Below, piece after piece: positions 1 to 37,213 of a DNA stretch of 37,213 bases. Positions within the stretch are counted from its first letter, which is position 1; each line of letters opens with the position of its first letter. Below the pieces are notes generated by a model that worked only from the letters and a program-made list of their open reading frames with translations, made no database searches and was not told the DNA's origin. Source of the stretch: Halorubrum aquaticum (GTDB lineage Archaea > Halobacteriota > Halobacteria > Halobacteriales > Haloferacaceae); the NCBI RefSeq assembly GCF_900113615.1, contig NZ_FOPZ01000024.1, positions 1 through 37,213 on the forward strand. The letters are read 5' to 3'. The position numbers and the translations under genes were made by a program.

Positions 1-150
1 TCAAAGGGGCAGTCGCCGGCGGCGGAGCCGCCGGCTGCCAGAGGCGCGGAGCGCCTCGCTGCCACGAGGACGAAGCCCGGCGAAGTAAGCACCGCAGGAG
101 CGAACAAAGTGAGCGACGAGGAGCACAACGAGCCGCGCGAGTCCTCGTGG
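1..150. repeat. GC-rich inverted repeats, gene-free left edge
   Basis: Two perfect hairpins with the same loop stand side by side: a 9-bp stem at 15-23/27-35 and a 7-bp stem at 41-47/51-57, both closed by the trinucleotide GGA. A further perfect 9-bp inverted repeat, CCACGAGGA at 62-70 and TCCTCGTGG at 142-150, encloses the purine-rich stretch between. Open frames here have the arginine-rich composition of GC-rich noncoding DNA, so I call no gene from 1 to 337. The stretch may be the right part of a dispersed repeat whose left part lies outside the window (inference). Confidence 0.6.
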
Positions 151-186
151 CTGGGGCTTTGGCGGTGTTCACTCCGCCAGCAACGA
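151..186 (+). repeat. Dispersed 36-nt repeat, copy A
   Basis: A 36-nt sequence matching 31226-31261 on the other strand at 30 of 36 positions. Both copies begin CTGG, contain CTTTGG and GTGTT, and end CGCCAGCAACGA. In this copy TGGCGG (160-165) can pair with CCGCCA (174-179) around an 8-nt loop; copy B has lost that pairing. It lies at the end of the inverted-repeat block, followed by more A/T-rich DNA up to the promoter of the gene at 338. Confidence 0.6.
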
Positions 187-306
187 TTCTCTTTTACTCA
201 CCCGGATATTCACCGAAACAACCATCCTATAAGCACTCGAGGTATACCGGCCGGTTCGACGGGATCGGACCGTAAACGACGTCGTTCGACCCGCCGCGTA
301 CCACCC

Positions 307-316
307 TCTTTTGTTC
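307..316 (+). promoter_or_regulatory. Possible TATA-like box of the gene at 338
   Basis: The T-rich block CTCTTTTGTT lies about 26 bases before the ATG, the spacing expected for a leaderless haloarchaeal transcript. It is a weak match to a TATA box. Confidence 0.3.
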
Positions 317-337
317 GTGTGAACCCACGGAGCGGGT

Positions 338-673
338 ATGAGCCGGTCGGATCGACCGAGACTCACGCGAAACCGACGGGGCGAGCCGGTCGATCCGGTT
401 CCGTTCCTCGTGAGCGCGAGCCTCGCGTTCATGCTCGCGTTCTCGATCGGCCCGATCTACGGGCTCGCGTACGGGGTCTCACTGGAGGCGTCGCTCGCGG
501 CGTCGGGGGTCGCGTTCGCCGGGATCGCGACCGTCGCGTACGCGCAGTTCGTCAGGAGCGCGCCCGCGGTCGACGCCGGACCGCTCCCGGCCGAGCCGCG
601 GTTCGAGCGACTGTTGTACGCCGCGCTCGCGCTCGGGGTGGTCCTCGCGGGGCTGACGCTCCCGCTTTTGTGA
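338..673 (+). CDS. Small multi-pass membrane protein, unknown function
   Basis: A 111-aa protein with a basic, proline-containing N-terminus (about residues 1-20) and three predicted membrane segments, near residues 24-45, 50-70 and 92-111. The charged first 20 residues and the very short C-terminus suggest an N-terminus on the cytoplasmic side. No catalytic or metal-binding motif is visible and I do not recognise the family. Start chosen at the ATG after GAGCGGGT, about 25 bases from a T-rich block. It stands alone between the repeat block and a zinc-ribbon gene on the same strand. A membrane location is supported by sequence; function is not. Confidence 0.75.
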   Translation: MSRSDRPRLTRNRRGEPVDPVPFLVSASLAFMLAFSIGPIYGLAYGVSLEASLAASGVAFAGIATVAYAQFVRSAPAVDAGPLPAEPRFERLLYAALALGVVLAGLTLPLL

Positions 674-765
674 CCGCGGCGACGCTCCCCCGACCGCCGT
701 TCGGGTGTGCGTGACGTTCACACACCACCCACAAGATGAGGGGTGAGGGGTGCCGAGCGACGGAC

Positions 766-1005
766 ATGGGCATCCTCGACACCGTCACGGAGGCGTTCGC
801 GTCGTCGACGCAACGCGCGCCGAGCGAGGGCGGCGACGACGGCTCGGAGGGAGCGTACTGGTGTGACGACTGTACCGTCCGGGTCCGCGACGTGAACGTC
901 GACGCCGAAGGGCTCGACCGCGACGCGGAGGGAACGCCGCGGTGTCCCGACTGCGGGGAGGCGATGCGGTTCGAGCGCGCGAGCGGCTCCGGCTGCGCCT
1001 GTTGA
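766..1005 (+). CDS. Small zinc-ribbon protein
   Basis: A 79-aa protein with two Cys pairs, CDDC near residue 35 and CPDC near residue 62, separated by about 25 residues. This is the layout of a rubredoxin-like zinc ribbon. A further Cys pair (CAC) closes the chain. The N-terminal 30 residues are polar and probably flexible. An in-frame ATG at 736 would add ten residues; the start at 766 is preferred because the protein then begins MGILDTV, a typical amphipathic opening. It converges on the CobW-type metallochaperone gene at 1082-2359, so a role connected with zinc is possible, but the pairing is only positional. Confidence 0.75.
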   Translation: MGILDTVTEAFASSTQRAPSEGGDDGSEGAYWCDDCTVRVRDVNVDAEGLDRDAEGTPRCPDCGEAMRFERASGSGCAC

Positions 1006-1081
1006 GAGCGAGGCGAGAGACGGGAGACGAGAGAGGCGGGAGGAGGAAAAACCGAATCAGCGGGTGTTCCGACCGGACCGG

Positions 1082-2359
1082 TCAGGGCTCCCGGAGGACG
1101 ACCTCCCCGCCGTCCTCGGTCGGGAACGGGTCCGTTCCGTCGAGCCCTTCACCCGCGTCGACGCGCTCCCACTCCTCGTCGGTGACGAGCGCGTCGTCGA
1201 GCCGGTCGACGAGCGCCGCCTCGTCGAAGTCGGTTCCGATGACGACGTAGGCCGTCTCGCGGTCCCCGTGTTCGTCGTGCCAGTCGAGGTCCGGGCGGTT
1301 CGACCGGAGCATGTCGCGTTCGACCTCGGGCCGGCTCGCGATCCACGGCCCGGGAGCGGTCACCCGGACCGACGGCCCCGCCTGCCCGACCTGCTGGCGG
1401 CGGTCGTTGCCGGCGACCCAGAGCGTCCCCTTCGACCGGACGACGCCCGCGGGGAGGTCGCGCAGGACCGCCGCGATCCGCGCCGGATGGAACGGGCGAC
1501 GGCGACGATACGTGAACGAGGTGACGCCGTACACCTCGTCGGGGTGGCGGTGGGCGTGGCCGTGGTCGTCGCCCTCGGCGTGGCCGTCCGAATCGGCGTG
1601 ACCGTGACCGTCGTCGTCCCCCTCGTCTCCGCCGCTCCCGTGTCCGGGGTCCGCCAGCGCGCGCTTCCAGCCGGGAAGCGTCGACACCTCCCGCTCGTCG
1701 AACAGGTCGACGGCGAGCAGTCGGTCGGGGTCGACCGCGGAGAACTCGGTGCGGATCGTCGCCGCGTCCGGCTGGAGCGCGGCGACGAGTTCCTCGGCGC
1801 GATCGAGCTCCGCGTCGGTACACAGGTCGGCCTTGTTGAGGAGGACGACATTTGAGACCTCGACCTGTTCGACGAGGAGGTCCGAGAGCGGACGACCCTC
1901 GGCGTCGGTGCCGCGGCGCTCGGGGGACTCGGCATCGGAGAAGGAGTCGAGGAACAGCCGGGCGTCGAGCACGGTGACGAGCGCGTCCACGCGGTAGCGC
2001 GCGGCCGCCCGCGACTCGGTCGTGAACAGCCGGGCCACCGGCGCGGGCTCGGAGATCCCCGAGGACTCGACGACGAGGTGGTCGAAGGAGCGCTCGTTCG
2101 CGAGCCGCACCACGGCGGTCTCGAGGTCGTCCTGTAGCTCACAGCAGATACAGCCGTTCGACAGCTCCGTGACCCCGTCGTCGACGTCGAGCTCGGAGCC
2201 CTCCGCGATCAGCTCCGCGTCGACGTTCACGTCGCCCATGTCGTTGACGAGCACGGCGATCTCGCGGTCGCCCGCGTTCGCCAGCAGGTGGTTCAGAAGC
2301 GTCGTCTTGCCCGCCCCGAGGCTGCCCGACAGCACGGTCACCGGGATCCGGTCGCTCAT
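1082..2359 (-). CDS. CobW/G3E-family GTPase, putative metallochaperone
   Basis: A 425-aa member of the G3E P-loop GTPases (CobW, YeiR, ZNG1). Visible motifs: Walker A GSLGAGKT at residues 12-19, the family metal-binding CICC at 70-73, and the NKAD guanine-specificity motif near residue 175. A His/Asp-rich loop (about residues 243-272, rich in HGH and DGHA units) precedes the C-terminal CobW_C domain. The family binds zinc or cobalt and hands it to client enzymes using GTP. The His-rich loop favours metal delivery or storage, zinc being the most likely metal. The frame stays open upstream to 2602, but that extension is basic and unlike the family; the ATG at 2359 gives the normal MSDRIPVTVLSG start. 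Divergent from the small membrane protein gene at 2477. Confidence 0.9.
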   Translation of the reverse strand: MSDRIPVTVLSGSLGAGKTTLLNHLLANAGDREIAVLVNDMGDVNVDAELIAEGSELDVDDGVTELSNGCICCELQDDLETAVVRLANERSFDHLVVESSGISEPAPVARLFTTESRAAARYRVDALVTVLDARLFLDSFSDAESPERRGTDAEGRPLSDLLVEQVEVSNVVLLNKADLCTDAELDRAEELVAALQPDAATIRTEFSAVDPDRLLAVDLFDEREVSTLPGWKRALADPGHGSGGDEGDDDGHGHADSDGHAEGDDHGHAHRHPDEVYGVTSFTYRRRRPFHPARIAAVLRDLPAGVVRSKGTLWVAGNDRRQQVGQAGPSVRVTAPGPWIASRPEVERDMLRSNRPDLDWHDEHGDRETAYVVIGTDFDEAALVDRLDDALVTDEEWERVDAGEGLDGTDPFPTEDGGEVVLREP

Positions 2360-2476
2360 GGAGGGGACTCGAGACCGAGCGTCCTTCAACTCCGCGGCAG
2401 CGGGGGTCCGCGAGCGGTTCGATCGAACCCGGCAGAAGCCGATACGTTGATACGCCATCCGCACCGACCACCCGCC

Positions 2477-2674
2477 ATGAACGGTCTCGTTCCCATTACC
2501 GGGATCGCCGCGATCGTCGCGACGGCATTGATGGTCATCGCCATGCTGTACCTCGTCTGGCTCTCGATGGGGGACGGGACCCACGCCCCGAACCTGGACC
2601 ACGACCGCCCGGAGTTCGCCGACCGGGACGACGAGGAGGAACAGCCGGAAGTCACCGACGGCAGTTCGGCCTGA
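2477..2674 (+). CDS. Single-span membrane microprotein
   Basis: A 65-aa protein with one hydrophobic helix (about residues 4-31, Ile/Ala/Val-rich, ending LYLVWLSMG) and a strongly acidic tail with the run DRDDEEEQ. The likely topology is N-terminus out and acidic tail in the cytoplasm. Start is the ATG after CCCGCC; a TATA-like GTTGATA lies about 30 bases upstream. It is divergent from the CobW-type GTPase with 117 bases between the starts. I do not recognise the family; the length and layout are like many uncharacterised haloarchaeal small membrane proteins. Confidence 0.7.
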   Translation: MNGLVPITGIAAIVATALMVIAMLYLVWLSMGDGTHAPNLDHDRPEFADRDDEEEQPEVTDGSSA

Positions 2675-2768
2675 GACGCCGACCCGTTCGCCGCCCCTTC
2701 GTTTTCCCTCCGTGCGCCGGTCTCACGTCCGCGACAGGTTTACGGCGGTCGCCCCGCCATGGAAGACG

Positions 2769-3065
2769 ATGACAGTCGCAGACCGGATCGCGGCGTTCCG
2801 TGCCGCCCTCGAGGAGTGGCTCCGCGGGCTCTATCACGGAATGATCACCCATCCGGCCTACGAGAAGATCGAAAAGGAGGCCGAGGACGCCGAGGACGCG
2901 TTCATGCTGGCGTGTTTCCCCGACGCGTTCGGGATCCCCTCACCCGTCTCGTATTACACCGCCGAGCTGTTGCCGTACCTCGAGAACGAGTTCGAGGCGT
3001 GGGAGCGTCGACTGTGGGACCGTGAGACCCTGATCGAGCGCAAGGGCCAGCAGTACCACTTCTGA
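2769..3065 (+). CDS. Unrecognised 98-aa helical protein coupled to a Get3-like ATPase
   Basis: A soluble, mostly helical 98-aa protein: an N-terminal amphipathic helix (AFRAALEEWLRGLYHG), a second helix rich in Glu and Ala (about residues 30-48), a hydrophobic middle (AFMLACFPDAFGIPSP) and a C-terminal helix with Trp and Leu. No metal site or signal peptide is visible. The start at 2769 is preferred over an upstream in-frame ATG because the box GGTTTACGG lies 30 bases before it. Its stop TGA overlaps the ATG of the ArsA/Get3-like ATPase by one base (TGATG), so the two are almost certainly co-translated. A role as partner, client adaptor or regulator of that ATPase is inference from coupling only. 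Confidence 0.8.
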   Translation: MTVADRIAAFRAALEEWLRGLYHGMITHPAYEKIEKEAEDAEDAFMLACFPDAFGIPSPVSYYTAELLPYLENEFEAWERRLWDRETLIERKGQQYHF

Positions 3066-4036
3066 TGGACCGGTTCGTGTTCTTCGGCGGGAAGGGCGGC
3101 GTCGGCAAGACCACCGTCTCGTGTGCGTACGGGTACAAGTGTGCGAACGCGGGACTGCGGACGCTCGTCGTCTCGACCGACCCGGCCCACTCGGTGTCGG
3201 ACGTCTTCGACCAGCGGTTCGACGACGACCCGGCACCGGTCGAGGGCGTCGACGGGCTCGACGCGATGGAGATCGACCCGGACGACGAGGTCCAACGGCA
3301 CCTCGACGAGATCCGCGAGGGGCTCTCGGAGCAGGTCTCGGCCGCGATGGTCTCGGAGATCAACCGCCAGTTGGAGATGTCACACGGGACCCCCGGCGCG
3401 TACGAGGCGGCGCTCTTCGACGCGTTCGTCGGCGTGATGCGCGAGGAGAGCGACCCGTACGACCGGGTCGTCTTCGATACGGCACCGACGGGATCGACGC
3501 TCCGACTGCTCGGGCTTCCGGAGTTCCTCGGCGACTGGATCGACCGGCTGATGTACAAACGGCGGCAGTCGATCGACCTCTTCGAGAAGGCGGCGATCGG
3601 CGACATGGAGGCCCGACGGGTGATGGACGGGGACCCTGTTCTGGCCCGGCTTCGAGAGCGCAAGGAGTTCTTCGAGTACGCGGGGGAGGCCCTCCGGGAG
3701 GAGTCCGCCTTCTTCCTCGTGTTGAACCCCGATCAGCTGTCGGTCAACGAGACCGGGCGGGCGATCGGGGCGTTCGCCGAGCGCGACCTCGAGGTCCGCG
3801 GCCTCGTCGCGAACAAGCTGACCCCCGAACCCGACGACGACGAGGAGGGCCGGGGGGCCCGGTACCTGCGCGAGAAGGTCGCCACCGAACGCGAACGGAT
3901 CGAACAGGTCGAGGAGGGCTTCGATCCGCCGCTGCTCGCGGCGATCGAGTCCCGGACCCGCGAGGTCCGCGGCGATCTCCTCGCGGAGGTGGCCGCCGAG
4001 CTCGACGTCGAACCCGCGGCGCCCGAGCGCGCGTGA
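3065..4036 (+). CDS. ArsA/Get3-family (TRC40-like) transport ATPase
   Basis: A 323-aa P-loop ATPase of the SIMIBI class. Residues 9-16 form the deviant Walker A GKGGVGKT with the signature Lys10; switch I STDPAHS is at 37-43 and the switch II/A-loop motif DTAPTGSTL lies near residue 139. These define the ArsA/Get3 family, which powers arsenite export (ArsA) or targeting of tail-anchored membrane proteins (Get3). Only two Cys residues occur (20 and 26) and the CxxC zinc pair of eukaryotic Get3 is absent, as are ArsA metalloid cysteines, so arsenite transport is unlikely. One ATPase domain only, which would act as a dimer. A membrane-protein targeting role is plausible but unproven. Translationally coupled to the upstream 98-aa gene. 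Confidence 0.9.
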   Translation: MDRFVFFGGKGGVGKTTVSCAYGYKCANAGLRTLVVSTDPAHSVSDVFDQRFDDDPAPVEGVDGLDAMEIDPDDEVQRHLDEIREGLSEQVSAAMVSEINRQLEMSHGTPGAYEAALFDAFVGVMREESDPYDRVVFDTAPTGSTLRLLGLPEFLGDWIDRLMYKRRQSIDLFEKAAIGDMEARRVMDGDPVLARLRERKEFFEYAGEALREESAFFLVLNPDQLSVNETGRAIGAFAERDLEVRGLVANKLTPEPDDDEEGRGARYLREKVATERERIEQVEEGFDPPLLAAIESRTREVRGDLLAEVAAELDVEPAAPERA

Positions 4037-4055
4037 TTCGAATCAAAAAAGAAAA

Positions 4056-4062
4056 TTTATAA
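4056..4062 (+). promoter_or_regulatory. Upstream A/T-rich box, possible second cstA promoter or terminator
   Basis: TTTATAA follows an A-rich run (4044-4055) just past the stop of the Get3-like gene, the most A/T-rich stretch of this part of the window. It could be a distal promoter for cstA with a leader of about 115 bases, or simply part of the 3' end of the upstream transcript. Confidence 0.3.
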
Positions 4063-4152
4063 CTAATATCGTATGTATCGAAAATAAGTTCCAGTACGGT
4101 CATCGGACCCGATCACGTCGCCGGCGTCCGCCGAAACATTCACGGTTGATGG

Positions 4153-4162
4153 TAATATTTAA
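4153..4162 (+). promoter_or_regulatory. TATA box of cstA, with a possible ribosome-binding site
   Basis: TAATATTTAA is a strong TATA-like box. Transcription would start near 4183-4186, leaving a leader of about 15 bases that contains GAGG at 4188-4191, nine bases before the ATG. A short leader with a weak Shine-Dalgarno contrasts with the leaderless look of most genes here. Confidence 0.55.
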
Positions 4163-4199
4163 CACGTCGTTCGAAAACGCGTAGCACGAGGCAGAACCT

Positions 4200-6053
4200 A
4201 TGACAAGTGTAATCTGGATCGTAGCTGCCGTGTTGGCGACGTTCACCGTCGGGTACATGGGGTACTCGCGGTACCTCTCGCGGTTCGTCGACCTCGACGA
4301 CGACCGCGAGACGCCGGCACACAAATACGAGGACGGACAGGAGTACGTACCGGCGAAGAAGCCGGTACTACTGGGGCATCACTTCTCGAGCATCGCGGGC
4401 GGCGCGCCGATCGTCGGCCCGATCACGGCGGGGGCCATCTGGGGATGGGTCCCCGCGCTTCTGTGGGTCGCCATCGGCAACCCGCTGATGGGCGCGGTCC
4501 ACGACTTCATCTCGCTTTCGGGGTCGATCCGCCACGAGGGGCGGTCGATCGGCTACATCGTCGGCCAGTACGTCGGCGAGCGCGGGAAGGACCTCCTGTT
4601 GTGGTTCGCGTTCCTCACGATCATCCTGGTCGTCGCGGTGTTCGCGTTGGTGGTCGGGATCGTGTTCAACGCGTTCCCGGAGGTGACGACCGCGAGCTTC
4701 GTGTACGTGCTCCTCGCGCTCGGCTTCGGGGTGTACCTCTACCAGCTCAACGGCCCGTTCGTTCCGGGAACCGTGCTCTTCGTCGCCGGCGTCTTCGCCG
4801 GCGTCTGGGTCGGGATCCAGTACCCGTTCGCGCTGTTCGAGCTGGCCGGCGAGGCCAGCCACGACCCGGGGACGTTCGTGCTGTTCAGCAGTACCGGCTC
4901 GTGGGTCCCGGGCGCGGCCGCGCTCGGCGGCAACACCGCCGCGTGGGTCCCGGTGATCATGGTGTACGGCGCGATAGCGAGCGCGCTCCCGGTGTGGGTC
5001 CTGCTCCAGCCGCGTGACTACCTCTCGTCGTTCCTGCTGTACACCGGGGTCGGCGGCGGGGTCCTCGCGATCATCGTCGGTACGCTGTTCGCGACGTCGG
5101 CGGAGCCGCTCGTCGTCGACTCGTCGATCGCCGCGTTCCAGGGCTTCTGGGGCGTCGAGGCCGCGGGGCTGTATCCGCTCTTCCCGCTGCTCTTCATCAC
5201 CATCGCCTGTGGGACGATAAGCGGGTTCCACTCGCTCGTCTCCTCGGGGACGACCGCGAAACAGCTGAACAAGGAGAGCGACGCCCGGCTCATCGGCTAC
5301 GGCGGCATGCTCGGTGAGGGGTTACTCGCCGCGCTGGCGCTGTCGACGCTCGCGGTCGCCGGGTTCGCCGGCGACGCGGCGGCCGGCGGGATCGGCGGCG
5401 CGCTCCCGAACTTCGCGACCGGCGGCGGCATGATCCTCACGAGCTTCGGCGTCCCCCAGGCGGTCGGCTCCGTCTTCATGGCGCTCGTGCTCGTGAGCTT
5501 CCTCCTCACGTCCACCGACACGGCCGTCCGGCTCGGTCGCTACATGATGGAGGAGATCGTCGGCACGCCGAGCGGAACGACCGACACCGGCCTCTCGGGC
5601 GGCATCGGTTCGTTCGCCCGCGGGCGGTACACCAACCCGCTGATCCAGATCGGATTCGGCTACCTCCTCGTGATCTCCGGGCAGTGGGCGACGCTGTGGG
5701 CACTGTTCGGCGGCGCGAACCAGCTGCTCGCCGCGCTGGCGCTCCTGACGGCGACCGTCTGGATCGCCAACTGGGACGACTCCAAACAGCTCGTCTCCAC
5801 CGGCGTTCCGATGGCGGTCATGGTGACGATCACGGTGCTCGGCCTGCTCTGGCTGGCGCTGTTCCAGAACCTCTATCTCAACATCATCCAGGGCGGTGCC
5901 GGAACGATCGGCGCGCAGATCTCCTCGGGGGTACAGATCGTCCTCGCGCTCGTGTTGGTCGGGCTCGCGTTGTCGCTCGTCCGGCTCGGGTACGGTAACC
6001 TGAAATCGGTTCGGGGCGGGAGCCGATCCGCCGCCGAACCCGGCGACGACTGA
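4200..6053 (+). CDS. cstA: Carbon starvation protein A (CstA) family transporter
   Basis: A 617-aa integral membrane protein with roughly 16 hydrophobic segments. The N-terminal third carries the CstA hallmark: one helix, the YSRYLSRF segment, then HHFSSIAGGAPIVGP and the HDFISLSGS region. Family members in bacteria (CstA, BtsT) import peptides or pyruvate with protons, and a pyruvate or small-peptide uptake role is a reasonable expectation here. FHSLVSSGTTAKQLN near residue 345 and the TSTDTAVRLGRY segment near 440 match the conserved C-terminal half. It is single-copy in the window and not coupled to its neighbours. Length is near the archaeal norm. No membrane partner or two-component pair of the BtsSR type is adjacent. 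Confidence 0.93.
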   Translation: MTSVIWIVAAVLATFTVGYMGYSRYLSRFVDLDDDRETPAHKYEDGQEYVPAKKPVLLGHHFSSIAGGAPIVGPITAGAIWGWVPALLWVAIGNPLMGAVHDFISLSGSIRHEGRSIGYIVGQYVGERGKDLLLWFAFLTIILVVAVFALVVGIVFNAFPEVTTASFVYVLLALGFGVYLYQLNGPFVPGTVLFVAGVFAGVWVGIQYPFALFELAGEASHDPGTFVLFSSTGSWVPGAAALGGNTAAWVPVIMVYGAIASALPVWVLLQPRDYLSSFLLYTGVGGGVLAIIVGTLFATSAEPLVVDSSIAAFQGFWGVEAAGLYPLFPLLFITIACGTISGFHSLVSSGTTAKQLNKESDARLIGYGGMLGEGLLAALALSTLAVAGFAGDAAAGGIGGALPNFATGGGMILTSFGVPQAVGSVFMALVLVSFLLTSTDTAVRLGRYMMEEIVGTPSGTTDTGLSGGIGSFARGRYTNPLIQIGFGYLLVISGQWATLWALFGGANQLLAALALLTATVWIANWDDSKQLVSTGVPMAVMVTITVLGLLWLALFQNLYLNIIQGGAGTIGAQISSGVQIVLALVLVGLALSLVRLGYGNLKSVRGGSRSAAEPGDD

Positions 6054-6114
6054 CGTCGAGACCGCCTCTCCGCGTCGTTCCGCCCTCCGTTCTCGGTGTA
6101 TTCGTGAGCCGACA

Positions 6115-6774
6115 CTACCGCCAGAACCGCTTGGCGAACCGGGAGAAGAACCCCTCATCGGGAGGTTCGACCGGCTCCCAGAGCCGGAAGGCGTCGGCGA
6201 TCCCCGCCGCCTCGCTGGCGACGATCGACTCCGTCTCGGGCGCGACGACGATCAGGTTCACCTCGTAGTGGCCGTAGTAGCCGAACTTCAGGAGGGTTCG
6301 GTCGCGGAAGCCGTCGACGAAGTCGGCGACCGCCTCCGGAAGCCGGTCGCCGACGAGCACGAAGGTTACGTCGGTGCCGTAGTGCTGTTCGTCGCCCTCG
6401 ACGCGCTCGTCGGCGACCTCGTGACCGAGGTCGACGAGCCGCTTCAACTCTCCGACGGTCGGGGTCGCGACCCGCCGGGCGAACAGGTACTCCTTCGTCT
6501 CGTGGTCGGCGTAGCTCAACGCGGGATGCAGGAACTGCTTCTGGTTTCGCATCCGCAGCTCCGCGTACAGCTCGAACCGCTCCCCGTCGACGGCGTAGTC
6601 GGCGTCGAGGTCGTAGCTGTACAACAGCCGATCGGAGACCCGGTCGAGGTACTCGTCGTCGTAGTCGGGGACGCCCTCGCGGATCTCCGCCGGCAGCTCC
6701 TCGGGGTCGTGACGCGGGGCGGTTCCAGGTTTCGGTCCTTCGTCCTCGCCGCCGCTCGAGTCGCGCTCGGCCAT
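6115..6774 (-). CDS. Unknown soluble protein downstream of a cupin
   Basis: A 219-aa protein without membrane helices or a signal peptide. The first 30 residues are polar and low in complexity; the folded part starts near residue 35 (EIREGVPDYDDEYLDRVSDR). The centre has RMRNQKQFLHPALSYADH and the C-terminal half FGYYGHYEVNLIVVAPE, which reads as alternating strands and helices. It ends with aromatic and basic residues (FSRFAKRFWR). I do not recognise the family. The ATG at 6774 lies two bases past the stop of the upstream cupin gene, so both are probably on one transcript. The frame runs open further upstream through the cupin region, but that part is off-frame noise. Confidence 0.75.
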   Translation of the reverse strand: MAERDSSGGEDEGPKPGTAPRHDPEELPAEIREGVPDYDDEYLDRVSDRLLYSYDLDADYAVDGERFELYAELRMRNQKQFLHPALSYADHETKEYLFARRVATPTVGELKRLVDLGHEVADERVEGDEQHYGTDVTFVLVGDRLPEAVADFVDGFRDRTLLKFGYYGHYEVNLIVVAPETESIVASEAAGIADAFRLWEPVEPPDEGFFSRFAKRFWR

Positions 6775-6776
6775 GG

Positions 6777-7178
6777 TCACTCGTCGGTGTCGGCGTCGTC
6801 GCTCGCGGCGGGATCGTACGCGACCGCGTCGCCGGACGTCGGCGGCGCGCCGATCGCGAGCAGCTCGACCGGCTCGTCGGCGTCCGCGGGGTTGTGCGCC
6901 CGCTGGGGGCTTCCCGGGTCGACGGCGAGGAGCCCGCCGGCGTCGACCTCGTAGGTCCGGTCGGGCGTCTCGACCGCGAGCGTCCCCGAGAGGACGTAGA
7001 AGGCCTCCTCCTGGGTCTCGTGGTAGTGGTACGCGAGCGGGACCTGCTCGCCCGGTTCGGCACGGAAGCGGTTCACCGCCAGTTCCTCGAGCCCCGCGGG
7101 CCCCGTCAGCTTCCGGCACTCGCAGGGGCGATCCGGCTCCGGTTCGACCGACTCCGTGTCGACGACGCGGTATCCCAT
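6777..7178 (-). CDS. Cupin-domain protein
   Basis: A 133-aa single-domain cupin. Motif 1 is present around residues 51-65 (HYHETQEEAFYVLSG, with His51, His53 and Glu57/58 as likely metal ligands) and motif 2 near residues 88-100 with His95 (PGSPQRAHNP). An N-terminal CEC (residues 19-21) is an extra feature. Small stand-alone cupins of this kind bind a divalent metal and may be isomerases, dioxygenases or sensors; the substrate cannot be read from sequence. Start at the ATG at 7178, 27 bases from a good TATA box; a longer frame to 7268 would cross that box. First gene of a probable two-gene unit with the 219-aa protein, two bases apart. Confidence 0.85.
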   Translation of the reverse strand: MGYRVVDTESVEPEPDRPCECRKLTGPAGLEELAVNRFRAEPGEQVPLAYHYHETQEEAFYVLSGTLAVETPDRTYEVDAGGLLAVDPGSPQRAHNPADADEPVELLAIGAPPTSGDAVAYDPAASDDADTDE

Positions 7179-7200
7179 GCGTGATGATTCCACACGCGTC

Positions 7201-7208
7201 ATAAAAGC
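7201..7208 (-). promoter_or_regulatory. TATA box of the cupin gene
   Basis: Read on the minus strand this is GCTTTTAT, centred about 27 bases before the ATG at 7178, so the transcript would be essentially leaderless. It supports the short start of the cupin. Confidence 0.5.
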
Positions 7209-7309
7209 GCGTCGGGGGGCGGACGGAGCCCTCCGACCGGTCGTGTGCACGGGACGCGGCGCCGACACCGTTTAGTGGATTCCCTCCCACGGTCGTGACA
7301 GGGATACGC

Positions 7310-7543
7310 ATGAACGAGGGACCGAAACGAACCGAAGCCTGCGGACGGTGTTCGATGTCGACCGTCGTCGACGTGGTGAACGACGGCGAGTCGCCCGAGG
7401 AGCGCGCCGAGCGCGACCCGTTCGCCGGCGACCGGATCGAGGTCGACGAGTCCGCGATCCGCCGGGTGTCGCCCGCCGGGTTCCTCGGCGACCTCAAATC
7501 GCGGATCGACGACGTCGCGCGGCGGATCGCCTACGAGAAGTAG
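7310..7543 (+). CDS. Small conserved-looking protein with a CxxC
   Basis: A 77-aa acidic protein. A single Cys pair (CGRC, residues 11-14) sits in the N-terminal part, too few ligands for a zinc site within one chain, though a dimer could share them. The middle is acidic and disordered-looking; the C-terminal 22 residues (FLGDLKSRIDDVARRIAYEK) form an amphipathic basic/acidic helix. The start at 7310 is preferred to an in-frame ATG at 7295; TTTAG at 7272-7276 lies about 35 bases upstream. Divergent from the cupin gene. Function unknown. Confidence 0.65.
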   Translation: MNEGPKRTEACGRCSMSTVVDVVNDGESPEERAERDPFAGDRIEVDESAIRRVSPAGFLGDLKSRIDDVARRIAYEK

Positions 7544-7630
7544 GAACCTCGCGCGCTTCGACAGCGGCGGGAGCGTCGCCGTCGCGGAGCCGTCCGTCCG
7601 ACGTCGGCGACGAGACGCCGACGGGGAGAC

Positions 7631-7637
7631 TTATAGT
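7631..7637 (+). promoter_or_regulatory. TATA box of the gene at 7665
   Basis: TTATAGT centred about 31 bases before the ATG at 7665, giving a leader of a few bases at most. Confidence 0.45.
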
Positions 7638-7664
7638 CGTCCGACACGTCCGTTTTCACGACCA

Positions 7665-8351
7665 ATGGAAGAGAGCATCTCCGGGTTCAAGCAACGCGGG
7701 GACTGGGGAGACGTCGTCGAGCACGGCGAGCGGATCACGCTCGCGCTCCGGGAGGCCGGCGTGGACGGCGACGCGTTCCACGAGTTCGACGACTGGCGGC
7801 CGAAGGCCCACGAACGGATCGACGAGGACGTCTCCGAGAAGACCGCGAAGCAGGCGTCGGTGAACGAGGGGGACGGCGAGAAGGCGGGCAAGACCCCCGG
7901 AGACGACCTCCAGACGGCCGGCGAGAAGCTCACCGAGTCCTACGAGAAGGTCGAGGAGGACGACACGGAGGGCGCGATGGAGCGCTGGGGCGAGTCGATA
8001 AACCACGTCGCCCGCGCCGCCGACTCGGCGAGCCGAAAGGCGATCCGGAAGGTCGAGGACACGGTGTACCGGAAGGTGATGACCCAGATGGCCCCGTACT
8101 ACTTCGACAACGAGCTCATCAGCGCCAACGTCACCGAAGTCGCTCGCGGCGACGACGGCGAGACCTTCGAGTTCGAGGTGAACGTCAACGACGACGAGCT
8201 GAAAGCGGAGGTGAGCGACGTCCTCGCGGAGTACGAATCGGAGATCGATCGCTGGCACGTCGAGACCGAGAAACGCACCGAGGACGTCGCGGCCGCGGAG
8301 GGGGTCGAGCCGCCCGAGGAGGAGGGCGGTCCCGAGTCGACGATGACCTGA
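7665..8351 (+). CDS. Conserved haloarchaeal protein, probably DUF5828 family
   Basis: A 228-aa soluble, very acidic protein. The N-terminus (EESISGFKQRGDWGDVVEHG) reminds me of the haloarchaeal DUF5828 family, an assignment from memory that I cannot check. A Lys/Glu/Asp-rich linker covers about residues 58-85. A helical part follows (ERWGESINHVARAADSASRK), then a strand-rich domain (FEFEVNVNDDELKAEV) and a disordered acidic tail. No signal peptide, no membrane helix and no catalytic motif are visible. Monocistronic, with its own TATA box. Function unknown. Confidence 0.75.
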   Translation: MEESISGFKQRGDWGDVVEHGERITLALREAGVDGDAFHEFDDWRPKAHERIDEDVSEKTAKQASVNEGDGEKAGKTPGDDLQTAGEKLTESYEKVEEDDTEGAMERWGESINHVARAADSASRKAIRKVEDTVYRKVMTQMAPYYFDNELISANVTEVARGDDGETFEFEVNVNDDELKAEVSDVLAEYESEIDRWHVETEKRTEDVAAAEGVEPPEEEGGPESTMT

Positions 8352-8453
8352 GATCGGCGGTGATGGCTCGGATCCGGTGGGTCCCGGTCGTCGGATCGAG
8401 CGCCTGACGGGCCCTCGACCGCGTCGACGAGGACCCGGCCGCGTCACAGGACC

Positions 8454-8460
8454 TTTATTT
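8454..8460 (+). promoter_or_regulatory. TATA box of the gene at 8484
   Basis: TTTATTT is centred 27 bases before the ATG at 8484; a leaderless transcript is expected. Confidence 0.5.
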
Positions 8461-8483
8461 TCCGATGGGACGAACCGGACGCC

Positions 8484-8723
8484 ATGGATGGCCAACTCCG
8501 GATCGAGCCCGGCGAGTACCCTGCGGACGACATCATCGCCGCGCTGCGGGAGGGGCGGCGGGTCGTCCTCGACGTCGAGGTGGCCGGAAGCGCACACGAG
8601 GTGGTGCTTCGATACGACGGCGAGACGTACCACTGTGACACCCCGACGAGCCTCCACAGACACACCGAGGAGTCCGAGATGCGCGCCTGCCTCGACCGCA
8701 TGGGGTACGCCGCGGAACACTGA
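8484..8723 (+). CDS. Small unknown protein
   Basis: A 79-aa soluble protein with a beta-rich centre (GRRVVLDVEVAGSAHEVVLRYDGETYHCD) and a C-terminal helix containing HRHTEESEMRACLDRMG. Two Cys (near residues 52 and 70) and several His (YHC, HRH) sit close together, so a metal site is conceivable but does not match any pattern I know. Its TATA box and ATG are well placed. It precedes the winged-helix gene at 8756 with 32 bases between, but that gene has its own TATA box, so they need not be one operon. Confidence 0.7.
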   Translation: MDGQLRIEPGEYPADDIIAALREGRRVVLDVEVAGSAHEVVLRYDGETYHCDTPTSLHRHTEESEMRACLDRMGYAAEH

Positions 8724-8725
8724 CC

Positions 8726-8732
8726 CTTTAAT
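8726..8732 (+). promoter_or_regulatory. TATA box of the regulator gene at 8756
   Basis: CTTTAAT starts three bases after the stop of the preceding gene and is centred 27 bases before the ATG at 8756, implying an independent leaderless transcript. Confidence 0.5.
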
Positions 8733-8755
8733 CCCGTCGCGGACGACTCTCCGCC

Positions 8756-9130
8756 ATGGCCGAAGCAGAGATCGACGACCTCGTCGGCGACGTCTCCCCG
8801 TCGTTCGAACACGTGCTCTCGTGTGTCTTCGGCATCCGCGACCACGAGAGCCGGACGTACCTGACGCTCATCGAGTATCGGGGCAGCACCGTCGCCGAGC
8901 TCGCGGACGTGCTCGACCGGGACCGTTCGAACGTGAACCGGTCGCTGTCGACGCTCCGAGAGAAGGGACTCGTCGAGCGTCGCCGGCGACTGCTGGACTC
9001 CGGCGGGTACGTCTATCAGTACACCGCGATCCCCGTCCCGGAGGCGAAGCGGCTCCTCCACGACGCGCTCGACGAGTGGGTCGCCGGCGTTCACGGGGCG
9101 ATCGACGAGTTCGATCCGGAAGCGGCGTGA
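8756..9130 (+). CDS. TrmB/MarR-like winged-helix transcriptional regulator
   Basis: A 124-aa protein consisting of one winged helix-turn-helix. The region around residues 36-78 has the typical order: first helix ESRTYLTLIEYRGSTVAELAD, recognition helix DRDRSNVNRSLSTLREKGLV, then a wing with basic residues (ERRRRLLDSGGYVYQYTAIP). A helical C-terminus (about residues 96-118) would mediate dimerisation. No sugar- or metabolite-binding domain of full-length TrmB is present, so it is a short-form regulator. The gene is single and leaderless; the target cannot be read from context. The two nearest genes are a small unknown protein upstream and purO, convergent, downstream. Confidence 0.85.
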   Translation: MAEAEIDDLVGDVSPSFEHVLSCVFGIRDHESRTYLTLIEYRGSTVAELADVLDRDRSNVNRSLSTLREKGLVERRRRLLDSGGYVYQYTAIPVPEAKRLLHDALDEWVAGVHGAIDEFDPEAA

Positions 9131-9229
9131 CGCGCCCGCGGTCAATCCGCTTCCCCAAAAGCCGTCGAGAGCCGGAAGTCCGTCGATCACGGAGGAACGG
9201 ACGCGGATCGGAAACCGGACGGGGGCCGA

Positions 9230-9820
9230 CTACTCCCCGTTGTCGAACGCCAGCGAGACGCCGTCGGCGTCGACGGTAGCGCCGGCGGCACACACGGGAT
9301 GCTCGAAATCGGCGGCGAGAACCTCGCTCGCGGCGGAACCGGCATCGGTCGCCTCGAGGTCGTACGGCTCCGGCGCGTTCCGTTCGTAGGTCGCCACGAG
9401 GGTCGGCGCGTCGACGTACTCGACGAGGAGCGCGTCGCGGCGGACGACGCCGATCGCCGCCCGGTCCGCGCCCACGACGCCCGCGATCCGCGGGGTGTCG
9501 TAGTCGTCCTTCTCGAAGTCGAGCGCGAGCAGCGACGTCGCCAGGGCGTCGCGGGCGGGATAGCCGCGCTCGACCTTCTCCGCGATCGGATCGACGTGCG
9601 AGCCGTTACCGAGGACCGCCAGCGGCTCGCCCGTCGGCGTCTCGATCGGTCGCGCGCAGTTGTACGAGACGTACGGGTTGTCCGTCTCGGGAGCGTCGGG
9701 CGTCGGGCCGACGGTCAGCGTTCCGTCCCGGTCGCGCACCCGTCGGTTCGGGAACGACCGTGAGGAGACGCGATACGCACCGATCCCGGGACCGACGACG
9801 ACGAACCGTCCGATGTACAT
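9230..9820 (-). CDS. purO: IMP cyclohydrolase, archaeal PurO type
   Basis: A 196-aa protein that fits archaeal PurO, which closes FAICAR to IMP in the last step of purine synthesis. The N-terminus [12 protein letters not shown] followed by [12 protein letters not shown], and the [11 protein letters not shown] segment, are characteristic of the family. Archaea with PurO do not need the cyclohydrolase half of bacterial PurH. Length matches the family. The start has a weak TATA-like CTTTAG at 9845-9850 on the minus strand, 27 bases upstream. It stands alone between the winged-helix gene (convergent) and tRNA-Gln (divergent), with no other purine gene in view. Confidence 0.93.
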
Positions 9821-9993
9821 ACACGGCGATGCGTATCCACCGGGCTAAAGAACGTCGATCGATCCACGTCCGATGACAGAAGCGGGTCGGCGAGGCGGGC
9901 GGCGGCACGGACGGCGGCGCGACCGTTTACACGACCGGTGATCGAGCGGACGTGGTATGCAAGTACGTAGCAGGGAGAACGCGACGCGCAACG

Positions 9994-10000
9994 CTTACAA
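9994..10000 (+). promoter_or_regulatory. Possible TATA-like box of tRNA-Gln
   Basis: CTTACAA is centred about 32 bases before the first tRNA base, consistent with a TBP site for a stable RNA. The match is moderate. Confidence 0.35.
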
Positions 10001-10028
10001 ACACGCGTGGAGTATCGATGGTGCGCAC

Positions 10029-10101
10029 AGTCCATTGGGGTAGTGGCCAATCCTGAAGCCTTCTGGGGGCTTCGACCCTGGTTCGAATCCAGGATGGACT
10101 A
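10029..10101 (+). tRNA. tRNA-Gln (anticodon CTG)
   Basis: A complete cloverleaf of 73 nt. The acceptor stem pairs AGTCCAT (10029-10035) with ATGGACT (10094-10100), followed by discriminator A. The anticodon stem pairs AAGCC with GGCTT around loop TTCTGGG, giving anticodon CTG (10063-10065) for codon CAG. The T arm CCTGG-TTCGAAT-CCAGG lies at 10077-10093. The D arm contains GGGGTAGTGGCCAA. No intron and no encoded CCA. The opening A-T pair and discriminator A agree with glutamine tRNAs of haloarchaea, which are charged through Glu-tRNA(Gln) amidation. Confidence 0.95.
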
Positions 10102-10317
10102 TCCGTCTTCTCCGCGACCTCACCGATTCCGCCTTCCCGACATATCGCGATACCGCCGTTTCGCTCGTTTCTCTTGGAACGGTATATCCGCGCAGTCTTG
10201 CGGTTTCCAATCGAAGTGAAGGGGTATGTGATGTCGTGACGGAAAGCCGTGGCTCTCGGACGCGAGGTCCGCGACGGGTCTTCGGAGGACCGTCGGGCCG
10301 GCGAGGGTCCAGCGTCC

Positions 10318-10920
10318 TCACTTCTCGACGTCGAGCAGCGCGACGCGCTCGTGGACGACGTCGGCGAGGTCGCCGAGGGTCGCCGCGAGCTCGCGGTCGG
10401 TGACGCCGTAGTAGTCGCGGACTGCCTCGTCGTCGTACTCGCCGAGCGTCGGCTCCGGGCTCGCGGCGAGCAGTCCTTCGACCGACGCGACGGCCGTCTC
10501 GAGGTCCGCGGAGAGAGTATCCGCGCCGGGGACGTCGCCGAAGTCGGCGACCACGAGGGCGGCCCGTCGCTCTCCCGGCGAGACGCCGAGGTCGAGTGCG
10601 CGGTCGATCTGTCGACGCCCCGCGGCGTACACCAGTATCTCGACCGCGGGGTCGCGGGCGACCGCCTCGCCGCGCGCGATGGAGCGGGCGGCGAACCGCG
10701 TCGCGAGCCGGAGGTGGTCGGCGTCGACGACGCGGTCGGCGTCGAACGCCTGGACGACCGCGCCGATCTCCTCGCGGATCGACTCGAGGGACGCCAAGAA
10801 CGCGTCGAGGTCGTCGATGACGAGGACGCCCTCGACGAAACGAGTCTCGGGGCGGGGGGCGGGATGCTCCGCGGTCGTCATAGCGGTCGGAGAGTCGGCC
10901 GACTCGCCCGAGCCGGTCAT
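10318..10920 (-). CDS. cgi121: KEOPS complex subunit Cgi121
   Basis: A 200-aa protein of the Cgi121/TPRKB family. KEOPS (Kae1-Bud32-Pcc1-Cgi121) makes the t6A modification at position 37 of tRNAs reading ANN codons; Cgi121 binds the tRNA CCA end and activates Bud32. Visible family features are the [21 protein letters not shown] segment split by charged residues, the central [31 protein letters not shown] region (conserved 'leucine/alanine-ring' helix and strand) and the C-terminal [21 protein letters not shown]. The first 25 residues are unstructured. The ATG at 10920 overlaps the hel308 stop (ATGA), so it is co-translated with the helicase; an internal ATG at 10881 is an alternative start. 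Confidence 0.88.
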
Positions 10921-13412
10921 CGGAAATCACCGAGGCTGGCCTGTCCCTCGTCGTCACCGTCGCCGCTCCCGGCAGTCGCCGCCGCGGAAGCGGAGCGGTC
11001 CGCGTCGATCCCGTCCATCGAGGGGTCCTCGCGCCCGGCGTGTTCGAGGATCCGCTCCGCGGTCCGCTCGCGGCCGCGGAGCGCGCCGAGCACGACCCCC
11101 TTGTCGGCCTCCCGGAGGTCGGCGCGCGTCTCCACGCCCGCCTCGTAGAGCCGACGCGCGCGCTTCCGGCCGACGTTGCGCACGCCGGCGAGGTCGAGCA
11201 GCTGCTCGCGGACGCCGTACTCGACCCGCTTCCTGGCTCGCCGAACCGCGAGGACCGCGTCGCCGTCGACCCCGTCCACGTCGGCCGCGAGCGTCTCGGC
11301 GGCGCGGAGCAGCCACTCCGCGGTGTCGACCTTCCCGCGGATGTCGCCGGGGCCGACGCCGTAGCGCTCCGCGATCCGGTCCTCGTCGACCTCGTCGGCC
11401 CAGTCCTCCAGGAGGCGGGCGGTCTTGAGCGCCGCGAGCCAGTCCTCGAAGCGAACGTCCTCGTACTCCGAGGGCATATCGCCGAGGAACTCCGCCTCGC
11501 GCTCGTAGCAGATCTCGGTGTACGTCTCACGGTCCCCGGATTTCAGGTAGAGTTCGTACATGTCCGGCGTCCGGCTCACCAGGTGATAGAGGCCGAGCGG
11601 AGTGATCTCGGGCGGGGAGTCGGCGGTGGCGGCGTCCGCGTCGGCGGAGTCGTCGCCGGCGCGGTCGGACGCCGCCTCGGTTCCGTCCCCGTTCCCCTCG
11701 ACCGGACTGTACGTCCCGAATCCGGGTTCCTCGTCTCCGTCGCCGGGGACCGACCGTTCGTACTTCCCGGAGGCCGCGTCGTCGACGCCCGCGTCTCCGG
11801 CGGCCGCGTCGCCGGCGACCGCACACGCGTCCCGGAGCCCGTCGATCATCTCCGCCGCGCTCATCGGGTCGAGGTAGAGCCGCGAGACGGTGTGGCCGAT
11901 CCCGGTCGCCGAGAGCGACTCCGTTCCCCCCTCGCGGTCGCGCTCGAGGAAGCCGTTGACCGCGAGGTACTCGAGGACGCTGTCCGTGACGGCCTCGAGC
12001 CGCCCCGCGTCGTCGGTCTGGGTGGCGTACAGCGTGTTGTCGAGGAACTCGAGGAGGCCGCCGCGGGTGGAGGCGAAGCCGGACGCGACCGTCGCGAGCA
12101 CGTGGGTCCGCAGCGCGGGCTCGGCCGCGAGCTTGGAGCGGACGGGTTCGGCGTCCGCCCAGACGTACCGGTCGAACAGCTCCTCCATGGTGTCGGCGTC
12201 GCTCGCGAGCAGCACCGCCTCGCCGTACGGGTCGAGTCCGGGGCGGCCGGCGCGGCCGCACATCTGGTGGATCTCGAGGACGTCGAGGGGTTTCATGCCG
12301 CCGAACTCGCCGTCGTAGCGCCGCCAGTCGCGGACGATCACCCGCCGCGCGGGGGTGTTGACGCCGGCGGCGAGCGTCGGCGTCGCGGAGACGCACTTGA
12401 TCAGCCGGTCGCGGAACGCGTCCTCGATCAGGCTCCGGTGTTCGGCCGCGAGCCCCGCGTGGTGGAAGGCCGACCCGCGCTCGACCGCGTCGGCGAGGTC
12501 CTCGGAGGTGTCGGTGTCGGAGACGCCGCGGACCTCCTCGGCCAGTTCGCGGAGCCGGTCGCGCTCGTCGGACGTGAGCCGCGGCCCGGTCACGTCCGCG
12601 AGCTTCCGGGCCGACGACTCGGCGTTCCGCCGGGAGTTGACGAACACGAGCGAGGAGCCGCCCTGTCCGTCCTCCTCCGTGTCGAGCGCGTCCGCGACGA
12701 GCCGGGCGGTCTGCTCCTCGCCGCGGTCGACTGGCACCTCCCGCTGGCTCCCGTCGTCGAAGTTGATCGCGTTGCCGAAGTGAACCCCGATGCGGAGGTC
12801 GATCGGCCGCCACTCGGACTCGACGAGCTCCGCGTCGAGCCAGTCGGCGATGACGTCGGCGTTGCCGACGGTCGCGGACAGCGCCACGGTCTGGAGGCCG
12901 GGGTTCACCTTCCGGAGCTTCGCGAGCGTGACTTCGAGGGTCGGGCCGCGGCTCGCGTCGTCGACGAGGTGGACCTCGTCGCTCACGACGCAGGTGAGGT
13001 CGTCGATCCACGGCGCGCCGTTGCGGATCAGCGAGTCCACCTTCTCCGAGGTGGCGACGATGACGTCGCGCGTCGCCAGCCACTCGCCGTCGGAGTCGTA
13101 GTTGCCGGTGGAGACGCCGACGGTGACGCCGTGGTCCTCCCAGCGCTCGAACTCCGCCTTCTTCTCGCTGGCGAGCGCGCGCAGGGGGACGATGTACAGC
13201 GCCTTGCCGCCGCGTTCGATCGCCGACAGCATGGCGAGCTCGGCGATCAGCGTCTTGCCCGAGGCGGTGGGGACGGCCGCGACGAGGCTCTCGCCGTCGA
13301 GGACGCCCGCCTCGACGGCGGCCTCCTGTGGCGGGTAGAGGTCGGCGACGCCCTCGGCCTCGAGCGCCTCGCCGACGCCCGCGGGGAGCCCGGAGAGGGC
13401 GGTCGGTTGCAT
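10917..13412 (-). CDS. hel308: ATP-dependent DNA helicase Hel308
   Basis: An 831-aa superfamily 2 helicase of the Hel308/HelQ family, which unwinds forked DNA 3' to 5' at stalled replication forks. Seen: Q motif YPPQEAAV (near 26-33), Walker A ASGKT (50-54), DEVH box (145-148), SATVGN motif [13 protein letters not shown] motif VI, then a winged helix, a ratchet domain and a C-terminal helix-hairpin-helix ([22 protein letters not shown]). The family is usually around 700-800 aa; the excess is a low-complexity acidic stretch at about residues 527-596. GTG at 13421 would add three residues, but the ATG at 13412 gives [10 protein letters not shown] and lies 29 bases from a TATA box. The stop overlaps the start of cgi121. 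Confidence 0.96.
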
Positions 13413-13437
13413 TGGCGTCACTTGGTCGCCGATGCGA

Positions 13438-13443
13438 TTTAAA
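13438..13443 (-). promoter_or_regulatory. TATA box of the hel308-cgi121 operon
   Basis: TTTAAA centred about 28 bases before the ATG at 13412 on the minus strand, preceded by GACGG; a leaderless transcript is likely. Confidence 0.5.
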
Positions 13444-13571
13444 CCGTCGGAACGGGGGCGGCGGGTGGCGACGACGCTCCACGATGGATACTACTCGGCG
13501 CACACGAGATGGCGGACCGGCGCGCGTGAGACGAGGGACGGAGTCCCGAGGAACGCGTGCGAGGGAGCAGC

Positions 13572-13606
13572 GACCGCGCCGCCGAGCGGTTTCCGGCGGC
13601 GCGGTC
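13572..13606. repeat. Perfect 13-bp hairpin
   Basis: GACCGCGCCGCCG (13572-13584) is exactly complementary to CGGCGGCGCGGTC (13594-13606) across a 9-nt loop AGCGGTTTC. All but one of the 13 pairs are G-C. There is no T tract after it on either strand, so it is not an obvious terminator. It lies ten bases before the 20-nt dispersed repeat at 13617. Confidence 0.75.
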
Positions 13607-13616
13607 GGTGCGAGGT

Positions 13617-13636
13617 TGGGGAGGCGTGAGGTGCGG
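13617..13636 (+). repeat. 20-nt dispersed repeat, copy 1
   Basis: TGGGGAGGCGTGAGGTGCGG here is identical over 20 bases to the reverse complement of 20743-20762. Both copies lie in gene-free DNA next to G-C hairpins and short tandem repeats. Confidence 0.8.
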
Positions 13637-13726
13637 AGGCGGTCGCGGTGTGGGGCGGTCGCGGAGCGTGGACGATCGCACCCGCGACTCCCGTGGCACA
13701 CCGTGTTGACTGCGGTATGTGGCGCC

Positions 13727-13781
13727 GAGTACGATTCGTGGCGGCGAGTGCGATTCGCGGCGGGAGTGCGATTCGCGGCGG
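13727..13781 (+). repeat. Three 18-bp tandem units
   Basis: The unit GAGTGCGATTCGCGGCGG occurs twice without change at 13746-13763 and 13764-13781; a diverged copy with two differences, GAGTACGATTCGTGGCGG, lies at 13727-13744, one base before the second. The array sits 31 bases downstream of the stop of the 84-aa gene. Confidence 0.8.
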
Positions 13782-13812
13782 CGACCGTCGAGACGGCTCC
13801 CCGTCCGCGGAG

Positions 13813-14067
13813 CTACACCGTGTCGTCGAGGTCGTGTTCGGCGGCCATCCGCGACGCCTCCGCGGCGAACCGCTCGACCTCCTCGGCGGGGGCCTCGCCG
13901 AGCGCGCTCTCGTCGACGTCGCGGCCGGCCGTCACCCCGCCGCCGGTCACCAGCCGCTGTTCGGCCAACTCCTTGGTGTGAACGCGCTCGCCGTCCTCCG
14001 TCGCGTACGTCAGCCGGACGAGCCCCTTCGAGTCGAACTGCCGGTCGACGAGCCAGACTGCGGTCAT
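13813..14067 (-). CDS. Small unknown protein
   Basis: An 84-aa soluble protein. The N-terminal half reads as a beta sheet (TAVWLVDRQFDSKGLVRLTYATEDGERVHTKE is interrupted by turns at Asp/Gly), followed by a Gly-rich turn (VTGGGVTAGRD) and a C-terminal Ala/Glu helix (APAEEVERFAAEASRMAAEHD). No Cys, no signal and no membrane helix. The ATG is 28 bases from a TATA-like box at 14093-14097. I do not recognise the family, but the codon composition fits a real haloarchaeal gene. It follows the regulator gene on the same strand, separated by 57 bases and with its own promoter. Confidence 0.7.
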   Translation of the reverse strand: MTAVWLVDRQFDSKGLVRLTYATEDGERVHTKELAEQRLVTGGGVTAGRDVDESALGEAPAEEVERFAAEASRMAAEHDLDDTV

Positions 14068-14092
14068 CGTCGGATCCTCGCCCGCGCCGGCC

Positions 14093-14097
14093 TTAAA
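14093..14097 (-). promoter_or_regulatory. TATA-like box of the 84-aa gene
   Basis: TTTAA on the minus strand, within GGTTTAAGG, centred 28 bases before the ATG at 14067. Confidence 0.4.
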
Positions 14098-14124
14098 CCG
14101 GCTGGTCGTCGAACCGCACCGAAA

Positions 14125-14904
14125 CTAAACCGGCCGGTCGACGAGGGTCGCCCGCTCTCGATACGACTCCAGCTCGGCGTTCGCCCACTCGACCGCGTCC
14201 GGCGAGTCGTTCGTCAGCATTCCGGTGACGTCGCCCGTGCCGCGGAACGTGATCCCCGCGTGGTCCCCGTCGGGCGTCTCCATCACCCACAGCGCGTACG
14301 GGAGCGGTCTCTCGCTGCGGTACAGATCGAAGGAGTCGCGCGCGAGAAGCGTCGCCACGGGCGTGTCGGACAGCTCCGCGAGCGCCTCCACCACCGCCGA
14401 CTCGGCGACGACCGACACGTCGAGCGCCTCGCGGTCCAGCTCGCGGTCGATGATGAACACGTCCGATTTGAGGACGGTCGGTGCCAACCCCCGCATCGCC
14501 GTCGCCCGCTCGAGGAGCCGACTGCTCCCCGTCGACGCGCCGGAGGGGGCGTGCGGGTCCGCGACGGTCACGGTCGCGTCCTCGAGGAAGACAGACGGGA
14601 GCGTCGTGCCCTCGGGAAGGCCGTTCAACAGGCTGCTCGACGCCTCGATCGTCCGCGTCGCGGCCTCGTATCGGTCGTGTTCCGCGAGCGCGAGCCGGCC
14701 GGTTGCGGAGAGCGAGTAGGTCCCGTTGCGCGACTCGACGCAGTCCATCTCCGCCAAGTCGTCGATCGCGCGGTCGACGGTCGACCGCGAACTCGACAGC
14801 CGCTCGACGAGCTCCGGCTTGCTCGCCGGCGACCCCTCGAGCGTTCGGAACACCTCCGCGCGCTTGTGGAGCACGTCCCGGAGCGCGCCTCCGTCCGAGT
14901 CCAT
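14125..14904 (-). CDS. Winged-helix regulator with a FilR1/DUF1724-like domain
   Basis: A 259-aa transcriptional regulator. The N-terminal winged helix (about residues 8-72) includes KRAEVFRTLEGSPASKPELVERL and the recognition helix SSRSTVDRAIDDLAEMDCVES. A long second domain (about 95-259) with VFIIDRELDREALDVSVVAE and PLPYALWVMETPDGDHAGITF matches the sensor region of haloarchaeal and methanogen FilR1-type proteins (DUF1724), whose ligand is mostly unknown. The frame extends to 14919, but the ATG at 14904 is 26 bases from a TATA box and gives the usual MDSD start. It lies upstream of the 84-aa gene on the same strand and beyond the 3' end of the surface-protein gene; no target is evident. 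Confidence 0.85.
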   Translation of the reverse strand: MDSDGGALRDVLHKRAEVFRTLEGSPASKPELVERLSSSRSTVDRAIDDLAEMDCVESRNGTYSLSATGRLALAEHDRYEAATRTIEASSSLLNGLPEGTTLPSVFLEDATVTVADPHAPSGASTGSSRLLERATAMRGLAPTVLKSDVFIIDRELDREALDVSVVAESAVVEALAELSDTPVATLLARDSFDLYRSERPLPYALWVMETPDGDHAGITFRGTGDVTGMLTNDSPDAVEWANAELESYRERATLVDRPV

Positions 14905-14925
14905 GGCGACAAACCGCACGGCACC

Positions 14926-14933
14926 GATAAAAA
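14926..14933 (-). promoter_or_regulatory. TATA box of the FilR1-like regulator
   Basis: On the minus strand TTTTTATC, centred about 26 bases before the ATG at 14904, so leaderless. Confidence 0.5.
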
Positions 14934-15125
14934 CGGCCCGACCGAGAACGACGGAGGGCGTCGGCGTCAGCGGGCGTTTTTCCGCACGGTCGGCACGGAC
15001 ATACCCTCACCGTCCGGGAGAACTCCCGAGGTGCGGGAACGACCTGTGAACGGGGCGGGCCGAGGCGGTCCCCGACCCCGCGGCACAACGAGGAGAACTA
15101 CCCGTCGGGGAGTCAGAGTGTGATC

Positions 15126-15146
15126 ACGACCGTCCATCACGGTCGT
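15126..15146. repeat. Perfect 8-bp hairpin downstream of the surface-protein gene
   Basis: ACGACCGT (15126-15133) pairs with ACGGTCGT (15139-15146) around a 5-nt loop. It lies 41 bases past the surface-protein stop at 15187. No T tract follows, so a terminator role is only possible. The rest of 14935-15186 shows nothing gene-like. Confidence 0.45.
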
Positions 15147-15186
15147 CGACCGGATGACGTGGTCGACAACGGCGGGAGATCGCTGG

Positions 15187-17340
15187 CTATTCCTCTCCGC
15201 CCTCGTCGTCGGAGCGTCCGATCCGGCGGGACAACGCGTAGACCGCGCCGCTGATCGTGGCGACGGTACCGGAAACGGTGAATCCGGGAACCTCGATGCC
15301 GTCGGGTTCTGACTCGGGGCGATCGTCTTCGATACCCTCTCCATCCGTGTCGTCATCGGCTCCGCTGTTCGTCTCGTTCTCCGTTTCTCGCTCCGTTCCG
15401 TCTTCCCCGACCGATCCGTCGGGACTGTCATCATCGGCAGTCCCGTCGTCCGAATCGGTCTCATCACCGGCAGTCCCGTCGTCCGAATCGGTCTCATCAT
15501 CGGTCACGGTCACGAGAACCGGCGGACTCCGATACCGCACCTCCTGTTGATAGATGACCGAGACGGTGAGCCCCGACGTTCCCGCTTCGACACCAGTGAG
15601 TTCGATCTCGTCACCGTCAGCCACCGCCCGGAACGCGTCTCCGGATTCGACATGGATGTTCAGGTCGTCACCGATCGGGACCGATTCCCCGTCGTCGAGA
15701 ACGGTAACGGCGATCGACGCCGTCTGGTCGCGCCGGATCGACGGGAGCGACCGACGCTCGGACTCCCACCTGTCGTCCTCGAGAGCGATGAGGCGGTCGC
15801 CGGAGTCAGGGTCCGAGAGAACGACCCTATCGACCTCGAGGAGGGCGAGCGGATCGATGACCGTCCACCGGCTCTCGACGTGCGTCTCCCCCCGGTGAGT
15901 GACGGTGAGACGGAACTCGTCGTCCGGGGAGGTAGAACTGAAATCGAGCTCGGCGGTCCACTCGCCGTCCTCGGGGGACGTTTCGGTCATGTATATGAAC
16001 TGTGGATAGGTTTCCTCCGTGCTCCGAGCCCGAACCTCGAACGTCGCGTCGTCCGGGAGTTCCGTGCCCCCGGAGATGGTGGCTCCCTCTTCGGCCGGAA
16101 CCTCTCGTGGCCCCTCGATCCAAACGTCCCCATCCGTCCCGCCTGAACCGAGCGTCATCGTCGATCCGCTACGGTCGTGACCCGTTCTGACATCGTAGGC
16201 GTACTCACCGTCGACGAGGGCGTCCGTCTCGATGGGGTCGAACTCGATCGAGGTCGACTGGTCGGGAGTGAGTTCGATCGACAGATCGTCTTGGCGGCCG
16301 GCTGACCCCGGACCGTCAACCGCACCGTCGAAGTGTAACTCGACGTCCCGTTCGGCGGTCTCGGAACCGACGTTCTCGATCGTTGCGGAGACGGTCAACG
16401 GTTCACCGGAATCGAGCTCGATCTCGCCGGGCGTCCGCTCGGTGACGACAAACGCCGCAGTCGGTTCGGGAGACGGCGGACTTCCGTTTTCCCACGCGAG
16501 CTTCGGATAGCCGTCGGTCGTTTCCCACGTCTCGTCGAAATCGAGTCCACTCAGGTACGTCCGTGCGTTCGAACTCGTCATCCGCGGAGTCGGAACGCCC
16601 GTCGGCTCCCAGACTTCCGGCTCTTGGGCGACGGCCGAGTCCCAGTAGGAGTCCTCGGTAGAGCCGTCTCGCTGGAAGCTGATCCCGTTTTTGATCTCGC
16701 CCTCTATCGGGATCACCGCGTACGTCCGGGCGATCTCTCCGTCATTTATTCCGGCGATCCCTCCGGAGAACGTGCCGATCTCGTCGATAACTGCGTAGGA
16801 GTCCTCGATCGTTCCGCCGTCGTTGACGCCGACGAGCCCGCCGAGGTCGAACGATCCGTCCACGGTTCCGGTTATCGAGCATCCGGAGACGGTCCCGCCA
16901 GTGCTACGACCGACGAGGCCACCGACGGCCGTGTCTCCGACGAGGTGACCGTCGAGGAGTCGAAGTCGTTCGATCAGGGCATCCTCGATCGTCGAAAAAA
17001 GCCCGACGTCCTCCGAATCCGGACGATCGACTCGAAGTCCGCGGATCGTGTGTCCACCTCCATCGAACGAACCGGTAAACGGTGGCCTCCCCGTCCCGAT
17101 CGGTTCGAAAGTGCCGGTTCCAGCGAGATCGATATCGGTGGTGAGTTGATAGTGAGCGTCCAGTTCTTCGGAAACGTTTCCGAGATGGGTAACGGTCTCG
17201 ATCAGGTACGGATCTGCCGACGAGCCGGTTCCACCGCCGAACGGACTTGATTGTGCCGTCCCCGTTCCCACTCCACCGGCGAGCAGACCCATTCCGAGCG
17301 TAGCGCGTCGAAGCGCGTCTCGACGCGTCAGATCTGACAT
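15187..17340 (-). CDS. Tat-exported surface protein: GLUG repeats, CARDB-like domain, PGF-type C-terminus
   Basis: A 717-aa secreted protein. A twin-arginine signal (TRRDALRRATLG) is followed by a hydrophobic stretch to about residue 30. Residues 40-240 carry GLUG-type repeats (VGGLVG, LGGLVG, GGIAGINDG) forming a beta-helical unit. A CARDB-like domain lies at about 290-370 (LTVSATIENVGSETAERDVEL), then a region like haloarchaeal surface-glycoprotein domains (about 400-500), an Ig-like part, and an Asp/Glu/Thr-rich tail with an 11-residue repeat. The end EVPGFTVSGTVATISGAVYA plus a basic cluster matches the PGF-CTERM sorting signal cleaved by archaeosortase A, which attaches lipid. Its codons are visibly less GC-rich than in neighbours. 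Probably an adhesin or S-layer-associated protein; ligand unknown. Confidence 0.88.
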   Translation of the reverse strand: MSDLTRRDALRRATLGMGLLAGGVGTGTAQSSPFGGGTGSSADPYLIETVTHLGNVSEELDAHYQLTTDIDLAGTGTFEPIGTGRPPFTGSFDGGGHTIRGLRVDRPDSEDVGLFSTIEDALIERLRLLDGHLVGDTAVGGLVGRSTGGTVSGCSITGTVDGSFDLGGLVGVNDGGTIEDSYAVIDEIGTFSGGIAGINDGEIARTYAVIPIEGEIKNGISFQRDGSTEDSYWDSAVAQEPEVWEPTGVPTPRMTSSNARTYLSGLDFDETWETTDGYPKLAWENGSPPSPEPTAAFVVTERTPGEIELDSGEPLTVSATIENVGSETAERDVELHFDGAVDGPGSAGRQDDLSIELTPDQSTSIEFDPIETDALVDGEYAYDVRTGHDRSGSTMTLGSGGTDGDVWIEGPREVPAEEGATISGGTELPDDATFEVRARSTEETYPQFIYMTETSPEDGEWTAELDFSSTSPDDEFRLTVTHRGETHVESRWTVIDPLALLEVDRVVLSDPDSGDRLIALEDDRWESERRSLPSIRRDQTASIAVTVLDDGESVPIGDDLNIHVESGDAFRAVADGDEIELTGVEAGTSGLTVSVIYQQEVRYRSPPVLVTVTDDETDSDDGTAGDETDSDDGTADDDSPDGSVGEDGTERETENETNSGADDDTDGEGIEDDRPESEPDGIEVPGFTVSGTVATISGAVYALSRRIGRSDDEGGEE
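15428..15493 (-). repeat. 33-bp tandem repeat inside the surface-protein gene
   Basis: Two full 33-bp units (15428-15460 and 15461-15493) differ at one base, and a third begins at 15494. They encode an 11-residue acidic unit containing ETDSDDGTA in the stalk before the sorting signal. Such units change copy number easily, so the stalk length may vary between strains. Confidence 0.85.
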
Positions 17341-17423
17341 GCCACTTTTCGGATAGTAACTACGGATCGACCCCGATCGAACACGGACACGTTCACGTAT
17401 CTAACGCTAATGTGCGTATGTTG

Positions 17424-17430
17424 TAATAAA
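17424..17430 (-). promoter_or_regulatory. Possible promoter of the surface-protein gene
   Basis: TTTATTA on the minus strand, in the most A/T-rich part of the 175-bp divergent interval. The ATG at 17340 is about 85 bases away, so a leader of some 55 bases would result, long for this genome. No closer TATA box is clear. Confidence 0.35.
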
Positions 17431-17515
17431 TCTCAGGTGGGTCGACCAGTGAACGTGACCCCCGTGTCGGGACGAACCCCGCCACCGCTTTGTACCCGCT
17501 TCGCGTAGCCCGGGT

Positions 17516-17758
17516 ATGCGCGTCGAGTTCGATCGGGACACCTGTATCGGGATGTACCAGTGTGTCGCCGAGTGGGACGGTTTCGAGAAGGACCTGAACG
17601 ACGGGAAGGCCGACCTCGTCGACGGCGAGGAGCGGGAGGAGGACCTGTTCGTCGTCGAGGTCCCCGACGGCGAGGAGTTGGACGCGAAGTTCGCGGCGCG
17701 GGTCTGTCCCGTCGACGCCATCGAGGTGTACGACGACGACGGCGAGCAGGTGGTGTGA
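17516..17758 (+). CDS. Small ferredoxin, probably single [3Fe-4S] or [4Fe-4S]
   Basis: An 80-aa ferredoxin-like protein. Residues 10-16 read CIGMYQC (Cys10 and Cys16), and a third Cys near residue 62 is in the diagnostic CPVDAIEVYDDD context. The usual middle Cys of the CxxCxxC motif is replaced by Met, so only three cysteines are available, as in [3Fe-4S] ferredoxins of the P450-partner type. The chain is strongly acidic (EEREEDLFVVEVPDGEE), normal for a haloarchaeal electron carrier. Single gene; it faces the DR2241-like Fe-S gene convergently, 33 bases away, which hints at a partner but does not prove it. Confidence 0.85.
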   Translation: MRVEFDRDTCIGMYQCVAEWDGFEKDLNDGKADLVDGEEREEDLFVVEVPDGEELDAKFAARVCPVDAIEVYDDDGEQVV

Positions 17759-17791
17759 GGCGATCGCGGGACGAGTGACGCCTCCGAACCG

Positions 17792-19048
17792 CTATTCGCC
17801 GTCGTCCGGGTCGTCCGGGTCGTCCGGATCGGTCGGAACGCCGCCGAGGTTCCCCGCGTCGTCGAACAACTTCGCGCGGAGGAACCGGGCGCGGTAGCGG
17901 TTCGCGCCCTCCTTCGTGTCCGCCTCGCGGATCTCGTCGGTCCGGCCGTCGGCGACCGCGTCGACGATCTCCTCGAGTTGCTCCTTCTCGCTCGGCGTCA
18001 GATCGAACTCGTACGTTCGGGGCTGCTCGCTCTCCAGCCGGGTCCACTTGCGCGCGGCGCTCACGACGACCGAGCAGGGCTCCCGACACGGGAAGACCCC
18101 CTCGCCGCCGTCGACGTCGAGGTCGGTGTCCTCGTCGTACTCCCACTCCCGGCGTTTCAGACACTGCGAGTCGTCACAGCACGCCTCCGCCACCCAGTTC
18201 ACGTGTTCGTGGCCCTCGCCGCGGTCCCACGTTCGGATCACGCCGTAGATGCCCGACTGCCGCGCCATCGTCTCGCGCCAGTGGCTCACGTCGAGTTCGC
18301 CCTCCCGCTCGCGGTGCCAGTTCGCGATCGTCGCCGGATAGACCGTCTCGACGGTCTCGTAGAGCTCCTTGGGCCCCAGATCGGGGAACACCCAGCCACG
18401 ACGCAGCGTGGGGGCGGTCTTCAGCGGGCGGTACCGTCCCTTCCCGTCCAGCGTCACGATCTCGCGGGCCTCGAGCGGGTCGTCGTGAGCGGTCAGTTCC
18501 TCCCGGGGAACCCCGACGTCGTCGGCGTGACGCACCTCGTACCGGCGCTCGCCGCGGTCGGTGACCGTCGCGATGACCCGGAGCTGTCCCCACGCGCGCT
18601 CGATTCCCGCAGCGAGCGCGGCATATCGCTCGGCGACCGTCGCGCCGTCGGCGTCCTCGATCCAGCGCAGGAACGCCCGTCGGGGGCCGAACTCGCCGAC
18701 GACGCGCTCGAAGACGTACCAGTCGGTGACGGCGGGGGCGCGGTCGGCGAGCGCCGCGTGGAGGTCGCGCTCGTTCAGGCCCGTCCGGGAGTCGTCGCCG
18801 GCGGGCTCGAGGACGTAGTGGGCGTCCGCGTCGGCGGCGCGGTCGTCGCCGGCGACGCCGACCGCGAACCCCTCGAACCGGATCCACTCGTCGGGCGCGA
18901 GGCCGGCGAGCGCGTCGAGCACCGCGTCGAACGCGTCGCTCGGGAGGTCGATCTCGGGGACTGCGGGCTCGTCGCCGCTTTCGGCCGCCGTCACGGACTC
19001 AGGGTCGGTCACGAACTCAGAGTCGGTCGCGGACTCGGGATCACTCAC
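17792..19048 (-). CDS. DR2241-family iron-sulfur protein, CbiX partner
   Basis: A 418-aa protein of the DR2241 family, which occurs fused or adjacent to CbiX chelatases. The N-terminal part is unstructured with a DPES/DSE-like repeat; a conserved domain covers about residues 35-250 (RRGWVFPDLGPKELYETVE). The C-terminal third carries the likely 4Fe-4S ligands in ACCDDSQC and FPCREPCS, followed by a helical tail and the run DPDDPDDPDD, encoded by 9-bp repeats at 17803-17829. The start codon is GTG, two bases past the cbiX stop, so the pair is one operon with cbiX first. It presumably helps cobalt or iron insertion into sirohydrochlorin; the exact role is not established. Confidence 0.85.
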   Translation of the reverse strand: MSDPESATDSEFVTDPESVTAAESGDEPAVPEIDLPSDAFDAVLDALAGLAPDEWIRFEGFAVGVAGDDRAADADAHYVLEPAGDDSRTGLNERDLHAALADRAPAVTDWYVFERVVGEFGPRRAFLRWIEDADGATVAERYAALAAGIERAWGQLRVIATVTDRGERRYEVRHADDVGVPREELTAHDDPLEAREIVTLDGKGRYRPLKTAPTLRRGWVFPDLGPKELYETVETVYPATIANWHREREGELDVSHWRETMARQSGIYGVIRTWDRGEGHEHVNWVAEACCDDSQCLKRREWEYDEDTDLDVDGGEGVFPCREPCSVVVSAARKWTRLESEQPRTYEFDLTPSEKEQLEEIVDAVADGRTDEIREADTKEGANRYRARFLRAKLFDDAGNLGGVPTDPDDPDDPDDGE

Positions 19049-19050
19049 GG

Positions 19051-19920
19051 TCAGTCCCCCGCGGCGACCCGGGTCGTTTCACGCACGGTCGCGAGCGCGT
19101 CGCCGAGATCCGCGCCGGCGTCCGCCGCGCGCTCCAGTATCACGTCGGCCATCAGGGGTTCGGTGCCGACCGCGCCCGCGTACCAGATCCGGGTGCCGTC
19201 GACGGTCTCGGGCACGTCGTATCCCTCGGTGTGGTCCTCACAGAGCCCCACGTCCTCGGGGATGTCCTCCTGCGTGTGGTAGCCGTCGGCGATGAAGAGC
19301 GGGACGAGGACCACGTCGTCGCTCTCGAAGAACTCGGGGAGGTCGTCGACCTCGGGGTCCTCGTCCATGTAGAGCGCCCGGACCTCGTCGAAGCGGCCGC
19401 GCTCGCGGATCCGGTCGGCGTGGTACTCGATCGCCTTCGCCGAGTTCTCGTTGCGCTCGGTGCCGTGGCCGACGACCGCCAACCCGAACCCCTCACCCAC
19501 GTCGGGGTCGCCGGTGACCGACTCCGCGCGCCGCTCGATCACGTCGGTCATCGCGGCGTGGGTGCCGACCGGCCCGCAGTAGTGGACCTCTCGGCCGACG
19601 TCGCTGGCGACGAGCGTGGCCTGGTCGGCCGAGAGCCCGTCGGAGTCCCACTCGGAGACGTCCCACCCCTCGAGACGGAGCTCGCGGGGGATCACCTGCT
19701 CGGTGAAGTAGCCCTCCGAGACGAACAGCGGGACGACGTAGACGTCGTCGCCCTCGACGGTGCGGAGCACCTCGCGGAAGTGCGGTTCCTCCTTCCAGAA
19801 GCCGGTCTTCACCTCGTCGAACGCGCCGGACGCGCGGATCGTGTCGGCGTGCGCGTACGTCGGCGCGCTCGATTCCGGGTTGAGGTGGGAGCCGTGCGCG
19901 ACGATGACGAGCGACTGCAT
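19051..19920 (-). CDS. cbiX: Sirohydrochlorin chelatase CbiX (two-domain)
   Basis: A 289-aa chelatase with two copies of the CbiX domain: the first starts with VIVAHGSHLNPES and the second (about residue 145) with LAVVGHGTERNENSAKA. Each has the catalytic His of the HG motif and the strand VYVVPLFVSEGY or VVLVPLFIADGY. The family inserts cobalt (early cobalamin pathway) or iron (siroheme) into sirohydrochlorin. Small archaeal CbiX(S) is a single domain of about 130 aa, so this is the long form. It is first in an operon with the DR2241-type Fe-S gene; no cobalamin riboswitch-like structure is seen upstream. The minus-strand TTCTTAGG about 27 bases before the ATG is a weak promoter. Cobalt or iron specificity cannot be decided. 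Confidence 0.92.
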   Translation of the reverse strand: MQSLVIVAHGSHLNPESSAPTYAHADTIRASGAFDEVKTGFWKEEPHFREVLRTVEGDDVYVVPLFVSEGYFTEQVIPRELRLEGWDVSEWDSDGLSADQATLVASDVGREVHYCGPVGTHAAMTDVIERRAESVTGDPDVGEGFGLAVVGHGTERNENSAKAIEYHADRIRERGRFDEVRALYMDEDPEVDDLPEFFESDDVVLVPLFIADGYHTQEDIPEDVGLCEDHTEGYDVPETVDGTRIWYAGAVGTEPLMADVILERAADAGADLGDALATVRETTRVAAGD

Positions 19921-20057
19921 ACCCGTTCTGGGGGCGCGCCGTTCTTAGGGACTTCGGAGGCTGCGAGGCCGCGGGAACGCGTCGCCGATCGACGGACACC
20001 GGGCGATCGCACGCTCCGACCGAAACCGCCATGCCGACCGCGCGCACACGGGCGGGC

Positions 20058-20609
20058 ATGTCGCTGGCAGCCGCCACCCGCGAGACGGTCCGAGAGCACC
20101 CGTTCCTCCTCGACGCGCTCCGCGCGGGAACGCTGAACTACAGCGCGACCGCCGCGTGGCTCGTCGAGCGCGGCGGGCTCGACGGCGACGCCGACGCGGT
20201 CGCGACCGCGCTCCGCCGGTTCCGCGAGGACCTCCCGGCGTACGCGACCGCGGACCGGACCGCGAGCGTCACGATGCGGAGCGGCGTCGGGGTCGTGACC
20301 GACGCCGAGGCGGACGGGGTGGGAGAAGGGGTAGACGGCGAGCCGCTCCTCCGGGTCGGCGGCGCGGCGGTCGTCTCCGAGGGCTCACACACCGCGCTGC
20401 TCGCGACCGGCGGGGTCGACGCCGCGGCGCTTTCGGCCGCGCTCCGTCGGCTCGACGCGGTCGACGTCGCGGTCGCGGCCGCGGGCGTCGCGGTCGGGGG
20501 AGGCGACGACGGCTCGCTCGTCGTGATCGTGGACCGTCGCGACGGCGCGACCGCGCTGCGAGTCGTCGAGGACGCGCTGGCCGCGGTCCCGGGCGTCGAC
20601 GGCGAATAG
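20058..20609 (+). CDS. Unknown small protein, possible DUF7523
   Basis: A 183-aa Ala/Val/Asp-rich soluble protein. The first 70 residues are helical (LAAATRETVREHPFLLDALRAG, LNYSATAAWLVERGG) and look like a helix-turn-helix-type bundle. The rest reads as a beta-alpha-beta unit with a GGVDAAALSAALRRLDAVDVAVAAAG stretch broken by turns, and GSLVVIVDRRDGATALRVVE, like an ACT-type fold. From memory the architecture is that of a haloarchaeal DUF7523 family; I cannot verify this. Start at ATG 20058 (MSLAAATRETV) preferred over ATG 20031, whose extra residues PTARTRAG are unlike a folded protein. Divergent from cbiX by 137 bases. Confidence 0.65.
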   Translation: MSLAAATRETVREHPFLLDALRAGTLNYSATAAWLVERGGLDGDADAVATALRRFREDLPAYATADRTASVTMRSGVGVVTDAEADGVGEGVDGEPLLRVGGAAVVSEGSHTALLATGGVDAAALSAALRRLDAVDVAVAAAGVAVGGGDDGSLVVIVDRRDGATALRVVEDALAAVPGVDGE

Positions 20610-20641
20610 ACCGGTCGAGAGGGCGAATAGATCGGTCGAGA
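20601..20641 (+). repeat. 21-bp tandem duplication over a stop codon
   Basis: GGCGAATAGACCGGTCGAGA (20601-20620) is repeated with one change at 20622-20641. The first copy contains the TAG stop of the preceding gene and the second, seven codons later, repeats the TAG in the same frame, so readthrough would add only six residues. Confidence 0.75.
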
Positions 20642-20742
20642 GTGTGAAGCGAGAAACGCGGTTGTGGTGAACCCTTCCGAAGCCTCAGTCGCGAGGCGCT
20701 ACGTGCCTCCGGTCCCTCCCCGCTCGCGAGGATGCGATCGTA

Positions 20743-20762
20743 CCGCACCTCACGCCTCCCCA
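20743..20762 (-). repeat. 20-nt dispersed repeat, copy 2
   Basis: On the minus strand this is TGGGGAGGCGTGAGGTGCGG, identical to 13617-13636 on the plus strand. Confidence 0.8.
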
Positions 20763-20810
20763 GCCTCGCTGCTCGCGACTCGCGGCTCCGCCGCTCGTTG
20801 TTCGAGGTGC

Positions 20811-20842
20811 TCGCGTCGCTCGCACCTCGCGTCGCTCGCACC
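20811..20842 (+). repeat. 16-bp tandem duplication
   Basis: TCGCGTCGCTCGCACC at 20811-20826 is repeated exactly at 20827-20842, and a third diverged unit follows to about 20857. Confidence 0.75.
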
Positions 20843-20971
20843 TCGCCCCGCTCGCAGCGTCCCTCGCGCGGTCGTTCGCGGCCCGGTGGGCCGCTCACGG
20901 CACGCGCCGCCGCGAGGAAACCCGGTTCCACAACCGAGTCCTTTTCGGTGCGGGGCGTAGATTCGCTCCGC

Positions 20972-22225
20972 ATGTCCAGAGTCACGGTCGCGGACGTCGA
21001 GGCCGCGGCGGCGCGGTTCGCCGACGCCGACATCGTCCAACGCACGCCCGTCCAGCGGAGCCGGTCGCTCTCCGAGCGATGCGGCGCGGAGGTCCGACTG
21101 AAGATGGAACACCTCCAGCGAACCGGCTCGTTCAAGCCCCGCGGGGCGTACAACGCGATCTCGCGGCTCGTGGAGTCGGAGCCGTCGGTGGACCGGGTCG
21201 TCGCCGCGAGCGCGGGAAACCACGCACAGGGGGTCGCGCTCGCGGCGACCGCGGCGGGGCTCGACTCGACGATCGTGATGCCCGAGTCCGCCCCCGGCGC
21301 GAAGATCGAGGCCACCCGGTCGTACGGGGCCGACGTGGTGCTCGAGGGGGCCGTCTTCGCCGAGGCGATGGACCACGCGCGGACGCTCGTGGACGACCCG
21401 ACGACGCGGTTCGTCCACGCGTTCGACGACCCGGACGTCGTCGCCGGACAGGGGACCATCGGGCTGGAGGTGCTCGAGCAGGCCCCCGACGTCGACACCG
21501 TGCTCGTCCCCGTCGGCGGCGGCGGACTCGCGGGCGGGATCGCGACCGCGATCAAGGCGCGTGATCCGGACGTGCGGGTCGTCGGCGTCCAGACCGAGGG
21601 GGCCTCGACGCTCTCGGAGAGCCTCGCGGCCGGCGAGCTCGTGACCCGCGAGGAACCGGACACGATCGCCGACGGGATCGCCACGGGCGGGATGAGCGAC
21701 CTCACGTTCGACCTGCTCGAGACGCACCTCGACGGGGTGGTCGTCGTCAGCGACGACGACGTGGCCGCCGCGATCCTGCTGCTCTTAGAACGCGCCAAGC
21801 AGATGGTCGAGGGCGCGGGCGCGACCGCCGCGGCCGCCCTCCTCGACGACCGGATCGTCGAGGAGCTCGGGCTGGCCGGCGAGACGGTCGTCCCGCTGCT
21901 TTGCGGCGGCAACATCGACATCACGTCGCTCCAAGAGGTGTTGACGCACGCGTTGGTCGACCGCCACCAGCTGGTCGAACTCACCGTTCGCATCGACGAC
22001 ACGCCGGGGAAGATGGGCGAGATATCGACGCTGATCGGCGGCGAGCGCGCGAACATCCGCACCGTCCGCCACGAGCGGAGCCGCCCGGACCTCCCGGTCG
22101 GCGACGCGGACCTCGTCTTCGAGGTGGAGACGAACGGCCCCGCCCACATGGAACGCGTCGTCGACGCGGTCCGCGAGGCGGGCTACGCCGTGACCTCGCG
22201 GACCGACATCGACGCCGACCGGTGA
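20972..22225 (+). CDS. ilvA: Threonine ammonia-lyase (biosynthetic type with ACT domain)
   Basis: A 417-aa fold-type II PLP enzyme converting threonine to 2-oxobutanoate, the entry to isoleucine synthesis. The PLP lysine is Lys55 in SFKPRGAYNA; SAGNHAQG (near 82) binds the substrate carboxylate and GGGGLAGG (near 187) binds the PLP phosphate. The C-terminal 80 residues form an ACT domain (LVELTVRIDDTPGKMGEIST), the usual site of allosteric control by amino acids. Length fits the family of about 400 aa. The frame extends to 20732, but that part is repeat DNA; the ATG at 20972 gives MSRVTVADVEAA. Its promoter must lie in or next to the inverted-repeat segment; CTTTTC at 20941-20946 is the nearest T-rich block. 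Confidence 0.95.
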   Translation: MSRVTVADVEAAAARFADADIVQRTPVQRSRSLSERCGAEVRLKMEHLQRTGSFKPRGAYNAISRLVESEPSVDRVVAASAGNHAQGVALAATAAGLDSTIVMPESAPGAKIEATRSYGADVVLEGAVFAEAMDHARTLVDDPTTRFVHAFDDPDVVAGQGTIGLEVLEQAPDVDTVLVPVGGGGLAGGIATAIKARDPDVRVVGVQTEGASTLSESLAAGELVTREEPDTIADGIATGGMSDLTFDLLETHLDGVVVVSDDDVAAAILLLLERAKQMVEGAGATAAAALLDDRIVEELGLAGETVVPLLCGGNIDITSLQEVLTHALVDRHQLVELTVRIDDTPGKMGEISTLIGGERANIRTVRHERSRPDLPVGDADLVFEVETNGPAHMERVVDAVREAGYAVTSRTDIDADR

Positions 22226-22249
22226 CGGCGTCGCGACCCCTCGCCCGAC

Positions 22250-23149
22250 CTACTCGGCCGCGACCCACCGGAGCGCGTCGGAACCGCGGTCGAGCAGGGT
22301 TCCGAGGTGGTCGGCGTCGGCGGTCGTCAGCGCCCCGTCCCGCTCGTCCACGAACTCCCCCACGGGCGCGAGAGGGGCGTTGTCGTCGCGGGTGCCGTGC
22401 CACGCGCGGACCGGGAGGTCGGGTCGGTCGAGGTCGACCGCCTCGTTCGCGAACGACCGGCTCTCGCGTTCGACCGCGGTCGCCCCGCCGCCACTAAGCG
22501 CACCGCCACCGCCGCCGAGCGCCTCGTGGAAGTCCGCGGCCACCGCCCGCGCGACCGCCTCCGACACCGACCGGTCGGTGTACTGGGAGACGACCGTGTC
22601 CGGCCCCGAAACCGACGCGAACGCGCCGAAGAGCGGGAAGAGGAGGCGGATGGCGTAGGGGATCCGGGCGAGTCCGGCGAGTCCCTCCTCGCTGGGCGGA
22701 ACGACCGTGCTCAAAAGCGCGAGCCGGGTTGCCCGGTCGCTCCCGGCGGCCGCGATCGCGAACGGGCCGCCTCCGGAGAAGCCGCACAGCCCGGCGCGGT
22801 CGATCGACTCCGCGCGGAGCACCGCGGTCAGGTCCTCGGGCCAGTCGCGCCAGCCCCAGTCGTCCGGCGGGGGCGACGAGCGCCCGTATCCCGGACGATC
22901 CGGGGTGACGAGCCGGACTCCCGCCTCGACGGCGGCGTCCGCGAGCAGCGCCGCGAACAGTCGCGAGCCGGGGGTGCCGTGGTGGAGGACGACCGGGGAG
23001 CCGTCGGCGGGACCGCAGACCGAGTAGGCGAGTTCGCGGCCGTCGGGGAGGTCGACGGCGGCGGTCCGGAGGGTCGCGTCCCCGTCGGCGTCGGCTCTGG
23101 AAGCCGCGTCGTCGTCGACGCCGACCCGGGGTGTCGCGTGCTGGTTCAT
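22250..23149 (-). CDS. Alpha/beta hydrolase
   Basis: A 299-aa alpha/beta-hydrolase-fold protein. The oxyanion region HHGTPGSR lies near residue 56, PDRPGYGRSSPP near 86, and the nucleophile elbow is GFSGGG (near residue 123, Ser nucleophile). The catalytic acid is probably in WHGTRDDNAPLAP and the His in DADHLGT, so the triad is complete. A Gly-rich insertion (EALGGGGGALSGGG) sits in the cap. The first 30 residues are unstructured. Substrate not predictable: the closest annotations of this type are generic esterases or proline iminopeptidase-like enzymes. The gene converges on ilvA with 24 bases between; no operon partner. Confidence 0.88.
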   Translation of the reverse strand: MNQHATPRVGVDDDAASRADADGDATLRTAAVDLPDGRELAYSVCGPADGSPVVLHHGTPGSRLFAALLADAAVEAGVRLVTPDRPGYGRSSPPPDDWGWRDWPEDLTAVLRAESIDRAGLCGFSGGGPFAIAAAGSDRATRLALLSTVVPPSEEGLAGLARIPYAIRLLFPLFGAFASVSGPDTVVSQYTDRSVSEAVARAVAADFHEALGGGGGALSGGGATAVERESRSFANEAVDLDRPDLPVRAWHGTRDDNAPLAPVGEFVDERDGALTTADADHLGTLLDRGSDALRWVAAE

Positions 23150-23261
23150 CGGTGGATCCGGGTTTCGAGCCCGGCGGCATAATCCGTCGGAAGGGTCACA
23201 GCCCGGTTGTAGTCTTCACGCTGGATCCTCGAATGCTCCCGATCCCGGGACGATCCGACGA

Positions 23262-23268
23262 TTTCAAA
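23262..23268 (+). promoter_or_regulatory. TATA-like box of cysS
   Basis: TTTCAAA is centred 29 bases before the ATG at 23294, consistent with a leaderless transcript. Confidence 0.45.
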
Positions 23269-23293
23269 GCCTCCCCGCGGGTATCGGCGCGCA

Positions 23294-24769
23294 ATGAGTC
23301 TCGTCGTTACCGACACCCTGGCGGACGAGCGCGTCGAGTTCACGGCCGACGGCGACGTCACGCTGTACGTCTGTGGACTGACGGTGTCGGACGACCCCCA
23401 CCTCGGACACGCCCGGCTCTGGTTCCACGCCGACGTGCTCCACCGGTGGCTCGAGCACCTCGGCTACGACGTGCGACACGTCGAGAACGTCACCGACGTC
23501 AACGAGAAGATCACGGCCCGCGTCGGCGAACGTGAGGAGTGGGACGGAGAGCGCGACGTGGCCGAGGCGTTCACGGCGAGCACCTTCGACGCGATGCGCG
23601 GGCTGAACCTGCTCCGCGCGGAGGTGTACCCCCGCGTCACCGAGCACGTCCCCGAGATCGTCGACCTCGTCGAGACGCTGGTCGAGAAGGGGTACGCCTA
23701 CGAGTCGAACGGCTCCGTCTACTTCGACGTCACGACGTTCGACGACTACGGCAAGCTCTCCAATCAGGACGTCGAGGAACTGGAGGCACAGGGCGAGCCG
23801 GACGAGCGGTCGGAGAAGCGCAATCCCGCCGACTTCGCGCTCTGGAAGGCCGGCGGCGTGAGCGAGGCGGCGGCCCGTGAGCACGCGAAACACGACCACG
23901 GGGACGCGGTCCCCGAGGGCGAGACGTGGGAGTCGCCGTGGGGCGAGGGACGGCCCGGCTGGCACGTGGAGTGTTCCGCGATGTCGACGACGCACCTCGG
24001 GGAGACCCTCGACGTCCACATGGGCGGGCGCGACCTGGTCTTCCCGCACCACGAGAACGAGATCGCCCAGTCGACGGCGGCGACCGGCGAGGAGTTCGTC
24101 CGCCACTGGCTCCACGTCGGCCTGCTGTCGATGGAGGGCGAGAAGATGTCCTCCTCGATCGGCAACTTCTGGACCGTCCCCGACGCGCTGGAAGAGCTCG
24201 GCGTCAACGTGGTCCGGACGTTCTACGCCGGGGCGGCCTACCGCTCCGAGCAGGCGCTCACCGAGGAGACGATCGCGGAGGCCGAGGAGCGCTTCGAGCG
24301 GCTCTCTCGTGCCCACGAGCGCGCGGTCGACGCGCTCGACTCCGTCGACGCGTACGCGAAGACGGTCGACGAGGGGCTCCGCCGGGCGGTCGCGGACGCC
24401 CGCGACGACTTCGCGGCGGCGATGAACGACGACCTCAACCTCCGGGAGGCGACCGCGGCGCTCCTGGCGCTCACCGACGCCGTGAACCGTCACGTCGACG
24501 CGGAGCCCCCGTACGACTACCGCGGGCTCCGCGAGGCCGTCGAGGCGTTCGAGGAACTCGGCGGCGACGTGCTCGGTCTCCAGTTCGACGCCCCGACCGA
24601 CGGCGACGTCGACCTCGCCGGCGAGCTGGTCGAGCTGATTCTGGACGTCCGCGAGGCCGAACGAGAGGCGGGCAACTACGAGCGCGCCGACGAACTGCGG
24701 GACGCGCTTCGCGAGGTCGGCGTCGAGATCGAGGACGACCCGGACGGCGCGAGCTACCGGTTCGAGTAG
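23294..24769 (+). CDS. cysS: Cysteine--tRNA ligase
   Basis: A 491-aa class I aminoacyl-tRNA synthetase. The HIGH motif is HLGH (residues 36-39) after the zinc ligand Cys27 in VCGLTVSDDP; a second zinc Cys is in WHVECSAMS, with the HHENE ligand set further on. KMSSS is at 284-288 (EKMSSSIGN). The anticodon-binding helical domain occupies the C-terminal third. The canonical CGPTVYD start of the zinc motif is CGLTVSD here, as I recall from other haloarchaea. Single gene with its own promoter. Its presence means cysteine is charged directly and not by the SepRS/SepCysS route of methanogens. Confidence 0.97.
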   Translation: MSLVVTDTLADERVEFTADGDVTLYVCGLTVSDDPHLGHARLWFHADVLHRWLEHLGYDVRHVENVTDVNEKITARVGEREEWDGERDVAEAFTASTFDAMRGLNLLRAEVYPRVTEHVPEIVDLVETLVEKGYAYESNGSVYFDVTTFDDYGKLSNQDVEELEAQGEPDERSEKRNPADFALWKAGGVSEAAAREHAKHDHGDAVPEGETWESPWGEGRPGWHVECSAMSTTHLGETLDVHMGGRDLVFPHHENEIAQSTAATGEEFVRHWLHVGLLSMEGEKMSSSIGNFWTVPDALEELGVNVVRTFYAGAAYRSEQALTEETIAEAEERFERLSRAHERAVDALDSVDAYAKTVDEGLRRAVADARDDFAAAMNDDLNLREATAALLALTDAVNRHVDAEPPYDYRGLREAVEAFEELGGDVLGLQFDAPTDGDVDLAGELVELILDVREAEREAGNYERADELRDALREVGVEIEDDPDGASYRFE

Positions 24770-24819
24770 GTCCCGTTGGGTTCGTCGACGGGACGATCCG
24801 CGGCGACGGCGGCTTGCCG

Positions 24820-24829
24820 AATATTTATG
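24820..24829 (+). promoter_or_regulatory. Strong TATA box of the gene at 24875
   Basis: AATATTTATG is one of the best TATA boxes in the window. The start would be near 24850, leaving a leader of about 25 bases before the ATG at 24875. An ATG at 24844 lies inside that leader, but its frame is short and unlike a gene. Confidence 0.5.
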
Positions 24830-24874
24830 ATTGGTGGTGTTAGATGTCAACGTGTAACAAAGAGAGTCATCGGT

Positions 24875-25858
24875 ATGAACCGGCTCAAACGCTACTACTG
24901 GTACGTCAAGAGTCAACTACGAACGATAGCGCTGTACTTCCTCGGGTACCTACTCGTCAGTGGGGTGATCCTGGCCCTCCTGGACGCCATCGGAGGAGGC
25001 GACGCCGTCAAGAGCCTCGCGACGGTCGTGCTGTTTCTGGGATTCCTGGCGTGGACGGGACGCGAGCTACGTGCGAGCGAGGTCCCGGGAGAACTGGACG
25101 TCATGGCGAAACGGGACGACTCCCCGGACGCGACGACGATCGTCGAGCTGCTCGAGGGGAACCCGTCGGTCGACCGGGGGACCGCGAGGACGCTGGTCGA
25201 CAGCCTGTTCGACGCGACCAGGAACCCGGGGAGGCGGAGCCGCTTCTGGTCGGGACTCGACTGCGGGGACGGGGAGGTGTACGAGCGGCTGTTCGGCCTC
25301 TACTCGCAACACCGGAACAAGCAACTGCTGCTGGTCGTCGAGCGACTGGCGCGTGACGCCCCGCTGGAGGCTCGAGCGTACGAGGAGACGCTGTTGGCGG
25401 AACTGGACCCGGACCGCGAGACGGAGGCCGTCACGCTCGACGATTGGCGGCCGCGACACCAGTACTTCTGGACGATCCCGTCCCTCGTACTGGCGCACAT
25501 CAGTCGGGAACTTCCCGGAAGCGCGGAGCGATACGCCCCGAGGGTCGCCGAGATGCTCGACCCGAGAGGGGACGAGCTCGAACTGTGGGGGGTGCTCGCG
25601 TTGGGCGAACTCGCCGCCCACGACGAGAGTGCGAAGGAAGCGATACGGGACCTCCGCGATTCCAGGGTGAGCGCGTTGCGGAACGCGGCGGGCGAGATCC
25701 TGTCCCACTACGAGGAGAGCGACCGACCGTATCCGGCCGGCCGACGCCTCGACGAGTTCGACGCCGAGCACGAGGAGAAGTATCAGAAGTGGAGAAAGGA
25801 GGCGAATCGGGCCAGAGCCGACGCCGGATCCGACGACTGGTGGGAGGACGAGTGGTGA
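24875..25858 (+). CDS. Membrane-anchored helical-repeat protein, unrecognised
   Basis: A 327-aa protein. The N-terminus is basic and aromatic (MNRLKRYYWYVKSQLRT), followed by two membrane helices (about 19-39 and 46-63). The remaining 260 residues are soluble and helical, with paired amphipathic helices reminiscent of HEAT/ARM repeats: DATTIVELLEGNPSVDRGTA, YAPRVAEMLDPRGDELELWG, VLALGELAAHDESAKEAIRD, ALRNAAGEILSHYEES. The C-terminus is charged and ends DDWWEDEW. Start at ATG 24875 because the upstream frame crosses the TATA box. Its codons look somewhat less G/C-biased than neighbours. No known catalytic motif; a scaffold or adaptor at the inner face of the membrane is an inference. No paralogue nearby. 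Confidence 0.75.
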   Translation: MNRLKRYYWYVKSQLRTIALYFLGYLLVSGVILALLDAIGGGDAVKSLATVVLFLGFLAWTGRELRASEVPGELDVMAKRDDSPDATTIVELLEGNPSVDRGTARTLVDSLFDATRNPGRRSRFWSGLDCGDGEVYERLFGLYSQHRNKQLLLVVERLARDAPLEARAYEETLLAELDPDRETEAVTLDDWRPRHQYFWTIPSLVLAHISRELPGSAERYAPRVAEMLDPRGDELELWGVLALGELAAHDESAKEAIRDLRDSRVSALRNAAGEILSHYEESDRPYPAGRRLDEFDAEHEEKYQKWRKEANRARADAGSDDWWEDEW

Positions 25859-25940
25859 GAACGAGAGTGGACGGCGCCGTTCGACGGCGGGGCCGGTGGG
25901 TCGTGGCCGTGAGGCGGGCGAACGGACCCCGCCCGTGCGA

Positions 25941-26747
25941 CTACTCGAGGACGTGCTGGGTGTCGTACGACCCCAACACCCGAACCCACCCGTTGTCGGC
26001 GATCGCCTCGACGTCCTCGACCGCCTTCGCCATGTGGTCCTCGTAGAGGCCGGCCTCGACGTCGAAGTGGAAGAGGTAGTCGCCGAGGCGCTCGCCGCTC
26101 GGGCGCGACTCGATCCGCGAGAGGTTGAGGTTGCGGTCGGCGAAGGCCTCCAGCAGCTCGAGCAGGAGGCCGGGGTAGTTGGCGTTCGGGTAGACGATGA
26201 GCGTGGTCTTCCCGCCGGCGTCGGACCGCGCGCTCGGCGGGCCGACCACGAGGAACCGGGTCGCGTTCGAGGTGCGGTCCTGGATGTCCGCGGCGAGGAT
26301 CTCGAGGTCGTCGCCGGCGTTGTCGGGGTGGCCGATCCCGGCGATTCGGGCGTCCTCGCGGGCGCGTTCGACCCCGCGGGCGGTCGAGGCGACCGCCTCC
26401 AGTCCGGCGTCGGGGTGGTTCGCCTCCAGCCAGTTTCGACACTGTGCGAGCGCCTGCGAGTGGCTGGCGACGAGTTCGAACTCCGACGACTGCGCGAGCA
26501 GGGCGTGGCGGATGGGCGTGACGACCTCGCGGGTGACGGCGACGTCGTGGTCGGCGAGCGCGTCGAGGCTCTCGGAGACCGACCCCTCGATGCTGTTCTC
26601 GATCGGGACGACCCCGCGCTCGAACTCGCCGCTCGCGACGGCGTCGACGATGGCGGTGACCGACTCGCGGAACGACACCTCGGCTGCGACGGCCCGCGCC
26701 GCGCGGTGGGAGTACGTGCCGGCGGGACCCAACGTGACTGCGTTCAT
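25941..26747 (-). CDS. pheA: Prephenate dehydratase
   Basis: A 268-aa stand-alone prephenate dehydratase, converting prephenate to phenylpyruvate in phenylalanine synthesis. The N-terminus is TLGPAGTYSHRAA; PIENSIEGSVSES is in the active-site region, and TRFLVVG (near residue 172) contains the catalytic Thr. The C-terminal ACT domain (about 190-268) holds the phenylalanine-binding ESRP motif in RIESRPSGERLGDYLFHFD, so feedback inhibition by phenylalanine is expected. Length matches the monofunctional archaeal enzyme. The frame is open to 26945, but the ATG at 26747 gives MNAVTLGPAGTYS; a T-rich CGCTTTTCGC lies some 30 bases before it. No other aromatic pathway gene nearby. Confidence 0.96.
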   Translation of the reverse strand: MNAVTLGPAGTYSHRAARAVAAEVSFRESVTAIVDAVASGEFERGVVPIENSIEGSVSESLDALADHDVAVTREVVTPIRHALLAQSSEFELVASHSQALAQCRNWLEANHPDAGLEAVASTARGVERAREDARIAGIGHPDNAGDDLEILAADIQDRTSNATRFLVVGPPSARSDAGGKTTLIVYPNANYPGLLLELLEAFADRNLNLSRIESRPSGERLGDYLFHFDVEAGLYEDHMAKAVEDVEAIADNGWVRVLGSYDTQHVLE

Positions 26748-26809
26748 CGCGTCGACGTAGACGCCCGGGTGCGAAAAGCGTGGTGGGCCGGGTTCCGGCC
26801 GGCGGGCGA

Positions 26810-28126
26810 CTACAGCAGCCCGGGGTCCTCGTCGTATCGCTGGAGCCACACGAACTCGCCGGTGTCGAACGCGAAGGCGACGGTCTCGCCGTCGATCCAG
26901 CCGTCGACGACCGTCGACGACCGGACCTCGAGCGACCGCGTCCAAGCCCGGCCGCCGCCGGCGTCCGCAGCGTCGACCGCGACCGCCTCGCCGTCCCGGT
27001 TAACGAAGTACGCCCGCCCCGCGTCGACGACGAGGGACCGCAGCCGATCGCGACCGGGCGCGGCTCCGGCACGCCACAGCGGATCGCCGGAGCCCCGATC
27101 GAGGACGCGAAGCTCCCCGCGGCTCACGGCGGCGACCCGGTCGTCCGTCGCCATCGGCGGCGGCCCGTCGCCACCGACTCCGGTCCGCCACGCCACCGTG
27201 CCGCCGGGGCGGTCGAGCGCGAGGAGGTCGTCGCCCTCGCGGAGCAGGACCAGGTCGCCGTCGACGGTCGGGCTCGGACCGGATCCGGACTCGTAGCTCC
27301 ACCTGCGGGAGCCGTCGGGCCCGAGTTCGACGACCGCGTCGGCGGTGGCGACGACGACGCCGTCGGGACCGCCCGAACCGCCGGAGTCACCGGAGCCGCC
27401 ACACCACAGCCCGCGGACCGGTCCGTCGACCTCGACCGTCCAGTCCGCCCGTCCCCCCCGGACCGCGATCACGACCGCGCCGCTCCCGACGTACGCCCCT
27501 CGGGCGTCGGCCGCGATCGGCTCGGCTTCCCGACGTTCGACCGGGTCGGACCCCTTCGCCGGCTCCCCGATCACGTCGGCGAGCGACGCCCGCCAGTCGG
27601 GCGCGTCGACTCGGGAGAAACTCGGTTCGCCGCCGTCCCAGTCGTCCGGGTCGTCGACGCGGTCGGCGTCGCTCCCATCGCTCGATCCGTTGCCGGCGCC
27701 CTCTCCATTCCCGTCGTCCTCGGCGTCCTCGTCGTCGACGCCCCCCGTTCCGACCACGTCGTCGTCGGCAGCGGGCGTCACGGCGACCACGTCTCCGGCG
27801 GATTCGCGGAGGTACACCCGCTCCGCGTCCGGACCGGCGGCCAGTCCGACGCTCAACCCGTCGTGCCGGAACGTCCCGATCTCCTCGGCGTTCCGGTCGA
27901 CCACGTCGACGGCCGTTCGATCGCCCTCGAACGGCGAGTTCCCCGACTCGGCGAGCGCGATCCGGTCGCCGGCGACGGCGTGGGCGCTCCAATCGAACGC
28001 GAACACGCTCGAACCGCCGGCGGACTCGACGTCGCGGACGTCGCCGCCGCCGTAGGCGTACCCGCAGCCCGCCAGACTCGCCGCCGACCCCGTCGCCAGC
28101 GCGGCGAGCACCCGTCGTCGGTTCAT
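26810..28126 (-). CDS. Lipoprotein with a PQQ-type beta-propeller
   Basis: A 438-aa secreted protein. The N-terminus MNRRRVLAALATGSAASLAG-C carries a twin-arginine-like signal and a lipobox (LAGC) with Cys near residue 21 for lipid attachment. The mature protein is built of beta-propeller repeats of the PQQ/YVTN type: VVATADAVVELGPDGSRRWS, LVLLREGDDLLALDRPGGTV, ELRVLDRGSGDPLWRAG, AYFVNRDGEAVAVDAAD. A disordered Asp/Glu/Gly-rich insert lies at about 125-165. No PQQ-binding enzyme active site is seen, so it is a scaffold or binding protein. Its ATG is two bases from the stop of the HtpX-like protease gene upstream, so the two are co-transcribed. Confidence 0.82.
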   Translation of the reverse strand: MNRRRVLAALATGSAASLAGCGYAYGGGDVRDVESAGGSSVFAFDWSAHAVAGDRIALAESGNSPFEGDRTAVDVVDRNAEEIGTFRHDGLSVGLAAGPDAERVYLRESAGDVVAVTPAADDDVVGTGGVDDEDAEDDGNGEGAGNGSSDGSDADRVDDPDDWDGGEPSFSRVDAPDWRASLADVIGEPAKGSDPVERREAEPIAADARGAYVGSGAVVIAVRGGRADWTVEVDGPVRGLWCGGSGDSGGSGGPDGVVVATADAVVELGPDGSRRWSYESGSGPSPTVDGDLVLLREGDDLLALDRPGGTVAWRTGVGGDGPPPMATDDRVAAVSRGELRVLDRGSGDPLWRAGAAPGRDRLRSLVVDAGRAYFVNRDGEAVAVDAADAGGGRAWTRSLEVRSSTVVDGWIDGETVAFAFDTGEFVWLQRYDEDPGLL

Positions 28127-28128
28127 CT

Positions 28129-29148
28129 CTACTCGAGCTCCCCCGCCAGCTCGCGGAGTCGGTCGATCCGGTCGACCGTCGGCGGGTGCGTGGCGGGGAA
28201 CACGTCCGTCGACACCAGCTCCGCGTCGGTGAAGGCTCTCCCCTCCAGGGGCGCGACGTACAACGCCTCCGCGCCGCCGTCGAGCGACCGGAGGTCCCGG
28301 TCCGGCACGTCCGCCATCCGGTCGTCGAGTTTCCGAAGCGCGCTCGCGAGCGCGGTCGGGTCGCCCGTGATCGCGGCCGCACCCCGGTCTGCGGCGTACT
28401 CGCGGTACCGCGAGAGCACCCGATGGATCAGCACGCTCGCCGCCCAGAACATCGCGGAGACCGCGAGCGTCACGACCGCGGTGACGAACAGGACGAGGAG
28501 GGCCTTCGCCGCGCCGTCGCCGCCGTCGCCGTCACCGCCGTGCCCCATCGTCCGCGCCATCCCGTAGAGGACGTACGCGGCCGCGATCGCGAGGTAGTAG
28601 GTGACCGTCGGCAGCAGCCACGCCACGGTCATCACGGTGGCGTCGTCGTTGGCGAGGTGTGACACCTCGTGGGCGAGGACCGCCTCCAACTCGCGGTCGT
28701 CGAGCACGTCGAGGAGCTCCGTGGTGACGACGACCGACGCGCCGCGTGGCCCCCGAACGGCCATCGCGTTCGGCGCGTCGTTGTGCGTGACAGCGACGTC
28801 GGGCCGGTCGACGTCGGCGGTCTGTGCCAGCCGGGTGACCCGCGCGTGGAGGTCCGGGTACTCGTCGGCGTCGACACGGCGGGCCCCGATGCTACCGAGC
28901 ACGACCGAGGGACCCTTCCAGGCCTGAAGCGCCAGGCCGCCGGCGACGACGACGACCGCGAAAAGCGGGTCGACGTACACCCGGCCGTGGTAGGGACCGC
29001 TTCCCTGCGACTCCAGGAGCGGGAGCAGGACCTCGTTCGCCACGAACACGAACGCGTAGATGAACGCGAACGGGAGGACGGCGACCAGCGCGGTGGCGAC
29101 GAGCAGGCGTCGCCGGAGGCTGGGGTCCTCGGGGAGGGTGGAGGGCAT
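28129..29148 (-). CDS. htpX: HtpX-like M48 membrane metalloprotease
   Basis: A 339-aa M48 family protease. Two N-terminal membrane helices (about 15-45 and 62-82) are followed by the zinc motif HEVSH (near residue 160) in EAVLAHEVSHLAND, and by two more helices. The third zinc ligand is the Glu in YREYAADRGAAAI. A Gly/Asp-rich loop (GHGGDGDGGDGA) lies between helices. HtpX cleaves misfolded membrane proteins; the active site would face the cytoplasm. The ATG is 27 bases from a TATA box. First gene of a two-gene unit with the beta-propeller lipoprotein, which may be a partner on the outer face; that pairing is inference from the 2-base spacing. Confidence 0.92.
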   Translation of the reverse strand: MPSTLPEDPSLRRRLLVATALVAVLPFAFIYAFVFVANEVLLPLLESQGSGPYHGRVYVDPLFAVVVVAGGLALQAWKGPSVVLGSIGARRVDADEYPDLHARVTRLAQTADVDRPDVAVTHNDAPNAMAVRGPRGASVVVTTELLDVLDDRELEAVLAHEVSHLANDDATVMTVAWLLPTVTYYLAIAAAYVLYGMARTMGHGGDGDGGDGAAKALLVLFVTAVVTLAVSAMFWAASVLIHRVLSRYREYAADRGAAAITGDPTALASALRKLDDRMADVPDRDLRSLDGGAEALYVAPLEGRAFTDAELVSTDVFPATHPPTVDRIDRLRELAGELE

Positions 29149-29171
29149 CGCTCTCGAGTTGTGAGCGATCC

Positions 29172-29180
29172 GGTAAAAAT
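29172..29180 (-). promoter_or_regulatory. TATA box of the htpX-lipoprotein operon
   Basis: ATTTTTACC on the minus strand, centred 27-28 bases before the ATG at 29148. Confidence 0.5.
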
Positions 29181-29215
29181 CCCGCGCGAGTCGACCGGAA
29201 GTCGGATGGAGAACG

Positions 29216-30214
29216 CTACGCGACCGGCGTCCGCTCGACGACCGTCCCGTTCACGGTCGGGTACTGCTCGACGATCTCGCCCTCCTCGAGGTCGCCGTCC
29301 TCGATCATCTCCTCCAAGAGCCACCACGCGACCTCGACGTGGTTCGTCTTGGTCGTGTAGAACTCCTCGGGGACGCCGAGCGCCTCGAACCGCTCGGGCT
29401 CCGCGAACGCCTTGCCGTAGACGAGCGTGCCGTCGTCGGTGACCTCGTCGAACTCGCGGCGGACGTTCCGGGCCATCCGCTTGAGCCGGTTGCGGTGTTG
29501 GGCGGCGTCTTTGAACACCGACGTACAGAAGTACACCTTCTCGTGGCTCGCCATCTCCTCGACGATCGCGGCGTCCTTCGACCCCTCGACGGCGGACATG
29601 TGGCCCTCCTGTAGCTCGAAGCCCTCCTCTTGCATCCGGCGGTAGTTCCCGTCGCTCATCTCGAACTCGTTGACGTTACAGAACTCCGCCGCTCCCTCGT
29701 CTAAGAACTCCAGGAACTCCGGCTCCGCGCGGATCCCGGGGATCTCGAAGGCGGGCGTGAGCCCCTCCTCGCGGGCGACGTACAGGATCTCCTCCCACTC
29801 CGTGCCGTGCATGTCGCCCCACAGTTCCAGGGGCGGGTGAAAGCGGATCTCGTCGAGGCCGGCCTCGCTCAGCCGGCGCATGTTCTCGCGGCCGCCCGGG
29901 ATCCCGGTGTAGAGGTGGGTGTGGTGATCCTCCCCGAACTCGTCCTTCAGGAGTCGAAGATACCGCGTCGTCTTCGCCATCGCCTCCTGGGGCTCGCCGC
30001 CCGTGATCGACGTGCCGAGCGCGCTCATGCGCTTGGCCTCCTCGATCACGTCCTCGTCGGACTCGACCTTCCGCTCGTTGGCGTACACGTCGGTGACGTT
30101 CTTCCGGTTCTCGCCGAGGGGGCAGTAGAAACAGTCCCGCTGGTCGCAGTAGCCGTAGACGAAGAGCACCATCTTGCCGCCCTTGGCGCACTGTTCACAG
30201 CCCTTGGAGATCAT
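29216..30214 (-). CDS. Radical SAM protein (COG2108-like) with CX4CX2C cluster motif
   Basis: A 332-aa radical SAM enzyme. The cluster cysteines are Cys23, Cys28 and Cys31 in GYCDQRDCFYCPLGE, giving CX4CX2C instead of the classic CX3CX2C. SITGGEPQEA (near 94) is the SAM-binding GGE motif, and HPPLELWGD and EIPGIRAEP follow in the barrel. An extra Cys pair at 6 and 9 (GCEQC) sits before the barrel. The family seems to be the archaeal COG2108 group (distantly related to pyruvate formate-lyase activases), whose substrate is unknown. The ATG is preceded by GGAGG at 30219-30223 and a TATA-like box at 30240-30246, both good matches. Single gene. Confidence 0.85.
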   Translation of the reverse strand: MISKGCEQCAKGGKMVLFVYGYCDQRDCFYCPLGENRKNVTDVYANERKVESDEDVIEEAKRMSALGTSITGGEPQEAMAKTTRYLRLLKDEFGEDHHTHLYTGIPGGRENMRRLSEAGLDEIRFHPPLELWGDMHGTEWEEILYVAREEGLTPAFEIPGIRAEPEFLEFLDEGAAEFCNVNEFEMSDGNYRRMQEEGFELQEGHMSAVEGSKDAAIVEEMASHEKVYFCTSVFKDAAQHRNRLKRMARNVRREFDEVTDDGTLVYGKAFAEPERFEALGVPEEFYTTKTNHVEVAWWLLEEMIEDGDLEEGEIVEQYPTVNGTVVERTPVA

Positions 30215-30239
30215 CTACCCTCCGGTACTCGCTCCGGCG

Positions 30240-30246
30240 TGAAAAA
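30240..30246 (-). promoter_or_regulatory. TATA-like box of the radical SAM gene
   Basis: TTTTTCA on the minus strand, centred about 29 bases before the ATG at 30214; a close GGAGG precedes the ATG as well. Confidence 0.45.
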
Positions 30247-30338
30247 GCGTCCGAAGCGTTCTCGCGGGCGTGAGCCGTCCGCACGGCAGTGCGGGCGCCC
30301 GCCGATCTCGAACACAAAGTATGTACCCCCGCTCGTCC

Positions 30339-30349
30339 GGAGGGGAGGT
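30339..30349 (+). promoter_or_regulatory. Strong ribosome-binding site of the lipoprotein gene
   Basis: Two GGAGG motifs (30339-30343 and 30344-30348) sit directly before the ATG at 30350; the first has a suitable spacing of six bases. This is among the clearest Shine-Dalgarno sites in the window. A TATA-like AAGTATG lies at 30317-30323. Confidence 0.55.
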
Positions 30350-31108
30350 ATGGAACACGACGCGATCGCCTCGGAGGGGACCGACCGGGACGCCGTCGAG
30401 GACGGGAGTGGCCGGGACGGCCGCGCCGACGACGACGGAACCGACGGCGGGACCACCAGACGCCGGGCGCTCGCGGCCGCCGGGTCGCTCGGTCTCGTCG
30501 GCCTCGCCGGCTGTACCGCGCTCGACGTCGTCACCGGCGGCGACCCCGTCGAGTTCGCCGCCGAGGCCGCGACGGTCTCGGACGCCGCGCTCGAGGAGAC
30601 GGGGTACGAGTCACAGGGCGTCACCGACGACGTGATCACGCGGGAGTTCGAGGTGGCCGGCCAGACCCGGCAGGTCGAGGTGACGAACCGGATCGCGGAG
30701 TACGACCGCGGCGTCGAGGTCCTCGGCCAACGCTTCCGGGGCGCGGTGTTCGCGGCGCTCTCGACCCCGAAGGTCGAGGTCCTCGGGCGGACGTTCAACC
30801 CCGTCGCCGAGATGGACACCGACGAGCTGGCGACGATGCTCCAAGACCGCTACGAGGGGATGAGCGACGTCGAGCGGGTCTCGGAGTACGCGACCGACGT
30901 GGTCGGATCGGAGACGACGGTCGTGGAGTACGAGGCCGAATCGGAGGTCGCCGACGCGGGGGTCACCGTCGATCTGACGCTCCACGTCACGGAACCGATC
31001 GAGGTCGGCGAGGACTTCGTGGTCTGTCTCGGCGGGTATCCGACGGCCATCAGCGACGGCGACGACGTTCGCCGGCTGTTGAACGGCGTGGAACACCCCG
31101 GCGAGTAA
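30350..31108 (+). CDS. Tat-type lipoprotein, probably DUF6517 family
   Basis: A 252-aa secreted lipoprotein. Unusually, an acidic stretch of about 35 residues comes first, before the twin-arginine signal TTRRRALAAAGSLGLVGLAG-C, whose lipobox Cys is near residue 56. The mature part is a soluble domain with FAAEAATVSDAALEETGY, a run of strands, ATMLQDRYEGMSDVERVSE and VDLTLHVTEPIEVGEDFVV; the C-terminus ends GGYPTAISDGDDVRR. From memory it fits the haloarchaeal DUF6517 lipoproteins; not verified. The frame is open upstream to 29807, but the Shine-Dalgarno and the TATA box fix the ATG at 30350. Function unknown. Confidence 0.8.
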   Translation: MEHDAIASEGTDRDAVEDGSGRDGRADDDGTDGGTTRRRALAAAGSLGLVGLAGCTALDVVTGGDPVEFAAEAATVSDAALEETGYESQGVTDDVITREFEVAGQTRQVEVTNRIAEYDRGVEVLGQRFRGAVFAALSTPKVEVLGRTFNPVAEMDTDELATMLQDRYEGMSDVERVSEYATDVVGSETTVVEYEAESEVADAGVTVDLTLHVTEPIEVGEDFVVCLGGYPTAISDGDDVRRLLNGVEHPGE

Positions 31109-31225
31109 GAGTCGTCCGGAGGCGAAGGGCGGCTTCGTTGTCGTCCGTTTTTTGAGCATCGAAGCGGATGAATCAGACGTTGTGTTTTGAGTGCTAGTAG
31201 TACGAATCGGACGAGCGAGACAGGG

Positions 31226-31261
31226 TCGTTGCTGGCGCAGTAAACACGTCCAAAGTTCCAG
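31226..31261 (-). repeat. Dispersed 36-nt repeat, copy B
   Basis: On the minus strand this matches 151-186 at 30 of 36 positions, ending CGCCAGCAACGA. The hairpin possible in copy A is disrupted by the differences. It lies in the A/T-rich patch, together with the tetramer CTAG. Confidence 0.6.
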
Positions 31262-31405
31262 TTGTAAGGCTATTAGGGCCTCTGTCACCCGGTTACGGTG
31301 TCGACGGCGACGCCACCGCGAATCGGTCGTTCCCTCGTCCGCTGGGGACTCGACGGAGTCGTGAGAACGGGACACGCGAGGGTGGCCGGGCCGCCGCGAG
31401 CCGAA

Positions 31406-31413
31406 AGCATATG
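31406..31413 (+). promoter_or_regulatory. Possible TATA box of the DUF373 gene
   Basis: The element around AAGCATATG is centred about 30 bases before the ATG at 31439. A second GCATAT follows at 31427. Confidence 0.35.
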
Positions 31414-31438
31414 CCGACCCCTCGCATATCCTCGGTGA

Positions 31439-32548
31439 ATGCTGCTCGTCCTCTGTGTCGACCTCGACGACGACCTCGGCCGAAAGACGGGGATCCCGAC
31501 CCCGGTGATCGGCGACGACGACGTCACCGAGGCCGCGGTCGCGCTCGCCACCGCCGACCCGGAGGACTCCGACGTGAACGTGCTGTTCCAGGGCGTGACC
31601 GTCCACGACGAGCTGGCCGCCGAGGGCGAGGCGGTCGAGGTCGCGGCCGTCACGGGCGTCGACGGCCCCGACGTCAAGGCCAACCGCGCGGTCGGCGCGG
31701 AGGTCGACCGCGTCCTCGCGGAGCTGTCGACCGGCGAGGACGTCTCGGCCATCGTGATCACCGACGGCGCACAGGACGAGTCGGTGCTGCCCGTGATCCG
31801 GTCGCGAATGCGGATCGACGGCGTCCGCCGCGTCGTCGTCCGGCAGGCACAGGACCTCGAGTCGCTGTACTACACCATCAAGCAGGTGCTCGCGGACCCC
31901 GAGACCCGCGGGACCATCCTCGTTCCGCTCGGGATCCTCCTCCTCATCTACCCGCTCGTCGTACTCGCGAACCTCTTCGACGTCGAGGGCGCGGCCGTGC
32001 TCGGACTGATCTCCGGGGGCGTCGGCCTCTACTCGCTGTTCCGCGGACTGGGGTTGGAGGAGACCGTCGACGGGGCGGCCGATTCCGTCCGGAACGTGCT
32101 CTACGCCGGACGGGTGACGCTCATCACGTACGTCGTCGCGCTCGCGTTGATCCTCGTCGGCGGCGTCCAGGGCACCGAGACCGTCGAGGCCGTTCGCGGC
32201 GTCACCGCCGGACCCCTCCCGCCGAGCGCGACGCTCACCGCCTTCGTTCACGGCTTCGTCCAGTGGCTCGCGGTCGCCGGGGTCACCTCCAGTCTCGGGC
32301 AGATCACCGACGAGTACCTCGCCGGCCGCTTCCGGTGGCGGTACCTCAACGCCCCCTTCTACGTCGTCGCCATCGCCGTCGTGTTGTACGCGGTGTCGGG
32401 CTTCTTCCTCCCGCCGGCCCCGGGCGTCACCGCCCTGGCACTCGCGGACCTGGCGATGGCGCTCGCGGGCGGGACGCTCCTCGGGGTGTTGAGCACGCTC
32501 ACGTTCGCGATCGCGGAGTCACAGGTCCCGTCCGGCGAACCGGCCTAA
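31439..32548 (+). CDS. DUF373 family membrane protein
   Basis: A 369-aa protein of the archaeal DUF373 family. The N-terminal 150 residues are a soluble domain (LLVLCVDLDDDLGRKTG, VNVLFQGVTVHDELA, VSAIVITDGAQDES, RIDGVRRVVVRQAQDLES), with a mixed alpha-beta order and a DLDDD motif at the start. After that come at least six membrane helices (starting near residues 161, 185, 225, 270, 313 and 335). DUF373 has no proven function. The acidic DLDDD may bind metal but is not a known active site. The ATG is 30 bases from a TATA-like box. The gene is followed by a convergent membrane-protein gene 21 bases away. Confidence 0.9.
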   Translation: MLLVLCVDLDDDLGRKTGIPTPVIGDDDVTEAAVALATADPEDSDVNVLFQGVTVHDELAAEGEAVEVAAVTGVDGPDVKANRAVGAEVDRVLAELSTGEDVSAIVITDGAQDESVLPVIRSRMRIDGVRRVVVRQAQDLESLYYTIKQVLADPETRGTILVPLGILLLIYPLVVLANLFDVEGAAVLGLISGGVGLYSLFRGLGLEETVDGAADSVRNVLYAGRVTLITYVVALALILVGGVQGTETVEAVRGVTAGPLPPSATLTAFVHGFVQWLAVAGVTSSLGQITDEYLAGRFRWRYLNAPFYVVAIAVVLYAVSGFFLPPAPGVTALALADLAMALAGGTLLGVLSTLTFAIAESQVPSGEPA

Positions 32549-32568
32549 GAGGAACGGGGCGGGACGCC

Positions 32569-33552
32569 TCACCGCGGCGTCCACTGCTCGCAGGCCTCCA
32601 TGTCGTCCATGACCTCGTCGTAGTGGCCGCAGTAGGGCCGCATCCCGTCGTCGGTTTTGACGTAATCGAACTCCGCACAGTTCCCGCAGTACGTGTCGCC
32701 GGGGCCTTCCCGCGCGGCCGCGTCCGCGGTCGACCGGGTTCCCGAGCCGTCCGGTCCGCCCGGTCCGTTCGGCGAAGCCGCGTCCGGTTCCGCCGGCGCG
32801 TCGAGCGGCGAGGAGATGTCGGTCGTCGAACTCCCGCCGTCGCTGCGGCCCGACGGCGTCGTCGAGGAGAGTCCGAGCGAGTCGGCGGCCGTGGAACGGT
32901 TCGGTTCGGGATCGGACGTGGCGTCCACGGGATCCGCCGATCCCGGGCGGTTGGTCTGCGTCTCGACATCCCCGTTCGGGGTGCCGCCGAGGAGGCCGAC
33001 CCCGCCCCCGAGTCCCCGAACCTGGTCGCGCTCGACCTCGATGACCTTCGTTTCCCCCTTGTGGGTCACCTCCATCGTCACCGTTCCGCCCGGGTCGTTG
33101 CGGGTCTTGAAGTTGGCGACGCCGACGAAGACGCACCACATCGTGGTCGCGGCCCCGAGGAAGTAGACGCCCGCCGTCGGGAGCGTGAGGTCCACGAGCT
33201 CCGGGCGCGGCCCGCCGACCCAGTGGTTCGGGTACGCCTGCGAGAACAGCGCCACGCCGAGCGCCATGATCGCCGCGCCGACGACCGCCGCCGCCCGTGT
33301 GCGCCGGTCGGCCGGCAGGACCGTCATCACGCCGAGCGTGACGAGCGGGACGCCGAGCCCGCCGAGGATCCCGCCGAGGCGTCTCGCCGCGCCGGAGGTG
33401 TACCCGCGCGGGACGAGCACCTCCGCGGCCACGAGGATCCCGGCGACGAGGAGCAGCGTCCCGCCGACGAACAGCCCCGCACCGAGCGACAGCCGCCGCG
33501 GGTCGACCTCGGAGCGTCCCGCCCCCCCGTACGTCTCCGAGAGACTGGTCAT
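32569..33552 (-). CDS. Four-helix membrane protein with a C-terminal Cys cluster
   Basis: A 327-aa protein. The first 150 residues hold four membrane helices (near 25-47, 60-80, 85-105, 125-147). After a strand segment (GGTVTMEVTHKGETKVIEVERDQV) comes a disordered linker of more than 90 residues, rich in Ser, Thr, Gly, Pro and Asp. The last 40 residues contain the Cys cluster CGNCAEFDY...YCGHYDEVMDDMEACEQW with four Cys and one His, likely a small zinc site. From memory it may belong to a haloarchaeal DUF7139-type family; not verified. The frame is open to 33861, but ATG 33552 gives MTSLSETYGG with a T-rich CTGTTTTCAG about 28 bases upstream. Function unknown. Confidence 0.75.
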   Translation of the reverse strand: MTSLSETYGGAGRSEVDPRRLSLGAGLFVGGTLLLVAGILVAAEVLVPRGYTSGAARRLGGILGGLGVPLVTLGVMTVLPADRRTRAAAVVGAAIMALGVALFSQAYPNHWVGGPRPELVDLTLPTAGVYFLGAATTMWCVFVGVANFKTRNDPGGTVTMEVTHKGETKVIEVERDQVRGLGGGVGLLGGTPNGDVETQTNRPGSADPVDATSDPEPNRSTAADSLGLSSTTPSGRSDGGSSTTDISSPLDAPAEPDAASPNGPGGPDGSGTRSTADAAAREGPGDTYCGNCAEFDYVKTDDGMRPYCGHYDEVMDDMEACEQWTPR

Positions 33553-33644
33553 ACGCCCCCTTCGTCGGCCTCCCTGAAAACAGTACGTCAGACGTTCACC
33601 CGATCCGGCGGCGTTCTCTCCGTCGGACGAGCGCGTCGACGCGG

Positions 33645-34706
33645 TCAGACGAGCGCGTCCACGTCGACGTGGGCCTCGAGCAGTTCCGCCATCCGGTCGA
33701 CTGTGCGGGCGTCTCGGGTCCGGCCGCCGCTTATCACCGCCTCGACGCGGTCGATCGCGGTGGCGGTGTCGGTGTTCACGGCGAGCACGGCGGTGCCGGC
33801 CTCCGCGGCCCGCCCGAGCACCGCGCCCGAGGGCCGGTGGCCGCCGGTGAGCACGAGACACTTGACGCCGGAGGCGTCGAGCGCGGCGGTCTGGACGTCC
33901 GCGCGGTCGCCGCCGGTGATCACCGCGGCGTCGCGGGCGCGCCGGAAGTGCCTGAGCGCCTCGTCGCCGCCCATCGCGCCGACGAGGAACCGCTCGACGA
34001 ACGCGTCCGTGGGGCCGTCGGTCAGCAGCTCCGCGCCGAGCTCGTCGGCGAGGTCGGCGACGGTGACGCCCGCGAGCTCCTTCTCGTGCGGGAGCGCCCC
34101 GAAGACTGAGATTCCGCGGGCTTCGAGAAACGGGATCCCGTCGTGGTCGAGCGAGTCGAAGGCGGCGTCCCCGACCTTGTTGAACACGACGCCGGCGAGC
34201 CGGTCGCCGAACGCGTCGGCGGCGGCGAGCACCGCGTCGAGGTCGCCCGGCGTCGCGTAATCGGCCACGAGCACGACCCGCGCGTCGAGCAGTTCGGCCA
34301 CGTCCACGTCGGTGAGGTCGACGACGCCGCCGGTGGTCCAGTCGCCGCCGCCCTCCAGGAAGACGTGGTCGCGGTCGGCCGCGAGCCCGTCGAACTCCTC
34401 GCGGATCCGCTCGCGGAGCGCCTCGGCGTCCTCCGTGCCGCGGACCACGCCCTCGATGAACGTCGGCGAGTAGACGACGGGCTCCATCTGGTGCATCTCG
34501 GCGTCCAGACCGAGCACCTCGCGGGCGAGCATCGGGTCCCGGTCGAGCGTCTTGCCGACGTTCGACTGGAGCCGCGTGCCCTTCGGTTTCATGTAGCCGA
34601 CGCTCCCGTCGCGGTCGGCAGCGAGCCGCGCGAGCGCGAGGGTGATCGCAGTCTTTCCGGCGCCTTCTCCGGTCGCGGTGACGAGTGTCGTGGTGGTGTC
34701 TGTCAT
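33645..34706 (-). CDS. P-loop NTPase with DRTGG domain (phosphotransacetylase N-terminal-like)
   Basis: A 353-aa protein with the architecture of the N-terminal region of long phosphotransacetylases, without the catalytic PTA domain. Residues 13-19 are the Walker A GEGAGKT in a BioD-like (AAA_26) P-loop domain of about 200 residues, with VVFNKVGDAAFDSL as a later nucleotide-site segment. A DRTGG domain follows at about 215-325 (AVITGGDRADVQTAALD, VKCLVLTGGHRPSGAVL). In bacterial Pta the two domains sense metabolites. No acetyl-transfer site is present, so it cannot be a phosphotransacetylase. Its ATG overlaps the stop of the acyl-CoA synthetase gene (ATGA), so a regulatory or nucleotide-coupled role for that enzyme is a good guess. 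Confidence 0.85.
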   Translation of the reverse strand: MTDTTTTLVTATGEGAGKTAITLALARLAADRDGSVGYMKPKGTRLQSNVGKTLDRDPMLAREVLGLDAEMHQMEPVVYSPTFIEGVVRGTEDAEALRERIREEFDGLAADRDHVFLEGGGDWTTGGVVDLTDVDVAELLDARVVLVADYATPGDLDAVLAAADAFGDRLAGVVFNKVGDAAFDSLDHDGIPFLEARGISVFGALPHEKELAGVTVADLADELGAELLTDGPTDAFVERFLVGAMGGDEALRHFRRARDAAVITGGDRADVQTAALDASGVKCLVLTGGHRPSGAVLGRAAEAGTAVLAVNTDTATAIDRVEAVISGGRTRDARTVDRMAELLEAHVDVDALV

Positions 34707-36859
34707 TGGTGGGGTTCCTCGGGGTCGAGTGCTTCGGACCCTTCCTCGAAGTCGAGCTTCTCGGGGTCGACGGTGAGTCGGACGTCGACGGCGGCGACGT
34801 TCGCGCCCCCGTCGGCGTCGGGCAGTGCGACGAGCGGGTTGACGTCGAGTTCCAGGATCGCGGGGAAGTCGGTGACGAGCTGTGAGAGGCGGCCGATCGT
34901 CTCGATCACGGCGTCGAGATCGACCGGGTCGCGGCCGCGGGCGCCGCGCAACAGCGGCGCCGACTGGATCTCCTCGGTCATCTCGCGGGCCTCCGGCTCG
35001 GAGACGGGCGCGACGCGGAAGGCCGTGTCCTCCATCACCTCGACGAAGATCCCGCCGAGCCCGAACATCACGAGCGGGCCGAACTGCGGGTCCCGGTTCA
35101 TCCCGACGATGGTCTCGACGCCGTCCTCCAAGTCGACCATCTCCTGTACCTGGACGCCGAGGATCGTCGCGTCCGGCTGGTAGTTCCGCGCCCGGGTGAT
35201 CAGGTCCTCGTAGGTGTCGGCCACGTCCGCGTCGGCGACGCCGACCGCGACGCCGCCGATGTCGGACTTATGAAGGACGTCCGGCGAGACGATCTTCATC
35301 ACCACGTCGCCGTCGATCCCGGCCGCGACCTCGTTCGCGCGCTCCGGCGAGTCGACGATCTCTCCGGCGGGCGTCTCGATCCCGTAGGCGTCGAGAAGCG
35401 CCATCGCCTCCACGCCGAGGCGGTTGTCCTCGCGGTCGCGGACCGTCGCGAGCACCTCGCGGGCGCGCCCGCGGTCGACGTCGAACGACATCGGCTCGGC
35501 GTACTCGCGTTCCCTGATGTCGCGGTACTCCGCGAGCGTCGCGAGGCTCTCGATCCCGCGGGCGGGGTCGAAGTAACAGGGGATCCCCGCGGCCTGGAGC
35601 TTCCGTTTCGGCTCGCGGGTCCGGTCGCCGCCCATGAGGCAGGCGGCCACCGGCGCGTCGACGTCCGCGACCGTCTCGCGGATCGCGTCGCCCAGTTCGT
35701 CGAACTCGAGGGTGGCGGTCGGCGCGGCCAACACGAGCGCGGCCCCGACGTTCCCGTCGGCGAGGACCGTCTCGAGCGCCTCGCGGAACCGGTCGACGTC
35801 GGCGTCGCCGATCACGTCGACGGGGTTGTGGACGTTCGCCTCCTCGGGCATCGACTCGCGCAGCGCCTCCGTCGTCTCGCCCGTGAACGAGGCCAACTCG
35901 AGGCCGGCGTCGCCGACCGCGTCCGTCGCCATCACGCCCGGGCCGCCGGCGTTGGTCACGATCGCGACGCTGTCGGTGTCGGGCAGCGGCTGGCTGCCGA
36001 GGATCCCGGCGGCGTCGAACAGCTCGTCGACGGACTCCGCGCGGATGACGCCGGCCTGGTCGAGACCGGCCTCGTAGGCCTTCTCGGAGCCGGCGAGCGT
36101 GCCGGTGTGTGAGGAGGCGGCCCGCGCACCCGCGCTCGTTCGACCGGACTTCACGGCCACGATCGGGGTGTCTTCGGCGGTCTCGCGGGCGGTCTCGATG
36201 AACTCGCGGCCGTCCTCGATCCCCTCGAGGTAGCCGATGATCACGTCCGTCTCCTCGTCGTCACCCCAGTGGTCGACGAAGTCGGTCTCGTCGAGGACGG
36301 CCTTGTTCCCGAGCGAGACCACGTCCTTGAACCCGACGCCGTTGTCGTTGGCCCAGTCCAGGACCGCGGTGACGAACGCGCCGGACTGGCTCATGAACGA
36401 GAGCCCGCCCGGCAGGGCGTTCTCGGGCCCGAACGTGGCGTTCATTCCCGAGGGCGTCGACATGATCCCGAGGCTGTTCGGGCCGACGAGGTTCAGCCCG
36501 TACTCGTCGGCGATCTCGGAGAGCCGACGTTCCCGCTCCGCGCCGTCCTCGCCCGTCTCGCCGAACCCCGCGGTGATCACGACGACGTTCCGCACCCCGG
36601 CCTCGCCGCACGCCTCGATGGCGTCCAAGGCGATCGAGGGCGGGACGACGACGACCGCGACGTCGGCGTCGGCCTCGCCGACCGCGTCGACGCAGGTCCT
36701 CCCGAGCACCTCGTCGTAGTTCGGGTTGACGGGGACCGTCTCGCCGTCGAAGTCCGCGAGCAGGTTCGACGTGACGGCGCGCCCGACCGCGCCCTCGCGG
36801 GCCGTCGCGCCGACGACCGCGACCCGATCCGGGTCGAACAGTTCGTTGAGCGTACCCAT
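34703..36859 (-). CDS. acd: Acetate--CoA ligase (ADP-forming), alpha and beta fused
   Basis: A 718-aa enzyme that forms ATP from acyl-CoA, ADP and phosphate, typical of acetate production in archaea; acetate or another organic acid could be the product. The CoA-binding domain (1-about 140) starts LNELFDPDRVAVVGATAREG. The ligase domain follows, with the likely phosphohistidine His251 in SSHTGTLAGS. From about residue 490 an ATP-grasp (beta) domain follows, with VVMKIVSPDVLHKSDIGGV and MVDLEDGVETIVGMNRDPQFG. In thermophilic archaea alpha and beta are separate genes; this fused form is that of haloarchaea. Start at ATG 36859, 29 bases from a TATA box. The gene is first in a unit with the DRTGG protein. 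Confidence 0.94.
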   Translation of the reverse strand: MGTLNELFDPDRVAVVGATAREGAVGRAVTSNLLADFDGETVPVNPNYDEVLGRTCVDAVGEADADVAVVVVPPSIALDAIEACGEAGVRNVVVITAGFGETGEDGAERERRLSEIADEYGLNLVGPNSLGIMSTPSGMNATFGPENALPGGLSFMSQSGAFVTAVLDWANDNGVGFKDVVSLGNKAVLDETDFVDHWGDDEETDVIIGYLEGIEDGREFIETARETAEDTPIVAVKSGRTSAGARAASSHTGTLAGSEKAYEAGLDQAGVIRAESVDELFDAAGILGSQPLPDTDSVAIVTNAGGPGVMATDAVGDAGLELASFTGETTEALRESMPEEANVHNPVDVIGDADVDRFREALETVLADGNVGAALVLAAPTATLEFDELGDAIRETVADVDAPVAACLMGGDRTREPKRKLQAAGIPCYFDPARGIESLATLAEYRDIREREYAEPMSFDVDRGRAREVLATVRDREDNRLGVEAMALLDAYGIETPAGEIVDSPERANEVAAGIDGDVVMKIVSPDVLHKSDIGGVAVGVADADVADTYEDLITRARNYQPDATILGVQVQEMVDLEDGVETIVGMNRDPQFGPLVMFGLGGIFVEVMEDTAFRVAPVSEPEAREMTEEIQSAPLLRGARGRDPVDLDAVIETIGRLSQLVTDFPAILELDVNPLVALPDADGGANVAAVDVRLTVDPEKLDFEEGSEALDPEEPHQ

Positions 36860-36883
36860 CGTCTTCCGTCTACGCGGACGGTC

Positions 36884-36891
36884 GGTTTAAC
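36884..36891 (-). promoter_or_regulatory. TATA box of the acd operon
   Basis: GTTAAACC on the minus strand, centred about 29 bases before the ATG at 36859, so the acd transcript should be nearly leaderless. Confidence 0.5.
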
Positions 36892-36940
36892 CCCGGTGGC
36901 CGTTCTCCGCGTCGGGAAATCCGCCCAGCCGGACGTATCC

Positions 36941-37006
36941 GCGTCGTTCACGCACCGGCGCCGCGTCGTTCACGCACCGGCGCCGCGTCGTTCACGCACC
37001 GAGCCC
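36941..37006 (+). repeat. Three 22-bp tandem units
   Basis: The unit GCGTCGTTCACGCACCGG plus GCCC-type end (22 bp) occurs at 36941-36962, 36963-36984 and 36985-37006. The first two are identical; the third differs only in the last bases. The array lies between the acd promoter and the end of the kinase gene, so the upstream region of acd and the downstream end of the kinase transcript both touch it. Confidence 0.85.
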
Positions 37007-37030
37007 CCACCGCTCACGGGCAGATCCACG

Positions 37031-37213
37031 TCACTCGGGGGCGATCCCGTCCCGCCGCCCGCGTTCGATCCGGAGTCGGTTCACGGGGTCTGCCGGCTCG
37101 GACGTCGCCTCGCCGCGGGCGCTCGGCACCGTGAGGGTGACCACGTTCCCGTTCCGGTGGGTGTCGAACGCGAGCTCGCCGCCGGACCGTTCCGTGATCC
37201 AGTAGACGAGCCA
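37031..37213 (-). CDS. Sensor histidine kinase, C-terminal end (partial)
   Basis: The last 60 codons of a minus-strand gene cut by the window edge. The sequence starts WLVYWITERSGGELAFDTH and continues NGNVVTLTVPSA, which is the G2-box side and last strands of a HATPase_c domain in haloarchaeal histidine kinases. After that come 26 polar residues. The ATP-binding N and G1 boxes and the phospho-acceptor His are outside the window, so the sensor domains and the signal cannot be named. The stop at 37031 lies 25 bases from the 22-bp repeat array. Confidence 0.65.
   Translation of the reverse strand, partial: WLVYWITERSGGELAFDTHRNGNVVTLTVPSARGEATSEPADPVNRLRIERGRRDGIAPE

Follow-up and report, generated by a model that had tools for sequence, protein, structure and literature searches.

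The segment upstream of ilvA

We analyzed a 37,213-nucleotide stretch of the Halorubrum aquaticum genome, referred to here as the window. At position 20972 of the window begins ilvA, which encodes threonine ammonia-lyase (TIGR01127, 449.9 bits, above the cut-off). The gene on the other side of the intergenic segment specifies a DUF7523 protein and ends at 20609. Between the two genes, at 20664–20913 on the plus strand, lies a 250-bp element that ends 58 bp upstream of the ilvA ATG. Its boundaries are set by the end profiles of a repeat family and by an empty site with the same boundaries in a relative, genome G033. Orientation is given by box A, whose reading on the plus strand is CACCTCACGCC...; it is the minus strand that folds.

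Read on the ilvA strand, the family skeleton comprises a left end, an optional P0 stem, a C-rich linker, box A, the P1 hairpin, box B, the P2 hairpin, and a right end. In the ilvA copy, the left end (20664–20690, plus) is diverged from the family consensus GCGG(T/C)GAACACC(G/T)CCAAAGCCCCAG, which is based on a profile of 213 left ends, with both ends present in 118 copies. Comparison with other copies identifies 20686–20736 (plus) as a degenerate form of the optional P0 stem region. Box A, with its conserved core CACCTCACGCCTCCCCAGCCTCG, occupies 20746–20768 (plus). The P1 hairpin module (20769–20859, minus), assigned from the module parse and the minus-strand fold, is unusually long in this copy and contains several GA/GA steps on the minus strand. 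Box B, TCCCTCGCG, follows at 20860–20868 (plus), and its GAGGG columns are invariant on the opposite strand in our alignment A1. The P2 hairpin module, with a GA/GA internal loop, spans 20869–20905 (minus) and is supported by covariation in 44 copies and by a match to our covariance model R1. Finally, box C and the right end (family GCGCCACCGC) lie at 20904–20913 (plus), as defined by a profile of 187 right ends. Model R1 matches the ilvA copy at 20746–20791 and at 20823–20913.

An earlier, sequence-only reading had bounded the segment by exact 9-bp inverted repeats. These arms exist (CGGTTGTGG at 20659–20667 and CCACAACCG at 20928–20936), and each occurs once in the window. Their role as bounds does not survive: dinucleotide shuffling of the intergenic region yields at least one such exact pair in 286 of 500 trials, and the 31 bases from 20660 onward are found at a single place in the genome, their own, even at 3 mismatches. 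The right arm, in turn, sits in a conserved promoter-side block (20926–20945, plus) at about −46 of ilvA that is common to 26 of 30 Halorubrum ilvA loci, with or without an upstream repeat. The element proper spans 20664–20913 rather than 20659–20936. The right arm does end 36 positions before the ATG at 20972, as had been stated, but the promoter-side block lies outside the element proper. Other features described earlier are present, namely the hairpins, the 16-bp tandem duplication (20810–20841, plus, inside P1), and an exact 20-mer at 20743–20762, whose reverse complement at 13617–13636 is the segment's longest exact repeat elsewhere in the window. This shared motif is far above chance: it is the core box of the family.

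The short distance to ilvA, confirmed as a threonine ammonia-lyase gene, would suit a structured regulatory leader, one of the two options of the sequence-only reading. The repeat occurs at roughly 113 places at other genes, and its position relative to ilvA shifts within the genus. Specifically, among 30 ilvA loci, the repeat lies upstream in five close relatives including the host, lies downstream in 18 more distant genomes, and was not seen in 7 (one of these loci is cut short). Given that the −46 block also lies outside the element, we attach almost no credence to the leader reading. The ilvA copy lies immediately before the promoter-side block; control of the gene need not be among its roles.

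Two further copies lie in the window. The second (13517–13633, minus; model match E 1.8e-4) possesses boxes A, B, and C and different hairpins, and it is where the shared 20-mer comes from. The third (1–177, minus) is cut by the contig start, has its left end at 151–177, and carries a nested two-hairpin module at 13–62. A candidate at 958–1038 was rejected, as its model match is weak (E 0.029) and no box A could be read in it. We note that contigs of the host assembly, the window start included, often end inside copies, and thus that the repeat breaks short-read assemblies.

A family with a fixed skeleton and sharp ends

The core 20-mer, formed by the first 20 bases of box A, occurs at 113 places in the 3.18-Mb host genome at up to 2 mismatches, and the reversed control occurs at 0. 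We extracted 267 distinct copies, in 229 of which both boxes could be parsed. The ends are sharp: information is near zero immediately outside both of them (187 right and 213 left ends). The end profiles contain a terminal inverted pair, GCGGTG/CACCGC, that is short and variable. Both ends could be placed in 118 copies; their median length is 261 bp, and direct repeats in the flanks, as a target duplication would leave, are no commoner than in a permuted-pair control. The sequence-only reading had offered a non-autonomous element as its other option, to be judged by copies with the same ends and by empty sites in relatives. That option held up. Both were found, in the form of many copies with common ends (other than the proposed ones) and an empty ilvA site in G033, and the outcome named as decisive against it, that of neither, did not arise.

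The core is present in 30 of 30 sampled Halorubrum genomes, at 14–195 places each. Outside the genus, it is found in 10 of 118 other genomes of the family, three of which have 58, 44, and 7 places and seven of which have 1–3, compared with one place in each of three genomes for the reversed core. Other named loci that carry the repeat belong to Haloparvum sedimenti, Halobellus captivus, and Halorussus litoreus. The minus-strand covariance model reaches further: at E 1e-3 it matches 55 of the 195 genomes from the order, and these belong to 14 of 66 genera, with several single near-limit matches that may be due to chance. Twelve matching genomes (7 genera, 5 families) examined further with the model have from 1 to 59 copies each. 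Copies in other families, read individually, keep GGCGCGCG, CGCGAGGGA, and GGYTGGGGAGG around unrelated hairpins. In another genus of the host's own family (g11), a low-copy version (L148, L150, L351, and L332) is found repeatedly with a pterin-binding/Mur-ligase gene on one side and an RNase P p30 gene on the other (Pfam assignments), and thus is inherited in place there.

Individual copies display additional architecture. A nested module of the form GCAGCGAG..hairpin..CTCTGGCAGCCGGCG..hairpin..CGCCGGCGA occurs within P0, P1, or box B, facing either way; its carriers include the third window copy (13–62, minus), L063, L064, L088, L095, L096, L099, L115, and L120. This arrangement recalls the SMR-A elements found inside PATEs. 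Box A is amplified in tandem in L057 (G000:C8:192-301) and L005 (G000:C1:103907-103995): 15-bp units are repeated several times in one copy and 23-bp units four times in another. The left end is repeated as units of about 55–60 bp, each with its own CCAAAGCCCCAG motif, in L007 (minus), L131, and L138. Lastly, TTTATAAATA-like boxes lie just beyond both ends of many copies in the main Halorubrum clade (L129, L131, L138, L140, and other copies downstream of ilvA) and are absent in the host's clade.

Changing hairpins, persistent pairing, and the folded strand

The stems of the family are hypervariable: the 229 parsed copies include 182 different P1 and 213 different P2 sequences. Pairing nonetheless persists. 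Specifically, 91 of the 201 distinct P2 modules can form a strict Watson–Crick stem/2x2 loop/stem arrangement (shuffled mean 10.4), as can 25 of 165 P1 modules (shuffled mean 3.0). In 44 copies, picked from the 229 by module length so that they could be aligned, the P2 covariation score is 0.424, compared with 0.122 +/- 0.016 for shuffled and at most 0.077 for slid partners; 92.5% of cells are paired, and two-sided changes occur at 9 of 11 pairs. RNAalifold, applied to alignment A1, recovers P2 and misses P1 because the P1 register varies between copies.

Three independent features agree on the minus strand as the one that folds: tandem G.A mismatches, GNA triloops, and G.T wobbles. GA/GA makes up 146 of the 156 internal 2x2 loops when these are read on the minus strand and 1 when they are read on the plus strand. 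By a scan that favors shorter loops on ties, the triloops of P1 are GNA in 57 of 74 cases on the minus strand versus 3 on the plus strand, and those of P2 in at least 35 of 120 versus at least 5. Among single mismatches, G.T was the combination on the minus strand in 20 cases and on the plus strand in 3, and 23 more were of different kinds (two-sided binomial P 0.0005). In other families, triloops are GNA in 13 of 17 cases, at least two G.A steps are present in 14 of 29 parsed P1 hairpins, and 12 of the 29 form a ladder of three tandem G.A steps with the pair order WC, GA, GA, WC, WC, GA, GA, WC, WC, GA, GA, WC, WC. The pair tally for these hairpins, 12 G.T versus 1 A.C, is a biased test, as the score favored G.T and G.A over A.C; the single-mismatch counts given above are free of this bias.

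Is the folded strand RNA? A structured noncoding RNA family encoded on the minus strand, or structured mRNA ends, selected at the RNA level and brought to high copy number by duplication of a useful RNA, would account for the covarying helices and for G.T wobbles confined mainly to one strand, as G-U pairing would predict. Folding energies point the same way for the ilvA copy: with RNA parameters, the minus strand has a z of −2.59 (2 of 200 shuffles as good) and the plus strand a z of −1.94, and with DNA parameters the minus strand (z −0.79; 38 of 200 shuffles as good) is no better than shuffles, by energy models that handle tandem G.A steps poorly. The loops argue otherwise, being mostly of three bases, GNA in P1, with few GNRA tetraloops. 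An Rfam search matched no family at the element, and an ASdes hit (E 0.0041, under the gathering score) was set aside, as it lies at 20379–20431, inside the upstream gene. Loops of the d(GCGNAGC) type, like PyGAPu steps, have unusual stability in DNA. That GNA loops of three bases and GA steps prevail here tentatively suggests that the folded strand is DNA rather than RNA, a choice that depends on how stable these loop types are in DNA. Taking the positional evidence below into account as well, we regard an RNA-level explanation as possible but less likely.

Genomic position and turnover

Using a simple gene caller, we find 220 of 221 copies to be intergenic; the exception, L147, is a stray motif match. 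Outside the loci sampled through ilvA, the neighboring genes are convergent for 81 of 180 copies, tandem for 67 (36 in one orientation and 31 in the other), and divergent for 32. By comparison, the 220 gaps of at least 200 bp in the named loci, a set that includes the copies themselves, are convergent in 59, tandem in 94, and divergent in 67 cases. This preference for convergent gene pairs counts in favor of the RNA reading. The RNA reading also draws on the low-copy versions in other families and on the long persistence of the repeat on the 3' side of ilvA; the 18 of 30 loci with a repeat after the gene show that some positions are old. Against it stand the flanks, which carry nearly no information past the ends and contain no consistent promoter, and the absence of an orientation preference at tandem genes (the 36 versus 31 above). 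An apparent antisense preference there (54 versus 35) disappeared upon removal of the 22 ilvA-locus copies. Presence and absence among close relatives likewise speaks against the RNA reading.

Several loci illustrate that turnover. At the G033 ilvA locus, the host flanks align unbroken at 20663/20914, save for 14 unrelated bases; the site could represent either the state prior to insertion or a loss. Genome G022 has an apparent remnant of the right end at ilvA. At another site (L006), the host alone carries a copy: the gap between flanking probes is 395 in the host versus 102–159 bp in six relatives, whose alignment shows no element. At a third (L004), the host (G000), G001, and G012 possess copies with different hairpins, and G033 is empty. 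Both flanking genes match a host element locus for only 5 of 130 named copies, by a count in which about half of the host places are represented, through loci with long flanks. Copy positions mostly differ between species.

Modules also turn over within copies. Among host copy pairs that share P1, 20 of 25 differ in P2, and the ilvA copies of G000 and G006 have the left part and P2 in common and different P1 hairpins. These patterns suggest module exchange by gene conversion. In addition, a host copy (L002) and its G006 counterpart (L300) are nearly identical together with their intergenic surroundings, and the sequence at this place is unrelated in three other relatives, a hint that the whole segment was recently exchanged.

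A host-serving DNA structural site, involved in nucleoid organization, supercoiling, or recombination and kept by selection in the manner of BIME/REP sequences, could explain why every sampled Halorubrum genome carries the repeat. Chromosomal confinement fits as well. In G024, the 50 copies listed, of 53, are all on the chromosome contig (P 0.003 given its share of bases). Using one copy as query, 2 plasmid records and no phage record were matched, and one exact core pattern matched no viral contig, searches that diverged copies would escape. Against it stand a copy number that varies from 14 to 195 within one genus, positions that mostly differ, and the lack of polarity along the G024 chromosome. 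In G024, orientations do not cluster (runs P 0.56; 50 of 53 places), and an orientation bias suspected elsewhere proved to be an artefact of the order of forward and reverse places. We consider a structural site unlikely. The absence of orientation clustering in G024 also means that there is no lagging-strand bias of the kind described for IS608 targeting (PMC6006769).

Search for a mobilizer

We searched for an enzyme or an autonomous partner that could mobilize the repeat, and the surveys that follow yielded neither. The Y1 transposase (PF01797) is absent from 11 of 52 Halorubrum genomes, including the high-copy genomes G014 (122 places) and G001 (128), and copy number shows no link with Y1 genes. 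At 16 Y1/TnpB loci (6 Y1 and 10 TnpB), drawn only from the genomes of the Y1 and TnpB surveys, no model match is better than E 0.66. We rejected a link to IS200/IS605 on these grounds. A search for an autonomous partner through left ends, covering 100 of the 113 box A places, found that for 59 of 70 left ends a box A follows directly, no more than 600 nt away; among the 11 others, at least one has a copy according to the covariance model. Neighboring genes formed 16 clusters that recur at four loci or more; Pfam scans of ten of these identified ordinary genes, with no transposase among them.

These results bear on the possibility that the repeat is a PATE-like relic of IS200/IS605-type transposons, consisting of ends without a transposase gene. 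Palindromes, lack of target duplication, and nested small elements are shared with the Haloquadratum PATEs as portrayed in PMC3119063. The definition given there excludes terminal inverted repeats, which are present here in short form, and neither the 6 Y1 and 10 TnpB genes nor the copy numbers connect the repeat to such transposons. We deem a relic of this type very unlikely.

Comparison with known repeats

We found no description of the repeat in the databases or open-licence literature searched, and the core 17-mers appear as text in no paper there. The repeat resembles SMRs, PATEs, and REPINs, yet for each of them, as published, a defining feature that we tested does not hold here.

SMRs of Haloquadratum walsbyi are 80–110 bp and commonly >95% identical within a type (PMC3119063). 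They carry terminal inverted repeats, leave target sites unduplicated, lack a related transposon, lie between genes or nested in other elements, and move in an enigmatic way. Our 118 copies likewise show no target duplication relative to the permuted control, intergenic position and nesting recur here, and short inverted ends are present in the profiles. Unlike SMRs, the present repeat measures about 260 bp, spans several families, and combines hypervariable stems with a conserved skeleton and structure; high identity within a type is not what the 182 P1 and 213 P2 sequences among 229 copies display.

PATEs, in the same paper (PMC3119063), are palindromic, too short for a transposase, devoid of target duplications, heterogeneous in type, and hosts to smaller nested elements, all of which applies here. 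They differ in lacking terminal inverted repeats, whereas our copies read GCGGTG.../...CACCGC, and in having ends in common with IS605-type transposons, which the 6 Y1 and 10 TnpB loci (best E 0.66) do not reveal for this repeat.

The REPIN/RAYT system, as summarized in PMC3116915, similarly involves high-copy extragenic hairpin repeats for which single-strand movement has been proposed. In contrast to REPINs as depicted in that summary, the haloarchaeal repeat needs no RAYT/Y1 (11 of 52 genomes have no PF01797), is far longer, and has conserved unpaired boxes and changing stems rather than conserved palindromes.

MITEs, finally, are also short, non-coding, and abundant, with inverted ends. 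For the present repeat, we see no parent transposon with matching ends and no target-site duplication above control, and structure rather than sequence is conserved.

A repeat recognized by structure?

A fixed skeleton surrounds changing hairpins, pairing persists with a minus-strand signature, and many intergenic copies vary in presence and absence. We interpret the ilvA segment as one copy of a dispersed, non-autonomous, structure-recognized haloarchaeal repeat with recombining hairpin modules, a reading to which we assign even chances. The notion is that the spread of copies would involve a trans-acting enzyme that recognizes the minus strand when it is single and folded, most likely as exposed DNA. 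If so, structure, not stem sequence, would be selected. Our failure to detect a mobilizer in the surveys above, the lack of target duplications above control and of a lagging-strand bias, the unremarkable DNA-parameter fold of the ilvA copy, and the age of some positions all count against this reading. The conserved boxes may in turn let copies swap hairpin modules by gene conversion. More tentatively, and with somewhat less than even confidence, we propose a class of haloarchaeal mobile elements defined by single-strand architecture: a conserved box skeleton, hairpins with G.A steps (up to the three-step ladder) and GNA triloops, recognition as single-stranded DNA by a putative enzyme, and exchangeable stems.

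For annotation, the practical consequence is that such segments are not to be taken as gene-specific leaders. If a structure-recognized repeat is the right reading, many assembly breaks would be explained, and the family would point to an enzyme acting on folded single strands. A repeat selected as a fold, not as a sequence, would make up a sizeable part of the intergenic space of Halorubrum, and each genome of these polyploid archaea would offer about a hundred natural replicates for measuring gene conversion and compensatory change.
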